Origin: Bdellovibrio sp. GT3
GTDB lineage: Bacteria; Bdellovibrionota; Bdellovibrionia; Bdellovibrionales; Bdellovibrionaceae
Direction: 5' to 3'
NCBI RefSeq assembly: GCF_037996765.1
Contig: NZ_JBBNAD010000005.1
Location: forward strand, 404,001 to 468,000
Length of the DNA stretch: 64,000 nucleotides
Part shown: positions 1 through 64,000 of the stretch, in pieces
Numbering within the stretch: position 1 is the first letter of the stretch
How the letters are laid out: each line of letters opens with the position of its first letter
The notes under the pieces: model-generated
The model's database searches: none
Told to the model about the DNA's origin: nothing
What the model saw: only the letters and a program-made list of their open reading frames with translations
Program-made: the position numbers and the translations under genes

Positions 1-2
1 AA

Positions 3-284
3 TCTGGTGAATGGGTATGGAACATGCCTTTGACAGATTTCCACTTGAAAGACATGAAAGGCGTTTACGCTGATCTTTCTAACATCTCTTCTGGTAAAGG
101 CGCTGGTTCTGCAACAGCAGCAGCATTCCTTGAGCAGTTCGTTGGCGAAGGCATCCCTTGGGCTCACTTCGACATCGCAGGCACTGGTTGGGCTGTAGGC
201 AATCGTCTTCCATACGCTCCTAAAAAAGGTGCTTCTGGCGCGATGATTCGCACTTTCGTTGAAGTAGCAAAACAATACGTTTAA
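3..284 (+). CDS. pepA: Leucyl aminopeptidase (M17), C-terminal end only
   Basis: The reading frame is open from the left edge, so only about the last 93 residues are visible. They match the C-terminal catalytic domain of M17 cytosolic aminopeptidases, including the stretch around DLSNISSGKGAGSATAAAFL, the WAHFDIAGTGW motif and the closing GASGAMIRTFVEVA. The family removes N-terminal residues from peptides with a two-metal centre and acts as a hexamer. The metal ligands lie upstream of the window and cannot be checked. An intrinsic terminator follows 25 bases after the stop, so this gene ends its transcription unit. The codon use (GCT, GGT, AAA, TTC) resembles the well-expressed genes of the window. 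Confidence 0.9.
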   Translation, partial: SGEWVWNMPLTDFHLKDMKGVYADLSNISSGKGAGSATAAAFLEQFVGEGIPWAHFDIAGTGWAVGNRLPYAPKKGASGAMIRTFVEVAKQYV

Positions 285-308
285 TTGCGTTTTGAATCTT
301 AAAACATC

Positions 309-343
309 AAAGGCTCTGGTGAACCCAGGGCCTTTTGTTTTTT
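309..343 (+). terminator. Intrinsic terminator after pepA
   Basis: An AAAGG...CTGG / CCAG...CCTTTT hairpin with a short TGAA-type loop is followed by a T-rich run (TTTTGTTTTTT). It lies 25 bases past the aminopeptidase stop and before the phospholipase D-like gene. Confidence 0.8.
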
Positions 344-389
344 GGCATTAGACCTATCATGCCCCACCCTTCAATTTGATAATTCCTAT

Positions 390-1940
390 ATGGGGAATCC
401 ATTAAAATTTCTTTCGCTTTTGGTGTTATCTTTTCTGCCGATAGCATGTGCCTCGCTGCCAAAGAATGTTAAAAGAACACCCAGCTATACATTTCCTGCC
501 GACCCCACAACGACAATATCCAAAAACATCAAAGCCAAACTTGCGCAACACAATGGCGACTCCGGATTTAATGCACTATTCAATGGCGAAGACGCCTTCG
601 TCTCCCGAATGGCTGGCATGCGAACTGCGGAGCGGTCGTTGGATTTGCAGTACTACATTTGGAACAACGATTTGACCGGCACAATTCTGGTGGACGAAGT
701 CTTAAAGGCCGCGGATCGCGAGGTTCGTGTGCGAATCCTGCTGGATGATCTGAATCTGGGAAAACACGAAAAAATGCTTCGACTGATATCGATGCACCCC
801 AACGTTGAGGTGCGCATGGTGAATCCCTTTGCCCATCGCAGTATGCGCTTCATGGACATCTTCAGACTGGGAAAAATCGACCGCCGCATGCACAACAAAG
901 TTTTTATAGCTGATAACGAAATTGCCATCGTCGGCGGAAGAAACATTGGTGACGAGTATTTCTGGGCCAGCAATGAGATGAACTTCGGTGATCTGGATAT
1001 GTGGTGCATAGGCCCCGTGGTCTCCGGCCTGGCCAGCGAATTTGATATATATTGGAACGCAGAGATCTCTTATCCCATAGAATCCCTGACCTCCAATATC
1101 AAACCCACAGAACTTGATTATCTGACTTTTCGAGAAAATCTAAAAGGAAATACATACCAGGCCTATCAAGCACTCTATATTCAGCGACTTTATCAAAGCA
1201 ATATGGGCAAAGCCTATGCTGCTGCCGACGTGCAACTTCAGTGGGCCCCAGCACAGGTGATCTATGATCCTCCTGAAAAGTTTGATCAGAAACCACATGA
1301 ACAAACGAACAATCTTCAGTCACAGGTTCGACCTTACATGCGCGAATCCAAGCGGGAATTGTTCATGATCTCGCCCTACTTTGTTCCCGGGGACAATGGC
1401 GTTAATTACCTGAATAAGAAGGTTGCTGATGGAACATCCGTCACAGTTTTGACCAATTCACTGGCATCCGGCGACGTGGCCGCTGCGTTTTCGGGTTACA
1501 AAGGCTATCGTAAGGATTTAGTAAAAGGTGGCGTTTCCCTTTATGAACTAAAGCCCCACGATCACGAAAATCTTAGAAAAAGAAAACGCTCTATTGGTTC
1601 AAGTTCCTCACATGCAGGTCTGCACGGAAAGACGTTGGTCTTCGACCGGCGCACAATCCTGGTGGGCTCGATGAACCTGGATCCCCGTTCGGTATTCTTG
1701 AATTCAGAAATGGGGGTAATCATCGACAGCACCGAAATGGCTGAAAAGTTCGTTACGCAATTTCAGGAGAATCTGCCAGAGATTGCCTATCAACTGGGTC
1801 TTAACGAAAAGAACAAGTTAACGTGGACAACCCTTGAAGACGGACAAAAAAAAACCTTCACCTCTGAACCGGAAACCACCTGGTGGCAGAGAGTGAAGGC
1901 TTCGTTTCTTTCCTGGATAGTACCGGAAAGTCAGCTTTAG
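390..1940 (+). CDS. Phospholipase D / cardiolipin synthase-like lipoprotein
   Basis: A 516-residue protein with two HKD motifs: HNKVFIAD near residue 168 and HGKTLVFD near residue 412. This is the layout of bacterial phosphatidyltransferases such as ClsC/YmdC, which make cardiolipin, and of other PLD-fold phosphodiesterases. The frame opens earlier at a TTG at 342, but the ATG at 390 gives a clean signal peptide ending in a lipobox (PIACAS), so I chose 390. The protein is probably attached to the outer face of the inner membrane or to the outer membrane. Both catalytic motifs look intact. The 3' end overlaps the convergent gene by 4 bases. Cardiolipin synthase, phosphatidyltransferase and phospholipase cannot be told apart by sequence alone. 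Confidence 0.85.
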   Translation: MGNPLKFLSLLVLSFLPIACASLPKNVKRTPSYTFPADPTTTISKNIKAKLAQHNGDSGFNALFNGEDAFVSRMAGMRTAERSLDLQYYIWNNDLTGTILVDEVLKAADREVRVRILLDDLNLGKHEKMLRLISMHPNVEVRMVNPFAHRSMRFMDIFRLGKIDRRMHNKVFIADNEIAIVGGRNIGDEYFWASNEMNFGDLDMWCIGPVVSGLASEFDIYWNAEISYPIESLTSNIKPTELDYLTFRENLKGNTYQAYQALYIQRLYQSNMGKAYAAADVQLQWAPAQVIYDPPEKFDQKPHEQTNNLQSQVRPYMRESKRELFMISPYFVPGDNGVNYLNKKVADGTSVTVLTNSLASGDVAAAFSGYKGYRKDLVKGGVSLYELKPHDHENLRKRKRSIGSSSSHAGLHGKTLVFDRRTILVGSMNLDPRSVFLNSEMGVIIDSTEMAEKFVTQFQENLPEIAYQLGLNEKNKLTWTTLEDGQKKTFTSEPETTWWQRVKASFLSWIVPESQL

Positions 1941-2566
1941 AAATTAACTACAACTGGATGACCCAGGTAGCGGGCAACTTCGTTGCTTTCGATAATCAAG
2001 TCAGCACTGTTGATGTTTTTCATACGGACAGTTTTAAGTAACCAGGTTTTTGGCCAATGATCCGGAAGATTTGCAAATCTTACTGTCACAGCACTGTCAC
2101 CGTTGAATTGAAATTCGCCATCGGCAGGATTCTCACCCAGAATTTTTGCGACCGGAACCCAAAGAGGATTGATCTTAGCCATGTCTGAAGAGAATTCGCA
2201 TGATCCTTCCACTTCCATGGACGGCTTATCACCAGAAACAGAAACGCCTTCCGCTTCAAAGACAAAGCTGACTTTGGCAAATTCCTGACAAGCCAGTTTT
2301 TTCTGACCGTATTGATCGACGAAAACAAAGTGACCCAAAGACAAACCGGATGCACCTGGTGCCTTCTTTAATTCAAAGCCACTTACCAAACGCTGTTTGA
2401 CGGCTTCTTGCAGATTTTCACCAGACAGATGCGAAAAATCAAAGTTAGAACGAACGGCTGCCGGGTCACGACTGATTGATTGGATTTCTGTATTGTTGTA
2501 AACCAAAGCATAGCCTGCCACAAAGCAGACAAAGAAAAGCCCGAAGACTCCCACATATTTTTGCAT
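1937..2566 (-). CDS. Unknown membrane-anchored or secreted protein
   Basis: A 209-residue protein that I do not assign to a family. Residues 5-23 form one hydrophobic segment (VGVFGLFFVCFVAGYALVY), either an uncleaved anchor or a signal peptide. The rest is polar and probably periplasmic, with beta-rich character and two cysteines (in LACQEF and EGSCEF) that could form a disulfide. The start is the ATG at 2566. The gene lies 76 bases downstream of another secreted-protein gene on the same strand and may be transcribed with it. Confidence 0.7.
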   Translation of the reverse strand: MQKYVGVFGLFFVCFVAGYALVYNNTEIQSISRDPAAVRSNFDFSHLSGENLQEAVKQRLVSGFELKKAPGASGLSLGHFVFVDQYGQKKLACQEFAKVSFVFEAEGVSVSGDKPSMEVEGSCEFSSDMAKINPLWVPVAKILGENPADGEFQFNGDSAVTVRFANLPDHWPKTWLLKTVRMKNINSADLIIESNEVARYLGHPVVVNF

Positions 2567-2642
2567 ATCGTTTCCTCTTATATGCAGGATAGCAGGGCTC
2601 GAGCGCGACTTGGAAATTAATGTGTCTACGCAGGTCTATCGT

Positions 2643-3125
2643 CTAGTAGGTAATGATCACGCTTTGCACGTTCATAGTTTGACCACCCACCTGCATTTGA
2701 CGAATTTGCGGGTCCAGAACCATCTGCGGAACCGGTGCATTCTGTCTGGAACGGTAGGCAGCGTGGATGACCTGAACATCGCGCCCCTTGGACTTAAGTT
2801 TAACATCTATACTGCTGGAGTCTTTTGCGTTTAGCTGAAAGTTAATGACACCTTTATTGGAGATCGCTGAAGCCACTTGTTGACCATTCAAATAGATTCC
2901 AACTCTTTCGCCATCATTAGCACTGGTAAGGGCACTGATATAACGACCACCGGTATAATCTGTAGGATTTGAAGAGAAGCCTTCGGACGTCATTTGAGCC
3001 ATATCAATGATGGTCAACGAAACCCCGATAGTCCCAGAAACCATTCCCGCATGGGAAAACACAGAGACCATCAACCCCGCCAAAGTAAGACCGACAGTGC
3101 GAAAATTAAGTTTGAAAAGGTTCAT
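2643..3125 (-). CDS. Unknown secreted protein
   Basis: A 160-residue protein with a standard signal peptide (residues 1 to about 26, ending SVFSHAG). The mature part is small, contains no cysteine and looks beta-rich, with a conserved-looking tail (QMVLDPQIRQMQVGGQ). I recognise no family. The start at 3125 has a strong AGGAGG ribosome site 7 bases upstream. It is the first gene of a likely two-gene leftward unit with the membrane-anchored protein ending at 1937. A hairpin at 3211-3237 separates it from gshA. Confidence 0.7.
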   Translation of the reverse strand: MNLFKLNFRTVGLTLAGLMVSVFSHAGMVSGTIGVSLTIIDMAQMTSEGFSSNPTDYTGGRYISALTSANDGERVGIYLNGQQVASAISNKGVINFQLNAKDSSSIDVKLKSKGRDVQVIHAAYRSRQNAPVPQMVLDPQIRQMQVGGQTMNVQSVIITY

Positions 3126-3210
3126 TTAAGCCTCCTGAATTCTGTATTCAGCAGCAATCCAGCAAAGCCCGTTCCCGACTCAGATTAAATACGTGATTGT
3201 TGATGGAACA

Positions 3211-3237
3211 CCACCTGTCTAAATATAAGACAGGTGG
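3211..3237 (-). terminator. Perfect 10-bp hairpin after gshA
   Basis: CCACCTGTCT and AGACAGGTGG form a perfect 10-bp stem with a 7-base A/T loop, 17 bases after the gshA stop. Neither side has a long T run, so it may end transcription weakly or stabilise the 3' end of the mRNA. Confidence 0.5.
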
Positions 3238-3253
3238 CAGAAACTGACGCTGA

Positions 3254-4489
3254 TTAAGTGTAGCCCTTGAATTGGGCATGCAGCTCGCGAGCCTCATGGG
3301 CGATGGCCAATAATCCCAATTTAGCGGTCCAACCATAAACGTTTTCCTGAGGGCATCCCGGAGTGTTGATCGCAAGATCAGATACACAAAGTCGTTTGTA
3401 AACTGCACCTGGGCTGTTCAGACTTTCAGTGGAGCTTTTCTCGGAATGCGTTCTTAAGAAACCACCGGCGAGATCTGATCCGATCATGTAAATAACCGGC
3501 TCCGCACTTGCTCCGTCTGCTTCAACGATGGAGGGAATTCCTTCCTGAATAATCACTTCTTCAACGTCACGACCACCCTTGGCCGCTTTCATTTTTTTAC
3601 GTGATTTATAGCTCCACTCTTTTACTTCGGCTCCAGAACCCACGCGAATAACTGCCAGACCGTACGTTCCGGCATTGTTTTTTACGAATACAAATGGCTC
3701 TTGGTTAATTCCGCGCTTTTGATACTCGCCCTTCAAACGAGCCAGCATCGCATCCACACGGGCGGCAAGTTCGTCACGACTTTTTTCATCGCCAATATCA
3801 AAGTGCTCAAACAATTCAGTTTCCACATTCATCAGAAATGGATCGATTTTGGCAATCGCACTGAATTCTGCAACAAGCTGATTATAGTATTTGAAGTAGG
3901 TGCTTTTTTTACGTTGATACCATCCCAACTCACGAGGCGGATTCATTGGGAATTGCACAACAGTTTCCGCCCATTCTTCATAGGCCATGGAAAAGTCATT
4001 ATTGCTGATGATTAAATCCGGATTGTAGTCCTTCATCAAAGTGCCGCTCATCAGTGCGGAGTAGAGAGTGATCTCGTTTCCTGCTGAGCTTGTGATTTGC
4101 AAAGGCTCTGGCAGTTCTCGGGGAATCGCCACACGCACTTCAATACTGGAAGCTTCGATCAATGACTTGATCGTGAAAACATTTTCCCAATAAAAGGCAT
4201 TGTTGGTGTGCTCTTCCGTCACCAGAAGAACTTTTTTGATTTTATCACCGTAGTGTTGGGTGATGTACTTATTCATAAGAGACACTGATGTCTCTTTGTC
4301 CGTTGGACAAATATTGTTAAATCCCGCAGGAAAAATATTTGCATCAACATTGGTGATTTTATATCCCGAGTCCCTGATGTCATAACTTGAGTAGATCGGG
4401 TACTGGTATTCATTTGACTTGGCCGTGAACCAAGCACAAATCTCGTTCATATTGGCGATTGTTTGTTTGTGAAGGGTGAGCTTCGCCAT
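3254..4489 (-). CDS. gshA: Glutamate-cysteine ligase, Acidithiobacillus-type
   Basis: This 411-residue protein resembles the glutamate-cysteine ligase family first defined in Acidithiobacillus, which is unlike E. coli GshA. It would make gamma-glutamylcysteine with ATP, the first step of glutathione synthesis in the cytoplasm. Stretches I recognise are SNEYQYPIYSSYDIRDSGYK near the N-terminus, the NDFS / WAETVVQFPMNPPRELGWYQ region, FVFVKNNAGTYGLAVIRV and the C-terminal GWTAKLGLLAIAHEARELH. AAGGAG precedes the ATG at 4489. The gene starts 21 bases after the TPR lipoprotein gene, so it is probably the last gene of the ArsA-like operon. No gshB is in the window. Confidence 0.8.
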   Translation of the reverse strand: MAKLTLHKQTIANMNEICAWFTAKSNEYQYPIYSSYDIRDSGYKITNVDANIFPAGFNNICPTDKETSVSLMNKYITQHYGDKIKKVLLVTEEHTNNAFYWENVFTIKSLIEASSIEVRVAIPRELPEPLQITSSAGNEITLYSALMSGTLMKDYNPDLIISNNDFSMAYEEWAETVVQFPMNPPRELGWYQRKKSTYFKYYNQLVAEFSAIAKIDPFLMNVETELFEHFDIGDEKSRDELAARVDAMLARLKGEYQKRGINQEPFVFVKNNAGTYGLAVIRVGSGAEVKEWSYKSRKKMKAAKGGRDVEEVIIQEGIPSIVEADGASAEPVIYMIGSDLAGGFLRTHSEKSSTESLNSPGAVYKRLCVSDLAINTPGCPQENVYGWTAKLGLLAIAHEARELHAQFKGYT

Positions 4490-4510
4490 TATTTCTCCTT
4501 AAAATCTTAA

Positions 4511-5638
4511 CTACAAATTCGGATCCGTACCCGGAGCGACCTTTTTTTTGGGAAGTGCTTTTATAGAAGAACTTTCCTCGCCCGGCAACAAAGCATCTGC
4601 TTTTGTGCGTCCGGATCTTTTAATGCTGTTAAGTCTTTTAGACTCCTCCGTCAGACCCATGGTTTCATGGCCCTGATACAGAAGTCTTTCTGTTTTATTG
4701 CGCACATCATTGGCTAATGTGAAAAATTCAATCTGATAACTATTCAGAGTTTGTCCAGTGATCGGCTTATATAATTCCGCTCGATCAATTAAATGAACTA
4801 ATGCGCCCCCCAAATGAGCCTGTTGACTTGGGTTTTGCTGAACTGACTCCACTTGCTGGTACATTTCATTGTAGGTTGCATTCAGTTGCTTTACAGCCCT
4901 CGGCGACCATTTGCTGTCATTCAACTCTATGGTTTTGATCAGATAGATCTGCATCAGATTCTGCGAGTTTACGAAAGAATCAAAGTTTTCCGCGGAGAGT
5001 TGGTTGGTGGAGGAGCTTCCCATCTGAAAGTAGGTTTTGGCCAACCAGTCTTTTTCAAGAGTTGCGGGGTCCGCTTCGGCGCGAATTTTTGCAATGCCTT
5101 TTTCAGCTTCGTTCAAATACTGAACGGCCTCTTTCTCTCGACCCATACGACTGTAAGCCGCCGCAAGCCTTGCCGGAATCTCGGCATAAGCTACCGTCAT
5201 AGGCAGAGTGTTGCGTAAACTTCTTGCATCCAAAAGACTTGCAACTGCCTTTTGATCGTCACCCAGGGCCTCTTCGCAAAACGACATTCGATAGCTGGCC
5301 AATGCCGAGATGTCAGGTTGAAGGTTTCTGGTTTTCAAAGTCACGTCACGATAGATGGCGGCTGCCTCGGTCCACTTGCCCTGCCCCTCAAGCGCCTGAC
5401 CTTCGCCAATGCGGGAAGCCTGAGTGTAAGAGGATACCGGATAAGTTTGTTGAAATAGCTTGAATTGCTTGAAGGCTTCCGGGTAATTCCCGGCGCTCAA
5501 CGTATCTTGAGCGGTTTTGATATCGCGTTCTTCCAGAAGGCGCTGATTTTGCAATGCTCCTTCTTCGCTGCGATTCATTTGAAAAAAGCTACAACCCGTT
5601 AATGCGAAAAGAACAAACAGGCTGATCACTTTATTCAT
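4511..5638 (-). CDS. TPR-repeat lipoprotein
   Basis: A 375-residue protein with a short lipoprotein signal (FVLFALTGCS; lipidated Cys at about residue 16). Residues 40-190 hold at least three tetratricopeptide-like helical pairs, such as AGNYPEAFKQFKLFQQTYP and GQGKWTEAAAIYRDVTLK. This indicates a protein-binding scaffold facing the periplasm. The start codon overlaps the stop of the upstream ArsA-like gene as ATGA, so the two are translationally coupled. The C-terminal 40 residues are basic and low in complexity. Its partner is unknown. Coupling to two cytosolic ATPases and GshA suggests a shared pathway but does not name it. Confidence 0.75.
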   Translation of the reverse strand: MNKVISLFVLFALTGCSFFQMNRSEEGALQNQRLLEERDIKTAQDTLSAGNYPEAFKQFKLFQQTYPVSSYTQASRIGEGQALEGQGKWTEAAAIYRDVTLKTRNLQPDISALASYRMSFCEEALGDDQKAVASLLDARSLRNTLPMTVAYAEIPARLAAAYSRMGREKEAVQYLNEAEKGIAKIRAEADPATLEKDWLAKTYFQMGSSSTNQLSAENFDSFVNSQNLMQIYLIKTIELNDSKWSPRAVKQLNATYNEMYQQVESVQQNPSQQAHLGGALVHLIDRAELYKPITGQTLNSYQIEFFTLANDVRNKTERLLYQGHETMGLTEESKRLNSIKRSGRTKADALLPGEESSSIKALPKKKVAPGTDPNL

Positions 5639-6714
5639 GGAACCTTCTCCTCCTCAGTAATGAGGGCGCTGATTTCTTCCAGACCCGAAAGGTCCGAGAC
5701 ATCCTTAACCAAGTCAGGAATTCTCAAAACACGGGCGTCGCGCGACATCTTCTTTTCAAAAAGTCGATAGATCGCATCCCTGTGATTGTAATAGGTCTTC
5801 ATTTGCATGTACAAGTCCACAAGCCCTTGCTCCGCTGTCCCGCCTTCATAACCTACCCGGAGGTCCAGCCAATGAGGGAAAACGCGGTTCAAAATCACCG
5901 TGTCTAAGTTGTACCCACCCTTTCGGATTTCGCGGGAGAAAAACTCGGCTTCCTTTAATTTTGCCTGATCAAAACTGGTCACAAGGAAAAATCTTGTCGT
6001 CGGGGCCACGAGCATTCGCTGAACTTCGGTTGTTCTTTGCAAAAGCTTCCCCTGCCACTGTTCAATATTAATGAAGAAATCACCCAACTCGCGAATGAAC
6101 TGTGAACCGGTCAGGGTTTCCAGAACTTTCAAAACCTGGCGTGTGCCCGCCTGAATCAGGTGACCGAAGATTCCGGATTTTTTTCCTTCAGGATCCCGGA
6201 ACCACTTGGCAACTCCTTCACTGAACAATGTTGCCAGTTTCTGCGGAGCTTTCAGGAAATCCAGCGCATGTTTGGTCGGTGGAGTATCCAGAATGATCAA
6301 ATCAAATTTCCCGGATTCATAGACCGAGTACAGTTTTTCAAGAGAGGTGAATTCCTGCGAACCACTTAAGCTTGTAGATAGCTGCTTATAAAGACTGTTC
6401 TCAAAAATTCTGCGAACAGCCTCTGATTTTTGTGCGGCTCTTTCCACGAATTCATCGAAGGTTTTTTTGTGATCTATGACGGAGGCGTACAGCTCCCCCT
6501 TGAAATTCTGACCGGGAACTTTGGTGATATCGTTCGTGCCTTCAATTCCCAAAGTCTGCGCCAGACGCTTTGCCGGATCGATTGTCAGCACCAGAACTTT
6601 TTTACCTTCTTTTGCTGCCAGTACGCCAACAGCCGCTGCCACCGTGGTTTTCCCGACGCCGCCACTGCCAACACAAACCAACACTTTGGTGTCTTTTAGC
6701 AAGTCGCGACTCAT
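5635..6714 (-). CDS. ArsA/Get3-like ATPase, subunit without signature lysine
   Basis: A 359-residue P-loop ATPase of the ArsA/Get3 branch of the MinD/ParA superfamily. The nucleotide loop at residues 16-24 reads GSGGVGKTT: the first lysine of the usual KGGVGKT loop, which reaches across the dimer to the partner's ATP, is a serine. Later motifs include LTIDPAKRLA (switch I region) and LIILDTPPTKHALDFL (Walker B/switch II). A start at 6750 is open, but the ATG at 6714 overlaps the stop of the preceding ArsA-like gene as ATGA and gives the family N-terminus. The same two-gene layout is known from actinobacteria (BagA/BagB of Mycobacterium). I infer a heteromeric complex; arsenite or tail-anchored protein cargo is unproven. 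Confidence 0.8.
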   Translation of the reverse strand: MSRDLLKDTKVLVCVGSGGVGKTTVAAAVGVLAAKEGKKVLVLTIDPAKRLAQTLGIEGTNDITKVPGQNFKGELYASVIDHKKTFDEFVERAAQKSEAVRRIFENSLYKQLSTSLSGSQEFTSLEKLYSVYESGKFDLIILDTPPTKHALDFLKAPQKLATLFSEGVAKWFRDPEGKKSGIFGHLIQAGTRQVLKVLETLTGSQFIRELGDFFINIEQWQGKLLQRTTEVQRMLVAPTTRFFLVTSFDQAKLKEAEFFSREIRKGGYNLDTVILNRVFPHWLDLRVGYEGGTAEQGLVDLYMQMKTYYNHRDAIYRLFEKKMSRDARVLRIPDLVKDVSDLSGLEEISALITEEEKVP

Positions 6715-7583
6715 GGGATTTTCTCCACGGCTTTTTCCACAAGCTTCCAAGGATCAGTTTCAAAAAACAGCGGAACTTTCACGATGTTCTTAAAGTTTGT
6801 GCCTGCCTGTTTAAACATGGACTGTTGTCGATCCAGTTGTTGTTCAAGATACTGGGCAAACAATCCCAAATCAGAACTTGTCTGAGTCTCTGCGTTCTTT
6901 AATGAAGACAGTGGAATGTTCACATCCAGAACTTTGTTCATGACCAGGTTCGGCTCTACAGAGAATTCATTTTTCAAATATTCGAAAAGCTCCGTGGATT
7001 CTTTCAGAGGCAATTCCTCGGGCAACGAGACGATGTGATACTTCGTGATGTTCTGATCACGAAGTACGCGAATGATACTGCGACTTTGCTCCCCCATCGG
7101 ACCAATCTGCACGGCTTGCGCCATTCCGCTGGGTGCCGCCAACAGTGCCTTGAAGTGCCCCGTCGCAAATGCATCCACCACCAGACAATCAAAATTCATC
7201 GGTGGACCGTACTTGCGTGGACCCGAAGTGATTTTTCCCAGCATCGCGAGCTCCGGCAAACCAGGTGCGATGTTTATGAAAGCCTTCATCACGGCATTAT
7301 CGAAGAACAATTTCGCAAGACTTTCCACTTTGATCAGATACTGGGCATATTCACGCAGACAGGCTTCTCCGGTCCACAGAGCTACGGACAGTTGCGGCTT
7401 AATTTCAACGGGCTGAAAACCGACGTCAGCTAAGTCAAAGAAATCCTTAAAGAAACTTTGATCTCCCAGCTCCACTAATAGAACTTTTTTACCCTGACGA
7501 CTTAATTTCAAAGCGAGCGCCGCGGCTATAACCGACTTACCAACGCCCCCTTTTCCCGTCACAAAGTGAATCTCTTGCTGCAT
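6711..7583 (-). CDS. ArsA/Get3-like ATPase, subunit with signature lysine
   Basis: A 290-residue ArsA/Get3-type ATPase and the first gene of the leftward operon ending with gshA. Its P-loop (TGKGGVGKS, residues 9-17) keeps the signature lysine that its partner lacks. The Walker B/switch II region reads FDCLVVDAFATGHFKALLAAP. It is short for an ArsA half and lacks the metal-binding cysteine pattern of E. coli ArsA, so arsenite transport is unlikely. The stop overlaps the start of the second ATPase gene (ATGA), which favours equal synthesis and complex formation. The upstream region (7584-7700) is shared with divergent tig. Confidence 0.8.
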   Translation of the reverse strand: MQQEIHFVTGKGGVGKSVIAAALALKLSRQGKKVLLVELGDQSFFKDFFDLADVGFQPVEIKPQLSVALWTGEACLREYAQYLIKVESLAKLFFDNAVMKAFINIAPGLPELAMLGKITSGPRKYGPPMNFDCLVVDAFATGHFKALLAAPSGMAQAVQIGPMGEQSRSIIRVLRDQNITKYHIVSLPEELPLKESTELFEYLKNEFSVEPNLVMNKVLDVNIPLSSLKNAETQTSSDLGLFAQYLEQQLDRQQSMFKQAGTNFKNIVKVPLFFETDPWKLVEKAVEKIP

Positions 7584-7700
7584 AGATATTTAAAGTGTCT
7601 CTGAGCTTCGAAATATAGGCATTACGCATGGCATTACAAGGTGCCTTCAGAGCGGGCATAACCTACTATCCGACGGCTTTTAACATGTAGGAGTAATCGC

Positions 7701-9014
7701 ATGAAATCAAACGTAGAAAAGGTTTCTAACCTTTCAAGAAAGATGAATATCGAAATCCCAGCTGCAGTTGTGGCAGCATCTTTCAACAAAGTGTTCAGCA
7801 GCATTCAAAAAGACGTGGAAATCAAAGGCTTCCGTAAAGGTAAAGCTCCTTTGAACACAATCAAATCCATCTATGGCGACCGTGTAAAACAAGACGTCGT
7901 TCAAGACCTAGTTCAAAAACACTACGCGCAAGCGTTGGAAGAGCACAAACTTGATCCTATCAGCTACCCAGAATTTGAGTTTGCTGATCCAGCTGCTGAC
8001 AAAGACTTCTCTTTCTCTGCAGCTTTTGATGTTCGCCCGGAAATCACTTTGAAAAAATACGAAGGTTTGGAAGTTGAAAAAGAAGCTTTCGAATTCGACG
8101 CTAAAAAAGTTGATCAAGTGTTGGAAAACATCCGCTCTTCACGCGCAACTTTCGAAACAGTAACTGAAGATCGCGCTGCTAAAAAAGGCGACACTGCAGT
8201 TATCGATTTCGAAGGCTTCATCGGTGGCGCACCTCTTGAAAACGGCGCTGGCGTAGACCACAACCTAGAGTTGGGTGCCAACCAGTTCATCGAAGGCTTC
8301 GAAGACGGTATCGTTGGAATGAAAAAAGGCGAGAAGAAAACTCTTACTTTGAAATTCCCGGATCCATACCACTCTGCTGACCTTGCTGGTAAACCAGTTG
8401 AGTTCAAAGTTACTTTGAAAGAAATCAAAGCAAAAGTATTGCCTGAGTTGAACGATGAGTTCATCAAAACTCTTGGTGGACCAGAGTCTTTGACTGACTT
8501 GAAAAAAACTATTCAAGAAGACCTTGAGCAAAACGACAAAAAACGTATCGAAGACGGCTTCAAAAACCGCACTTTGAAAACTCTTGTTAAAGAAAACCCA
8601 GTTGAAGTTCCTCCTTCTTTGTTGAAAGAGCAAAAAGCTTCATTGGTTGAAGACTTCAAAAAGCGCATGGCTGACCAAGGCATGGGCGAAGCTGATTTCT
8701 CTTCTTACGTTCAAAAATGGGATGCTGATTTCACAAACACAGCGACTGAGATGATCCAATCTTCATTCTTGGTTGATGCTATTGCGAAAAAACATGATCT
8801 ATTCGCGAAAAAAGAAGACGTTGATGCGAAATTCGAAGAATACGCAAAACAAACTGGCATCGAAGTTTCCCGTATCAAGGAATTCTACGGTCGCCCAGAG
8901 CAATCAAGCCGTTTGACTTACCAAATCACTGAAGAAAAAGTGATCAACTTCTTGAACAAAACTATCAAAGTTAAAGAAGTTCCAGCTGGTACATTCAAAG
9001 ACGAACAAAACTAA
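7701..9014 (+). CDS. tig: Trigger factor
   Basis: A 437-residue ribosome-associated chaperone and peptidyl-prolyl isomerase; the E. coli protein has 432 residues. The ribosome-binding signature GFRKGKAP is at about residues 44-51. The FKBP-like domain spans roughly residues 155-245 (start KKGDTAVIDFEGFIGG), and the long helical substrate-binding arms follow. The ATG at 7701 has TAGGAG upstream. Codon choice is strongly biased (AAA, CTT/TTG, GCT), as expected of an abundant protein. The gene stands alone with its own terminator. No clpP or clpX, its frequent neighbours, follow. Confidence 0.97.
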   Translation: MKSNVEKVSNLSRKMNIEIPAAVVAASFNKVFSSIQKDVEIKGFRKGKAPLNTIKSIYGDRVKQDVVQDLVQKHYAQALEEHKLDPISYPEFEFADPAADKDFSFSAAFDVRPEITLKKYEGLEVEKEAFEFDAKKVDQVLENIRSSRATFETVTEDRAAKKGDTAVIDFEGFIGGAPLENGAGVDHNLELGANQFIEGFEDGIVGMKKGEKKTLTLKFPDPYHSADLAGKPVEFKVTLKEIKAKVLPELNDEFIKTLGGPESLTDLKKTIQEDLEQNDKKRIEDGFKNRTLKTLVKENPVEVPPSLLKEQKASLVEDFKKRMADQGMGEADFSSYVQKWDADFTNTATEMIQSSFLVDAIAKKHDLFAKKEDVDAKFEEYAKQTGIEVSRIKEFYGRPEQSSRLTYQITEEKVINFLNKTIKVKEVPAGTFKDEQN

Positions 9015-9043
9015 TTGTTCTTCTTCTGACAGTTGAAAAACTA

Positions 9044-9075
9044 AAAAAGGCTCTCGCAAGAGAGCCTTTTTCTTT
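9044..9075. terminator. Bidirectional terminator between tig and the lipoprotein hydrolase
   Basis: AAAAAGGCTCTC and GAGAGCCTTTTT form a perfect 12-bp stem with a GCAA tetraloop. A/T tracts on both sides let it serve tig on the plus strand and the convergent hydrolase gene on the minus strand. Confidence 0.9.
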
Positions 9076-9091
9076 AGGTACGGCCTTACCT

Positions 9092-10099
9092 TTAGAGTTG
9101 TGGTGTGAAGGCTTTCCAGAATTTGGCTGGGTCTTCGATGAATGGGGTGTGACCCATGCCTGGCAAGGAGACTAACTTCCCCTTTTTGATTTTGCTGATC
9201 ACGTCTTTGGACATTTTTGGATAGTTGCCCATTTTCTTTTTATTTTCTTCCGGCGCCCAGGCTTTGCCAATTGCTGTGGTGTCTTTTGTTCCAACCACCA
9301 AGACGGTCGGCATTTTTAGATTTTTGAATTCATAGTACACAGGCTGGGTAAAGATCGCCTCTGAGGTCAGTGCCGACGTCCACGCGATGCGCGTGTAATC
9401 TGGGCCATCGAACCAACCCTTTGCTGGCACCAGGTATTTGTCGTACTCAGGTTTCCACTTGTTGTCGTAGTAGTGATCCAGTTGGTATTTCTTCACTTTG
9501 TCGATGTTGCCGGAAAGCTCCCCATCATAAAGCTGGTCCACTGATTTATACGTGGTCAGTGTCTTCCAGTCCTCTAACCCCAATGGATTCACCATGAACA
9601 GTTTGGTGACATTATCTGGATACATCAACGCATATCGTGCCGCGAGCATGCCTCCCATAGAGTGGCCCAGAAGCTGGAACTTTTCGATTTTCAGATTATC
9701 CATCAGCATTTTTGAATACGATGATAACGCATGAAGTGAATACTGAAACTCTGCCGGCTTCGTGGATTTTCCAAAACCGATTTGATCGATCATGATCACA
9801 CGGTAGCCTTTACCCACCAAAACTTTTGCCATGTCTTCGAAGTAGTAACCGGAAAAGTTTTTTCCATGAAAAAGAACTATGACTTTGTCGGATCCCTTGT
9901 CAGGAGCCACATCCATGTAAGCCATTTTCAAATCCTGACCTTGCGCTCGGAAGGAATAGAATGAAACCGGGAATGGATAGTTAAACTGAGTCAGCTCAGC
10001 ATCGAAGCCTTTCATCGGCTCAGATGTTTTTTCGGATTTTGGCGGCTGAGAAGCACACGCAGATAGAACAAGCAGCGAAATCAAAAGCAGTTTTCTCAT
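9092..10099 (-). CDS. Alpha/beta-hydrolase lipoprotein
   Basis: A 335-residue alpha/beta-hydrolase. The nucleophile elbow is GHSMGG, the acid is probably the Asp of VGTKDTTAIG and the histidine that of LPGMGHTPFIEDP, so the triad looks complete. The oxyanion region is VLFHGKNFSGYYFE. I chose the ATG at 10099, not the open frame start at 10153, because it follows an AGGAG site and begins a lipoprotein signal (LVLSACAS). The substrate is unknown; the family includes esterases, lipases and peptidases. It stands alone between terminated neighbours and should face the periplasm or sit on the outer membrane. Confidence 0.85.
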   Translation of the reverse strand: MRKLLLISLLVLSACASQPPKSEKTSEPMKGFDAELTQFNYPFPVSFYSFRAQGQDLKMAYMDVAPDKGSDKVIVLFHGKNFSGYYFEDMAKVLVGKGYRVIMIDQIGFGKSTKPAEFQYSLHALSSYSKMLMDNLKIEKFQLLGHSMGGMLAARYALMYPDNVTKLFMVNPLGLEDWKTLTTYKSVDQLYDGELSGNIDKVKKYQLDHYYDNKWKPEYDKYLVPAKGWFDGPDYTRIAWTSALTSEAIFTQPVYYEFKNLKMPTVLVVGTKDTTAIGKAWAPEENKKKMGNYPKMSKDVISKIKKGKLVSLPGMGHTPFIEDPAKFWKAFTPQL

Positions 10100-10184
10100 A
10101 TCATCTCTCCTAGAGAGAAAATGATACGGGATGAATCGCCTCATCCAAAGCATTCTTTAATTTCGAGTGCTAAACACCAGCGGG

Positions 10185-10763
10185 TTATCTGCAGTTATTG
10201 AATTGTTGGAAGTAACGCTGGCAGACGGAGTATTGGCTGCTGCAGTCGTTGACGTCAGCTGAGTTGTAGTGAGTCGTCGGGCAAACTCTGGAAGAGTTGC
10301 GAGCTACATTGATTGTGAATTCACCGTGGCTAAAAGAATCGCCATTGGATCCATAGATCGCATAACTGATTCTGTTTTTTCCGGAAGCCAACAATGGCTT
10401 CTGGAAAATTGTCGACAACCACAGGTTAATTGCGGAACCACTGCGTCCTTGTGAACCGTTATAGTCGTCTTCTTTTGTACGAACGGAACCGTCTTCACGA
10501 ACGTTGCGCAGTTCATAGCGAACAGCTCTGGAATCACGTGGACCCACGAAATAGTCGTAAGATGCAGGATCCAGAACAACATCTCTGCACGTAAATGTGG
10601 CAGCGCCTCCGCCGTTGAACCCTTCGCAGGTAACGTGGACTTGGCCTTCAATGGGTGTTGCTTTGAATTGGGAGCCTGACGAAAAACCCACAGCATCGGC
10701 AGCATGAACTGCTCCGATGACCGATACGCTGGCGCATATAAATGTGAGTATATTCTTAAACAA
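10185..10763 (-). CDS. Unknown secreted cysteine-containing protein
   Basis: A 192-residue secreted protein starting at a TTG (10763) behind a GGAGGGG ribosome site. The signal peptide ends near VIGAVHAADA. The mature part carries six cysteines (in VTCEG, FTCRD, RVCPT, NDCSS, SVCQR and the penultimate residue), suggesting disulfide bonds in the periplasm or outside the cell. I know no family match. It lies 62 bases downstream of ctpA on the same strand and could be transcribed with the ftsE-ctpA operon, though the gap leaves room for its own promoter. The ribosome site lies within a small palindrome (GGAGGGGCCTCC). Confidence 0.65.
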   Translation of the reverse strand: MFKNILTFICASVSVIGAVHAADAVGFSSGSQFKATPIEGQVHVTCEGFNGGGAATFTCRDVVLDPASYDYFVGPRDSRAVRYELRNVREDGSVRTKEDDYNGSQGRSGSAINLWLSTIFQKPLLASGKNRISYAIYGSNGDSFSHGEFTINVARNSSRVCPTTHYNSADVNDCSSQYSVCQRYFQQFNNCR

Positions 10764-10825
10764 GGAGGCCCCTCCACCCAGTAAAGTTGCGGTAGAGTAA
10801 GGCCCCTATTTTTCGGAATCAATAA

Positions 10826-12202
10826 CTAGCGCGTCAAACCCTTCATGGTATTCCACGCCTTAAGATAGCTAAATGCTTGATATGCTTGGTAATCTTTCTT
10901 CAAGATATTGTCGCGAGGCGACAGCTTTTCTTCTTTTTTCGACCCAACGTCCTTCCACCAAGCCAAAGCACCTTCTTCAGCACCCTTTTTAACATCCAGC
11001 TTTTCAGCAGCTTTTTCCTTATCACCTTTCAAGTGACCAGCAATATCACCCTCGCGAGTGGTTTCTTGCTTCTGGATAGATTTCGCGAAAGTTTCTGGAT
11101 CGATGTCTTCGATTTCAACATCAGGATGGATACCTTCCGCCTGGATCGAAGTGCCACTTGGTGTGTAGTAACGCGCAACCGTAAGTTTTAAGCCGGAACC
11201 GTCACCCAGTTTAATAACTGACTGAACGGAACCTTTACCGAACGTGCGTTCGCCAACGATCAAAGCTCGCTTATTATCCTGAAGTGCTCCGGAAACGATC
11301 TCACTGGCACTGGCTGTGTATTCATTCACCAGAATCACAAGTGGAACATCCGTGTATTTGCCTTTTTTCGTGGCCATTGCCACTTCTTTTTCAGCTTTGT
11401 TACGACCGATCGTTGAAACGATCACGCCTTCTTTCAGGAACATGTCGCTGACTTTAACTGCCTGATCCAACAAACCACCCGGATTTCTGCGCAGGTCGAT
11501 CAACATACCGTTAAGTTTGCCATTGGCTTTAACATGGGCCTGGATCGCACTTTCCAAATCTTTGGAGGTGTTTTCAATAAAGCTTGTGATACGAACATAC
11601 GCAAAGCCGTCACCCATATCGGTGTATTTCACGGACTTGATTTTCACCACACCACGAGTGATCGTGATATCGCGTGGCTTTTCTTCTTTTTCACGCACTA
11701 CACGCAAAACAATTTTAGTGCCTTTTTTACCGCGCATGAACTGAGAAGCCTCAACCAAACTCATACCTTTGGTGCTGTTGCCATCGATAGCAATAACTTT
11801 ATCACCAGCCTTGATACCCGCCTGCCAAGCTGGCGCGTCTTCGATTGGAGAAATGATTGTCAGAATTCCATTCTGATTTGAGATCTCGATACCCAAACCA
11901 CCGAACTCACCACTGGTTTCAGTTTCAAAATCCTTGAAGATTTCAGGCGGCATAAAGTTTGTGTGGGGATCCAACTCGCGCAGCATCCCTTTGATCGCTC
12001 CGTACACAAGTTTTTTGGTATCCGTCTCTTCAACGTAATACTGCTGAATCAGATTCAACACTTTACTGAAGTTTTGCAGATCGGCGTAGCGATCCTGCGC
12101 GAATGCACGGACTTGAAAACCGGTTTCAGCCATTGCAAAGATTGTCAGAAGCAGAATGCCTCCGAGAATATAAGTTTTCCAGTAGCGTTTAATACTTTGC
12201 AT
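10826..12202 (-). CDS. ctpA: C-terminal processing peptidase (S41)
   Basis: A 458-residue periplasmic serine peptidase of the CtpA/Prc family. An N-terminal hydrophobic segment (residues 11-25) is the export signal or anchor. A PDZ domain follows (about residues 95-180, with GLGIEI and AGIKAGDKVIAIDG). The S41 core has LRRNPGGLLDQAV, the nucleophile region NEYTASASEIVSGAL near residue 308 and the catalytic lysine in RTFGKGSVQS about 25 residues later. These enzymes cut proteins at their C-terminal ends, often cell-wall hydrolases or lipoproteins. It follows envC by 4 bases in the ftsE-ftsX-envC-ctpA operon, so division hydrolases or their regulators are plausible substrates. Confidence 0.93.
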   Translation of the reverse strand: MQSIKRYWKTYILGGILLLTIFAMAETGFQVRAFAQDRYADLQNFSKVLNLIQQYYVEETDTKKLVYGAIKGMLRELDPHTNFMPPEIFKDFETETSGEFGGLGIEISNQNGILTIISPIEDAPAWQAGIKAGDKVIAIDGNSTKGMSLVEASQFMRGKKGTKIVLRVVREKEEKPRDITITRGVVKIKSVKYTDMGDGFAYVRITSFIENTSKDLESAIQAHVKANGKLNGMLIDLRRNPGGLLDQAVKVSDMFLKEGVIVSTIGRNKAEKEVAMATKKGKYTDVPLVILVNEYTASASEIVSGALQDNKRALIVGERTFGKGSVQSVIKLGDGSGLKLTVARYYTPSGTSIQAEGIHPDVEIEDIDPETFAKSIQKQETTREGDIAGHLKGDKEKAAEKLDVKKGAEEGALAWWKDVGSKKEEKLSPRDNILKKDYQAYQAFSYLKAWNTMKGLTR

Positions 12203-12206
12203 GTGG

Positions 12207-13340
12207 TTAGAGTCCTTTCATCCACTGTTGCGGGTCGTAGGGTTCCGAAAAATGTCTAATCTCAAAATACATTCCCGCAGGCAAATCTGCGGAGGCATCA
12301 CCTGAGGTGGCAACAATCTGGGATTGAGTAATTTCATCCCCGGTTGTCACTTTGATTTCTCCGGCATGGGAATAGACAGAATAATAGTGATCGCCATGAT
12401 CGACAATTAAAGTATTTCCAAATCCAGGAAGTTCACCAACATAGGCAGCTTTTCCATCAAAAACTGACTTAATCGCACTTCCGGTTGCCGCCGAAATAAA
12501 AATACCTTTGCTGTTTAAAGTGTAAGGGTGATCCTTTGCTTTAATAAGTCCAAATTTTTGAGTTACGACACCTTCCAAGGGTCGAGGTAGCTCACCTTTG
12601 GAATCCATGAATGATGCTTTAAATAAGGCATCAAAGACACCCGCATCTTCCACATTAAACTGCTCGGATTTCTCTCTAAGCGCGCTGATTTTGTTTTCAG
12701 CGAACATTTTCGACTTGCGTATACCATTTAGAAGTTTGTTTTTTAAGTTTTGCTCAGCTACGAGCTTGGTTTCCTGAGTGGAAATTCGCGCTTCGACGGA
12801 TTTCAGATTCTCCAGACGCTGCGCCAGGGACTTCCTTTTATTCTGAAGATCCTGGACGTCATGCCTGTATCCTTTAATCAACTCCAAATCTCTTTGGGCA
12901 ACAATTCCTAAAATTTTCAAATTGCGATCCATGGAAACAGAGCTATCCGCATTCAAAATGAAACGCGCCAGCGGTTGGCCACCCAATTTATAGATGGCCT
13001 TTAAACGCTCCGCCAGCTGAGCTCGCTGAAGTTTCGCTTTTGAATCCAGCTCATCCACTTTATCCGTCAGGTTCTTAATATTAACTTCCAGTATGGAGCG
13101 TTGCTGGGATAACGACCCACGCTCCGTAACTGTTTTCTTAATTCGTTTATTGATTTCGTACAATCCAGACAGAACCTGTCGCTGCTTTTGTTCGGCATCC
13201 GCAAGCTTCTGCTTTGTGAACTCGATGTCTTTGCTAATTTCATCAGCCTTTTCCGCAGACGCACCGACAGCCGTGGCTGCATGAGCTGCGGAAACAGTAA
13301 GCAAAATTGCAAATGCCCCAAGGGCCATCGATCTTTTCAA
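12207..13340 (-). CDS. envC: EnvC-like murein hydrolase activator (degenerate LytM domain)
   Basis: A 377-residue periplasmic protein: signal peptide, a long coiled coil (about residues 25-235) and a C-terminal LytM/M23 fold (about residues 255-375). The M23 metal ligands appear lost: the usual HxGxD reads SKGIFI and the HLHFE motif reads MYFEIRHF. That matches EnvC, which activates amidases and does not cut wall itself. The start is probably the TTG at 13340 with GAGGG upstream; an ATG at 13328 is an alternative that would shorten the signal peptide. It lies 3 bases after ftsX, fitting the FtsEX-EnvC division complex. The amidase partner is not in the window. Confidence 0.88.
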   Translation of the reverse strand: MKRSMALGAFAILLTVSAAHAATAVGASAEKADEISKDIEFTKQKLADAEQKQRQVLSGLYEINKRIKKTVTERGSLSQQRSILEVNIKNLTDKVDELDSKAKLQRAQLAERLKAIYKLGGQPLARFILNADSSVSMDRNLKILGIVAQRDLELIKGYRHDVQDLQNKRKSLAQRLENLKSVEARISTQETKLVAEQNLKNKLLNGIRKSKMFAENKISALREKSEQFNVEDAGVFDALFKASFMDSKGELPRPLEGVVTQKFGLIKAKDHPYTLNSKGIFISAATGSAIKSVFDGKAAYVGELPGFGNTLIVDHGDHYYSVYSHAGEIKVTTGDEITQSQIVATSGDASADLPAGMYFEIRHFSEPYDPQQWMKGL

Positions 13341-13343
13341 ATC

Positions 13344-14243
13344 CTAAGCCCTCTGACTTGCGGCCGCATAGCCATCATTAATTCGTCTGACACAAAGGTA
13401 GGAGCCAAACGCTCCCAGTAACGTTCCGCCGATTATCATCGCGGCAATCATTGCCGGAGAAATAAAACTCAATTGCTCGCCCAGTCTTAAGAAGCTTAGA
13501 CGACCGTTCACTACTGTTTTTCCAATTGAGTACATTCCCAGACAGATCAAAATCGCCATCGAGGATGAAACAAAACCCAGCAAGGCCCCTTCTTTAAGAA
13601 ACGGCTTGCGGATCATTGATGAAGTCGCGCCAATCATTTCCAGAACGACAATTTCATCACGATGTACCTGAACCGAGGCACGAATTGCATTGGACATAAC
13701 AAAGATGGAAGCAATCAAAACAACAAAACCAACCAGGTTCAGTGACAAATTGATTGCGGATACAAATGCTCCATACTTTTCAACCCAATCCTGCCCAAAG
13801 CTTACATCATCAACTCCGGAGCGGTTCTTCAAATCCGCCGAGATCGCCTGCAATGTCCTGCTTTGTTCTTCAGTTGAAACATCAGATTTCAATTTAACCT
13901 GATAGCTTGAAGGAATCATTTTCAGAAGTTCTTCGTCCTGGCTGATATCTGGAGCATAACTTGCCAATTGAGCACGAAAATCCGTCAATGCCTTTTCCTG
14001 GGTTACCAGAGCAAAGTCGCCAATATCTTTTTGGGATTTAAAGTATGCTTCCAATTCCTGCCGGCCTGCTTCGGAAATATCCGATGACAAATAGACAGTC
14101 AGCTGAACATCCTCGCCCCAATGGGTCAGAATATTTTTGAAGTTCTGCGACAAAAGAGCCGCAGCTCCCATAACCACAAAACATGCAGTGACCACAATTA
14201 AAGTCGATAGCTTCAGTGCCAGATTTTTTTGCGGAGGTCTCAC
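13344..14243 (-). CDS. ftsX: Cell division permease FtsX
   Basis: A 299-residue membrane protein with the FtsX layout: a cytoplasmic tail, TM1 (about residues 15-35), a large periplasmic domain (about 40-165) and three further TM helices (about 170-190, 220-240 and 258-280). The periplasmic domain is where FtsX meets EnvC-type partners. It works with the FtsE ATPase in the inner membrane at the division site to switch wall hydrolases on. The start is the GTG at 14243, overlapping the ftsE stop as GTGA, so the two are coupled. The gene before it encodes FtsE and the gene after it EnvC, which supports the assignment. Confidence 0.93.
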   Translation of the reverse strand: MRPPQKNLALKLSTLIVVTACFVVMGAAALLSQNFKNILTHWGEDVQLTVYLSSDISEAGRQELEAYFKSQKDIGDFALVTQEKALTDFRAQLASYAPDISQDEELLKMIPSSYQVKLKSDVSTEEQSRTLQAISADLKNRSGVDDVSFGQDWVEKYGAFVSAINLSLNLVGFVVLIASIFVMSNAIRASVQVHRDEIVVLEMIGATSSMIRKPFLKEGALLGFVSSSMAILICLGMYSIGKTVVNGRLSFLRLGEQLSFISPAMIAAMIIGGTLLGAFGSYLCVRRINDGYAAASQRA

Positions 14244-14902
14244 TTGCTATCCCCCACAATCATTCCTTCCTTAAGCTCAAGAGTGCGTTTCAAACGACGC
14301 TTCACCATTTCATGATCATGGGTCGCAACAAATACGGTTGTCCCCTGGGAGCAAACCCGCTCCAGCAGATCCATGATCTCTTCACTTAAGCGCGGATCCA
14401 GATTTCCCGTGGGCTCATCGGCAATAAGAACGCCAGGCTGATGAACGATCGCACGTGCAATCGCCGTTCTTTGCTGCTCTCCCCCTGATACGAAATCAGG
14501 ATATTGATCGTGCTTATGGGCAAGTCCCACTTGTTCCAAAACATCGTAAACTTTTCTTTGAATTGCTGGTGCTTTATCGCCACGAATTTGCAGTGGAAGT
14601 GCCACGTTTTCGAACAATGTCCGGTCTTTAAGCAATTTGAAATCCTGAAAAATCACGCCGATTTTCCTGCGGAAGAACGGCACCTGACCATCACGAATCT
14701 CTCCCAGATCATACCCTGCAACTTTCACTTCTCCGGAAGTGGCCAAGTCATACGCAGAAATCATTTTAAATAGAGTTGTCTTACCTGCTCCACTTGGACC
14801 TGTTAAAAAAACAAATTCACCCTGATCGATCTTTAAATCGACGTTCTTCAGGGCATGCACTGGTCCCGGGTATGTTTTATAGACGTGAGAGAATTCAATC
14901 AT
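14240..14902 (-). CDS. ftsE: Cell division ATP-binding protein FtsE
   Basis: A 220-residue ABC ATPase, the usual size for FtsE. Walker A is GPSGAGKTT (about residues 35-43), the signature is VSGGEQQR, Walker B is VLIADEPTGNLD and the switch histidine is in VATHDHEM. Residues 1-25 (MIEFSHVYKTYPGPVHALKN) are typical of FtsE. It drives FtsX from the cytoplasm by ATP hydrolysis. It is the first gene of the ftsE-ftsX-envC-ctpA operon; the promoter should be in 14903-14963, where I find no convincing -35/-10 pair. Confidence 0.94.
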   Translation of the reverse strand: MIEFSHVYKTYPGPVHALKNVDLKIDQGEFVFLTGPSGAGKTTLFKMISAYDLATSGEVKVAGYDLGEIRDGQVPFFRRKIGVIFQDFKLLKDRTLFENVALPLQIRGDKAPAIQRKVYDVLEQVGLAHKHDQYPDFVSGGEQQRTAIARAIVHQPGVLIADEPTGNLDPRLSEEIMDLLERVCSQGTTVFVATHDHEMVKRRLKRTLELKEGMIVGDSK

Positions 14903-14963
14903 CTCTCTATCTTATGAAAGATGGAGCATGATTCATACTCGCCAGAAGTCGAGGATTTGCCTT

Positions 14964-15218
14964 TTAAGGCATTCCCCCAGCCATCAGAGTATCAATGATC
15001 TTGGAGTGTTGACGATGAAGGGCCTGTTTGATCGCTTCAGTCGGTTGATTGGAGCCCAATTGCAGAACTCGTTCATGTGGAGTTTTGATGGTTTTCAGAA
15101 CCGCACCGTTGCAAAAAATTCTGCTCACCAGAAATGGATTCGCCATGCCCCAATCTTCTGTTTGCACGTGGTATTTTTGTCCGCGAACTGTGATATCTGA
15201 ATTAAAGCCTTTTTGCAT
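14964..15218 (-). CDS. Small conserved hypothetical protein
   Basis: An 84-residue protein without signal peptide or membrane segment. The N-terminal FNSDITVRGQKYHVQTEDWG is a pattern I have seen in short uncharacterised proteins of other deltaproteobacteria-like genomes, with a paired-strand look; the second half (about residues 45-80) is probably helical. The start at 15218 has a GAGG-like site upstream. The stop codon lies inside a TGCCTTTTAAGGCA palindrome. Function is unknown. It is 61 bases upstream of ftsE on the same strand, so transcription may run on into the division operon. Confidence 0.65.
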   Translation of the reverse strand: MQKGFNSDITVRGQKYHVQTEDWGMANPFLVSRIFCNGAVLKTIKTPHERVLQLGSNQPTEAIKQALHRQHSKIIDTLMAGGMP

Positions 15219-15290
15219 TCCAACAAACCTCGATGTTCAATTTAACAAAGATTCATTACTTTCTCATCAAATTTTTATATGCACGGTGTT

Positions 15291-15318
15291 TTGACTCTTC
15301 AGGCAAGACCAATACTAA
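15291..15318 (+). promoter_or_regulatory. Sigma-70-type promoter for the DUF481 gene
   Basis: TTGACT at 15291-15296 and TACTAA at 15313-15318 are separated by 16 bases. The pair lies about 20 bases before the start codon at 15338 and just upstream of a GGAGG ribosome site. Confidence 0.5.
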
Positions 15319-15337
15319 ATGTCTATGGAGGTATATT

Positions 15338-16063
15338 ATGAAGTTCGTTTCAGTTCTATTAATCTCAGCACTTACAACCATGTCCTTGGTCGCACATAGC
15401 CAGGAAGCTCCGCCTCCCCCATTTAAGGGTGAAGCTGAAGCCGGTGCCATCATGGTAACTGGTAACTCTAATTCAGAAAACTGGGCGGCAAAAGGCAAGG
15501 CTGCTTATCAACAAGACAAAAATATTTACAGCATGTTTGGTCAATATATCCGCACTGAAGCCAACGATGTTGAAAGCACAAAAAACTGGAACTTTGGTGT
15601 TCGTTATGACCGTGAATTCACAGATTATTTGGGCATGTTCGTGTCGCAAAAATATGAAAGCGATCCTTATGCGGGGTATGTACAACGTGACTCTACGGAC
15701 ATCGGTTTAAAATACTGGTTAGTCAAAGGCGACAGCTTCAACTGGAGCACAGAGGCCGGTTATCGTTATTCCAAACAACAAAACGTCGGCACTGGAACCA
15801 CGTATGATCAGTTGATTCGTCTATACACTGAAATCAATACTGCAATCGACAAAGAATTTTCTTTCAGATATTGGATCGAGTATCTACCGAACATGACGAA
15901 CCCTGATCGTTACCAGGTGAATACAGAGGCCTCCATCAACGCTATGTTAAATTCCATGTTCTCATTAAAGCTGGCTTACCTGCTACAATATCAAAACGAA
16001 CCCGCTCCTCCGGGAGAATACAACACGACGACGACAACTTTGAATCTTGTCGCAAAGTACTAA
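15338..16063 (+). CDS. DUF481-family outer-membrane protein
   Basis: A 241-residue protein with a signal peptide (ending SLVAHSQEA). The mature part alternates polar and aromatic residues as an outer-membrane beta-barrel does, with the DUF481 hallmarks GEAEAGAIMVTGNSNSENW at the start, WNFGVRYDREFTDYLGMFV and repeated YWLVKGDSFNWSTEAGYRY-like strands, ending in a barrel-type NLVAKY. E. coli YdiY is a relative; its role is unclear. The frame opens at 15233, but the ATG at 15338 has a GGAGG site and gives the signal peptide. MscL follows 16 bases later, and both may share a promoter, suggesting an envelope-stress context. Confidence 0.8.
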   Translation: MKFVSVLLISALTTMSLVAHSQEAPPPPFKGEAEAGAIMVTGNSNSENWAAKGKAAYQQDKNIYSMFGQYIRTEANDVESTKNWNFGVRYDREFTDYLGMFVSQKYESDPYAGYVQRDSTDIGLKYWLVKGDSFNWSTEAGYRYSKQQNVGTGTTYDQLIRLYTEINTAIDKEFSFRYWIEYLPNMTNPDRYQVNTEASINAMLNSMFSLKLAYLLQYQNEPAPPGEYNTTTTTLNLVAKY

Positions 16064-16079
16064 AGAAAGGACTTTGGGT

Positions 16080-16547
16080 ATGTTGAAAGAGTTTAAAACC
16101 TTCTTAATGAGGGGCAATGTTTTGGATATGGCAGTCGGTATCATTATTGGTGCCGCCTTCACTAAAATTGTAGGATCCTTTGTCAGCGATATGCTAATGC
16201 CTGTACTAAGTCTGGGCATGGGGAAAATTGATTTCGCAAACATGTTCATCGCCCTGAACGGCGAATCATACGCCACTTTAGACGCAGCAAAAGCAGCGGG
16301 TGCCGCGACTATCAATTATGGCGTCTTTATGAATGCGCTCATTGATTTTGTTATCGTGGCATTTGCGATCTTTATGATAGTGAAAGCTGCGAATCGTCTT
16401 CGCAAAGAAGAGGCAAAACCAGCCGACACCAAAGCTTGTCCTGAGTGCCTGACGAATATTCCTATCGCAGCAAGAAAATGCTCGGCTTGTGGAAGCCTGC
16501 AAGCAGGGCCTTCCATGTCTGGCAGAGCGCCCTCGATGAACGTCTAG
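16080..16547 (+). CDS. mscL: Large-conductance mechanosensitive channel with zinc-ribbon-like tail
   Basis: A 155-residue MscL. The N-terminal MLKEFKTFLMRGNVLDMAVG, TM1 (VLDMAVGIIIGAAFTKIVGS) and TM2 (FMNALIDFVIVAFAIFMIVK) are characteristic. It opens when membrane tension rises under osmotic downshift and lets solutes out. The E. coli protein has 136 residues. The extra C-terminal part carries two CxxC pairs (CPECLTNIPIAARKCSACG), which could bind zinc in the cytoplasm; similar tails occur in other MscL proteins. I chose 16080 over an open start at 16047 because the MscL N-terminus begins there. Confidence 0.95.
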   Translation: MLKEFKTFLMRGNVLDMAVGIIIGAAFTKIVGSFVSDMLMPVLSLGMGKIDFANMFIALNGESYATLDAAKAAGAATINYGVFMNALIDFVIVAFAIFMIVKAANRLRKEEAKPADTKACPECLTNIPIAARKCSACGSLQAGPSMSGRAPSMNV

Positions 16548-16569
16548 TGTTTCAAATTGAGGCGTAAAC

Positions 16570-16634
16570 TTTCCCCCTGAAAGTGACGATAATTGGTACT
16601 GCAATTGCAGCCGTTATTTAACATCAGGGGGAAA
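16570..16634 (+). promoter_or_regulatory. Long inverted repeat covering the ribosome site of the coiled-coil protein gene
   Basis: TTTCCCCCTGA (16570-16580) and TCAGGGGGAAA (16624-16634) are perfect 11-base complements. The right arm contains the GGGGGA ribosome site of the ATG at 16639. The intervening 43 bases hold a 12-base palindrome (CTGCAATTGCAG). In RNA this would hide the ribosome site; in DNA it could be an operator. The sequence does not decide between these. Confidence 0.55.
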
Positions 16635-16638
16635 TCAA

Positions 16639-18072
16639 ATGAGTACAAATAGACAGTTCAGCAAATATACAGCTGTTAAAATAGTTTTCACCCTAATCAC
16701 ATTGATGACATCCGCAGTTTGGGCGCAAAGCCAATCCTCAAACAATTCTTCAAACAGCAATAGTAGTAACAATAATAGCAGCAGCAGCAACAACAATAAT
16801 AATAACAACAGCGGCAACTGGGATAACTCTCGTTATGTATGCAAAGAATATCAGGACGACCTTCGTGATGCGAAGAACGATTTGACCAAACTCTGCAGAG
16901 ACGCTGGCGCGGGGGGCGGTTGTGCCGAAAAAGTTGCATCTTGCAGCAGCGCTGCGGGAGCAGACGGATCTTTGAATCTTTATTCAACTGCAGCCACTGC
17001 AGTGGGCTCTGATAATGCCTTGGGAACTGCATTGGGTGTGATGGGCCAATCCGGCGGGGGCGGCAACGGTTGCCCCCAATACACTTTTCAGGACTACTTC
17101 AGCAAAAAAGATAAATATACTGATGATCTGGATAAAACTGAAGAGGACCTAGCTGCTCTTTCTGACGAAAAAGCGGAAGTTCAGGAAGATTTCAATAAAG
17201 AGATCGCAGACCTTCAGGAAGATCTGAATAAGGCCCAAGAAGACCTTCAACAAAAAAAGCGTGATCTTGCCGATCAAAAACGTGACCGGATTGCAGAGTT
17301 CCAAAAAGCTCAGAATGATTCCAAAGACTCTTTGGATGAATTGGGAACACAGCTTTTGGATCTTCGTGGCAAGGTGATTTCCGCCCAACGCGACAAGGCT
17401 TTGCAACTTATATCACTGACGGAGGCCTCCGCTAAAAGAGGATGCCTGAAAGCCGTAAGTGATCAAAAAGCCCAAATGGCGAAAGATAGTTCTTTGAGTG
17501 GCCTGTCTTCCGGAACAATGATTTCAAAAGCAAAACGTCAAAAGCAGGATCTGATTGCAATTTGGAATGATTGCATGACTGTTTACGAACAAAAGCGTCA
17601 GGCTCTTTTAGAATCAAAAAAACAAGAAGAAGAAACTCTGGATAACGAGATCAAGAAGGTTCAGGATAAAATGACTCGCGTTCAAGACAGCCTGGATCTG
17701 GCCGGTTCTCAAATGACTGAAATTCAGAATCAAGCCACCACTGAAGAGCAAGAAGCCGAACAGAATCTGACTAAACTCATGCAGAATATTCAGAACAAAA
17801 TGACGGCAGCCAAACAAAAGTTGGAACAAAAACTTCAGACAATTGCCACAAAAACAACTCAGTACGGCGAGAAGATCAATCGTTTAAGTACTCAGATTTC
17901 ACGACTTGGTGTTGAACCTCCGTCTGGGACAACCACGACTGCTACTGCGATTTCTGGCGAAATGGCTGATAAGCAGGAGCAAATTGAAGAACTTCAAAGC
18001 TGGGTTGACTCCGCTTGCGGCAGTATGAAAAACAATCGCGGAAATTCAAGTCAACAAGGCGGCAGAAGCTAG
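16639..18072 (+). CDS. Secreted coiled-coil protein with Asn/Ser-rich N-terminus
   Basis: A 477-residue protein. A signal peptide (about residues 1-30, ending SAVWAQ) is followed by a region of almost pure Asn and Ser (about residues 31-58), then a cysteine-containing segment (about 67-150, five cysteines) and a very long charged coiled coil (about 155-435, rich in Gln, Lys, Glu and Asp). A Thr-rich link and one more cysteine close the protein. I recognise no enzyme family. The coiled coil suggests a rod-like spacer or scaffold in the periplasm or outside the cell. It is followed by PBP1A 74 bases later with what looks like a separate promoter. Confidence 0.75.
   Translation: MSTNRQFSKYTAVKIVFTLITLMTSAVWAQSQSSNNSSNSNSSNNNSSSSNNNNNNNSGNWDNSRYVCKEYQDDLRDAKNDLTKLCRDAGAGGGCAEKVASCSSAAGADGSLNLYSTAATAVGSDNALGTALGVMGQSGGGGNGCPQYTFQDYFSKKDKYTDDLDKTEEDLAALSDEKAEVQEDFNKEIADLQEDLNKAQEDLQQKKRDLADQKRDRIAEFQKAQNDSKDSLDELGTQLLDLRGKVISAQRDKALQLISLTEASAKRGCLKAVSDQKAQMAKDSSLSGLSSGTMISKAKRQKQDLIAIWNDCMTVYEQKRQALLESKKQEEETLDNEIKKVQDKMTRVQDSLDLAGSQMTEIQNQATTEEQEAEQNLTKLMQNIQNKMTAAKQKLEQKLQTIATKTTQYGEKINRLSTQISRLGVEPPSGTTTTATAISGEMADKQEQIEELQSWVDSACGSMKNNRGNSSQQGGRS
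16735..16820 (+). repeat. Asn/Ser codon repeat (microsatellite-like)
   Basis: Runs of AGC, AGT, AAC and AAT codons, including three AGC in a row and tracts of AAC/AAT, encode the Asn/Ser linker of the coiled-coil protein. Such trinucleotide runs can change length in frame. Confidence 0.7.
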
Positions 18073-18090
18073 CCCTCGGACCAGTATCTC

Positions 18091-18141
18091 TGGACCCTCA
18101 TGTAACACACTGCTAGAATGGGGCTTCGTTAAAGGAGCCCC
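18091..18141 (+). promoter_or_regulatory. Extended -10 promoter and hairpin before the PBP1A gene
   Basis: TGCTAGAAT (TAGAAT at 18114-18119, with a TGn extension) is a good extended -10; TGGACC at 18091 is a weak -35 with a 17-base spacer. GGGGCT (18120-18125) and AGCCCC (18136-18141) can pair around the AAAGGAG ribosome site, although a start of transcription near 18126 would leave the left arm out of the mRNA. Confidence 0.4.
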
Positions 18142-18146
18142 TTACA

Positions 18147-20825
18147 GTGTTAAAAAAAATCATCCTGGCATTCGTCGCCCTATGTATCCTTGGTGTTGTC
18201 GGCGCCGTACTTGCTTATCAAACTGTTAAGTCCAATCTTCCCCAAATTATTACGGTTCAAGATTACAAACCTGAACTTGTAAGCCAAGTTTATGATCGCA
18301 ACGGAAAAAAGATCGGCGAGTTCTTTCGTAAGCGCCGAACCTTGGTTCCCTACGACAAAATTCCAAAAGATCTGGTGAACTCCTTCCTTGCGGCAGAGGA
18401 CGATCAGTTCTTCCAGCATAAAGGCATCAACCCACAAGCGATCTTCCGTGCTGCTTTAGCGAACTTAAGAGCCGGTCGTTCCGTACAAGGTGGTTCAACG
18501 ATCACTCAGCAGGTTGCAAAAACCATGATGCTTTCCTCTGAGAAAACTTTGACTCGTAAATTAAGCGATATCCTGTTGGCAATTGATATGGAAAAAAATC
18601 TTTCCAAAGAAGATATTCTTTTCCTTTACCTGAACCAGATTTACTTCGGCCAAGGCGCTTACGGTGTTGAGCAAGCAGCGCAAACTTATTATCGCAAGCC
18701 AGTGAACAAACTGACTTTGCCGGAAATGGCTATTCTTGCCGGCTTGCCAACAGCTCCAAGTGCTTACAATCCAATTCGCAATCCATCTCGCGCCAAAGAA
18801 AGACAGATCTATGTTTTGCGCCGTATGGCAGAAGTGGGTTTCATCACTCAGGAGCAAGCCGAAAAAGCAATTCAAGAGCCTGTTAAAGTTTATGTTCGCG
18901 AAAACTACGAAGAATATGCTCCCTTCTATCTTGAAACCGTTCGCCAAATGCTGGTCGCACAACTGGGCGAAAATATGGTTTTGGATAAAGGACTTAGAAT
19001 CTATACAGCATTGGATTTGAAGCAACAACTTGCCGCTCAGGATTCAGTGATGGCAGGCCTTAAAGGACTTGATAAACGCCAGGGTTACCGTGGTCCTATC
19101 AAGAACATCTCTTCGGATTCAGATATTGAAGCCTTCATCACCGAGAACAGAACGAAGTTAATTGGTGATTCCACACCGGAAAGAATCATCCAACCCGATG
19201 GCAAATATGCAGACCTGATTGCTCCAATCGACACAAAAGCCGCAAAAGAGCATCCCCTGCTGCCTTCTTATATTAAGATTAATGACACCGTTCAGGGTGT
19301 GGTTTCGAACGTGGATGACGCTTCTGGATTGGTTTACGTGAAATTTGCGGACTCCCAGGGTTTGATTGATATCGATTCAATGACTTGGGCTCGTAAGCCT
19401 GACTCTGAAAAACGCTACGACCTTGCGACCATCAAGAAACCATCCGAGGCACTCAAAAAAGGCGACGTTATCCTTGTTAAGATTGTCGGCGACAAGTTCT
19501 CTCCAACAAGAACGATCGCTCCTAAAAAAGGTGCTGCACCTTTGAATCTGCCGGATTTCAATAAGTACGTAGATTTGGAACTCGATCAGGAGCCACTTGT
19601 TGAAGGTGCTTTGATTTCTCTGGATCAGGATTCACAAGACGTTCTGGCAATGGTCGGCGGTGTGAACTTCGCAAGAAGTGAATTCAACCGTGCTATTCAA
19701 GCTCCTCGTCAAACTGGTTCTTCATTCAAATCCATTGTCTACGCATCTGCGATGGACAAAGGCTACAATCCTGCGACACCTATTATGGATGCCCCATTGG
19801 TGTATGAAGGTTCAACTGGTGATGAAGAGGGTCAGGGCGATTCGAAGGATTCCAAAGTTTGGAAGCCCGCGAATCACTCAAAAAGTTTTGGCGGCGACAT
19901 CATCGTACGAAATGCTTTGTCGCAATCTTTAAATATTCCTGCCGTTAAAGTGATCGAAGATGTTGGGGTGCCTTGGGCCACTGAGTATTCGCGCCGTCTG
20001 GGAATCTTCAGTCCGCTGAATCCTGACTTCACTTTGGTTTTGGGTTCTTCGAGCGTGACTTTGTATGAAATGACAAAGGCATTCTCTGAACTGGGTCGCT
20101 TGGGCAAACGCACTCGCCCACTTTTGATTCATAAAGTGGCTGATGCCGATGGAAAAACCATTCTTGAAAATGTTTCCCTGGATGCACGCTTCGAAAGAGA
20201 AATGAAACCTTACGAAGATGATTTTGAAAATCGTCGTAAAGAGTATCTGGCTTTGATGGCTGATCCGGCAAAATTGGAAGAATTCAAAAAGAAAGAGCCA
20301 AAGAAGGCGGCCCTGGCTGAAAATCTTTTCTTCCAGGATCCAGAGCAACTGATCAAACCAACCACGGCATTTGTGATGACATCACTCCTTCGTGGTGTGG
20401 TTGAAGACAAAAATGGTACCGGTGCTCGTGCTCGCGCCTTGGGTCGCGAAGTTGCCGGCAAAACCGGTTCAACGAACAACTACTATGACGCGTGGTTTAT
20501 TGGTTACACACCTCAGGTTGCCACGGGAGTCTGGGTGGGTTTTGACAAAGAGAAAAGTCTGGGTAAAGGCGAGGTCGGTGGCCGCTCTGCATTGCCAATT
20601 TGGGTAGATTACATGAAAGCCGCCCATGAAGGACTTCCTCATGTGACTTTCCCTGTACCGGATGGTATCGTGTTTGCAAATATTGACAGTGAAACTGGCA
20701 AGCTTGCAAATGCTTCTACCAAGAACATCCTGCGCCAGGCCTTCGCTGAAGGAACTGAACCAACTGCTGCTTCCAGCAAGCAAGAAGAAGCAACAGACTT
20801 TTACAAACAGGATTTTTCTGAGTGA
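18147..20825 (+). CDS. mrcA: Bifunctional penicillin-binding protein 1A
   Basis: An 892-residue class A PBP that polymerises glycan strands and crosslinks peptides in the periplasm. A short cytoplasmic start and one TM helix (about residues 4-24) lead to the GT51 glycosyltransferase domain (EDDQFFQHKGI with the catalytic glutamate, then GGSTITQQVAK). The transpeptidase has SSFK near residue 525, SLN in NALSQSLNIPAV and a KTGS box in AGKTGSTNNYYD. An OB-like insert lies between them (about residues 310-470), as in PBP1A. The start is a GTG at 18147 with AAAGGAG upstream. The 3' end overlaps uvrA by 4 bases (GTGA). Confidence 0.95.
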   Translation: MLKKIILAFVALCILGVVGAVLAYQTVKSNLPQIITVQDYKPELVSQVYDRNGKKIGEFFRKRRTLVPYDKIPKDLVNSFLAAEDDQFFQHKGINPQAIFRAALANLRAGRSVQGGSTITQQVAKTMMLSSEKTLTRKLSDILLAIDMEKNLSKEDILFLYLNQIYFGQGAYGVEQAAQTYYRKPVNKLTLPEMAILAGLPTAPSAYNPIRNPSRAKERQIYVLRRMAEVGFITQEQAEKAIQEPVKVYVRENYEEYAPFYLETVRQMLVAQLGENMVLDKGLRIYTALDLKQQLAAQDSVMAGLKGLDKRQGYRGPIKNISSDSDIEAFITENRTKLIGDSTPERIIQPDGKYADLIAPIDTKAAKEHPLLPSYIKINDTVQGVVSNVDDASGLVYVKFADSQGLIDIDSMTWARKPDSEKRYDLATIKKPSEALKKGDVILVKIVGDKFSPTRTIAPKKGAAPLNLPDFNKYVDLELDQEPLVEGALISLDQDSQDVLAMVGGVNFARSEFNRAIQAPRQTGSSFKSIVYASAMDKGYNPATPIMDAPLVYEGSTGDEEGQGDSKDSKVWKPANHSKSFGGDIIVRNALSQSLNIPAVKVIEDVGVPWATEYSRRLGIFSPLNPDFTLVLGSSSVTLYEMTKAFSELGRLGKRTRPLLIHKVADADGKTILENVSLDARFEREMKPYEDDFENRRKEYLALMADPAKLEEFKKKEPKKAALAENLFFQDPEQLIKPTTAFVMTSLLRGVVEDKNGTGARARALGREVAGKTGSTNNYYDAWFIGYTPQVATGVWVGFDKEKSLGKGEVGGRSALPIWVDYMKAAHEGLPHVTFPVPDGIVFANIDSETGKLANASTKNILRQAFAEGTEPTAASSKQEEATDFYKQDFSE

Positions 20826-23767
20826 AGGATATCCACCTCTGGGGTGTGAAACAGAACAACCTTAAAAACATCGAGGTCAAGATCCCGGTCGGTAAAATGA
20901 CTGTGATCTGCGGCCCGAGTGGTTCAGGGAAATCCTCTCTGGCATTTGAGACCCTATTTGCTGAAGGACAACGCCGCTTTATTGAAAGCATGTCCAATTA
21001 CGCACGCCAATTCCTGAATAAAGCACCAAAGCCTGACATTGAAGGCATCAGCAATATTCCACCGGCGATTTCAATCGAACAAAAGAACACTGTTAAAAGC
21101 TCGCGCTCCACGGTCGGCACAACAACCGAAATCATAGATTACTTGCGCTTGTTGTATGAAAAGATCGGCAAGTCTTATTGCCCGACCCATCACTGCCCGA
21201 CTGAAAAAGAGAGCGTCACAGAGGCCACAGATAAAGTGATCAAAGAATTCACTGGTAAGCGTGGCTACCTCATGGTGGAAATTTCCGAGAGCGGACGCGT
21301 GGCTCAAGCCAAGAAGCTGCACTCATTGCTTTTGCAAGACGGTTACCTGCGCATCTATATTCCGAAGGTGGCGCCAACGGTAAAACCTGTTGCGACAAAA
21401 AAAGCGACTCTTAAGAAAACCAAAACCAAAGGTGCAACCAAAAAGACAGTCGAAGAGGTTATTAGTATTCCTATTGCCCCTTCCAGTTTGACCAATGAAG
21501 AAATGGGAACTGTTGTCGAGATTGGGGACCCGGCTGCAATTAAAAAAGGCCTCCCAAAGGAAACTTTCTATCTGATCATCGATCGTATGAGTTTCAATGC
21601 GGATGAAAGAGGCCGTATTGCCGATTCTTTAACGCAAGCTTATGAAGCGAGTATCAAATACAATACAAATCTGATCTCACGTAAAGCCACAATCCTGACG
21701 ACCGAAGGTCAACGCCTGCAAGTCAGCGAAGAATCCTCTTGCCCGGTTTGCGGCTATACTCCACCGCCACTGACTTCAAGATTGTTCAGCTTTAACTCAC
21801 CCATCGGCGCGTGCCCGACCTGTAAAGGTTTTGGAAATATTTTGGATATTGATGAAGCCAAAGTAGTTCCAAACCCTGCTATGAGTTTAGCCCAAGGTGC
21901 TTTAAGTCCTTTTTGGATGCCAAGTGCCGCCCACGAAAAAAAGCAGCTCCTTGCATATTGCAAGAAAGCCAAAATCGACATTCACACTCCTTGGCAGGAA
22001 CTGCCGAAAGAGCACCGTGAAGTGATTTGGAAGGGCAACGACGATTTCTTTGGGGTTCGTGGCCTGTTCGAGTATCTGGACCAGATTAAATACAAAATGC
22101 ATGTGCGGGTTTTTATCGCCCGCTTCCGCAGTCCTTTCCTATGCCCGGACTGCAAAGGTGCGCGACTTCGTGAAGAGGCCAACCATGTTTTGGTTGGCAG
22201 CGCGAACATCAATGAACTTTCCTCAATGATCATCGAGGATCTGTGCGAGTTCTTTAAAAAAATTGAACTTTCACCTCATCAAGTGGAAGTTGCCGGCGAA
22301 GTACTAAAACAAATCCGTTCTCGCCTGGAATTTCTAATGCGCGTGGGAGTTCATTACCTTTCCCTCAATCGTGAAACCAGAACTCTATCAGGCGGCGAAT
22401 ATCAAAGGCTGATTTTGGCAAATCAATTGGGCATGGGATTGTCGCAGGCACTTTATGTTCTGGATGAGCCAACAGTTGGCCTGCATCCACGCGACAACGA
22501 CCGCTTGATTTCAATTCTTAAAGAACTTAAGGAACTCGGTAACACTCTGGTTATCGTTGAACACGATCACGACGTGATTAAATCCAGCGAAAACATCATC
22601 GAGATGGGACCGGGATCTGGATATCTTGGTGGAGAAGTCGTTTACTCCGGCACTACCAAGGAATTCTATAAATACGAAAAATCCAACACGGTTCCTTATT
22701 TGAAAGACAATAAACACCTGGCAAATCTTCGAACGATTCGCCCAGTGGATATCGAAACCTACAAGATTAAGATCGAACTAAAAGGCGCCAAAGGCCACAA
22801 CCTTAAGAATCTGGATGTGGTGATTCCTTTGAATCGTCTGGTCACTGTGACAGGCGTCAGTGGATCTGGGAAATCAACGCTGATTTCAAAAACGCTGTAT
22901 CCGGCTTTGGCGCGCGCCCTGGATCTGGAGTATCTTCCGGCCCAGGAATATGCCGGCCTCGAAGGTGTTGATCACATCAAGAATGTTCTTTTGATTGATC
23001 AATCCCCGATTGGAAAGTCTGCCAGAAGTTCACCGATTACCTACTTAAAAGCCTTTGATGCGATTCGAACAATCATGGCCAGCACTCCGGAAGCACAAAC
23101 ACGCGGCTACACGCCAGGGACCTTCAGTTTGAATGTCGACGGTGGTCGCTGTCCGGCGTGCAAAGGTACGGGCTTTGAAGAGATCGACATGATGTTCATG
23201 GATAACGTGGTTATTCCATGTGACGTGTGTGACGGTAAAAAGTATCGCAACGAAATCCTGGAAATTAAATACAAAGACAAAAACGTCTCTGAAATTCTGG
23301 CTATGACTGTAAGTGAAGCCATGAACTTCTTTGTTGCTCACCCTAATATCCGCAAGCCACTTTCTGTCCTGAAAGAGGTCGGCTTGGATTACCTGCAACT
23401 GGGTCAGCCTGCCAACTCCCTGAGCGGCGGGGAATCACAACGTCTTAAGATTGCCAAAGAGCTGTCTCAGGTCCAACAAAAGGCCACACTGTACATTCTG
23501 GATGAACCCACTACGGGACTTCATTTCCGCGAAGTTGATTTGCTGATGAAAGTTTTAAATAAGCTTATTGAAACAGGCGGCAGCGTCGTTGTGGTTGAGC
23601 ATAATTTGGATGTGATCCGTGGTTCCGATTATATTATTGACCTCGGCCCTGAAGCGGGTAAAAAAGGTGGTAATATTGTGGCTCACGGCTCTCCTGATGA
23701 CATCATGAAGGCCAAGAAAAGTCTGACAGGCCAATATTTAAAACGCTATATCGACGGGAATGCATAA
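20822..23767 (+). CDS. uvrA: Excinuclease ABC subunit A with a lysine-rich insertion
   Basis: A 981-residue UvrA; the E. coli protein has 940. It finds bulky DNA damage with UvrB in nucleotide excision repair. Two ABC modules are visible: GPSGSGKSS and LSGGEYQR in the first, GVSGSGKST and LSGGESQR in the second, with DEPTVGLHPRD and DEPTTGLHFRE Walker B regions. Zinc modules are CPVCG...CPTCKG and CPACKGTGFEE...CDVCDG. The N-terminal ESMSNYARQFL and the UvrB-contact region are conserved. A Lys/Thr-rich insertion sits at about residues 182-213. The GTG start overlaps the PBP1A stop, so translation is coupled to an unrelated gene. Confidence 0.95.
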   Translation: MKDIHLWGVKQNNLKNIEVKIPVGKMTVICGPSGSGKSSLAFETLFAEGQRRFIESMSNYARQFLNKAPKPDIEGISNIPPAISIEQKNTVKSSRSTVGTTTEIIDYLRLLYEKIGKSYCPTHHCPTEKESVTEATDKVIKEFTGKRGYLMVEISESGRVAQAKKLHSLLLQDGYLRIYIPKVAPTVKPVATKKATLKKTKTKGATKKTVEEVISIPIAPSSLTNEEMGTVVEIGDPAAIKKGLPKETFYLIIDRMSFNADERGRIADSLTQAYEASIKYNTNLISRKATILTTEGQRLQVSEESSCPVCGYTPPPLTSRLFSFNSPIGACPTCKGFGNILDIDEAKVVPNPAMSLAQGALSPFWMPSAAHEKKQLLAYCKKAKIDIHTPWQELPKEHREVIWKGNDDFFGVRGLFEYLDQIKYKMHVRVFIARFRSPFLCPDCKGARLREEANHVLVGSANINELSSMIIEDLCEFFKKIELSPHQVEVAGEVLKQIRSRLEFLMRVGVHYLSLNRETRTLSGGEYQRLILANQLGMGLSQALYVLDEPTVGLHPRDNDRLISILKELKELGNTLVIVEHDHDVIKSSENIIEMGPGSGYLGGEVVYSGTTKEFYKYEKSNTVPYLKDNKHLANLRTIRPVDIETYKIKIELKGAKGHNLKNLDVVIPLNRLVTVTGVSGSGKSTLISKTLYPALARALDLEYLPAQEYAGLEGVDHIKNVLLIDQSPIGKSARSSPITYLKAFDAIRTIMASTPEAQTRGYTPGTFSLNVDGGRCPACKGTGFEEIDMMFMDNVVIPCDVCDGKKYRNEILEIKYKDKNVSEILAMTVSEAMNFFVAHPNIRKPLSVLKEVGLDYLQLGQPANSLSGGESQRLKIAKELSQVQQKATLYILDEPTTGLHFREVDLLMKVLNKLIETGGSVVVVEHNLDVIRGSDYIIDLGPEAGKKGGNIVAHGSPDDIMKAKKSLTGQYLKRYIDGNA

Positions 23768-23788
23768 TACCCGCGAGACGGAAGTAGA

Positions 23789-25510
23789 ATGCTACCTGAG
23801 ATTAAAAAGTTACTTGCTGAAATTAAACCTCACAAAAAACGTTTTACCGTGGTTGCGGTCACCGGCATCTTGAATGCGCTGGCAACTGCACGGGTCGCTT
23901 TCTTGTCAAAGGTGCTATTCGATGCACTTTCAGCCAACAATCAGGATGAGCTTAAGAAACAAGTTCCAATCGTAATTGCACTTGGTTTTATTCAATCTAT
24001 TTCCAGATACTATCACTTGTATAATATGAACTACATTTCTGAGGCAGTTGTCGCGCAGGTTCGCCAAAAACTTCAGTACAAGTTCATGCGTTTGAATCTC
24101 TCCTTCCACAACACCTATGCAACAGGCTCCGGCGGTTTGATCAGCCGTATTCTTAATGACATCAAAACCATTCAAGATGGTTTGCGCGTCGTTGCCGATA
24201 TCTTTTTGTATCCACTCCTGCTGATCGGTTTGCTCGTCAATCTGGTTGTCATCGACTGGAAGCTGACTTTGGCGGTATTGATCGTTGCACCTTTGGTTGG
24301 AATGATTCTTAAGTCCGTTGCCCGCAGTATGCGCAAGTACATTCCGCGCGAACGCGACACCATGGAGCACATGACCTCCACCATCAAGGAAAGCCTGGAT
24401 GGAGTGCGGGTTATTCAGTCATTCAATCTTGAAAAAGACATGGCAAAACGCCTTGAGGACGAATCAAACATCTTCCTGAAGATCCGCAAAATCGTATTCA
24501 AACGCCAGGAAGCAGCAGGCCCTGCAACCGAGTTTATCGCCACTTCCATCGTTCCGTTGATCATGCTGTACAATAGCTATGAGATCGCTGCGGGCCGCGG
24601 AACTGCTGGTAACTTTATTGGCTTTATCGTTTCCTTGTTGATGGTAAATGCTCCAATCAAAAAGATTCAGGAAGCTTACATCCGTATTCAGGAAGTTGTG
24701 ATTTCAGTCCGCCGTATCTTTGAAATCATCGACAATACTTCAGAAGTTCCGGAAGTTGCCAATCCTGTTGCCTTCCCTAAAGACTGGAAAAAGATCAATT
24801 ATAAAAACGTAAGCTTCAGTTACGGCAAAGAGATGATCCTTAAAAATGTGAATCTGGAAATCAACCGCGGTGAAGTGGTGGCCTTGGTCGGCGCCAGCGG
24901 CTCGGGTAAATCGACGATCGTGAATCTTCTGGAAAGATTCTTTGATTCAACTTCCGGTGAGATCCTTATCGATGGCGTAAATATCAGAGACATGGGCTTA
25001 AAAGATCTTCGTCGCAATATCGCTCTGGTCACTCAGGACGTGTTCTTGTTCAGCGATACCATCGAAAAGAATATCTGGGCTGGTGACTACAACCGCGACC
25101 GCAATGACATTCAAAAAATGGCGCAACTTGCAAATGCCCACGACTTCATCATGAAGATGCCACAAGGCTATCAAAGTCGTGTTGGTGACCGCGGAAATCT
25201 TTTGTCTGGCGGTGAAAAACAACGTGTCAGCATTGCTCGTGCGATGTTTAAAGATTCTCCAATCCTAATTCTGGATGAAGCTACAAGCGCCTTGGATACA
25301 GCCAGCGAAATCGAGGTTCAAAAAGGCCTGGATCACCTTCTGGAAGGTCGTACGGCTCTGGTGATTGCGCATCGTCTGTCCACAATTCAAAAGGCTGACA
25401 AGATTGTCGTCATGAAAGCCGGTCAAATTGTGGAAATCGGAACACACGCAAGCCTGTTGTCACTAAAAGGCGAATACCACAACTTCCACAGCCTGCAACA
25501 GACTACTTAA
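23789..25510 (+). CDS. ABC exporter, MsbA-like (fused TM and ATPase)
   Basis: A 573-residue half-transporter. Six TM helices occupy about residues 15-310, and the ATPase domain starts near 335 (VSFSYGKEMILKNVNLEINR). Walker A is GASGSGKST, the Q-loop VTQDVFLFSDT, the signature LSGGEKQR, Walker B ILILDEATSALD and the switch VIAHRLSTIQ, all intact. The layout matches MsbA and related lipid or drug exporters, which act as homodimers in the inner membrane. The substrate cannot be told from sequence. No lpxK follows, so a dedicated MsbA role is only possible. It starts 21 bases after uvrA and overlaps the convergent esterase gene by 8 bases. Confidence 0.88.
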   Translation: MLPEIKKLLAEIKPHKKRFTVVAVTGILNALATARVAFLSKVLFDALSANNQDELKKQVPIVIALGFIQSISRYYHLYNMNYISEAVVAQVRQKLQYKFMRLNLSFHNTYATGSGGLISRILNDIKTIQDGLRVVADIFLYPLLLIGLLVNLVVIDWKLTLAVLIVAPLVGMILKSVARSMRKYIPRERDTMEHMTSTIKESLDGVRVIQSFNLEKDMAKRLEDESNIFLKIRKIVFKRQEAAGPATEFIATSIVPLIMLYNSYEIAAGRGTAGNFIGFIVSLLMVNAPIKKIQEAYIRIQEVVISVRRIFEIIDNTSEVPEVANPVAFPKDWKKINYKNVSFSYGKEMILKNVNLEINRGEVVALVGASGSGKSTIVNLLERFFDSTSGEILIDGVNIRDMGLKDLRRNIALVTQDVFLFSDTIEKNIWAGDYNRDRNDIQKMAQLANAHDFIMKMPQGYQSRVGDRGNLLSGGEKQRVSIARAMFKDSPILILDEATSALDTASEIEVQKGLDHLLEGRTALVIAHRLSTIQKADKIVVMKAGQIVEIGTHASLLSLKGEYHNFHSLQQTT

Positions 25511-26435
25511 ACTGCTCCGACAACCATTTCATCACATACGGCATGCGACAGCTCCAATAGCTGTTCGCATGTGTATTATCCTTACCACAATCCTTAATGC
25601 CAATTTCAAATTCAGGATGGTTCTTTTTTAGTTCCTCAATGAAGGCCTTAGTATCCGGAGTATCTTTCAAAAACGAATCCGCAGAGCCAATCTCTAATTG
25701 GAAATTCTTAAAGGGCAGACATCTCTCGCTCCCTGGCTTTTTTAGCTTGTCACAGATATGGCGAGCGCTGCGGGCTTCAAAGTCCTTGCCGACACCATAG
25801 GAGTAGTAATCTTCTTTGGGCTGATTTTGATTGGTGGTTGGAGTCCAGATTTCCGAAGGCGTTCGAAACACCGGGCTCATGGAAAAGACAGTACACACCA
25901 AATTGGGATTACTTAGACCCAGTTGTAAAGCTCCATTTCCACCCATGGAAATTCCAAATAAAGCGCGATCACAGGGCTCGTTCTTGATAACCTGAAAGTG
26001 AGTTTCGATATGTTCAACCAAGTCTTTAGTAACCATATCGGCCATCTTTACCTTGGAGATCGCACCGTTCATCCAGTAATGACTTTGGCCGTTTGGAGCA
26101 AAAATCAAAAACGGTCTACCGCCACTACGAATCGTTTGGTCATAAGCCTCCAGGCCACCAGCATATAATAGTGAATCACGATCGCCTCCGCGCCCATGCA
26201 GAAAAATCGCATAGGGGTACGGGGTCACTGTATCCGGCATATAACCCGGAGGAACGATAACGTTGAATTCAACTTTCTTTTTCAAACTTTTTGAAAAGAA
26301 ATTCGACGAAAGACAGCGCGACGTAAATACTCTTTGATTAAAAACTTTCGCATCATACGGTTCACACCTGTTAGTGTTTGCAAAAACATTGAACGAAATC
26401 AAACCTAGAAAAACGCAGAGAATTAGACATTTCAT
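25503..26435 (-). CDS. Secreted esterase (putative esterase family)
   Basis: A 310-residue alpha/beta-hydrolase of the esterase D/feruloyl-esterase-like group. The signal peptide ends near FNVFAN. Visible motifs are FLHGRGGDRDSLLY (oxyanion region), the nucleophile elbow FGISMGGNGAL, the acid region LEIGSADSF and a late histidine in DNTHANSYWSCRM. Several cysteines suggest disulfides outside the cytoplasm. The frame is open from 26492, but the ATG at 26435 gives the proper signal peptide. The substrate is unknown: prey or carbohydrate esters are possible in a predator. An inverted repeat (26493-26515) lies just upstream. Confidence 0.8.
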   Translation of the reverse strand: MKCLILCVFLGLISFNVFANTNRCEPYDAKVFNQRVFTSRCLSSNFFSKSLKKKVEFNVIVPPGYMPDTVTPYPYAIFLHGRGGDRDSLLYAGGLEAYDQTIRSGGRPFLIFAPNGQSHYWMNGAISKVKMADMVTKDLVEHIETHFQVIKNEPCDRALFGISMGGNGALQLGLSNPNLVCTVFSMSPVFRTPSEIWTPTTNQNQPKEDYYSYGVGKDFEARSARHICDKLKKPGSERCLPFKNFQLEIGSADSFLKDTPDTKAFIEELKKNHPEFEIGIKDCGKDNTHANSYWSCRMPYVMKWLSEQFK

Positions 26436-26492
26436 ATCCTTTAACGATAGCACATCACATTTTCGTTTCAATTTGAGTCGGCACATAAACAT

Positions 26493-26515
26493 GGGAAATC
26501 ACGGAGTTATTTCCC
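26493..26515. promoter_or_regulatory. Inverted repeat in the divergent esterase/activator region
   Basis: GGGAAAT (26493-26499) and ATTTCCC (26509-26515) are perfect 7-base arms around a 9-base spacer. The position between the esterase and sigma-54 activator genes fits a regulator-binding site. Confidence 0.35.
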
Positions 26516-26660
26516 GTAGATCCTAAATCAGTGTACGAAAATTATATGACCAAGGTCCGGGTTTGCATGAACTTTCGACACAACCCTCAAGTCCGTCTAG
26601 TTTCTTGACGATAAAAATATCGACAGTTTGAAAGTTCTAGAAAAAGAAAAGGGAGTTGAA

Positions 26661-28217
26661 ATGATTAATTGGGATGAGTTTGAACATATACATGTTATCA
26701 AAAAACTCAAACATATCCTTAGCGCTTGGTGGAATATCGACGTTGTATTCACTGACGAGCGAGGTGCACTAAGAGGGTATGACTCCGGCAAAGCTGGTTT
26801 CAACAATCCTGCAATCGCGGCTTTGGTAAATAAAGAAGCCGGTCAAGCCAGCATTGCTGAGCTTGTAACGAAATCACTTGATGATCTTCGTACTTCACAA
26901 AACCGCTTTTCATTGCGCAAGTGGGACATGGTTGGTTTTGATGTGGGTGTATTCCCTATCATGATCGAAAACGATTGTGTTGGTACAGTTGTGGCGATGG
27001 GTTTCTTCCGTGAAGCCAACTTTACTTCACGCATGACTGAAATCCGTGAGCGCTTGGCCGCTTTCGGCATGTCTGGCGAAGTGATTGAAAAATGCTTGGG
27101 CAAATTGAAGTTCCTGGATGACCATGAACGCACACACTTCACTGAAGTTTGTGAATTGGTTGCTCAAGAGATCGTGACTCTTCACTTGGAAATCACTTCC
27201 CGTGAAGATCGCATCAAAGAATTGAACAAAGAACTTGGCAACAGATTTAAATACGACAACATGATCGGTAAATCCAAGCCAATGCAATCCCTTTACGCTT
27301 TGCTTGATAAGATCAAAGGCGCGGACTCCACAGTTCTGGTTCAAGGGGAAAACGGTACGGGTAAAGAGTTGATCGCAAAATCGATCCACTACAACTCTCA
27401 CCGTAAAGAAAAGCCATTTATCATTCAGAACTGTTCTGCATTCAATGACAACTTGTTGGAATCAGAATTGTTCGGTCACGTGAAGGGTTCATTTACTGGC
27501 GCTTTGAAAGACAAAAAAGGTCTTTTCGAAATGGCAGACAAAGGTACATTCTTCCTGGATGAGATCGGGGATACGTCTCCACAGATGCAAGTTAAGCTTC
27601 TTCGCGTGTTGCAAGAAGGTACTTTCACTCCAGTAGGTGCGACTGAAATGAGAAAAGTCGATGTTCGTATCGTTGCGGCGACGAACAGAAACCTAAAAGA
27701 AATGGTTGAACAAGGCACATTCCGTGAAGACTTGTACTACCGTCTAAATGTTATCAATATCCGCGTTCCGCCTTTGCGTGAGCGTAAAGAAGACATTCCG
27801 TTCCTGACGGATTTCTTCTTGAACAAAATCCATGAATCTCAAGGTGGCGTTAAGCACCAATTGACGAAGCGTGCACTTGAAAAACTGTACGACTATCCAT
27901 GGCCAGGTAACGTTCGTGAATTGCAAAATGAAATCGAAAGACTTTGCGTTCTTTCCGGCGAAGAATCCAAATTGATGGGTGAGCTTCTTTCCCCAAAAAT
28001 CCTGGAAGCTGGCGAGAAAAACAAAGTTCAAGGTTCCCGTTTGCAAGGTAAGTTGAAGGATGCGTTGGAAGATCTTGAGCGCGAAATGATCCGCGAGGGT
28101 CTTCGCCGCACAGGTTGGAATAAATCCAAACTTGCAAAAGAACTGGGCATCAGCCGTGCAGGTCTTATCATGAAGGTTGAAAAGTACGGCCTTGATAAGC
28201 GTAAGATCGCCCGCTAA
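26661..28217 (+). CDS. Sigma-54 activator with PocR-like sensor domain
   Basis: A 518-residue NtrC-type transcription activator. Residues about 10-165 look like a PocR/GAF-related small-molecule sensor (WNIDVVFTDERGALRGYD and FPIMIENDCVGTVVAMGFF) rather than a phospho-receiver. The AAA+ core follows: Walker A GENGTGKE near residue 229, GSFTGA near 276 (a variant of the GAFTGA loop that contacts sigma-54), Walker B TFFLDEIGD, ATNRNLKEM and the R-finger region FREDLYYRLNV. The C-terminus is a Fis-type HTH (NKSKLAKELGISRAGLIMKV). I chose the ATG at 26661 with GGGAG upstream over a TTG at 26628. The probable target promoter lies just downstream at 28359-28374. Confidence 0.9.
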   Translation: MINWDEFEHIHVIKKLKHILSAWWNIDVVFTDERGALRGYDSGKAGFNNPAIAALVNKEAGQASIAELVTKSLDDLRTSQNRFSLRKWDMVGFDVGVFPIMIENDCVGTVVAMGFFREANFTSRMTEIRERLAAFGMSGEVIEKCLGKLKFLDDHERTHFTEVCELVAQEIVTLHLEITSREDRIKELNKELGNRFKYDNMIGKSKPMQSLYALLDKIKGADSTVLVQGENGTGKELIAKSIHYNSHRKEKPFIIQNCSAFNDNLLESELFGHVKGSFTGALKDKKGLFEMADKGTFFLDEIGDTSPQMQVKLLRVLQEGTFTPVGATEMRKVDVRIVAATNRNLKEMVEQGTFREDLYYRLNVINIRVPPLRERKEDIPFLTDFFLNKIHESQGGVKHQLTKRALEKLYDYPWPGNVRELQNEIERLCVLSGEESKLMGELLSPKILEAGEKNKVQGSRLQGKLKDALEDLEREMIREGLRRTGWNKSKLAKELGISRAGLIMKVEKYGLDKRKIAR

Positions 28218-28237
28218 TTTGCGGCACCGATTTTAAA

Positions 28238-28249
28238 ATATTTACCCGT
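28238..28249 (+). repeat. 12-bp repeat, upstream copy (candidate activator site)
   Basis: ATATTTACCCGT, identical to 28335-28346. This copy runs into a GTTCGAAC palindrome and lies about 110 bases before the -24 element, a usual distance for sigma-54 enhancer sites. Confidence 0.5.
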
Positions 28250-28264
28250 TCGAACTAAAATTAG

Positions 28265-28298
28265 AGGGCTTTGAAGGACTACTTCAAGGCCCTTTTTC
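28265..28298 (+). terminator. Intrinsic terminator after the sigma-54 activator gene
   Basis: AGGGCTTTGAAG and CTTCAAGGCCCT form a 12-bp stem with one G-T pair and a 5-base loop, followed by TTTTT. Confidence 0.85.
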
Positions 28299-28334
28299 TA
28301 TGCTCCAAACACAGCTAAGCACATGAAATCACGC

Positions 28335-28346
28335 ATATTTACCCGT
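28335..28346 (+). repeat. 12-bp repeat, promoter-proximal copy
   Basis: Second exact copy of ATATTTACCCGT, ending 12 bases before the -24 element at 28359. See the copy at 28238-28249. Confidence 0.5.
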
Positions 28347-28358
28347 ACACTCAACACT

Positions 28359-28374
28359 TGGCACCGCTCTTGTA
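28359..28374 (+). promoter_or_regulatory. Sigma-54-type -24/-12 promoter
   Basis: TGGCAC (28359-28364), five bases, then TTGTA (28370-28374). This matches the consensus TGGCAC-N5-TTGCA at ten of the eleven fixed positions; only the C of the -12 GC is T. Spacing is exact. Transcription would start near 28385, 20 bases before the start codon at 28407. Confidence 0.65.
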
Positions 28375-28406
28375 TATAAGGGTTTTTGTTAAGGGGTGTT
28401 TTTAAT

Positions 28407-29279
28407 ATGCAAAGTACAACTTTGGAATCATCATTTGTATCTCGTCTTAAGCAGCTGGTGGAAACTCGCTACGGCAAAGACCTGCAAATCCGTCAGCTGA
28501 TGGATATGTCAACGATGCTACCTGATCAGGATACATACTTGCGGGGCAATGACTTTCACGTTCCCATTAAAGTAAATGGCTCCCTGCTGGGCACTGCGAT
28601 CGTTCCTTCTGCATTGGATCTTAATGCTGAAAAACGCCAAGGCGTCACACAGCTGATTCGCATGGTTCTGGAACCAGCTCTATACAAATGGTATTTGGAA
28701 CAAAAAGAATCCAATCTTGTAGAAATCAGCAAAGCAAACTTCGCCACCGAGAACCTTCATGTATTCGGCGACGAGGCCATGCCAAGCATTGATGAACTTC
28801 TGGAAGACAACTCCGAAGACCTGGCCAAAGGTCTGTCAACGGAACTTGTTTCTCACTTGATTCACCTTGAGGGCTCCACCAACACGACAAACAAAAAAGT
28901 CGCTCTGCAATTGCATGAGCTTACTGGACGCTGGGCATTTGTTCCTTTCAACGACATCAAAGGTCAACTGCACTCCAGCTTCGATATCGCTAAAATGGGT
29001 GCAATGACAGTTTTCGTCGAAAGAATCGAAGATTTGAACTCTGCTGAGCAGGAATTACTACTGGATTATCTGCGTGAAGAGCATGAATCTGATGAACCTC
29101 TTATCATCACGAGCTCAGCTCTTAGCCTGGAAGAACTTGGCAAGCTGGAAGGCTTGGCATCTGACCTTGTTGACGAAGCTTCGGTGAACTGTTTCGAGGT
29201 GGACCGCGCTCCATTGACGACACAGGGTTTGAAAGAGGTTCTGGAGTTGTTCTTTATGAAGGAACCAGAGATCACATAA
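28407..29279 (+). CDS. Degenerate NtrC-like protein, probably without ATPase activity
   Basis: A 290-residue protein that does not match a named family for me, but its order of elements mirrors the activator encoded just upstream. VPIKVNGSLLGTAIV resembles the sensor-domain core; LIHLEGSTNTTNKKVALQLH (near residue 151) sits where Walker A should be; MTVFVERIEDLNSAEQELLL (near 203) parallels the Walker B stretch TFFLDEIGDTSPQMQVKLL; and PLIITSSALSLEELGKL parallels VRIVAATNRNLKEM. The P-loop lysine, the DE pair, the GAFTGA loop and the HTH are missing. It may sense a signal or oppose the activator. AAGGGG precedes the ATG, and the promoter is of sigma-54 type. Confidence 0.65.
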   Translation: MQSTTLESSFVSRLKQLVETRYGKDLQIRQLMDMSTMLPDQDTYLRGNDFHVPIKVNGSLLGTAIVPSALDLNAEKRQGVTQLIRMVLEPALYKWYLEQKESNLVEISKANFATENLHVFGDEAMPSIDELLEDNSEDLAKGLSTELVSHLIHLEGSTNTTNKKVALQLHELTGRWAFVPFNDIKGQLHSSFDIAKMGAMTVFVERIEDLNSAEQELLLDYLREEHESDEPLIITSSALSLEELGKLEGLASDLVDEASVNCFEVDRAPLTTQGLKEVLELFFMKEPEIT

Positions 29280-29319
29280 GTTCTTGTCTTTACAATGAGT
29301 GTCTGTGAGAATTTTTCTT

Positions 29320-30342
29320 ATGGTCACTCATGATGCTTTTCTAAATTCATTTTTAAGTCGCTCTTTGTCCACTGACGCATTCAAAGTATTCTCTCTTGCG
29401 GGAGATGCTTCGAATCGTCGCTACTACCGCGTGGTGCATGACAATCAATCCTGGGTGCTGATGCGCTGGGAACCCTTCGATCCACTGAACTACCCGTTCA
29501 TGAGTGTATTAAATCACTTTTCAAAAAATGGCGTCCATGTTCCTAAAATCGTTGCGATGTCACCGGAAGAGGGTCTTGTTCTGTTGGAGGATCTTGGCGA
29601 TTTGATGCTGGAGCGAAAGTTCTGGGAAAGCCAAAGTCATGAATCTTCCATGGAGTGGTATAAAATGACTGTGGATGAGGTTGTTAAAATCCACCACAAA
29701 GCGACGTTGGATAATGATCCGAACTGTTCCGCCTTCAAGATGAAATTCGATACTGAAAAGTTCCTGTGGGAAATGAATTACGGCAAAGACAATTTGCTGG
29801 CCGGAATTCTGAAGTTCCCTTTCAACGAAAAGTCCAACAAGGAAATTTCAGATATCTTTTTGGATATCTGCTCGAAGCTTGATGCCGAACCCAAGCGAAT
29901 TGCTCATCGTGACTATCACTCCAGAAATGTGATGATCAAACTCGACAAAGTCCATATTATCGATTTTCAGGACGCTCGATTGGGTCCGATCCAATACGAC
30001 CTGGTTAGCTTAATGCGCGACTCTTACGTCGATATGAGTGACGATATGGCCAACAAACTAATCAACTACTACCTTGAGCAATCAAAGCAGTATTTGCCCA
30101 AAGACTTCTCCCGCGAGCATTTTGACCGCGTGTATGAACTTCAGTCCATTCAACGCTGCTTTAAAGCCTGCGGAAGCTTCGCAAGCTTCTTCCATCAGCG
30201 TGAAGACCGTCGTTACCTAAAATATCTGTCTGGCACTCTACGCAGAGTCATGAAAGCCATCAACGAGTTCCCGGAATACAAAGTATTTGCGGATATTCTG
30301 ATTGATTCAGGTGCATTGGAAAGAAAGTACGAATCCCTATGA
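29320..30342 (+). CDS. amgK: AmgK-like amino-sugar kinase (APH fold)
   Basis: A 340-residue aminoglycoside-phosphotransferase-fold kinase. SLAGDASNRRYYRV is the nucleotide-binding start, HRDYHSRNVMIK the catalytic loop and IIDFQDARLGPIQYDL the metal-binding loop; this last motif is typical of AmgK, which phosphorylates MurNAc and GlcNAc at C1. The downstream gene overlaps it by 4 bases and encodes a nucleotidyltransferase of the MurU kind, so the pair probably recovers wall amino sugars to UDP-sugars in the cytoplasm. The start could be the GTG at 29299 or the ATG at 29320; I prefer the ATG. It begins 40 bases after the degenerate activator gene without a terminator and is probably co-transcribed from the sigma-54-type promoter. 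Confidence 0.8.
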   Translation: MVTHDAFLNSFLSRSLSTDAFKVFSLAGDASNRRYYRVVHDNQSWVLMRWEPFDPLNYPFMSVLNHFSKNGVHVPKIVAMSPEEGLVLLEDLGDLMLERKFWESQSHESSMEWYKMTVDEVVKIHHKATLDNDPNCSAFKMKFDTEKFLWEMNYGKDNLLAGILKFPFNEKSNKEISDIFLDICSKLDAEPKRIAHRDYHSRNVMIKLDKVHIIDFQDARLGPIQYDLVSLMRDSYVDMSDDMANKLINYYLEQSKQYLPKDFSREHFDRVYELQSIQRCFKACGSFASFFHQREDRRYLKYLSGTLRRVMKAINEFPEYKVFADILIDSGALERKYESL

Positions 30343-31331
30343 ATGTAATGCTTCTTGCAGCTGGCGAAGGAACTCGTCTTCGCCCTTATACGAATATTCT
30401 GCCCAAACCTGCCATGCCATTTCTGACTATTCCCTTGGCGGCACACTCCTTGGGCTTTCTGCAAGAAGTGGGAATTTCGAAGCTTGTCGTAAACACCTAT
30501 CACCTGCCTGAAAAAATCCACAGCTTGTTCAACAGAATCAATCACGGGGCGCAAAAGCTCGTGTATTGCGATGAAGTGGGTGAAATTCTTGGGAGTGGCG
30601 GCGGACTCAGCAATGCCCGCGAACACTTCAAAGGTGGCGGTGATTTCATAATGATGAATGCCGACGAAGTCATCTTGCCGAAGGATTCCGAAGTTCTAAA
30701 AAAAGCCATCGCCCACCACAAATCCTCCGGTGCCTTATCCACTTTGATGGTTATGGATCACCATGAAGTTGGTACCAAGTTCGGCGGTGTTTGGACAGAC
30801 TCTGCCGGAAACATCAAGGGATTTGGAAAAACAAAAATCGAGAACTGCGAAAAGGCCTGGCACTTCATTGGTGTGCAAATTCTGTCCGAAAGAATATTCG
30901 ACTATCTGCCAGCGAGTGGCGTTTCCAATATTCTATATGACGGCGTGATGGCTGGGGTTGCCAAAGGCGAGAAAGCTCAAGTCTTTCCGTTTGAATGCAC
31001 TTGGTTTGAAACCGGCAATCCCGCGGATTTGCTGGAAGCCTCCAAGCACTGCTTGCAGGTTATGATGGCCACTGATTCCCCGGAAAAACAAGCTCTTGAG
31101 AAAACATTCTCGCAGTTTGCAAAAGCGCGAATCGTTACGCAAAAGTTTGATCAGGCCACTTTGCAGTTTTCTGCAGAAGCGCTGATTGACAACAACTCAA
31201 AATTTTCTGGTTTTGTAAGTGTGGGATCTAGAACGACTATCGGAAAAGATTGTGTTCTGGAGAATGTCATTATTGGGGATGACGTGACGGTTGCTGACGG
31301 CACTCGCGTCAGCAACACGATCCTACTATAA
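30339..31331 (+). CDS. murU: MurU-like sugar-1-phosphate nucleotidyltransferase with left-handed helix tail
   Basis: A 330-residue protein. The N-terminal nucleotidyltransferase (about residues 1-230) has LLAAGEGTRLRPYTNILPKP and VYCDEVGEILGSGGGLSNA. The C-terminal part (about 265-330) reads as hexapeptide turns (GFVSVGSRTTIGKDCVLENV), a left-handed beta-helix. Pseudomonas MurU has about 223 residues and no such tail, so this is either an extended MurU or a relative acting on another sugar phosphate. Coupling with the AmgK-like kinase supports UDP-MurNAc (or UDP-GlcNAc) recovery. ATGA overlap with amgK; it ends 1 base from the convergent gene at 31333. Confidence 0.75.
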   Translation: MNVMLLAAGEGTRLRPYTNILPKPAMPFLTIPLAAHSLGFLQEVGISKLVVNTYHLPEKIHSLFNRINHGAQKLVYCDEVGEILGSGGGLSNAREHFKGGGDFIMMNADEVILPKDSEVLKKAIAHHKSSGALSTLMVMDHHEVGTKFGGVWTDSAGNIKGFGKTKIENCEKAWHFIGVQILSERIFDYLPASGVSNILYDGVMAGVAKGEKAQVFPFECTWFETGNPADLLEASKHCLQVMMATDSPEKQALEKTFSQFAKARIVTQKFDQATLQFSAEALIDNNSKFSGFVSVGSRTTIGKDCVLENVIIGDDVTVADGTRVSNTILL

Positions 31332-31332
31332 A

Positions 31333-32304
31333 TTACTTCTTTAAATCGATATCAGCTGAACCAAAAAATGAGTCCTGGCTTTCTTTGACTTTGTATCGTC
31401 GGGACATCATTAGAAAAATACTATCAGCGGCCACACCAATGGGTTCGCCGTTATAGTTCTTGCTCATGCCTGCCGCCAGTCTGGACGGATCCTTATCCAG
31501 CAAACTTGCCGAACCAGAGCCACCAGAGCCTGCGTATCCAGGGTATCCAGCACCAGATGATGAACCATCATCGCTGGGTAGTCGACCACCGCCGCCACCG
31601 CCAGCACCATCTTCATATCCATTCACTGCTGTTGTGGAGCCGATCTTAACTTTTTCCAAAGCTTTCTTTTCAACTTGGGCTGCCCCAGCCATCGCCGAAT
31701 CGATTGCACCTTGTGGCAGACCCGCCGCCGCCATACCTGCAGCTGAAGTCATATCATTTACATTGTAAGAGGTTCCGTCCGGCGAAGTGATTTTCGTTGC
31801 TGAACCATTCACCAAACCCTTGGCTTTTAAATCACTAAGACCCGCTTCGGCTTTTTTCATATAGTCAGAGCCAACTGCCGCCACAGACTTATACTCTGGA
31901 TCACTTGTTACGGATGAATTGTAATTACCATTCGAGCCATAGGCGTCAGACAAGTCCCCTGTGTAAGCAGCTTGAGATGCCTTATTGCCATCTTCTTTTG
32001 CCTGCTTCATGGAAAGAATCGCCATCGCCGTAAAGGCGGCGGCAACTGCACAAGCACTTTTATCGTCAGATGAACAACGCGACCAATTGATTGCGGCAAT
32101 CCCAAACTCCGTGGCACTGGCCACGGCATTGATTGCCTGACCTTTGTTATTGGCTTTTGCAGAATCATCAGCAGAGCTGTTTACCGCAGTAGCATAGGAA
32201 GAAGTATTGCTGCCATCCACTCCCGAAGTTGCAAATGAGCACACCGGAGCCATTGCCAAGCTAAGAGTGCACGCCGATGTTGTTATGGTTTTTATCATCT
32301 TCAT
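31333..32304 (-). CDS. Secreted Gly/Ser/Ala-rich protein of the TadG-like cluster
   Basis: A 323-residue protein with signal peptide (ending PVCSFAT). The mature part is rich in Ala, Ser and Gly: an Ala-rich helical segment (about residues 35-110) with two cysteines (RCSSDDKSAC), then a glycine/serine linker (about 232-265, with a run of six glycines) and a more normal C-terminus. I recognise no family. It starts 9 bases after the upstream secreted protein gene with AGGAG before its ATG, so the two are one transcript. Function is unknown; the context suggests a surface or pilus-like structure. Confidence 0.7.
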   Translation of the reverse strand: MKMIKTITTSACTLSLAMAPVCSFATSGVDGSNTSSYATAVNSSADDSAKANNKGQAINAVASATEFGIAAINWSRCSSDDKSACAVAAAFTAMAILSMKQAKEDGNKASQAAYTGDLSDAYGSNGNYNSSVTSDPEYKSVAAVGSDYMKKAEAGLSDLKAKGLVNGSATKITSPDGTSYNVNDMTSAAGMAAAGLPQGAIDSAMAGAAQVEKKALEKVKIGSTTAVNGYEDGAGGGGGGRLPSDDGSSSGAGYPGYAGSGGSGSASLLDKDPSRLAAGMSKNYNGEPIGVAADSIFLMMSRRYKVKESQDSFFGSADIDLKK

Positions 32305-32313
32305 CGCGGTCTC

Positions 32314-33786
32314 CTAGTTATTAATTAATGAGGAACGGTTGTCCTGGTAGCGCTCGCGAACTTTTTCCCAGTTGGATTTTCCACCCTGACCGGTCACTTC
32401 TTTGCTCGCGTTTGTAGTTCCACCATTCATTTTCAAAGGATCTTTTGCTCCGCCTGGCAAGTAACTGCGATAGCCCGACTTATCACTGTCGGCATCTCCG
32501 CCACCGCCCCACATACCACCACCTCCGCCGCCACCACCGGCGCCGCCAAGGATGTTTGTATCAAGAGCTTTCTGACCGCTTTTTTCCTCACCTGCAGCAC
32601 CAGCGCCACCGAAGCCGCTGCCACCACCAAGGTTTGCTCCGCCACCACCAACAGGGGCCCCTGCGCCACTGGCTGCGCTGGAAGGATTACGAGCACCTGA
32701 AATATCAGGGTCTGCGTTGCCCACAGCAAGATCTGCTGCCGTCAAACCGTCAGTTCCCGCTTCTGAAGAACCGGCCGATAGAGCTGACAAGCCACCACCA
32801 GAGGCATTCATAGATGCTTTAGCAGCTGTGGATCCACAACCTTCAAGCATTGGATTTTTTAAACAGATACACTCTGGCAAATTTGCATTAGCTGCAACAG
32901 CACAAGTTTCAGCAGTCGTTGCACCTGCAGTTGAAGCATCCGCACTGGATTCTTCTTCACAGCTTTCACCTTGTTTTAGTGATTGTGCGATACCAAAGAT
33001 ACCTGCCGCAGCAGAAATGGCCAACTGTGCATACTTTCCAGTACAAACTTCAGCTTTACCAGCGACGGAAAGATTGTTTCCTTTTTCAAGTTCTTGAGCC
33101 ACAGCTCTCGCCATCGCATTTCGAACTTCGTAATAAGCAGGTTTACATGCTTCTGGGGCATTCGGATTCTTACAAGTAATACTGAGCTGACCATTTAAAA
33201 CTTTGTACAGTTTTGTAAGTCCATCTCGAGCAGCTACACACGACATACCACAACCCGCCTTCATAACACCACATGCACCGGTGTAAGCGGTCATAGCGTA
33301 TTTTGCGATATCCATAGCCTTAGCAAAGTTACTGCACGAATCCTTTACCGCTGCGCTCCCCACCGTTGACATCAAAGTATTAACTGCGGCAACGCCATCT
33401 TGAATTGCAGGACTCCAATTCTCTAAACAAGCATACGCAGCTTTTTCCTGGCGACTGATACATGCTTGACGATTGTTTTTATATTCGATCATTGCGTCAC
33501 GAATCGGTATTTCAGCTTTATCCAAAACTTGCACCCATTGAGCAGCAAGACCTTTATAGTTGGCTTCAATTTGCGCATAAACGCTATCCAACCCCCTGCC
33601 CGCACCATCAGCGCCATCGGGAGGATCTTTTGAGGGATTTATAGTAGTTGGTGTTGAACCGGCAGCTTGCTTTTGCTTTGGAACACCGACATCTTTTTCA
33701 GAATAGGAATCCTGAGCAAATACTGGAGTGTGCGCAAAGCTTATTGCAAAAAGAATAGTAAACACGCGATGAATCGCATTACTCAT
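32314..33786 (-). CDS. Secreted cysteine- and glycine-rich protein of the TadG-like cluster
   Basis: A 490-residue protein. A signal peptide (ending THTPVFAQ-like, residues about 1-25) precedes a helical domain with many cysteines (about residues 95-320: ACISR, AYACLE, TGACGVMKAGCGMSCVA, CICLKNPMLEGCG). A disordered Gly/Ser/Ala tail follows, including a run of eight or more glycines near residue 425. The AGGGGAA site precedes the ATG at 33786. Cysteine spacing suggests several disulfides. No family is recognised. It lies between the TadG-like gene (79 bases upstream) and a second Gly-rich secreted protein, with similar composition. Confidence 0.7.
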   Translation of the reverse strand: MSNAIHRVFTILFAISFAHTPVFAQDSYSEKDVGVPKQKQAAGSTPTTINPSKDPPDGADGAGRGLDSVYAQIEANYKGLAAQWVQVLDKAEIPIRDAMIEYKNNRQACISRQEKAAYACLENWSPAIQDGVAAVNTLMSTVGSAAVKDSCSNFAKAMDIAKYAMTAYTGACGVMKAGCGMSCVAARDGLTKLYKVLNGQLSITCKNPNAPEACKPAYYEVRNAMARAVAQELEKGNNLSVAGKAEVCTGKYAQLAISAAAGIFGIAQSLKQGESCEEESSADASTAGATTAETCAVAANANLPECICLKNPMLEGCGSTAAKASMNASGGGLSALSAGSSEAGTDGLTAADLAVGNADPDISGARNPSSAASGAGAPVGGGGANLGGGSGFGGAGAAGEEKSGQKALDTNILGGAGGGGGGGGMWGGGGDADSDKSGYRSYLPGGAKDPLKMNGGTTNASKEVTGQGGKSNWEKVRERYQDNRSSLINN

Positions 33787-33865
33787 AAATGTTCCCCTAC
33801 CTGTCTCTTTTCGGACAAAAGTCAGAGAATCTTAAGTGTCTCATTTTGAGAAATTAAGAATGAAT

Positions 33866-36052
33866 CTAGAAGTCTGAAGGAGGCAAATTCTTGATCTTGG
33901 CAGCTCCGGAGTTATCTCCACCCAATTGCAGCTCAGAATTCAAATAGTCAGAGGAGATCATTTTAACCGAGTAACCGGAGCTTCCACCCACAATACAATT
34001 GCCAGAAGTTGGCGGAGCAGGAGTTTCACCCTCGTATTTAGGTTCAATTGTACACTTACCCAGCTTGTTGGTGTTCAAAGAGTAGTCAAGCAGACCGTTG
34101 TCAGCCCACCCCGTAAGAGTGTGCTTCCAGTCCTTGGAGATATAAGTAAGTTTTTGATCAATATCCAGCTGCAGTTCCTGAATCTCGCGGTTTTTCAAAA
34201 CCTTATATTGATCCTTCACACTGAATGCTTCCAGGTTTTCGCCACCCTGGTTGTAATCCTTGTGATGTCCGATATCGGGTCTTACAAGCTTATCGAAACC
34301 TGAAACCACTTTTGGGATGAACTTGTCTTTAATGCGAGTGTAATAGTTATGATAGAAGTCCGGCTCGATAGAGTAATAAGCCATATCGAATTGATCTGGT
34401 AAAACTGCCAGTAACTCCAGATTTCTGAATCGCGAAGGTCCGCGTGTTTCTTCGCTCCAAGCCAGCATATCCCCGTTTCCGGAATTCTTTTTTGCAAAGT
34501 CGAACGGCAATTGCTTCCAATGATCGAAGTTCGGTGCATTGTCACGCAAGTCAGCTTGTGTGTTTGAACGCCCCTGGCTCCAAGTTGGATCTAATCTGAA
34601 AATGGCGCGACCGAATTGGAAAAGCAAGTTACGGCTTTTCATCCCTACCGGATCACCAATAAAGCGGCTGTAGTTTCCGGCACGGGTTGCATCTTTAGGG
34701 TTACCGATATTGCTTGTATCGAAAATTCGCGGAGGCAGATTCTCATCCATCTTTCCGCCACCAGCAGATCTGTCAGATCCAGACGGCCATTGGGATTCAT
34801 ACCAAGGACCCATGCGACCACCAAAAGGCTTAAAGAATGCGCGCGCACGTAACTGCACGGAACCCAGTGGTGAGAATGGAATATTCGGCGTCGCCGTCGC
34901 ACTCACACCCACATAGGCCATACACCAAGGGTTCTTTTCAACACCCATGGAGTAGTTGTACGGATCTTCAATATTTTGGCGAAGCCCTACGAACTGAGAA
35001 AGCTCACTAATCTCTCTCCACAGTGGATGGCCCTGATCCTCGCGAACTTCACGCGGCCAATTGTTTCGATCGGATGCCAATTCTTTTGGAACAGAAACGA
35101 TACGGCTCTCTTCCTGTCGGCACTCAGTATCGATATAATTGAAAGCCGGTGCAATTCTGACTGGCACCAACCATTTTGCAGGCATGGTATCCGTTGCAGG
35201 ATTATTACAACCTTCAGCACCAAGCGAGTTGTACACTTGCACCCTTAGAGCATCGTTGTTGTTAGCTGATGTCAGATTGTTTCTAAGGGTATTTAGAATA
35301 CCTGTCTTAACGCTATCACCATCTAAATCATGAAAGTCACTGGTGCTGTTACTCATGGAGCGCGACATTGCCGCGATCAACAACATGCGATCACCTTGAT
35401 CGATATTATAAGCCACCACATATTGAGCCAGCAGACGGTAGTTGAATGCACCGAAGTATCGGCAACGTTCAAAGGCCCGACTGCGTAAAAGTTCAGTCGC
35501 ATTACTGATCGCCGCATTGATGCTATGGTGCAGAGCTATGGGTTTGGTTTGCTCGAAGATTCTGATGCCACTGTTGGACTTCAAAAACTTACATGTATTC
35601 TCCCCATCCGGCATCGGCTTGAAAGGAACGTAAGTGGCACAAAACGAAGGTGCATCGTAAAAGTCCCGCGCACTCATGTTGATGTCATCAGTGTCAGCAG
35701 ATCCCGGGCGCAAGGTCAGACCCCGCGAAGGATCTTTTAAAAGCGGATGCTCCTCGAAATCCCCGGCAGTTCCAATCATACGATAGCGCCAAGCCAGCAA
35801 CTTCCAGCTTTGACGAATCTGATAGTTCACATGTGCGATGGCGTTCATGTTCTCGGCCTGCTTCATCGCCCCATAGTAAGCGGCGAAATCCACAGAGTTT
35901 TGCAGATTGATTTTGTGGTGAACCAGAAGACCCACATTGATGACCATCGCGAAAAATATAAACAGTATCTGGAATATGAGGGCAACAAAAAGAGCAACCT
36001 GACCTTTGCGATTTCTCAGTATTTGAATAAGTGGTGGTTGGTCTTTCATCAT
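33866..36052 (-). CDS. TadG-like pilus-assembly or surface protein
   Basis: A 728-residue protein whose N-terminus matches the TadE/TadG-like anchor: a short basic start (ILRNRKGQ), one TM helix at about residues 17-40 (VALFVALIFQILFIFFAMVI) and the alignment-type LVHHKINLQNSVDFAAYYGA. TadG proteins are minor subunits or tethers of Tad/Flp pili. The large remainder (residues 60-728) is periplasmic or extracellular, contains cysteines and many aromatic residues, and matches nothing I know. Start ATGATG at 36052-36047 has a weak ribosome site. None of the Tad motor genes (tadA, tadB, tadC, rcpA) is in the window. Confidence 0.75.
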   Translation of the reverse strand: MMKDQPPLIQILRNRKGQVALFVALIFQILFIFFAMVINVGLLVHHKINLQNSVDFAAYYGAMKQAENMNAIAHVNYQIRQSWKLLAWRYRMIGTAGDFEEHPLLKDPSRGLTLRPGSADTDDINMSARDFYDAPSFCATYVPFKPMPDGENTCKFLKSNSGIRIFEQTKPIALHHSINAAISNATELLRSRAFERCRYFGAFNYRLLAQYVVAYNIDQGDRMLLIAAMSRSMSNSTSDFHDLDGDSVKTGILNTLRNNLTSANNNDALRVQVYNSLGAEGCNNPATDTMPAKWLVPVRIAPAFNYIDTECRQEESRIVSVPKELASDRNNWPREVREDQGHPLWREISELSQFVGLRQNIEDPYNYSMGVEKNPWCMAYVGVSATATPNIPFSPLGSVQLRARAFFKPFGGRMGPWYESQWPSGSDRSAGGGKMDENLPPRIFDTSNIGNPKDATRAGNYSRFIGDPVGMKSRNLLFQFGRAIFRLDPTWSQGRSNTQADLRDNAPNFDHWKQLPFDFAKKNSGNGDMLAWSEETRGPSRFRNLELLAVLPDQFDMAYYSIEPDFYHNYYTRIKDKFIPKVVSGFDKLVRPDIGHHKDYNQGGENLEAFSVKDQYKVLKNREIQELQLDIDQKLTYISKDWKHTLTGWADNGLLDYSLNTNKLGKCTIEPKYEGETPAPPTSGNCIVGGSSGYSVKMISSDYLNSELQLGGDNSGAAKIKNLPPSDF

Positions 36053-36173
36053 GTCGTTTGATTATTGTCGCGTATACCTTGCGCAGAGGCAATAACTCGA
36101 CCTTGAAAACTTTGACTTGTTCTATAGTGAGATGACAGACTTTTATCCATGACAACGAAGGGGAATCTCGACG

Positions 36174-37037
36174 ATGGTCCGTAAAATTCTATCTGCCCTA
36201 ATCGTCTTCTCGACAATCACTGCTCCACTGGCTTCCAGTGCCGCCGTTTTGTTTGAGGGATATTCAAAAATCAACGCAGGTGAAGATCACATCGGTTACG
36301 TGATCAGTCGCTATGAGTTTGACGACAAAAAGAAGCACTTTATTTCGACTTACTTTATCAAAACCGGAAAAGGGCCCACGGAAACCACGGAGAGCCTTAA
36401 AGCCACTGCCGATTCTGAACTGGCGCCAATTTCCTACGAATACACCTCGCTAGCTGGCAAGGACACCAAGATCATTGATGCCAAGTTCAAAGCCGGCGCC
36501 ATGACTGCCTTGGTAAGCACCAATGGGAAATCCTCGAAAATTGAAAAGAAGATCCCCAAAGGAACTTTCCTTTCGACTTTCCTGGTTTATCTGATGTTGA
36601 AAAGTAAAGAAGGTCTTCGCTCTGAAACCAAGTATGAATATCAAGCCATCGCTGAAGAAGATGCCGGTATTTCAAAAGGTCAGGCATTGGTCGGCAAAGA
36701 ACAAATGTTCAACGACTACAAGGTGTTTAAAATTTTAAACACCTACAAGGACTCAAAATTCCTAAGCTACGTCAATGAACGTGGCGAAGTCATCGCCACC
36801 AATGCGATGGGCACTGGAATCTCTACTGAATTGGTAGCGACTCCAGCAGAGGCCACAAATGGTCAATCCTACAGTGCCACAATCTTGAAAACATTGTTTG
36901 GAACTGTCCCTGCCGGAACTCAAAACGTGGTTGCCCAGGGTAAAAAAGCAAAACAAAATGCTCCCGCGACAACAATCGGCGCGCCTGTACAAGCTCCTAC
37001 TCCAACGACACAACCAGAAACTGAACCGGGTCAATAA
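36174..37037 (+). CDS. Unknown secreted protein upstream of nagZ
   Basis: A 287-residue protein with signal peptide (ending PLASSAAVL). The mature part is beta-rich and lacks cysteine (FEGYSKINAGEDHIGYVISR, then alternating polar/aromatic strands to about residue 225), then a Pro/Thr/Gln-rich disordered tail from about residue 250. I do not know the family; the fold may resemble small periplasmic carrier or lipid-handling proteins, but this is a guess. AAGGGG lies 9 bases before the ATG. The stop is 1 base before the nagZ start, so both are translated from one mRNA. Confidence 0.7.
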   Translation: MVRKILSALIVFSTITAPLASSAAVLFEGYSKINAGEDHIGYVISRYEFDDKKKHFISTYFIKTGKGPTETTESLKATADSELAPISYEYTSLAGKDTKIIDAKFKAGAMTALVSTNGKSSKIEKKIPKGTFLSTFLVYLMLKSKEGLRSETKYEYQAIAEEDAGISKGQALVGKEQMFNDYKVFKILNTYKDSKFLSYVNERGEVIATNAMGTGISTELVATPAEATNGQSYSATILKTLFGTVPAGTQNVVAQGKKAKQNAPATTIGAPVQAPTPTTQPETEPGQ

Positions 37038-37038
37038 T

Positions 37039-38151
37039 ATGGGAATCAATCAAGTAATCGGACAACACATGTTCATCGGTATTCAAGGTCATTCACTGAC
37101 TGCTGATGAAAAGAAATTTATCGTGGAAAAAAACATTGGCGGCATCTGCCTGTTTGGCAGAAACGTGGCTGAGCCAAAACAAGTTCACGACCTCTGCGCA
37201 GAGATTCAATCTCTTAGACACAAACAAGCCGACAAGGCTCCTTTGTTCATCGGAATTGACATGGAAGGCGGCCGTGTTCATCGCCTGAAACCTCCGTTCA
37301 CCGTTTGGCCAGCACTTAGAAAGCTGGGCGACTTGGATGCACCGACTGTCTCTTTCCATTTTGCCAACCGCATGGGACAAGAGCTTCGCTCCGTGGGAAT
37401 CAATCTGGATTTTGCCCCATCCGTTGACGTATTCACCAACGACGCCAACAAAGTGATCGGCGACAGATCCATCAGCTCCGATCCTGAGATGGTGGCGAAA
37501 CATGCCTCCGCCTTGGTACGTGGTTATATCAAAGCCGATATCATCACTTGCGCGAAACACTTTCCTGGTCACGGAAATACTTTGCTGGACAGCCACGAAG
37601 ATCTTCCTGTTGAGAACCTGGACAGGGCACGCTTGGAAAGCTGTGAGTTGATTCCATTCAAGAAGGCCTTCAAGTCCCGTGTCGATATGGTGATGACTTC
37701 GCATATTAAGTTTCCAAATATCGATCCTGAATGGCCTGTCACTCTTTCAGAAATTTTCGTTAAGAAAATGATCAAAGAAGAACTGCGCTACCGTGGTCTT
37801 GTGATCACAGACGATCTGGGCATGAAAGCGATGTCAGCACACTATGATATCGAGGAAATCCCTGTTCGTGCACTCCAAGCAGGTTGTGATCTGCTTTTAT
37901 ACTGCAATGAATTCGATGTCCCACCGATTGCTGTGGAAGCTCTGCTTGGAGCAGTCGCACAAGGCTCATTGGATCAGGCTCAATTGGAATCAAACCATAA
38001 GCGCATTCTTGAATTGAAAAAAGCGAAGATTGTAAACCCTGATCCGCTTCCAATGGAGGAAGTAATCAAGATCGTGGGCCACGCAGAGCACTTAAAGATC
38101 GCTTCTGCCATCAACAGCGGCACGACTCCGGAAGGGTTACTGCCAGAGTAA
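37039..38151 (+). CDS. nagZ: Beta-N-acetylhexosaminidase NagZ (GH3)
   Basis: A 370-residue cytoplasmic GH3 enzyme (E. coli NagZ has 341). It removes GlcNAc from GlcNAc-anhydroMurNAc-peptides during wall recycling. Motifs: GIDMEGGRVHRL, the catalytic loop KHFPGHGNTLLDSHEDLP with the family's His-Asp pair, and LVITDDLGMKAMSAHYD with the nucleophile aspartate. No signal peptide is present, as expected for NagZ. The frame opens far upstream inside the preceding gene; the ATG at 37039 gives the family start (MGINQVIGQHMFIGIQG). The AmgK/MurU-like pair for the next steps lies 6 kb upstream. Confidence 0.93.
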   Translation: MGINQVIGQHMFIGIQGHSLTADEKKFIVEKNIGGICLFGRNVAEPKQVHDLCAEIQSLRHKQADKAPLFIGIDMEGGRVHRLKPPFTVWPALRKLGDLDAPTVSFHFANRMGQELRSVGINLDFAPSVDVFTNDANKVIGDRSISSDPEMVAKHASALVRGYIKADIITCAKHFPGHGNTLLDSHEDLPVENLDRARLESCELIPFKKAFKSRVDMVMTSHIKFPNIDPEWPVTLSEIFVKKMIKEELRYRGLVITDDLGMKAMSAHYDIEEIPVRALQAGCDLLLYCNEFDVPPIAVEALLGAVAQGSLDQAQLESNHKRILELKKAKIVNPDPLPMEEVIKIVGHAEHLKIASAINSGTTPEGLLPE

Positions 38152-38230
38152 CAGTCATGTAAAAAGTTCCCACCCCTGGGGTCTAAGCTGCAGCCTGCGG
38201 CGCCTGGGGTTGGCCTGGGAATTGATAATG

Positions 38231-38256
38231 CTCCTCTAGGTTGGCAGAGGAGTTTT
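38231..38256 (+). promoter_or_regulatory. Hairpin hiding the ribosome site of the TonB-like gene
   Basis: CTCCTCT (38231-38237) and AGAGGAG (38246-38252) form a perfect 7-bp stem with an 8-base loop. The right arm is the ribosome site for the ATG at 38258, and TTTTT follows directly, so the same element could also end transcription from nagZ. Upstream, 38152-38230 is GC-rich with CCCCTGGGG-type palindromes and no gene. Confidence 0.5.
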
Positions 38257-38257
38257 T

Positions 38258-39619
38258 ATGAAATTCGATCCAAAAAACGAAAATTTTGAGTCCGAAAGAC
38301 AGCTCGATTTATTCACGTCGGGTACTGCAGGATTGGATTTCATTCCGGATTTTAAAATCCCGGCTCCCCGCCCGCCAGAATCAAACAAATCCCCGCGTTT
38401 TATGTCCATGTCCGTGGCCATGCATATAGCTGCAGCCGTGGCCATGGCGGTGTTAAGCGTGCCGTTGGCCAACGAACTTAAAACTGAAACTATCACAATT
38501 GAACTGGAAGAGCCGGTCGTTCACCAGGCAACCAAGGGTGCCGATGTGGAGCCCACACAAGGTGGTTCGCCTGCAAAACTTGAAACTGCATTACCAGAAA
38601 AGCTTCCCGGTAAGTTACCGGTAAAAGAGGCCGCCTCTGCTCCAGCCATGCCTGTTCAGAATGAATCCGCAGCCAAAGCTGTTGTGGCAGCGCCAGTTGC
38701 AATAGATGAAACTTTGCCTGAGCCGGTTGATGATCTCTTCCCTGCTGAAGTCAGCAAACCAGCTCCCGTAGCTGCTACAGTCGCCAAGGCGGCCCCTGCG
38801 AAAACAACATTCAAAGCGGCTCCGATGACTATTGATGATATCAACTCCCCAGAACTTGATGCCGCTGAAATCGCCGATCAAAAATCAGAAGCAAACATCG
38901 ACGAGGACCTTAATAAGGATTTCGACGACATCGACAACAAATCCGCAAGCAAACTTGCCAAAGAAGAAGCTGAAATGAGCGCCATGGCTCATGCACTGAA
39001 ATCCAATCATGATAGTGATATGCAATCACTGGAAGATCAAAACAGCGCACAAGCCGCAGCTCTTGCAGAGTCACAAAAAAATCTTCGCAACAGAAACGCT
39101 AAGGCTGTTGCCTCCGCCATGGCTTCTGAGAAAGCGGCTGCTCAAGCTGCTCAGGCAGCTGCCGCTGCTGCTGCCGCAAACTCTGCTAAAGAAGGAAACG
39201 GGCTTGGTGGCAACGGTGGCGGTAAAGGTGAAAAAGCCGGAGCCGGCGCTGGTAATAACGGATTGGATAAGGCCGGCGAAGAAATCGCTGGTGCACCAAC
39301 AGGCGTAAGAAGCCTGGATCAGCTAAAGCAAATGCCGGGAAATAAAAGACCACAGTACAGTGAAGACGAGCGTCTTCAAGGTCATCAGGGTAAAGTCAGC
39401 TTTGAAGCTTACATCACAAAAGATGGCGTCCCTGTTCAGTTCAAAATGAAGCAGTCCACTGGATATAGAAATCTGGATAAGAAAACTTTGGCAGCCCTTA
39501 AATCCTGGAGATTCTATCCAGGACAAGAAGGCTGGGTTGAAATGCCATTCTCTTGGGATCTTAAAGGTGGCGTTCAAGAAGTGAAAGGCCGCCTAAGAAC
39601 AGCCGTTGGCCAGCTTTAA
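38258..39619 (+). CDS. TonB-like energy transducer
   Basis: A 453-residue protein. About 48 cytoplasmic residues precede one TM helix (about 50-70, MSVAMHIAAAVAMAVLSVPL), followed by a long Ala/Pro/Lys/Glu-rich periplasmic stretch (about 80-340; the poly-Ala run AAQAAAAAAAANSAKEGNG lies near residue 300, before a Gly-rich link) and a TonB C-terminal domain (about 365-445: GKVSFEAYITKDGVPVQF, LDKKTLAALKSWRFYPG). TonB proteins pass inner-membrane proton energy to outer-membrane transporters. The cytoplasmic head is longer than in E. coli TonB, and no exbB/exbD lies nearby. A hairpin covers its ribosome site. Confidence 0.82.
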   Translation: MKFDPKNENFESERQLDLFTSGTAGLDFIPDFKIPAPRPPESNKSPRFMSMSVAMHIAAAVAMAVLSVPLANELKTETITIELEEPVVHQATKGADVEPTQGGSPAKLETALPEKLPGKLPVKEAASAPAMPVQNESAAKAVVAAPVAIDETLPEPVDDLFPAEVSKPAPVAATVAKAAPAKTTFKAAPMTIDDINSPELDAAEIADQKSEANIDEDLNKDFDDIDNKSASKLAKEEAEMSAMAHALKSNHDSDMQSLEDQNSAQAAALAESQKNLRNRNAKAVASAMASEKAAAQAAQAAAAAAAANSAKEGNGLGGNGGGKGEKAGAGAGNNGLDKAGEEIAGAPTGVRSLDQLKQMPGNKRPQYSEDERLQGHQGKVSFEAYITKDGVPVQFKMKQSTGYRNLDKKTLAALKSWRFYPGQEGWVEMPFSWDLKGGVQEVKGRLRTAVGQL

Positions 39620-39643
39620 GCCAGTCACAATCAGCACAAACGC

Positions 39644-39680
39644 AAAAAGCCTTTGGTGAACCCAAAGGCTTTTTACTTTT
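39644..39680. terminator. Bidirectional terminator between the TonB-like and 42-residue genes
   Basis: AAAAAGCCTTTGG and CCAAAGGCTTTTT form a strong stem with a short loop and A/T tracts on both sides, serving both convergent genes. Confidence 0.88.
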
Positions 39681-39697
39681 TCAAAGCACGAGGCTAA

Positions 39698-39826
39698 TTA
39701 GTCTTTGAAAAGAGTTTTAGCAGACTTAGTTGTACCTTTAGTACGGATAGCCGCTTTACGTTTTTTACCGCTAGTAGTTTTTTTCTTCTCGCGAATGTAT
39801 TCAGTTTTTTTAGTTTTAGAAGCCAC
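39698..39826 (-). CDS. 42-residue lysine-rich basic protein
   Basis: A short gene read from a GTG at 39826 with a GGGGG ribosome site 6 bases upstream to TAA at 39698. The product has 42 residues, 13 of them Lys and 3 Arg, with eight Thr and only three acidic residues; its C-terminal half includes KAAIRTKGTTKSAKTLFKD. Codons (AAA, ACT, GCT, CGT, GGT) follow the pattern of the ribosomal-protein genes in this window, and it has a strong terminator, which suggests high expression. It could bind DNA or RNA. It is not the histone-fold protein known from Bdellovibrio. A longer frame at 39694-39888 overlaps it but has no ribosome site. Confidence 0.7.
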   Translation of the reverse strand: MASKTKKTEYIREKKKTTSGKKRKAAIRTKGTTKSAKTLFKD

Positions 39827-39921
39827 GGTTTACCCCCGGAATATTTATTAAAACTCCGGCCGTGCCGAAGTGCGCTATTACCCGTCAAAGCCGGGATAGG
39901 CCAGACAGAACGAGTTAACTA

Positions 39922-40749
39922 TCAAAAGGGAATAATCAAGTCAATCGAATGCCTATAATCTGACGATTTTTGTGTATTCCCGTAATAAGCGTAGTTTAAA
40001 CGGAACCTAGGTCCACTGAACCCCGCCCCTACCGAAGCACGCGGCTGGGACTCGTCAAAATCATCGGAAAAGCCGAATCTGAAGACTGTAAAGCGATTTA
40101 AGAAGGTTTCAAGCCCCAAACCAATGAATCCCTCGGAATCGGCATCGGCTCTAAAGCGGGCGAAACTTCTATAAACATAGTTAAATCCCGCCCCCACTTT
40201 GGTTTTTTTGCGGATCTCTTCCGGAACGTTGGAAGGCGGCCCAAACAGGTTATATCCGACCAAACCCAAGCCAATACTGTCCACTGGAGTATAAAGAAGA
40301 CCCAGGTCCGCGTTATAGGAAGTGAACGAGGATGCTGGCAAACTTTGCTCCAAATAATGAACACTCAAGCCCACTGTCCATTTATTCAAAAACATTTCTG
40401 CCATCGTGATGGCAATATCATGTTCCTTCAGCTCTCCAAGATTTTCGATCTCAGTCGTCTTTTGCACGTACGCACCGGCAGCAGGAATGGTGCTCTCTTT
40501 TGTGTTATCACTCAAAAAAGCTGCGATTTCATCTTGCGCAAATGACGTGTAAAAAAATCTTCCGCCCAAATGAGCCATGGTTGCGGGATTCAGGAAACTT
40601 GCATCTCCTGGCTCCACAGCCGCACGTCCAGTTCCGCCAGCTGCTACTGACGCCGAAGAATTATACACTTGGGCTACCGCTTGTATCGAGCTAAGATAAA
40701 GCAGAAGAAAAACAGAAAGTTTTTTTACTAAGCTCAAAGGATGGAGCAT
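39922..40749 (-). CDS. Outer-membrane beta-barrel protein
   Basis: A 275-residue protein with a signal peptide (ending SIQAVAQ). The start VYNSSASVAAGGTGRAAVEPGDASFLNPATMA resembles the N-terminal loop of FadL/PorV-type and UPF0164 barrel proteins, where an NPA motif is usual (the 20-residue limit prevents longer quotation; see residues 28-60). Repeated amphipathic strands follow, and the last residues (HSIDLIIPF) end in the C-terminal aromatic typical of outer-membrane barrels. Its ATG overlaps the ATG of the divergent M23 gene. Ligand or role is unknown. Confidence 0.72.
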   Translation of the reverse strand: MLHPLSLVKKLSVFLLLYLSSIQAVAQVYNSSASVAAGGTGRAAVEPGDASFLNPATMAHLGGRFFYTSFAQDEIAAFLSDNTKESTIPAAGAYVQKTTEIENLGELKEHDIAITMAEMFLNKWTVGLSVHYLEQSLPASSFTSYNADLGLLYTPVDSIGLGLVGYNLFGPPSNVPEEIRKKTKVGAGFNYVYRSFARFRADADSEGFIGLGLETFLNRFTVFRFGFSDDFDESQPRASVGAGFSGPRFRLNYAYYGNTQKSSDYRHSIDLIIPF

Positions 40750-41854
40750 GAATCAACACCTCGCACGCATCATATGCACTGTCATTTTAGTCGTCACATA
40801 CTATCAATCAGTTCACGCCAACGCCAACAACTTTACTGCGAAACAAATAAGATCCGGAGACAATCTGATCAGCATTCTGCGCAATAATGGCTTCACCGCA
40901 CGTGAACGCGAATCCGTTCTGGCTTCAGATGTGGGATTGCGCCGCCTGTTTCTCACTCTGGATACCAAGTATTTAGTTCGTAAAGCCTCAGGAGAGATCG
41001 AACTGCGCATGTTCGACTCCCAGACATCTGACGCATTTCGCATTCTTAAGAAGAACGGCAAAGTTCAAGCCGGTCAGTACAATCCAAAATTTAAAACCAA
41101 TGTTTTGCGCATTGATGGAAAAGTTCACGGCTCCATCCTGGGCTCCATTCTTCCGAAATTAAATAGCAACTGGGTTGCAACCCGCTTTATGGATGCCTAC
41201 GCATTTGACCTGAAATCATTCCGTGGTTTGCGCCGGGGCGCCCCTTTCTGGTTCACAGTTGAAAAGAAGTATGAAGAAGGTCAGTTCGTAAAATACGGAG
41301 AGATTCTACAGGCTTCGCTGGAGATAGATGGCGAACAGGTTCACAAAAAATTCGTAAAGTCCAAGTACGGCGGAGTGTTCTTTAATGATCAGGACCTGCA
41401 GGAAAAGCGCGCATTCTATGCCCCTGTGAACTACATTAAAATCGCAAGCAGGTTTCAACCAAACAGACTGCACCCCATCACAAAAAGAAAAACTCCACAT
41501 CTTGGAGTTGATTTCGAACTGCCGATTGGAGAACCGGTTTTGGCGGCAAGAAAAGGTATCGTGGTTCGCTATGGTCACAATCGAGCGGCAGGAAATTACA
41601 TAGTTCTGCGCCACGCCCACGGAGTTGAGTCAGCTTATAATCACCTTTATAAAATTGATCGTCGCATAAAACAGGGATTGCAACTGGCGCCAGGAGATAA
41701 AATTGGTGAAGTTGGATGCACAGGCTACTGCACTCGCGCACATCTTCATTTTGCGATCAAACTGAACGGCAGAATGGTGGATCCGTTAAAGTATATCAAG
41801 CCGTACCCGAAGAACATGCATCAGGTACTGGCTTCACAAGTGGCTCAGAATTAA
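40748..41854 (+). CDS. Secreted M23 metallopeptidase (endopeptidase of the cell wall)
   Basis: A 368-residue periplasmic protein. The signal peptide ends near YQSVHANA. Residues about 30-75 resemble the OapA/LysM-like lead region of M23 proteins such as MepM (IRSGDNLISILRNNGF). The M23 domain (about 250-350) keeps its zinc ligands: HLGVDF (H and D) and HLHFAI (the HxH motif), unlike the EnvC-like protein in this window. It should cut peptide crosslinks of peptidoglycan, either the cell's own or prey's. AAGGA lies 6 bases before the ATG at 40748. The start codons of this gene and its divergent neighbour overlap. Confidence 0.88.
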   Translation: MNQHLARIICTVILVVTYYQSVHANANNFTAKQIRSGDNLISILRNNGFTARERESVLASDVGLRRLFLTLDTKYLVRKASGEIELRMFDSQTSDAFRILKKNGKVQAGQYNPKFKTNVLRIDGKVHGSILGSILPKLNSNWVATRFMDAYAFDLKSFRGLRRGAPFWFTVEKKYEEGQFVKYGEILQASLEIDGEQVHKKFVKSKYGGVFFNDQDLQEKRAFYAPVNYIKIASRFQPNRLHPITKRKTPHLGVDFELPIGEPVLAARKGIVVRYGHNRAAGNYIVLRHAHGVESAYNHLYKIDRRIKQGLQLAPGDKIGEVGCTGYCTRAHLHFAIKLNGRMVDPLKYIKPYPKNMHQVLASQVAQN

Positions 41855-43122
41855 TTCTTAAGACAGATCGTTGCGTAGTTGGCGCAACGTTTTGTTGGAA
41901 TGACTTGATTTGGATAAGCAGCTGATACACTTCCGATTAGTGGATTGTAACAGGAAGCTGCGGAATTATACTCCACACCTTGTGCCACGCTATTCACAGT
42001 GTTTTCCACATAGCATGAAGGCACTGTCGCCTTAGGAACCATGCAACCATTCGTCACATTCACATCCCATTGATCCGCACGGAAATGACGACGAACCACT
42101 TCAAGTTCATAGCGAAGAGTCGCATTACCCGCGATTTCCGCCGCCGTGTGCGCCGGACAAGAAGCAGCGTCACGAGCCAAATAGATTTTGTATCTGCGGT
42201 TGCAATTCCAAGAAGCCGAAATCACATTTCCCGTATTCAAATCCACTTCCTGCAACACATGCAACACATTCAAAGGCGAAAAGCCGTTTGCAATATTCAG
42301 AGGCTGCCCGAAGGACATGCGGTAACCACGACCATACGCGGACGCCTTGTTGGTTGATCCGGAAGATACAACCGAGCCCACATTCGTAGTGCTGTTCAGG
42401 TAAGTCATCGTCAACTGACCTGCAGACTGCAGGATATCGCGCAAACTTTGAGAAATACTTTGATCCGAGTTGAACTTCAAATTCGCTTCTAGTGTGCGTG
42501 AGTTCGTGGAGTATGGATAGTAGCGAACCATCTGACCACGATTGCTTAGCAAGGACTCCATGATATAGGAAGATGAAAGAACATCTGCCATCGGAACCAC
42601 ATCGGTATTCAACGTCAAAGAACCACTTGCAGAATAAACGCTCGTCAAATTTGCACGATCACGCACTGCCATGGTCGGCATAACATTGATATTCGCCGGA
42701 GAATCTCCCAGATACTCTGCGAACTGCGCCTTGGTTACTGAGGTTGCGGGATAAACAGGAGAGAAATTTGATTCCACATAAGTATAATAACTATCCTGAA
42801 CCTTCATGCCCATTGATTGGTAGGCACCTGCTCTGATCGCATAGTAAGCGTTGCTTGTAGCCAAATTTGATTCTGCGCAGGAGTTATAGGAAATCTGGTC
42901 AAATCCACCATCAAAGGCAAAGGGAACTGAGGAAACTTTCGATGCCATTTGCGAACCGTATTTTGAGGTGAGCGCCGCGTCCAAGCTGCCAAAATCACCC
43001 GTTTCATCCAAAGACGAATCGAAACCGGCCTTTCCGCAGTTTTGAAAGGAAACAACAAGCGCGAATGAGGCAGCTATGACACCGGCGACTTTCACCGTTG
43101 TTTGCTTGTTTGGCATTTTCAT
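41851..43122 (-). CDS. Unknown lipoprotein
   Basis: A 423-residue protein. The N-terminus ends in VVSFQNCGKAGFD: the Cys after a short hydrophobic stretch looks like a lipidation site of a form frequent in Bdellovibrio lipoproteins, although the -3 to -1 residues (FQN) are not a textbook lipobox. The mature part has further cysteines spread over its length (SCAES, WNCNRR, SCPAH, GCMVP, SCYVE, SCYNP, RCANYATIC). No domain is recognised. GGGGGAA precedes the ATG at 43122. It overlaps the convergent M23 gene by 4 bases. It is probably outer-membrane or surface located. Confidence 0.7.
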   Translation of the reverse strand: MKMPNKQTTVKVAGVIAASFALVVSFQNCGKAGFDSSLDETGDFGSLDAALTSKYGSQMASKVSSVPFAFDGGFDQISYNSCAESNLATSNAYYAIRAGAYQSMGMKVQDSYYTYVESNFSPVYPATSVTKAQFAEYLGDSPANINVMPTMAVRDRANLTSVYSASGSLTLNTDVVPMADVLSSSYIMESLLSNRGQMVRYYPYSTNSRTLEANLKFNSDQSISQSLRDILQSAGQLTMTYLNSTTNVGSVVSSGSTNKASAYGRGYRMSFGQPLNIANGFSPLNVLHVLQEVDLNTGNVISASWNCNRRYKIYLARDAASCPAHTAAEIAGNATLRYELEVVRRHFRADQWDVNVTNGCMVPKATVPSCYVENTVNSVAQGVEYNSAASCYNPLIGSVSAAYPNQVIPTKRCANYATICLKN

Positions 43123-43253
43123 GGAAAATTCCCCCGTACTTCAACGATAACACGATGCTGGGTACATATCTGACAAAAAACAGGTTGGAAGCCCATTCGC
43201 AGCATATTTCGTTATGACTTGTATTAGAATGAAACGTTTGCGATTTTAAGAGC

Positions 43254-44138
43254 ATGTCTAAAGTAAAAAAAGCCATAATTCCAGCCGCAGGTCTAGGTAC
43301 CCGATTTCTTCCGGCAACCAAAACAGTTCCCAAAGAAATGCTTACCATCGTTGATGCTCCCATCATTCTTTACGTTGTTGAGGAAGCCATCAAAGCTGGA
43401 ATTGAGGACATCGTACTAATTGCCGGACGTGGAAAACACGCTATCGAAGATTTCTTCGATAAGTCCTATGAGCTTGAAGATAAATTGGAACGCGATGGAA
43501 AGTCGAAACTCCTTGAGCGCGTCACCAAAGTACGCGACTCCGCAAATATCATCAGCATCAGACAAAAACACGCTTTGGGCTTGGGCCACGCTGTTCACTG
43601 CGGCTTGCCTATTGTTGGCAAGGAACCTTTTGCCGTCCTTTTGGGTGACGAGATCACTATGGAAGCCAATGGGGAACCGAACGTAACTTCGCAGTTAGTG
43701 CGATCCTTTGAAGAAACCGGCACCTCCACAATCTCGGTCATGAAAGTTTCTGAAAAAGACGTTTCAAAATACGGTATTGCCGAAGTCGAGGAAAAATCCC
43801 CAGGATTCTTCAAGGTGACTTCTCTGGTTGAAAAACCAAAACCCACTGAAACTAAAAGCCGCTGGGCACTGCCTGGTCGCTATGTATTTGATAATTCCAT
43901 CATGGATCTTCTAAGCAATGCGCAACCTTCGCTGAATGGTGAAATCCAGTTAACCGACAGCATGAAGCTGCTGTGCCAGCAAAAAGGTCTTAATGCGATG
44001 ACTTTTACTGCCGATCGCTACGATGCTGGTGATAAGCTGGGATATCTGCAGGCCAATATTGAGCTTGCGCTTAAAAACCCGGAACTGAGTGCGGATTTGA
44101 AATCCTACATCCTGGATCTGGCAAAAAATCTTAAGTAG
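43254..44138 (+). CDS. galU: UTP-glucose-1-phosphate uridylyltransferase
   Basis: A 294-residue GalU (E. coli 302). It makes UDP-glucose from UTP and glucose-1-phosphate in the cytoplasm, feeding surface polysaccharide and lipid glycosylation. Motifs: PAAGLGTRFLPATKTVPKEM at the N-terminus, the uridine-binding LGLGHAVHCGLPIVG, LLGDEI and the YGIAEVEE...SLVEKPKP region; GRYVFDNSIMDLL and LTDSMKLL complete the family pattern. The ATG at 43254 has a weak AAGAG site. The next gene starts 12 bases later and leads into priA, so these three may form one unit. Confidence 0.94.
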   Translation: MSKVKKAIIPAAGLGTRFLPATKTVPKEMLTIVDAPIILYVVEEAIKAGIEDIVLIAGRGKHAIEDFFDKSYELEDKLERDGKSKLLERVTKVRDSANIISIRQKHALGLGHAVHCGLPIVGKEPFAVLLGDEITMEANGEPNVTSQLVRSFEETGTSTISVMKVSEKDVSKYGIAEVEEKSPGFFKVTSLVEKPKPTETKSRWALPGRYVFDNSIMDLLSNAQPSLNGEIQLTDSMKLLCQQKGLNAMTFTADRYDAGDKLGYLQANIELALKNPELSADLKSYILDLAKNLK

Positions 44139-44150
44139 TTAGGGAATTGT

Positions 44151-45005
44151 ATGAAAAAAGTTTTACTTGCGAGTCTGATTGGTGTGCTGGCTCCCGCCCT
44201 GGGATCCGCTTTCATCCTTCCAACCAGAACGATTCTGCAAAAAACTTCTGATAATGCTGGCAGCGGTATTTACGCTGTTGAACAGGAAGTGCAATTTGCA
44301 AATGGCGATGACACTATTCTGGTTCGTGAAACCTGGTTGATCGACAACGATCGCACCATGCGCCTGACTGTAACCGGAACCAAGGAATTGCAAGGCAATT
44401 TCCGCATGCAATTTCTCTATGCTGGTGGACAGCGCTGGACGGTTTTGAACGGTAATAGAAAAAGCGACAAGACTCCTGACGATTTTCTGGAAAAGTATTT
44501 AAATTTCAGAAACCCCGATATCTTCGCAAACACTCTGGCTTCGATGAAAATCATTCCGGCCGGTGCCTATTCCAAGCGTTTGACTGCGAAAAAGGGCGAC
44601 GACATCAAGTACGATGCGGAAAGCTGGGTGCGCTACTCCCGCACTGGTGGCGCCGTAAATTACGCTTTCGGCACACCAACACCTGAAGACGACAAGAACA
44701 ACTATCCAGGTCTGTGGATCGAACAGGATCAGTTTGTGGTTCGCAAAGTTCGCCTGCCAAGTCAGGTGGAAATGACTGCGGATAACTACAATCAATTCGC
44801 CAAGGGTCTGCATTATCCTCGCACCCGCACGATTCGCTGGGGTAATAATACAGCAACGATCCGCCTGATCAGTGCTTCGGCTCGTCCTGCCACGGCTGCT
44901 TCACAATTCCAGCCAAACTCGCTGGACATGAACACAAAACTGGATGGCCTTGATAAACTTTCAGCAAAAGACGCCGTGATTGAATTCTATTCGAGGTTTA
45001 GATGA
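44151..45005 (+). CDS. Unknown secreted protein coupled to priA
   Basis: A 284-residue protein with a signal peptide (ending ALGSAFIL). The mature part is beta-rich and has no cysteine: RTILQKTSDNAGSGIYAVEQ, then strands such as DTILVRETWLIDNDRTMRLT, and GLWIEQDQFVVRKVRLPSQV. The pattern recalls outer-membrane lipoprotein-sorting or LolA/LppX-like folds, but I cannot assign a family. Its stop overlaps the priA start (ATGA), so the two are translated together, an odd pair of a periplasmic protein and a replication helicase. Confidence 0.7.
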   Translation: MKKVLLASLIGVLAPALGSAFILPTRTILQKTSDNAGSGIYAVEQEVQFANGDDTILVRETWLIDNDRTMRLTVTGTKELQGNFRMQFLYAGGQRWTVLNGNRKSDKTPDDFLEKYLNFRNPDIFANTLASMKIIPAGAYSKRLTAKKGDDIKYDAESWVRYSRTGGAVNYAFGTPTPEDDKNNYPGLWIEQDQFVVRKVRLPSQVEMTADNYNQFAKGLHYPRTRTIRWGNNTATIRLISASARPATAASQFQPNSLDMNTKLDGLDKLSAKDAVIEFYSRFR

Positions 45006-47041
45006 GTGAAGCTTCTCTCTGGAGAGTGGCAGTTGATGCCCCTCTTCCAGAAGCTTTAACATACAGCTCATCATTGCCTCTCGTTCGCGGTCAATTGGTC
45101 AATGTTCCACTCGGAAAACGAAAAACCAAAGGCCTCATACTCGGACCTACAACTGAAGTCCCTGAATTTAAAATTAAAGCGATTGATTCCATTGATGAAG
45201 AATATGCACCACTCCCCGACGCATTTGTAAAATGGTTGGAGTGGCTGGGTTCCTATTATCTGCATCCTGTCGGGCAGGTCGTACAGTCAGCCTTTCCTCC
45301 CCTGAAGAAAACAGACAAACAGCGCGCCAGCAAACGAGCGCCGGTGATTCCGCAGCTGGAAAGCGACAAGCTTCCAGACCTGACCCCGGAACAAAAAACA
45401 AGTATTGATGCCATCGCCCAACACCAGGGCTTTTCAACACATCTTCTATTCGGTGTGACTGGATCCGGAAAAACGGAAGTCTATCTGCGCCTGCTGGATA
45501 AAGCTCTTAAAGAGGGCAAACGCGGATTGGTGCTGGTTCCAGAGATTTCACTGACGCCTCAGCTGATCCAAAGATTTGCACGACGCTTTGGCGATAAGAT
45601 CGCAGCCTTGCACTCGCAACTAACCGATCGCGAACGCACCAACCAGTGGTGGGATGTGGTAGAGGGACGAAAATCAATTTTGATTGGCGCCCGCTCCGCC
45701 TTGTTCTGCCCGGTTCCTGACTTGGGACTTATCATTGTCGATGAGGAGCATGAGCCTTCCTACAAGCAGGATGAGAAACTGAAATACAATGGCAGAGATG
45801 CCGCCGTCATGATGGGTAAAATCATGAACTGCCCGGTGGTTCTGGGTTCTGCCACCCCAAGCCTTGAAACCTGGAAAAACGCACAGGAAGGGCGCTATCA
45901 TCTGCATCCCCTGAAGAACCGCGTGGCCAACCGCTCTCTTCCGGAAATTGAAGTCATTGATTTAAGAAAGCAAAAGGCGGACGACGATCATCAAAAACTG
46001 ATGGTCGAAAAATACTCTCACCTTCCATATTGGATGAGCCCGCAACTTTTCGAACGCATGCGCGAAACGGCAGAACGTGGCGATCAAAGCGCCTTGTTTT
46101 TAAATCGTCGCGGCATTGCTCAAATGGTCGTTTGCCCGGCATGCGGTCACACACGCGAATGTCCCAACTGTGATATCTCGCTCACCTTGCACGCTGGCTC
46201 GCACTTGGTATGTCACTACTGCGATTATCACGAGCAAATGAAAAAAAAATGCCCCGATTGCAAAGAGGGCGAGCTTGAAGCCATTGGACTTGGCACTGAA
46301 CTATTGGAAACCGATCTTACAAGATTGTTTCCGGGAAAAGTTATTGCTCGCGCTGATCGCGATGAAATCCAAAGTCGCGCGGATCTGGAAGACCTGATTG
46401 CCAGAATGGAAAGCGGAGAAATTGATATTCTGGTCGGGACACAAATGATCGCCAAGGGATTGGACTTCCCGAAGCTTAAGCTTGTGGGCTTGGTGCTGGC
46501 CGATGTGGGCTTCAATCTTCCTGATTTCCGCGCAACCGAACGAAGCTTTCAGTTGATGACTCAGATGAGTGGCCGAAGCGGTCGTCACGTCAAAGAAGGC
46601 GAAAGCCCCGGCTTGGTTATCATTCAGACTTTCAACACCGAGCATGACAGCCTTGTGTTCGCACGCAATCATGACTTTGAAGGTTTTGCTGCTCACGAAC
46701 TAAACGTTCGCGAAGCCTTGAATTATCCACCTTGCGGAAAGCTTGTGAGCTTCCGTATTCAAGGAACCAAATTGAATGCCGTCGAAGAGACCGCTCGACT
46801 TTTAGCCAGACGTGCTCACAGCCTAAAGGCCCAAGTTGAGAAATATAAAGCAGTCGAAGTACTGGGGCCAGCTGAGGCCGCACTTGCAAAACTACGAGGA
46901 CAATTCCGATATCATCTCCTCGTAAAATCGCCGCAAGGCTCTTTAACGAATCCATTCTCCAGACAGCTCCTTGGCGACCAGGAATGGGTCCCGTCGGGAG
47001 TTAAAATTATCATCGACATTGATCCAATGAATTTGCTTTAA
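45002..47041 (+). CDS. priA: Primosomal protein N' (replication restart helicase PriA)
   Basis: A 679-residue DEAH-type helicase (E. coli 732). It recognises stalled forks and reloads the replisome. The N-terminal DNA-binding domain starts WRVAVDAPLPEALTYSS. Helicase motifs include GVTGSGKTEV (Walker A), VDEEHEPSYKQ (motif II), LGSATPSLE (III) and MTQMSGRSGRH (VI). The zinc module is CPACGHTRECPNCDISL...CHYCDYHEQ...CPDC, with all eight cysteine positions kept. The start overlaps the preceding secreted-protein gene. The protein is cytoplasmic. Confidence 0.96.
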   Translation: MSEASLWRVAVDAPLPEALTYSSSLPLVRGQLVNVPLGKRKTKGLILGPTTEVPEFKIKAIDSIDEEYAPLPDAFVKWLEWLGSYYLHPVGQVVQSAFPPLKKTDKQRASKRAPVIPQLESDKLPDLTPEQKTSIDAIAQHQGFSTHLLFGVTGSGKTEVYLRLLDKALKEGKRGLVLVPEISLTPQLIQRFARRFGDKIAALHSQLTDRERTNQWWDVVEGRKSILIGARSALFCPVPDLGLIIVDEEHEPSYKQDEKLKYNGRDAAVMMGKIMNCPVVLGSATPSLETWKNAQEGRYHLHPLKNRVANRSLPEIEVIDLRKQKADDDHQKLMVEKYSHLPYWMSPQLFERMRETAERGDQSALFLNRRGIAQMVVCPACGHTRECPNCDISLTLHAGSHLVCHYCDYHEQMKKKCPDCKEGELEAIGLGTELLETDLTRLFPGKVIARADRDEIQSRADLEDLIARMESGEIDILVGTQMIAKGLDFPKLKLVGLVLADVGFNLPDFRATERSFQLMTQMSGRSGRHVKEGESPGLVIIQTFNTEHDSLVFARNHDFEGFAAHELNVREALNYPPCGKLVSFRIQGTKLNAVEETARLLARRAHSLKAQVEKYKAVEVLGPAEAALAKLRGQFRYHLLVKSPQGSLTNPFSRQLLGDQEWVPSGVKIIIDIDPMNLL

Positions 47042-47098
47042 ATCAGTTCTGCGATCTACACTTATAGAAGTGCGCACAGTGGTCGCACAAGGACTGAT

Positions 47099-47935
47099 AT
47101 GATTCAATGCCCGCGCTGCGGAATACAAGTAACTGAGCTTCACCCTATCGAGGGCGATCTTGCTGCGAAATTGCAGCAGGCAGGCGAAGCCAATCTGCCA
47201 CCGGAAGTGTGTGCAGGATGTATTTCTGATTTGCGCAGAACGGCCGTCACAAGTAGTGGCGGCGTATTGATGGCACAAGAGCGGGCACGCGAACAGCATC
47301 GCATGACGCTTTGGAAAAGCCGCGTGCAGCTAATCAAGCAAGCACGCAATTCCATGGGTCAGAAAATGTATGCCGAAGCCGCAATCTCTTACGAAAAATA
47401 TCTGAAAATTCTGGATATCGTGTTTGAGGTTAAAAAAGGCGATAAGTTGCGCCCTGAAGCCTTCAAAGAAAGCGCACGCCATACAGAGCTTACAGTGGTT
47501 GCTTCCGTATACTGGGACTTGATGCGTATTTATGACACTCACGATCGCTATCATGAGCGCATGCAGAATTCTGCAAAGCAATTGGCGATGTTTGTGCAAT
47601 TCACACCGATTTATCCGGATATCATTAAAAAGGCCGAGTCATTTGTTCGCACTGCCAAAAATCCGAATATTGTTAAAAATTTCCTGAAGCTTGCCGACAA
47701 AGAGCGTCCACGCTGTTTTATTGCAACTTCCGCGTTCGGTCCTCAGGCTTACGAAGTTCAAACACTGCGTGGTTTCCGAGATGAAACTTTGAAAGAATCG
47801 TTCCTCGGTCGTAAGTTTATTTACTATTACTACAGAATTTCCCCTTCTATAGCGTGCTCACTCGATAAGCACTCCTGGCTCAAACCCGCTGTCAGAGCCG
47901 TACTGCGCACATTGATTAAATGCGTTAGCCGATAA
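47099..47935 (+). CDS. CFI-box protein with N-terminal zinc-binding motif
   Basis: A 278-residue protein without signal peptide. The N-terminus has two CxxC pairs (CPRCGI at residues 4-9 and CAGC near 38-41), likely a zinc finger. A helical middle (about residues 60-200, partly TPR-like: KMYAEAAISYEKYLKIL) leads to the CFI box: CFIATSAFGPQAYEVQTLRG, FRDETLKESFLGRKF and YYYYRISPSIA. This C-terminal motif is found on many otherwise unrelated bacterial proteins; its role is not settled. AAGGA lies before the ATG at 47099. It follows priA by 57 bases. Confidence 0.78.
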   Translation: MIQCPRCGIQVTELHPIEGDLAAKLQQAGEANLPPEVCAGCISDLRRTAVTSSGGVLMAQERAREQHRMTLWKSRVQLIKQARNSMGQKMYAEAAISYEKYLKILDIVFEVKKGDKLRPEAFKESARHTELTVVASVYWDLMRIYDTHDRYHERMQNSAKQLAMFVQFTPIYPDIIKKAESFVRTAKNPNIVKNFLKLADKERPRCFIATSAFGPQAYEVQTLRGFRDETLKESFLGRKFIYYYYRISPSIACSLDKHSWLKPAVRAVLRTLIKCVSR

Positions 47936-47988
47936 TTCTAAAGCCTTCCTTCTTGCAAAGGCCCAGCCTTGTGGTGGAAGGTATTTAC

Positions 47989-49128
47989 ATGGCTCATATT
48001 TATGATTACGCAATTATCGGTAGTGGTTTGACAGGTCTTAGTATCGCAGCAGCTTTAAGCCGCGAAACCAAGAACATCGTTTTGCTTGAAGGTTTGGATA
48101 ATTCCGCCGGCTCAAACAAACAAATTAATTTCCCAACAGGCCCTATCAACAACGGCATCCGCTTTGTTCCTGATTCTGTTTCCTCGGAAAAAGCTTTGGG
48201 CTTTTTGGAAAATCTATTGGGTCAGAAGGTGATTGCAGATGTTTCTGAAGAAGCACCTGTCACTTACGATTCTGGAAACTTCAAAACCTTCCTCGGTTTC
48301 GGTGAAAATCCGCCAGCATTCTGGGAAGAGCTTTCCTATTTCACTTCAAGCAAACGCATTGATCTGCAGCTGCAACCATTCCAATGGGCACAGATGCTGA
48401 TGGAGCAATTCAAAGGCGATTTCGCCCCACGCTCCTATGTGACAAAGTTCCACCAGGAAGGTGATCGTGTAACATCCGTGACTGTCAACGGCTCGAAAAC
48501 GATTCATGCTCACAACTTTATCTTCGCCGGCACAGTTCGCGATCTTTCTATTTTGCTTCCTGAGGACGCGATCTCCACGCGTGCGCGCTCCAAGCTGGGT
48601 AAAAACAATTATTGGACGGCACTATGCCTTGATATCTGCCACAGCAAAGCTGTGACTGAATCAACGGCAGTTCATGTTCTTAACGGCACAACTCAGGATG
48701 AGATCGGCCCTTGCGCCGGTCGCTTTATGCCCGCCGTTGAGGTTGATGGCAGCCAATTGCAAGCTTCCCAATGGATCACATTCATTGAAACCGAAATGAC
48801 TGATGATAGCGAAGTTGTGGGAATGGCATTGAAAAAAATCAAACGCCAAATCAAACGCGCTTATCCTGAAGCTTTGGACGACATCAAGCTTGAGCGAATT
48901 TTTGTGGCTCCTTACATCGCCGGCAATGGCGACCTTAAGTTGAGCGCAAATCAAACGATCCCAAGCCTTGAGAATCTTTGGGTGGCCTCTTCCACTTTGA
49001 ACGATCAAAAGAACCTTGTAGGGGCCCTTTTGCAGGCAGAAATGATAATTGCTTCCCTGGGCTTTAAAGTTGAGAAAACCGCAGCCTCCGAGGCTCCGGC
49101 CGAGGACTTTGCTGAAGCAAGCATGTAA
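47989..49128 (+). CDS. FAD-dependent oxidoreductase-like protein
   Basis: A 379-residue protein with a dinucleotide-binding start (YDYAIIGSGLTGLSIAAALS, GxGxxG at about residues 9-14) and an acidic end of the second strand (VLLEGLDNSAG). A C-terminal GNLWVASSTL-like segment (LENLWVASSTLNDQKNLVGA) fits the flavin-contacting end of amine-oxidase/protoporphyrinogen-oxidase-like enzymes. The substrate is unknown. The frame opens at 47953, but the ATG at 47989 with GGAAGG upstream starts right at the Rossmann fold. The last 15 residues are Ala/Glu-rich. Confidence 0.75.
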   Translation: MAHIYDYAIIGSGLTGLSIAAALSRETKNIVLLEGLDNSAGSNKQINFPTGPINNGIRFVPDSVSSEKALGFLENLLGQKVIADVSEEAPVTYDSGNFKTFLGFGENPPAFWEELSYFTSSKRIDLQLQPFQWAQMLMEQFKGDFAPRSYVTKFHQEGDRVTSVTVNGSKTIHAHNFIFAGTVRDLSILLPEDAISTRARSKLGKNNYWTALCLDICHSKAVTESTAVHVLNGTTQDEIGPCAGRFMPAVEVDGSQLQASQWITFIETEMTDDSEVVGMALKKIKRQIKRAYPEALDDIKLERIFVAPYIAGNGDLKLSANQTIPSLENLWVASSTLNDQKNLVGALLQAEMIIASLGFKVEKTAASEAPAEDFAEASM

Positions 49129-49154
49129 GTTATTGAAATTATAGATGTTTGATT

Positions 49155-49190
49155 AACGCCGCTGCAGAAATGCCGCGGCGTTTCTTTTTG
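49155..49190 (+). terminator. Intrinsic terminator upstream of rpsB
   Basis: AACGCCGC (49155-49162) and GCGGCGTT (49175-49182) form an 8-bp GC-rich stem followed by TTCTTTTT. It ends the unit of the FAD protein gene. Confidence 0.85.
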
Positions 49191-49394
49191 CAGCTTTTCA
49201 TTCGAGAAACTCTGCTACCAGACTGAGCAAAAGATCCTTGCTCTTCCATGCCACGCTATGATATCCCGTGAGTCCAACAATAACACACTCTAGAGCACAA
49301 CCTGGTCCCCGAGTACTGAAAAAGGGGTCTTCCGGCGAAACAAAAAAAGCTGGCTCTGCACTAGAGGAGGATTAACCAGAAAGGACGTACTACC
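49191..49394 (+). promoter_or_regulatory. rpsB leader region
   Basis: About 200 bases without a gene precede rpsB. GAGCAA (49225-49230) and TTGCTC (49238-49243) form a perfect 6-bp hairpin, and a second AGAGGAGG stretch lies 30 bases before the actual AAAGGA ribosome site. In E. coli, ribosomal protein S2 represses its own leader; this region is a candidate for that here. I find no convincing -35/-10 pair. Confidence 0.4.
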
Positions 49395-50321
49395 ATGGCA
49401 CAAGTTACCATGAAAGAAATGCTAGACGCTGGAGTTCACTTCGGACACCAAACACAGCGTTGGAACCCAAAAATGAAACCTTACGTTTACACAGCTCGCG
49501 GCGGTATCCATATTATCGACCTGCAAAAAACTGTTGTTCGTGCGAACAAAGCTGCTGAATACGTAAAAGAAATCGCTGCTAACGGTGGTCGCATGATCTT
49601 CGTTGGTACTAAAAAACAAGCTATCGAGCCTGTTCAAGAAGCAGCAGCAAAATGCGGTCAATACTACGTTACTAAACGTTGGTTGGGCGGCATGATGACT
49701 AACTTCGAAACGATCAAATCTTCTATCGATCGTCTTCGTAAAGTTGATGCTATGAAAGAAAAAGGCGAATTCAACTACCTTACTAAAAAAGAACGCGCAA
49801 AAATCGAAAAAGAATACCTTCGTTTGTCTGAGTTCTTGAACGGTATCCGCGACATGAAAGAAATGCCTTCTGTAATGTTCGTAGTAGACCTTCCAAAAGA
49901 ACACATCGCAGTTGCTGAAGCTAAACGCTTGGGTATGACTGTTGTTGGTATCGCTGATACAAACTCTGATCCAGATTCTATCGACTACCCAATTCCAGGG
50001 AATGACGATGCAATCCGTTCTATCAAATTGTTCACTAACCTGGTTGCTGACGCTTACATCGAAGGCGCTAAAACTTGGGAACAAAAAATCCGCACAATGA
50101 CAGACAAACAATCTGACGTTGCTAAGGAAGCTAAAGGCGAAGAGGCAGCTCCTAAACGTCGTGCTCCTGCTGCAAAAGCTGGCGCGAAAGAAGCTCCTAA
50201 AAAATCTGCTGGTCCAGCAGTTGTTAAAGCCAACAAAGGTCGTAAACTTGTTGCTGCTGGTACAGCAGAAGAAGTTGAGATCCAAGCTGAGCTTGAAAAC
50301 AAAGACGAATCTGCTGAGTAA
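49395..50321 (+). CDS. rpsB: Ribosomal protein S2 with long C-terminal extension
   Basis: A 308-residue S2 (E. coli 241). The core (residues 1 to about 235) carries [48 protein letters not shown] and [20 protein letters not shown]. The last 65-70 residues are an Ala/Lys/Pro-rich extension ([20 protein letters not shown] and similar) ending acidic, probably disordered on the ribosome surface. Codon use is strongly biased. AAAGGA precedes the ATG. A hairpin and a separate -10 element lie between it and tsf. Confidence 0.97.
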
Positions 50322-50341
50322 TCTCAGTCAGGTCTCTGAAG

Positions 50342-50373
50342 AAAGGGTGGCTTGACCACCCTTCTCTTTGTTT
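50342..50373 (+). terminator. Terminator or attenuator between rpsB and tsf
   Basis: AAGGGTGG (50343-50350) and CCACCCTT (50356-50363) form an 8-bp stem with a 5-base loop, followed by the T-rich CTCTTTGTTTG. Confidence 0.75.
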
Positions 50374-50381
50374 GTCCCATA

Positions 50382-50387
50382 TATAAT
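50382..50387 (+). promoter_or_regulatory. TATAAT -10 element before tsf
   Basis: A perfect TATAAT 44 bases before the tsf start. No good -35 lies 16-18 bases upstream (TTGACC at 50352 is 24 bases away), so the promoter is uncertain, but it would give tsf-pyrH-frr-uppS-cdsA their own start. Confidence 0.4.
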
Positions 50388-50430
50388 CAAAAGATCTTTA
50401 TTACTGTTCTTATTATAAGGAGTCTTCCTA

Positions 50431-52072
<1,642 letters not shown>

Positions 52073-52094
52073 GGTCCAACTAAGGAGTCTCAAC

Positions 52095-52661
52095 ATGGCA
52101 ATTGCTGACATCAAAAAGACTGCTCAAGCACAAATGGACAAATCCATTCTTGCTTTGGGTGAAGAGCTTAAAAAAATCCGTACAGGCCGCGCTCAAGTTT
52201 CAATGCTTGATGGCGTTCGCGTAAACTACTACGGCAATCCTTCTCCACTATCACAAGTCGCTTCCGTATCTACTCCAGATGCGAAATCTTTCCTTATCGC
52301 GCCTTGGGAAGTATCTATCCTTAAAGACATCGAACAAGCGATCATCAAATCTGAATTGGGCATGGCTCCAATGAATGACGGTAAAGTGATTCGTTTGAAA
52401 GTTCCTGACGTAACAGAAGAGCGCCGTAAAGACCTTGCAAAACAAGTTAAGAAAATTGCTGAAGAAGCACGCGTAGCTGTTCGTATGGCTCGTCGTGATG
52501 CCAATGAAGCGATCAAAAAAATGAAGGCTGATAAAAAAGCACCTTTGAGCGAAGATGAAGCTAAAAAAGGTGAAGCTGACATCCAAAAAGTGACAGACGA
52601 TATGATCAAAAAAGTGGATCAAATCGCTGACGAAAAAGAAAAGTCAATTTTGACTATCTAA
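52095..52661 (+). CDS. frr: Ribosome recycling factor
   Basis: A 188-residue RRF (E. coli 185), which splits post-termination ribosomes with EF-G. Signatures: LGEELKKIRTGRAQVSMLDG, VNYYGNPSPLSQVASVSTPD, and the C-terminal KKVDQIADEKEKSILTI. The frame runs back into pyrH, but the ATG at 52095 with AAGGAG before it gives the family start. It lies 22 bases after pyrH. Confidence 0.97.
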   Translation: MAIADIKKTAQAQMDKSILALGEELKKIRTGRAQVSMLDGVRVNYYGNPSPLSQVASVSTPDAKSFLIAPWEVSILKDIEQAIIKSELGMAPMNDGKVIRLKVPDVTEERRKDLAKQVKKIAEEARVAVRMARRDANEAIKKMKADKKAPLSEDEAKKGEADIQKVTDDMIKKVDQIADEKEKSILTI

Positions 52662-52675
52662 GGTTTGGGAGCCCG

Positions 52676-53407
52676 GTGACTCTACCTAAGCATATTGCAA
52701 TCATTATGGATGGTAACGGTCGTTGGGCTCAGCTCAAACGAAAGCCACGTACTTTTGGTCATATCAAAGGTACGCGCGTGGCTAAAAAAATCATCACAGC
52801 ATGCTCCCGCAAAGGTATCAAAAACCTTACCCTATACGCATTCTCTACTGAAAATTGGTTCCGCCCTCAGGCTGAAGTATCTTTCCTTATGAAAATCCTG
52901 CGCCGTTATCTGGCAAAGGAAACCAGCAACTTGGTTAAGGAAAACATCCGCTTCTCCGTGATCGGTGATCTATCAAAAGTTCCTTCAGATGTTTTCAACG
53001 CAATCAAACAAGCTCGCGAAGCTACAGCTCAATGCACAGGCCTGAATCTGGTCTTTGCCTTGAGCTATGGCTCTCGCCAGGAAATGACGTCAGCTGTCCG
53101 TGATATTGCACAGATGGTAGCTAAAGGCGAAATTAAACCTGAAGAGATCGATGAGGCTTTGATTAGCACTTCGTTAAGCACGTATCCGACTCCAGATCCT
53201 GATTTGATTGTTAGAACTAGCGGCGAGCAAAGACTATCAAACTTCTTACTATGGCAGGCCGCTTATTCGGAATTCTACTTCACGGAAACTCTGTGGCCTA
53301 ACTTCACAGAAGCTCATCTTGAGGAAGCCCTAAATGCTTTTTCCGTGAGACAACGCCGCTATGGCAAGGTCTCTACAAATGACAACTTGGAAAAGCTTTC
53401 TAACTAG
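52676..53407 (+). CDS. uppS: Undecaprenyl diphosphate synthase
   Basis: A 243-residue cis-prenyltransferase (E. coli UppS 253). It makes the C55 lipid carrier needed for peptidoglycan and surface polysaccharides. Key motifs: HIAIIMDGNGRWA with the catalytic Asp, LTLYAFSTENWFRP, and DLIVRTSGEQRLSNFLLWQ with ELYFT-like EFYFTETLWPNF. The start is a GTG at 52676 with GGGAG upstream. The 3' end overlaps cdsA by 29 bases. Confidence 0.96.
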   Translation: MTLPKHIAIIMDGNGRWAQLKRKPRTFGHIKGTRVAKKIITACSRKGIKNLTLYAFSTENWFRPQAEVSFLMKILRRYLAKETSNLVKENIRFSVIGDLSKVPSDVFNAIKQAREATAQCTGLNLVFALSYGSRQEMTSAVRDIAQMVAKGEIKPEEIDEALISTSLSTYPTPDPDLIVRTSGEQRLSNFLLWQAAYSEFYFTETLWPNFTEAHLEEALNAFSVRQRRYGKVSTNDNLEKLSN

Positions 53408-54212
53408 AGCCGCTTCTGCCCTTGTGGCATTGGCAATCATTTTTGCACTTTATTACTTCCTAAAAATTCAGGGACTTAAAATCATCATTGCGGTCGCAGT
53501 TGTTTTGAGTGCGTGGGAACTTCTGGGCATTCTGTTTAAGTCAGAAAATTCCCCGCTGCTAAAAGGTGCTTTTTTCGCACTGACTTTGTTTGTCTTTTTC
53601 GTATCCACGATGGCTTTGAACTTGGGTGCTATCATCTTCGCACTTTCCATGATTGTTTTAACAATCATCAGTTTGTTGCAGCTTCACAAATCCGGCGATC
53701 TGCAACGTATGACTAAGTTTCAAGCCCATTCCGCTTTGGGATTGATGTACGTGGGCCTTTTGCCGTCTTTCGCATATCGCTTGCTGGATCAGGAAGCCGG
53801 TCTTTCTTGGTTTATTTATTTGCTCGCAGTGGTATTTGCCGGCGACACGATGGCTTATTGCTTCGGTGTCTTGATCGGAAAACACAAAGTTATGCCTACT
53901 ATTTCCCCTAAGAAAACCTGGGAAGGGTCTGTCGGTGGAATCGTTGGTTCTGTTCTTGCGGGCTTCATTTGCTGGAAGTTTCTGCTGATGGATTACCCTT
54001 GGTATTTCATTTTGGGACTTGCCGCTGTCTCAGGATTTGTCGGTCAATTCGGAGACTTCTTTGAGTCTTTGCTAAAGAGGGTTGCGGACGTAAAAGATTC
54101 CGGAAAAATCATGCCTGGCCACGGCGGGGTCTTGGATCGAATTGACGGTGTCCTATTCGCAAGTCCTGTAATTCTACTTGGAGTTGTGATCCTATCTCAT
54201 CTTTCGTCGTAA
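53379..54212 (+). CDS. cdsA: Phosphatidate cytidylyltransferase
   Basis: A 277-residue integral membrane enzyme with about eight hydrophobic helices. It makes CDP-diacylglycerol, the precursor of phospholipids. The family signature is clear near the C-terminus: SLLKRVADVKDSGKIMPGHG followed by GVLDRIDGVLFASP. I chose the ATG at 53379 with AAGG upstream; the ATG at 53361 is an alternative. It overlaps the end of uppS. dxr, which often follows cdsA, is absent; rseP comes next after 76 bases. Confidence 0.94.
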   Translation: MTTWKSFLTRAASALVALAIIFALYYFLKIQGLKIIIAVAVVLSAWELLGILFKSENSPLLKGAFFALTLFVFFVSTMALNLGAIIFALSMIVLTIISLLQLHKSGDLQRMTKFQAHSALGLMYVGLLPSFAYRLLDQEAGLSWFIYLLAVVFAGDTMAYCFGVLIGKHKVMPTISPKKTWEGSVGGIVGSVLAGFICWKFLLMDYPWYFILGLAAVSGFVGQFGDFFESLLKRVADVKDSGKIMPGHGGVLDRIDGVLFASPVILLGVVILSHLSS

Positions 54213-54219
54213 GAATAAA

Positions 54220-54234
54220 GTCGAGCACCTCGAC
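54220..54234 (+). other. Small perfect hairpin after cdsA
   Basis: GTCGAG and CTCGAC form a 6-bp stem with a 3-base loop, 8 bases after the cdsA stop. The A/T-rich ATATATTTTG that follows makes a weak terminator possible. Confidence 0.35.
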
Positions 54235-54288
54235 ATATATTTTGTAATTTAGTAGCTCCGGGAAGCTCTAACCAATTAGAATAACCGG

Positions 54289-55965
54289 ATGGAAATGCTA
54301 TTAAATTTAATTCACAGCGGTTTATCAGTAGTTCTACCATTCGTTATTCTACTGGGTATTTTAATCTTCGTTCACGAATTGGGGCATTTCCTGGTGGCCC
54401 GTTGGTGTGGTGTTAGAGTCGAAGTTTTCAGCTTGGGCTTCGGTAAAAAAATCCTAAAATACAAAAAAGGCGATACTACCTACGCCCTTTCCATTATCCC
54501 ACTTGGTGGATACGTTAAAATGTTTGGTGAACAACCAGGCGTTGAGATTTCAGAAGAAGACAAAAAGGTCGCGTTCACGCATAAAACGGTATGGCAGCGT
54601 ATCGCTGTTGTTCTTGCCGGTCCTTTGATGAACTTCTTTTTTGCCATCTTTGTACTAATGATGGTGGCCTTCATCGGTGAAGATGCAAAAGCACCGATGC
54701 TTGGTGATATCAAACAAGATACTGCCGCTTACACTGCTGGCTTCCGTTCCGGAGACCGCGTAATTTCCATTAACGATAAGAAAATCGGAACATGGGAAGA
54801 AATCCAAAATGTTCTAAGTCTTAAAGCCAATCAGGATCTGCATCTTGATGTCGTCGTTCAACACGAAGGCAGTCAGGAGGAATCAAAGGTTTCTGTCCTT
54901 GCGAAGGCTGAACCAAATCCAAACATCCTAAGCGCCTATGACTACATGGCCAATGTTGAAGGCCTTACAGCGCTTTCTGCTGGCACAACGGTCGGTGTGA
55001 TCCCAAACACCGCTCTATTTGCCCTGGGTCTGCGTACCGGCGATTCCATTGTCGGCATCAACGGATCCAAAGTTAGCCACTGGAGAGAACTGCAAGCGGC
55101 ACTTGAAAAAGCCAACGTTAGCGCACCATTGTCTCTGGATATCATGGGCAAACGCGAGGGCGACAAAGAAGACAAAGCTCTTACTGTGACTCTGGCGCCA
55201 CTTGAAAGCATGAAAACTTTCACGATGAGCAATCTGGGTCTTGAGTCCTCTGAGCTTTATCTAAGTAAAGTCATGGACAACTCCCCGGCAAAAGCAGCAG
55301 GATTGAAAGAGGGCGACCGCCTGGTTTCAATCAACAATACTGTTTTGAACAAATGGGACGACGTCATTGCCAACATCAAATCATTTGATGGCAAAAACCC
55401 GGTTGATATCAAAGTTCAACGTGAAGGCCAGATCGTAGATTTGAAGATCACACCTAAAATGACCACGCAGATGACGGCTGCAGGCACCGAGGAAAAGCGC
55501 TACACAATTGGTATTGCACCTGTTGTGAACCTGTCCACTCCAGAAACACTGGTGGTGCGCACCAACAACCCGATCGAAGCACTTGTTCGTGGTACCGAGA
55601 AAACTTGGGATTTCACTGTGATGACGGTGATGAGCTTTGTTCGCCTATTTGAGGCTAAAATCTCCCCTAAGAATATTGGCGGCGTCATTTCAATCGGTCA
55701 GGCAGCTAGTGAAACTTATAAAATTGGTATCACTCCTTTCTTACAGATGATGGCAATTATCTCTGTGAATCTGTTCATATTGAACCTTTTGCCAATTCCA
55801 GTGCTTGATGGTGGACACTTGGTGTTCTATACCATCGAGGTAATAAAAGGAGCTCCGCTGAGTTTGCGCAAGATGGAGATCGCCCAACAAGTCGGTATGG
55901 CTTTGTTGATGAGTTTGATGATCTTTGCCTTGTTCAATGATTTTACTCGCATCTTTAGTCTATGA
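54289..55965 (+). CDS. rseP: RseP-like site-2 protease with three PDZ domains
   Basis: A 558-residue intramembrane metalloprotease (E. coli RseP 450). The zinc motif HELGH is in TM1 (about residue 28) and the third ligand region NLLPIPVLDGGH lies near 500. Between them are three PDZ-like modules: AYTAGFRSGDRVISINDKKI (about 136-200), ALFALGLRTGDSIVGINGSK (about 236-300) and PAKAAGLKEGDRLVSINNTV (about 322-390); E. coli has two. The enzyme cuts membrane anti-sigma factors or signal-peptide remnants in the inner membrane. The stop overlaps the tsaB start (ATGA). Confidence 0.94.
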   Translation: MEMLLNLIHSGLSVVLPFVILLGILIFVHELGHFLVARWCGVRVEVFSLGFGKKILKYKKGDTTYALSIIPLGGYVKMFGEQPGVEISEEDKKVAFTHKTVWQRIAVVLAGPLMNFFFAIFVLMMVAFIGEDAKAPMLGDIKQDTAAYTAGFRSGDRVISINDKKIGTWEEIQNVLSLKANQDLHLDVVVQHEGSQEESKVSVLAKAEPNPNILSAYDYMANVEGLTALSAGTTVGVIPNTALFALGLRTGDSIVGINGSKVSHWRELQAALEKANVSAPLSLDIMGKREGDKEDKALTVTLAPLESMKTFTMSNLGLESSELYLSKVMDNSPAKAAGLKEGDRLVSINNTVLNKWDDVIANIKSFDGKNPVDIKVQREGQIVDLKITPKMTTQMTAAGTEEKRYTIGIAPVVNLSTPETLVVRTNNPIEALVRGTEKTWDFTVMTVMSFVRLFEAKISPKNIGGVISIGQAASETYKIGITPFLQMMAIISVNLFILNLLPIPVLDGGHLVFYTIEVIKGAPLSLRKMEIAQQVGMALLMSLMIFALFNDFTRIFSL

Positions 55966-56666
55966 AGATACTCGCAATGGAAACCAGCACCCTGCTAGGC
56001 GGGGTCGCTGTTATTCAAGATGGAAAAGTCGTCGCTGAAGAATCCTCTCAGCGACAAAAGTCTCATACCGAAATCATTTCCCCATTTGTTGAAAGAACTT
56101 TAGAAACAGCCGGACTTCGATTGGAAGACATTGATGTCTTTGCCGTCGGACAAGGTCCAGGGAGTTTTACAGGTATTCGTGTTGCAGCCAACGCTGGCAA
56201 AACCTACGCGTATAGCTTTAATAAACCCATGGTCACCATAGACTCTTTGATGTTGCTGGCTCAGCAAGCTCGCGAATCCAAGCTCCCGGTTCTGGCAATC
56301 ATGAATGCTTACAAGAACATGGTGTACCTTGGTATGTTCGATTGTTCGGGCGATGAACCGGTGTATTTAAAGGGTCCAGCCGCTATTCCTGTGCGCGAAC
56401 TTTCCCAACACATCGATCGCGATGTCACGGTTGTTGGCGACGGTTGGGAGACCTATCACGAGTATTTTCCCGAAGAACTAAAATTGAAAATGCATCTGAA
56501 CTCCGCATTTCCCAATGAGCCTTTGGCAAAAACTTTGGGGTTAATGGCAGAGAAACGCGCACAACTTGGTCAAACTTTGGACTGGAAATCGTTTATTCCC
56601 CTTTATATTCGCGCATCTGAAGCCGAAGAGACAAAAAAAGGAATATTAATTTCCCCCTTGAAATAG
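55962..56666 (+). CDS. tsaB: tRNA threonylcarbamoyladenosine protein TsaB
   Basis: A 234-residue TsaB (E. coli YeaZ 231), a partner of TsaD in t6A37 modification of ANN-decoding tRNAs. Family marks: MKILAMETSTLLGGVAV, SHTEIISPFVERTL, and VGQGPGSFTGIRVAANAGKT. The last part (IPLYIRASEAEETKKG) is also typical. The start overlaps rseP (ATGA); the next gene starts 8 bases later. The protein is cytoplasmic. Confidence 0.94.
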   Translation: MKILAMETSTLLGGVAVIQDGKVVAEESSQRQKSHTEIISPFVERTLETAGLRLEDIDVFAVGQGPGSFTGIRVAANAGKTYAYSFNKPMVTIDSLMLLAQQARESKLPVLAIMNAYKNMVYLGMFDCSGDEPVYLKGPAAIPVRELSQHIDRDVTVVGDGWETYHEYFPEELKLKMHLNSAFPNEPLAKTLGLMAEKRAQLGQTLDWKSFIPLYIRASEAEETKKGILISPLK

Positions 56667-56674
56667 GACTGTCC

Positions 56675-57649
56675 ATGGATCGCGACTTCGAACAAGAAAA
56701 CAACGATGTTTTAACCTTCAAAAACTCTTCTTCCAAAGACAAGGCTGCTGCCAAAATTTGGGTTACAGCTTCTGGCAAGGGCGGCGTCGGCAAAACGTTT
56801 GTTTCTTCAAGTTTGGGAATCACGCTTTCAAAACTTGGTCACTCGGTCGTCATCGTGGATCTTGATCTCAGCGGTGCAAATATTCACACCGTGATGGGCA
56901 TCAAACCTTCTCATATGAACATTCGCCACTACTTCGAAGGCGTAAAAACACTTCAAGAACTGGTGATTCCGACTCAACATCAAAATCTTTCTTACGTACA
57001 GGGCTTCTGGGATTCCTGGTCTCCAATCGACTTTACTATGGAGCAGATTCAATCTCTTATCCCGCAACTTCACTCCTTGCGCGCTGACTACGTGATCGTG
57101 GATTTGGGTGCCGGTGCTCTTGAGCCGCACTTGGAACTTTTTAAAGCTGCTGATGAAAAATTTTTGGTCACAACACCAGAACCTACCAGCATTGAAAAAA
57201 CCTATCGCTTTATTGAAGCTTTTGTCTGCCATACGCTAAAACAGGATTCCACACCTGATGCCTACGGCAATATGATCTCCACGTTGCGCAGTCACCGCCA
57301 ACGCACTTTGGGTAAACCATTTTCATTCCGTTCCTTCCTGAAAGAACAAACCGGATTGAATTATGATTTCTTCGAAAGTCTGACGAACAAGCCAGTTCGC
57401 TTGTTGGTTAACAATTGCCGCTACCAAAATAACGCTGAACTGGGTTATGGGATTAAAAGCGTCTGCAACAAGTACTACGACCTTAGTATTGATTTTGCGG
57501 GTGCGATCGATTTCGACAATGCAGTGTGGCAGTCAGTCAAAGGCCGTGAACACGTGCTATTCGCCCAACCATTCACAGGTCTGGCGGGACAATTTTTAAC
57601 CACGTGCAAACAACTTATTGATCCCGAGGAACTTCGCGCCGTAGTATAA
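56675..57649 (+). CDS. MinD/ParA-family ATPase
   Basis: A 324-residue P-loop ATPase. The deviant Walker A SGKGGVGKT (about residues 32-40) keeps the signature lysine; VVIVDLDLSGANIHTVMGI is the switch I part and ADYVIVDLGAGALEPHLEL the Walker B/switch II. The overall shape resembles FlhG/MinD-like proteins, but the C-terminus carries an extra helical stretch and no obvious amphipathic membrane helix. The neighbour downstream (8 bases) encodes a J-like/HTH protein, a pair I have seen in other deltaproteobacteria-like genomes. Cargo and location are unknown; cell-pole or chromosome positioning is possible. Confidence 0.82.
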   Translation: MDRDFEQENNDVLTFKNSSSKDKAAAKIWVTASGKGGVGKTFVSSSLGITLSKLGHSVVIVDLDLSGANIHTVMGIKPSHMNIRHYFEGVKTLQELVIPTQHQNLSYVQGFWDSWSPIDFTMEQIQSLIPQLHSLRADYVIVDLGAGALEPHLELFKAADEKFLVTTPEPTSIEKTYRFIEAFVCHTLKQDSTPDAYGNMISTLRSHRQRTLGKPFSFRSFLKEQTGLNYDFFESLTNKPVRLLVNNCRYQNNAELGYGIKSVCNKYYDLSIDFAGAIDFDNAVWQSVKGREHVLFAQPFTGLAGQFLTTCKQLIDPEELRAVV

Positions 57650-57656
57650 TAGGTGC

Positions 57657-58292
57657 ATGGAAGCGACTACTCGTTATAATTACTACGAAATTCTTGAACT
57701 ACCCGCTAATTCACCTCAACACGAAGTGACTGCGGCCTATGAACGAGCTCGCAACACCTACTCAGGCGAAAATCCAGCTATTTACACAATCTTCTCTGAA
57801 CACGAAGCCCGTGAATTTTTGGTCCTGATCGAAGAGGCGTACCAGGTTCTTGGCAACAAGATCCTACGTAACATCTACGACCAAAGACTGTTAAGCGGCT
57901 TGGCTTCCCTCAACGAACTGACTTATGCATCCATCGTTGAAGCCAGCAAAACAGTGACTCCTGCAGAACCAAAAGCAATCGAGAAAAAGCCTGCACCAGT
58001 CTTCGAAAAAAACGAAGCTCTGGAAGCAGAGATCAAAGCTCAGGAAAACTGGACGGGCGAATTCATTAAGAAGGTTCGCGAATACAAAGGCATCACTGTT
58101 GAGCGCATGAGCGAGATTACCAAGATCAATGCTTGGTATGTAAAAGCCATCGAAAGCACTGAGCCAGATAATCTTCCAGCAGTTGTTTTTGTACGCGGAT
58201 ATGTCGTGCAAATTGCAAGAGCGTTGGGAATTGATGACAAGAAAGTCGCTGATTCCTACATGAAAAACTTCAAAAAAGCGCTTGGAAAATAA
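57657..58292 (+). CDS. J-domain-like / RodZ-type HTH protein without TM helix
   Basis: A 211-residue soluble protein. Residues about 4-80 resemble a J domain (NYYEILELPANSPQHEVTAA ... EEAYQVLGNKILRNIYDQRL), but the HPD tripeptide needed to stimulate DnaK is absent. A linker (about 95-130) leads to a helix-turn-helix of the RodZ N-terminal kind (about 132-205: FIKKVREYKGITVERMSEIT, NLPAVVFVRGYVVQIARALG). RodZ itself continues with a TM helix; this one ends. It may couple the ATPase gene upstream to MreB or DNA. The rluD gene overlaps its end by 11 bases. Confidence 0.8.
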   Translation: MEATTRYNYYEILELPANSPQHEVTAAYERARNTYSGENPAIYTIFSEHEAREFLVLIEEAYQVLGNKILRNIYDQRLLSGLASLNELTYASIVEASKTVTPAEPKAIEKKPAPVFEKNEALEAEIKAQENWTGEFIKKVREYKGITVERMSEITKINAWYVKAIESTEPDNLPAVVFVRGYVVQIARALGIDDKKVADSYMKNFKKALGK

Positions 58293-59304
58293 ATCCAACT
58301 CTGAACATTCCGATCAAACAATTCAGCTCACAGCTTTGCCCGAGATGGTGGGTTTGCGTTTGGATAAAGCACTCGCTTTATTGCCTGAAATCGAAAATCG
58401 CACTCGTGCGGCTCACCTGATCGATAATAATCTTGTTAAGGTAAATGGGAAATCAGCCAAGGCTTCCCAACCTATTAAGTCTACAGACAATATTGAAATC
58501 ACAATTCCCGCACCGGTTCCCACAGAGCTGCAATCCTACGATTTAAAGTTAGATGTGCTTTTTGAGGATTCCGATGTGATCGTCATTAATAAACCTGCAG
58601 GCCTGGTGGTTCATCCGGCCGCAGGACATGCACACGACACCCTGGTGAATGCACTTATCTCGCACACTGATGATCTTTCGATGAAGTTTGGCGAGGAACG
58701 ACCAGGTATTGTTCACCGTTTGGATAAAGAAACCAGTGGAATCATCGTCGTCGCGAAAAATGACAAAGCCCATGAATCACTCACTGCACAGTTTAAAGAA
58801 CGTAGCACACATAGAATTTACTATGCAGTTTGCATCGGCACCGCTCGCAACCTAAATGGCACCATAAAAAGTTTTTTGGCACGACACCCTGTTGATCGCA
58901 AGAAATATGCTTCTGTTCTGGGAGATGATCGTCGTCCTTTGCTGGACCAAAATGAACCTCCGGAAATTGGCAAGTGGGCGGTCACGCATTACGAAACGTT
59001 GGCACGCAAAAGCGGTCTCAGCTATATGAAGATGAAGCTTGAAACCGGGCGCACTCATCAGATCCGTGTGCATTTATCTGAAAGCGGATTACCTATTGCC
59101 GGTGACTCCACCTACGGGGCTGACAAGAAAATCAAATCTGTCGAACAAAGGGTCATTCAAGAAGACCTGCGATCTTTGCCAAGATTCCTGCTGCATGCTG
59201 CAGAATTGGGTTTCACCCATCCGCGCACTCAGGAAAGAATGTTCTTCAAAAAAGATTGGCCCGAGGATATCTCTCTCCTGATTAAAAAGTGGGGTTTGAT
59301 GTGA
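58282..59304 (+). CDS. rluD: 23S rRNA pseudouridine synthase RluD
   Basis: A 340-residue RluA-family enzyme. An S4 domain (about residues 20-75, VGLRLDKALALLPEIENRTR) precedes the catalytic core with GIVHRLDKETSGIIVVAKND, whose aspartate attacks uridine. LETGRTHQIRVHL and FLLHAAELGFTHP are family motifs. RluD makes pseudouridines in helix 69 of 23S rRNA. The start is probably the TTG at 58282, which gives the usual residues before the S4 domain; the ATG at 58345 is an alternative. The pgeF gene follows with a GTGA overlap, the E. coli order. Confidence 0.93.
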   Translation: MENKSNSEHSDQTIQLTALPEMVGLRLDKALALLPEIENRTRAAHLIDNNLVKVNGKSAKASQPIKSTDNIEITIPAPVPTELQSYDLKLDVLFEDSDVIVINKPAGLVVHPAAGHAHDTLVNALISHTDDLSMKFGEERPGIVHRLDKETSGIIVVAKNDKAHESLTAQFKERSTHRIYYAVCIGTARNLNGTIKSFLARHPVDRKKYASVLGDDRRPLLDQNEPPEIGKWAVTHYETLARKSGLSYMKMKLETGRTHQIRVHLSESGLPIAGDSTYGADKKIKSVEQRVIQEDLRSLPRFLLHAAELGFTHPRTQERMFFKKDWPEDISLLIKKWGLM

Positions 59305-59999
59305 ATATCGAAAAAACTCCCCTGGGATACGAAATCAATGCGAATGGCATTTCCTACTTTTTCGGCGGAAAAGAATCGCAACTGGATAACTTAAAGAAAG
59401 CCTATCCCGGTTTTGATTTTGTCAGAGTCAAACAAACTCACAGTGATATCGTCGTGGAATCCAAAGACGCAAGCCAGGACTACCAGATAAATGCTGATGG
59501 GCACATGACGACTGCAAAAGGACTGGCATTGTGTGTGATCACTGCGGATTGCGTGCCTGCTTTGTTCTATCACCCGCAAACCGGCACCATTGCTGGTGTT
59601 CACGCTGGATGGCGTGGCGTCGCCAATCGAATTTTGATCAATACAATTCACCAGATGGTAAACCGGGGTATTCCCCCGCAAGAAATTGAAGTCGTCATCG
59701 GTCCACATATTCAAAAAGACAGCTTTGAATGTGGCAACGATGTCAGAGACCAGATTCTGGCCAGTCTTCCCGAAGTTTCCGCTGAAGAAAAAGAAATGTT
59801 TTATACTGCGATCTCCAGCGAGAAATCCCTGGTGGATTTAAATCTGATCGTTAAGTCCCAGTTGGAATCACAGGGAATCTCCCTGGAAAAAGTATTCACT
59901 CTGCATTTGGACACAGTTAAAGACGAATTCTTTCACTCCCACAGACGTGATAAAGAAAAAGCCGGTCGTCAAATCAGCTTCGTTGTAAGAACACCATGA
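59301..59999 (+). CDS. pgeF: Peptidoglycan editing factor PgeF (YfiH family)
   Basis: A 232-residue protein of the YfiH/'multicopper polyphenol oxidase' family. E. coli PgeF removes wrongly added L-Ser from UDP-MurNAc precursors. Family motifs: RVKQTHSDIV, ALCVITADCVPALFY, VHAGWRGVANRIL and GPHIQKDSFECG; the cluster of His and Cys binds zinc. HSHRRDKEKAGRQISFV closes the protein. The GTG at 59301 overlaps the rluD stop (GTGA) with GTGGGG upstream; a GTG at 59289 is possible. The gene after it also overlaps (ATGA). Cytoplasmic. Confidence 0.9.
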   Translation: MNIEKTPLGYEINANGISYFFGGKESQLDNLKKAYPGFDFVRVKQTHSDIVVESKDASQDYQINADGHMTTAKGLALCVITADCVPALFYHPQTGTIAGVHAGWRGVANRILINTIHQMVNRGIPPQEIEVVIGPHIQKDSFECGNDVRDQILASLPEVSAEEKEMFYTAISSEKSLVDLNLIVKSQLESQGISLEKVFTLHLDTVKDEFFHSHRRDKEKAGRQISFVVRTP

Positions 60000-60577
60000 A
60001 GATTCTCCCTCAAGATTTCTATTTTGAGGATACGATCACGGTGGCTAAATCGCTCCTGGGAAAAACCCTGCATATCAAGACAACGGGATCAGAGCATCAA
60101 GCCCGCATTGTTGAAGTGGAAGCTTATCTCGGCATCAAGGATCCTGCATGCCATACCTTTGAAGGTCGGCGAACTCCCCGTACTTCTTCCATGTATCTTT
60201 CCGGCGGACACAGTTACGTTTATCAAATTTACGGAATGTATTTTTGCCTAAATGTCGTCACCCGTTCCGAACAACATCCCGAAGCCGTTTTAATCCGCGC
60301 TCTAGAGCCCTTGCCCTTGGCCGCAAAGTTCGAAAAATCTCAACTGGTTTCAAATGGTCCCGGCAAACTTTGCAGACACTATGAAATCAACAAGGATCAC
60401 AACGGGTTGCAAATGTGGCGAAAACAATCAGCTCTCTACGTCAGTGATGATGGTTCTAAGGTTTCAAATAGCCAAATCATAGAACGACCTAGAATCGGGG
60501 TGGATTATGCAGGAGATGCTGCTCTATGGCCATTGCGATTCTATCTGGCTGATAACAAATTCGTTTCAAAGAAATAA
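59996..60577 (+). CDS. DNA-3-methyladenine glycosylase (AAG/MPG family)
   Basis: A 193-residue AAG-type glycosylase, related to human MPG and Bacillus Aag rather than to E. coli AlkA. It removes alkylated purines in base-excision repair. Motifs: ARIVEVEAYLGIKDPACHTF with the catalytic glutamate, SMYLSGGHSYVYQIYGMYF, VLIRALEPL and SNGPGKLCRHYEI. The length is normal. The start overlaps pgeF (ATGA), making it the last gene of the run that starts at rseP. No terminator is evident directly after it. Confidence 0.92.
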   Translation: MKILPQDFYFEDTITVAKSLLGKTLHIKTTGSEHQARIVEVEAYLGIKDPACHTFEGRRTPRTSSMYLSGGHSYVYQIYGMYFCLNVVTRSEQHPEAVLIRALEPLPLAAKFEKSQLVSNGPGKLCRHYEINKDHNGLQMWRKQSALYVSDDGSKVSNSQIIERPRIGVDYAGDAALWPLRFYLADNKFVSKK

Positions 60578-60657
60578 CCCACCTCGTCCAGTCTCATTGC
60601 ATTTTCATTTCAAACAGACACCTATTTGGACTAAGATGGTAACCGCAATAGGAGTAC

Positions 60658-61137
60658 ATGATGAAAATCAATATCGGCATCAATGACAAAGACAGAAAAG
60701 AAATCGCAAAAGGTCTATCCACATTGTTGGCAGACACGTACACACTTTACCTTCAAACTCACAATTTCCACTGGAACGTTGAAGGTCCGATGTTCCAAAC
60801 TTTGCATTTGATGTTTGAAACTCAATACAACGAGTTGGCATTGGCTGTTGATTCCATCGCTGAACGTATTCGTGCTTTAGGTCACTACGCACCGGGCACT
60901 TATGCGGAGTTCTCGAAACTTTCTTCTATCAAAGAAGTTCCGGGAGAAAAACTAAGCGCAACTAAAATGATCGAAACGCTTGTTCACGGCCAGGAAACTG
61001 TGGCGCGCACTGCTCGCAGTATTTTTGCAGTAGTTGAAAAAGCCAGCGATGAACCAACTGCGGATCTACTTACTCAACGCCTACAGGTTCACGAGAAAAC
61101 GGCGTGGATGCTTAGAAGTTTGTTGGAAAAAAAATAG
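60658..61137 (+). CDS. dps: Dps-family DNA-protecting ferritin-like protein
   Basis: A 159-residue four-helix protein of the Dps family. The ferroxidase signature is present: [40 protein letters not shown] and [15 protein letters not shown]. Dps dodecamers store iron, use peroxide and coat DNA in stress. The N-terminal tail is short with few basic residues, so DNA binding may be weak. ATGATG at 60658 allows a start one codon later; TAGGAG precedes it. It has its own terminator and a probable promoter in 60578-60657, where I find no clear OxyR-like site. Confidence 0.93.
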
Positions 61138-61146
61138 ATTCATAAA

Positions 61147-61178
61147 CACAAGAGGTTCTCTCGGGAGCCTCTTGTTTA
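61147..61178 (+). terminator. Intrinsic terminator after dps
   Basis: ACAAGAGG and CCTCTTGT with an inner GTTCTC/GGAGC part form a hairpin followed by a short T run. Confidence 0.75.
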
Positions 61179-61191
61179 AATCTTGTTCTTA

Positions 61192-61209
61192 TGTGCACCA
61201 CTGTGCACA
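61192..61209. promoter_or_regulatory. Operator-like inverted repeat upstream of the fibre gene
   Basis: TGTGCAC and GTGCACA are perfect 7-base arms around CACT, about 200 bases before the fibre gene start. The rest of 61138-61407 has no gene; a CGCGA/TCGCG hairpin with TTTTTT lies at 61371-61394. Confidence 0.4.
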
Positions 61210-61407
61210 CATTATTTTAACTGCAGAATTTCCCTCTCTTGCAATTAACCCCCAAATCACTGCCTCAACATTAGAATCAAACCCACAGTTGGACTTTCCC
61301 TAGCCTTATGATCATTCAAGGCAAGCATCTGAAATCCCGATAAATTGATAGTTACTATGGCTACCGAAACGCGACATCGCGGGAACGTTTTTTAAGGAGC
61401 TTTCGAC

Positions 61408-64000
61408 GTGGTATTCAGAGCCTTTGCTTTACTTGGTGCAATTATATTCAGTCTCTCGGTTAATTCCAAGGCGGCATCCGTTGCATCAGCAAGCTCACTC
61501 ACATATCAAGGGCGCATAGTTAAATCAGACGGAACTCCATTCCAGAATTCCAACGTTTCTTTCGTCTTTCAAATCCTGGACCCTTCGGGCCAATGCCTAA
61601 TTTATCAAGAGCAAGTGACTGCGATCAATCTAGCAAATTCTGATGGTGTCTTTGATGTTCCTATCGGTAATGGTTCTGTTCAGTACATAACCGGTGTGGG
61701 TGCCGCAACGGTGGTTGATATTTTTAACAACGGTCTGACTTACATGTGCGGATCCTGTACCAGTAACGGCATGTCTTACACTTGCTCTGCAGGAACTTCC
61801 TCGTACGGCGCCACGGCAACTGCAGGTCGTCTTCTGCGAGTTTCATTTCATGACGGTTCAGGCTGGCAAACTATCACTCCTGACAATGCTATCAGAGCGG
61901 TTCCGTACGCAGGTCATGCCCAAACAGCGCAAAAGCTTGGCGGAAATGTTGCCAGTGATTTTGTTTTAAAAAATGACATTAACAATAATGGCACAAGCTC
62001 TATCGCCTGTGGTGTCGGTGAATTCCTAAGCTGGAACGGAACGAAACTTGTTTGTGGAACTCCAAGCGGTGGCGGCAGCGGCAGCGGCACTGTCACGCAA
62101 ATCAATGCAGGGACAGGACTTACGGGTGGACCGATCACAACAACCGGAACACTTTCTTTAAGTGCTTCTGGCGCTGCCGCAGGAACTTATGGTTCTGCGA
62201 CGGCTGTTCCAGTTATCACAGTTGATACTTATGGCCGTATCACAACGGTTAGTAATACGACAATCACTGGTGCAGCGCCGACTGGTTCTGCCGGAGGAGA
62301 TTTAAGCGGCAACTATCCGAATCCCACTGTCGCAAGAATCAATGGTGTGCCACTTTCAATTTCATCACCCGCTAATGATCAGTATTTAAAATACAGTGGT
62401 GGCAGCTGGATTAACGCCACCGTTCAAGCCAGTGAAGTCAGCGGTTTGACGACTACTTTAAATAACTATGTGGCCTATTCAAGTCTTCCGACTTGTAACT
62501 CGGCAGCTTCAACATTGTCCTTCATCTCCCCTGTCGGCGGCTTCGCTTGTACAGCGATTTCAATCACGGGGGCAAATGTCAGCGGCAATATCGCAGGAAA
62601 TGCGGCGGGCTTTACTGGCTCGCTTGCTGGTGATGTCACCGGTGTGCAAGGAACAACAGTGGTTGCAAGAATTCAAGGAAGAGCCGTTGCCAGCACTGCG
62701 CCGACATCCAATCAAGTTCTGCAATTCAATGGAACCCAGTGGACGCCGGTTACAATGAATTCTTTAACAGGCATCACTGACGGAAATAACACCGCTCTGG
62801 GACAAAGTGCACTAACCGCAACCACTTCTAATGCCAATACGGCAATCGGAAATAATGCTTTGCAAGCGTCAACAACTGGCAGCAGCAATACTGCTGTCGG
62901 GTATTACTCTTTAAAAGCAAACACCGACGGTATCTACAACACTGCTGTTGGCGCTTCTACGTTAGTAAGTAACACCACTGGTTCTTTTAATACCGCTTTG
63001 GGAAGAGGCGCACTCATAACAAATACTACAGGTAATCTCAACGTTGCCATCGGATATAATGCTCTTTTCACCAGTACAGCCACCACACCAAGTGTAGCTG
63101 TTGGAGCTTATTCTCTCGAGAAGAATACGACAGGAAGTGAAAACGCCGCGCTGGGAACCTACTCCATGCAAAAAAACACCACTGGCTGGGGAAATGTGAG
63201 TATGGGTTATTACTCCATGATCGACAATATCCAGGGGAATAAAAATGTGGCAATTGGAAGAGCAGCCCTGGCATCCAACGTTGCACTAAGTGAATCGACT
63301 GCTGTTGGTTATGCTTCAATGGGTAATTCGGATCCTACGACAACAGGCGCGATCAGCAGGAACACCGCTCTAGGAGCACTCTCTCTGTTAGGAAGCGGGA
63401 CGATCGCAAATAATACTGGCAAATCTAATACCGCCCTTGGGCACTCTGCACTGACAGGAATGTCTTCTGGATCTGGCAATATTGGTATCGGATACAATGC
63501 CGGTTCTGCGATCACCACTGGAAGCAATAACGTCGTCATCGGCTCCAATACTGGCTCCGACATCGCAACTACTTCCAACAACATTCTGATCGCCGATGGT
63601 GCCGGTAACGAAAGAATGCGAATTCTTTCCTCTGGCAACGTGGGTATCGGAACCATTTCGCCGGATAAAAATCTTACTATTCTTGGTGGAGCCAACACGG
63701 GGATTCGTGTCGAAGGAACCTCCGGAAATACACATTTAGACTTTACCGTCGGCGGGACAGTTAGAACGAGTTTTTACTGGGACATGCTGAACAATATTTC
63801 TATTTTAAATGGAAACGGAACAGCATCGGCAATCAATCCCAACGGTGGCTTTGTTGGAGTGGGCACGATGGTACCCACTGCCATTCTTCATGTTAATGGA
63901 GCCGCTCTTGCGACAGCTTGGAATACAAGCTCCGATGCGCGTTTGAAAGAAAACGTCGCAGAAATTCAAGATCCCCTGAGTAAAATATTAAATCTGCGCG
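61408..64000 (+). CDS. Large secreted fibre/adhesin with S74 chaperone domain, truncated by window end
   Basis: The frame is open from a GTG at 61408 (AAGGAG upstream) to the right edge, 864 residues so far. A signal peptide (to about residue 24) leads to a beta domain with cysteines (SLTYQGRIVKSDG ... YMCGSCTSNG), then Gly/Ser/Thr-rich shaft segments (VTQINAGTGLTGGPITTTGT; GDLSGNYPNPTV) and a long repeat array from about residue 460 (see 62788-63580). It ends in the start of a Peptidase_S74 domain (SSDARLKENVAEIQDPL, about residue 842), the self-cutting chaperone that trimerises phage tail fibres. Mosaic fibres with this domain are reported in Bdellovibrio as prey-recognition proteins. The C-terminus lies outside the window. 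Confidence 0.88.
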   Translation, partial: MVFRAFALLGAIIFSLSVNSKAASVASASSLTYQGRIVKSDGTPFQNSNVSFVFQILDPSGQCLIYQEQVTAINLANSDGVFDVPIGNGSVQYITGVGAATVVDIFNNGLTYMCGSCTSNGMSYTCSAGTSSYGATATAGRLLRVSFHDGSGWQTITPDNAIRAVPYAGHAQTAQKLGGNVASDFVLKNDINNNGTSSIACGVGEFLSWNGTKLVCGTPSGGGSGSGTVTQINAGTGLTGGPITTTGTLSLSASGAAAGTYGSATAVPVITVDTYGRITTVSNTTITGAAPTGSAGGDLSGNYPNPTVARINGVPLSISSPANDQYLKYSGGSWINATVQASEVSGLTTTLNNYVAYSSLPTCNSAASTLSFISPVGGFACTAISITGANVSGNIAGNAAGFTGSLAGDVTGVQGTTVVARIQGRAVASTAPTSNQVLQFNGTQWTPVTMNSLTGITDGNNTALGQSALTATTSNANTAIGNNALQASTTGSSNTAVGYYSLKANTDGIYNTAVGASTLVSNTTGSFNTALGRGALITNTTGNLNVAIGYNALFTSTATTPSVAVGAYSLEKNTTGSENAALGTYSMQKNTTGWGNVSMGYYSMIDNIQGNKNVAIGRAALASNVALSESTAVGYASMGNSDPTTTGAISRNTALGALSLLGSGTIANNTGKSNTALGHSALTGMSSGSGNIGIGYNAGSAITTGSNNVVIGSNTGSDIATTSNNILIADGAGNERMRILSSGNVGIGTISPDKNLTILGGANTGIRVEGTSGNTHLDFTVGGTVRTSFYWDMLNNISILNGNGTASAINPNGGFVGVGTMVPTAILHVNGAALATAWNTSSDARLKENVAEIQDPLSKILNLR
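62788..63580 (+). repeat. Degenerate NTAxG repeat array inside the fibre gene
   Basis: About a dozen units of roughly 18-27 residues built on N-T-A-[VIL]-G-x-x-[AS]-L and NTTG (NTAIGNNALQASTTGSSNTA, NTAVGYYSLKANTDGIYN). The pattern resembles the YadA-like left-handed beta-roll head of trimeric adhesins. DNA identity between units is low, so they are old. Confidence 0.75.

Follow-up and report, generated by a model that had tools for sequence, protein, structure and literature searches.

Sigma-54 activators, partner proteins and the locus

In Rhodobacter sphaeroides, FleQ together with sigma-54 drives an operon containing FleT, and FleT in turn pairs with FleQ (PMC7277832, PMC3162934). The locus described here lies in a window of 64,000 nucleotides from Bdellovibrio sp. 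GT3 (the whole stretch of DNA that was analysed), and it resembles that system in that a sigma-54 operon includes a second activator-like gene without a DNA-binding domain. It differs in two respects: (i) published work treats FleT as a sigma-54 activator, whereas the protein encoded here retains an N-terminus of sensory type but has lost Walker A, Walker B and the GAFTGA loop; (ii) the other genes of the FleT operon are flagellar, whereas those found here encode sugar enzymes. By analogy, the FleT precedent shows how a degenerate partner could act at this locus. Partner proteins also tune activator output in the HrpR/HrpS/HrpV system of Pseudomonas syringae; in the part of the published account on which this comparison draws, alongside general background, HrpV is not described as a dead AAA+ paralogue, which sets it apart from the present case (PMC4145663).

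The locus has the make-up of an ordinary sigma-54 promoter with an adjoining activator gene, namely a -24/-12 element, a conserved upstream site and an AAA+ activator. In contrast to the ordinary arrangement, the -12 element here is TTGTA nearly genus-wide, the enhancer distance varies by no more than 1-2 bp in almost all species, and a single site exists per genome. RpoN has been annotated in Bdellovibrio as bd0843 (PMC3464611), and the literature search turned up no work on Bdellovibrio sigma-54 promoters or their activators, nor any on the present locus.

A conserved, predicted sigma-54 promoter with a lineage-specific -12 element

28359..28374, + strand: sigma-54 -24/-12 promoter, TGGCAC-N5-TTGTA, kept in 24/24 genus genomes

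The string TGGCACCGCTCTTGTA at 28359-28374 (+) matches 10 of the 11 bases of TGGCAC-N5-TTGCA, as the preliminary description had reported. The GG and the exact 10-base spacing to the -12 dinucleotide are present, and the one base that differs is the C of the GC at -12, so that TTGC is replaced by a GT-containing form. From the -24/-12 position, the operon would be predicted to start near 28385. Taken alone the string is unremarkable: the window holds 22 -24/-12-like sites with at most two mismatches versus 16.6 expected, and a degenerate -24/-12 pattern gave 18 genome matches versus 8 for the reversed control. Its conservation is what raises the site above chance. A TGG(C/T)A-N6-TTGTA-type element could be recognised at the orthologous position, upstream of the orthologous gene, in every one of the 24 Bdellovibrio genomes, with TTGAA replacing TTGTA in one genome and TTGC in none. 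In most distant genera of the family, the canonical GGCAC-N5-TTGC is found at this position (with the -12 GC in G026, G029, G030, G031 and G034), and the -12 T is common to G025, G028 and G035. This spread over the genus and some other genera indicates that the -12 T is a lineage trait rather than decay in one strain. The genome contains one rpoN gene. On this comparative evidence, the -24/-12 site is real and evolutionarily preserved, and very probably serves as a sigma-54 promoter, as had been proposed from the string itself.

Outside the locus, the exact pattern TTGGCAY-N4-CTTGTAWT had just two other matches in the 24 genomes, which is about chance, and no regulon emerged from shared sites. 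Canonical TTGCT -12 sites were seen just upstream of FliL-like and flagellar-rod-like genes (L039, L044), suggesting that ordinary TTGC sigma-54 promoters seem to be in use in the genome.

The conserved upstream element

28231..28264, + strand: conserved upstream element and candidate enhancer, CCCTAAAnnAnTTACYnnnnTGAnCKAAAnTTAG, in 24 Bdellovibrio genomes and G035
28238..28249, + strand: ATATTTACCCGT copy 1, 109 bases upstream of the TGG and within the conserved ~34-bp element
28266..28297, + strand: intrinsic terminator of the activator gene (fold of the region -26 kcal/mol, z -3.5)
28314..28331, + strand: weaker second site, cTAAg....TGAAATcA, ~45 bp upstream of the -24, from column conservation
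28335..28346, + strand: ATATTTACCCGT copy 2, 12 bases upstream of the TGG and not conserved as such

The gap between the activator gene and the operon is 189 bp long and contains the two exact copies of ATATTTACCCGT that had been noted earlier as a pair of enhancer sites. The repeat itself is rare by chance: no further copies exist in the 3.58-Mb genome, and an exact direct repeat of at least 12 bases arose in 14 of 5000 shuffles of the gap and in one of 672 window tiles. The candidate enhancer pair was rejected on conservation, because copy 2 has no counterpart in the other genomes aligned beyond a partial match in the closest relatives, and copy 1 belongs to the ~34-bp element. Thus, of the two features for which the preliminary description had suggested a comparison among relatives, the -24/-12 element is kept and the repeat pair is not. 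A strong intrinsic terminator, which had been overlooked, sits between the copies and places copy 1 in the 3' untranslated region of the activator gene.

The element, in contrast to the repeat, has a nearly fixed place. It starts 126-128 bp before the TGG in 23 of the 24 genomes and 115 bp before it in L020; outside the genus, the distance is 125 in G035 and 99 in G034. Pairwise identity reaches 75% in the element and 77% in the promoter, versus 38-44% in the sequence between them. The spacing holds despite extra sequence between activator and operon in L010 and L019, and it holds with or without the activator's terminator, which is present between element and promoter in many species. The element pattern occurred once each in 19 genomes, always at this locus, and nowhere else in the 24; the reversed control gave zero matches in the same genomes. 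Five genomes, the source genome included, have more than three mismatches to the pattern, and their element was assigned by position. Since a transcribed signal would have no need to keep its distance to the -24 constant, and since a terminator directly follows in many species, the element appears to work as DNA. Rfam gave no match in 26000-32000. A candidate looping enhancer at 28231-28264 is the best reading of this pattern of conservation, and it is likely to be bound by the neighbouring activator. The weaker second site has 52% pairwise identity, versus 38-44% for its flanks.

Dimeric activators usually need a dyad site, and an enhancer is usually a dyad. Dyad scoring of the conserved element gave no significant score, and a dyad was therefore rejected as a description of it. 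The element is hardly recognisable in G024, yet the activator's HTH is unchanged in this genome.

The activator gene and its own putative promoter

26587..26613, + strand: TCAAG-N16-ACGATA, a putative FliA (sigma-28)-type promoter for the activator gene, kept in the aligned upstream regions
26661..28217, + strand: NtrC-family sigma-54 activator (Pfam Sigma54_activat and HTH_8) with PocR/GAF-like sensor, AAA+ domain and Fis-type HTH

The gene just upstream, which had been read as encoding an NtrC-type activator, does carry the Sigma54_activat and HTH_8 domains, and its product contains all the expected motifs: Walker A (GENGTGKE), the loop GSFTGA and Walker B (FFLDEI), in addition to HTH_8. Its N-terminus had a weak PocR match in eight of eight members (best 3e-6), and the N-terminal sensor fold had just weak GAF-like matches. 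Activator identity is 70-96% across the family and 70-91% in a scan of 16 genus and family genomes, and the HTH region is essentially invariant among eight aligned sequences; the activator is more conserved than the first operon gene (27-85% identity). In almost every family member the activator adjoins the operon; the exceptions are G016, where it lies ~5.7 kb away, and G036, where the two are on separate contigs. In G029 and G032, about 1 kb separates them. Some 10 further full-length activators are encoded in the genome. For an activator that hardly varies, having just one site is unusual, and this one may have other targets.

The FliA consensus TTAAG-N16-CCGATA is present in 66% of the attack-phase promoters mapped in B. 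bacteriovorus (PMC3627812). Upstream of the activator gene, TCAAG-N16-ACGATA matches 9 of the 11 bases of this consensus with exact spacing and is matched by a conserved sequence in relatives when the upstream regions of 19 genomes are aligned, and no -24/-12 element was noticed in the same region. This putative promoter suggests that the activator is probably fed by FliA. The closed local circuit that had been proposed is therefore retained in outline, as activator, promoter and operon, and probably loses its closure. A putative secreted esterase (PF00756) gene lies divergent from the activator gene, on the minus strand at 25503-26492 of the window.

The three-gene operon and its degenerate first product

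28407..29279, + strand: degenerate activator-like protein, 290 aa, with sensory-type N-terminus and AAA+ fold; first operon gene
29320..30342, + strand: APH-fold kinase, AmgK-like (best or near-best NCBIfam match), in the operon at 30/30 loci
30339..31331, + strand: sugar-phosphate nucleotidyltransferase with hexapeptide tail, MurU-like (best or near-best NCBIfam match)

The three genes behind the promoter, already noted as a group in the preliminary description, stay together as an operon throughout the family, at 30/30 loci. Orthologues of the first gene were found in 24 of 24 genus genomes and in most of the family. Its product is modelled with the AAA+ fold of sigma-54 activators: in the AlphaFold model (mean pLDDT 73.6, with residues 111-144 poor), the AAA+ domain had DmpR, NtrX and NtrC1 as its best PDB matches (Z about 11), and Foldseek matched the model to DmpR with an E value of 1.7e-5. 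The Sigma54_activ_2 domain was detected in 18 of 21 orthologues, and the protein of the source genome scored 21.4 bits versus the Pfam cut-off of 25. With shallow alignments, hhalign aligned the AAA+ part with the activator family at no significance. A PDB sequence search returned a weak DnaA-related match alone. Across the orthologues, no intact Walker A and GAFTGA loop were found in the product of 28407-29279, and orthologue alignments also lacked Walker B and the HTH. The fold is thus kept and the motifs lost, indicating a relative of the activators that is not, by these tests, a functional activator. A second activator-like protein of 280 aa is encoded elsewhere in the genome (G000:C5:140905-141291; L079, ORF 1078-1920 on the minus strand); it has an intact Walker A (GEAGVGKT) and an HTH-like C-terminus, the GAFTGA loop region is missing, and its gene adjoins that of a TPR-type protein.

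The other two genes resemble the AmgK-MurU pair of cell-wall sugar salvage in that a kinase gene and a nucleotidyltransferase gene are adjacent. They differ in that both proteins score far under the NCBIfam equivalog cut-offs, with 141 bits versus 550 for AmgK and 79 bits versus 250 for MurU. Cell-wall sugar salvage is accordingly offered here as a lead only for the role of the operon.

Ahead of the first operon gene's start codon, AAGGGGT is conserved. In L017, L018 and L005, sequence has been inserted between the -12 element and this gene's ribosome-binding site, so leader length varies in these genomes, whereas the enhancer distance does not. Downstream of the operon, positions 31333-36052 of the window hold three adjacent minus-strand genes, two of which encode secreted proteins with glycine-rich stretches; the product of the third, 728 aa long, has a pilin/TadG-like membrane segment at its N-terminus.

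Proposed circuit and alternative explanations

The locus probably operates as a dedicated relay from FliA to the activator and on to sigma-54, with a local target operon. FliA, the attack-phase sigma factor, would transcribe the activator gene, and the activator would sense a signal via its PocR/GAF-like domain, bind 28231-28264 and perhaps also the weaker site at 28314-28331, loop over about 127 bp and remodel sigma-54 polymerase at 28359-28374. Transcription of the three-gene operon would then start near 28385 and yield the activator-like protein, which has no motor, sigma-54 contact loop or DNA-binding domain, followed by the AmgK-like kinase and the MurU-like nucleotidyltransferase. The relay is supported by the -24/-12 element in 24/24 genomes, its spacing from the upstream element, the single element per genome, the one rpoN, the adjacency of activator and operon, the FliA-type promoter and the FleQ/FleT precedent. 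It is weakened by the absence of a significant dyad, the unchanged HTH in G024, the other activators of the genome, the distance in G016 and the off-consensus -12 T. The link between activator and promoter is well supported by the comparative sequence evidence, and FliA control of the activator gene is what we infer from its upstream region.

Several of these weaknesses would also fit a different binder, in which the promoter depends on sigma-54 and the element is bound by another activator or an unrelated regulator, the neighbour being linked by position alone. The ten or so other full-length activators, the element without a clear dyad and an HTH that is conserved even where no element can be recognised all favour this explanation; however, the activator gene sits beside the operon in almost every family member and the element occurs once per genome, at this locus only, which leaves another binder rather unlikely. 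It is considerably less probable that the element is itself a promoter and the -24/-12 a second start. A FliA-like layout (CTAAA-N16-TCGAAA) with the 16-base spacing of the FliA consensus is indeed seen in many species, but roughly half of the genomes have T or A in place of the key -10 G, the spacer bases TTAC and TGA are nearly invariant, a terminator comes directly after the element in many species, the source strain included, and a constant distance to the -24 would be purposeless. The missing G and the terminator led us to reject a FliA promoter at the element.

The 12-bp repeat is very improbable as a pair of enhancer sites: its copies are exact, genome-unique and seldom matched in shuffled gaps, but the second is missing in other aligned genomes and partial in the closest, and the first is conserved solely as part of the longer element. 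Least credible of all is a coincidental -24/-12 string with the operon using another promoter. Such strings do arise by chance at the observed frequency and the -12 C is missing; nevertheless, one position is conserved in all genus genomes, and the canonical form appears in most other genera.

Implications for the predatory cycle

The relay from FliA through the activator to sigma-54 leaves a place for the degenerate protein, which, by analogy, may modulate the activator, most likely through hetero-oligomer feedback. A more far-reaching version, which we regard as speculative and on balance doubtful, is a sigma-54 feedback device present throughout this genus of obligate predators, in which a catalytically dead descendant of an activator without DNA binding would join the activator's ring and shut off or retune its own production, so that cell-wall sugar salvage would be coupled to the switch from attack to growth. 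Together, the activator, the promoter and the dead look-alike suggest a dedicated, perhaps self-limiting switch for cell-wall-sugar genes. With its single target, nearly constant spacing and a dead activator paralogue as the first product, this conserved pair of candidate enhancer and promoter makes two questions testable: how FliA passes control to sigma-54 during the predatory cycle, and whether activators are regulated by dead AAA+ partners.
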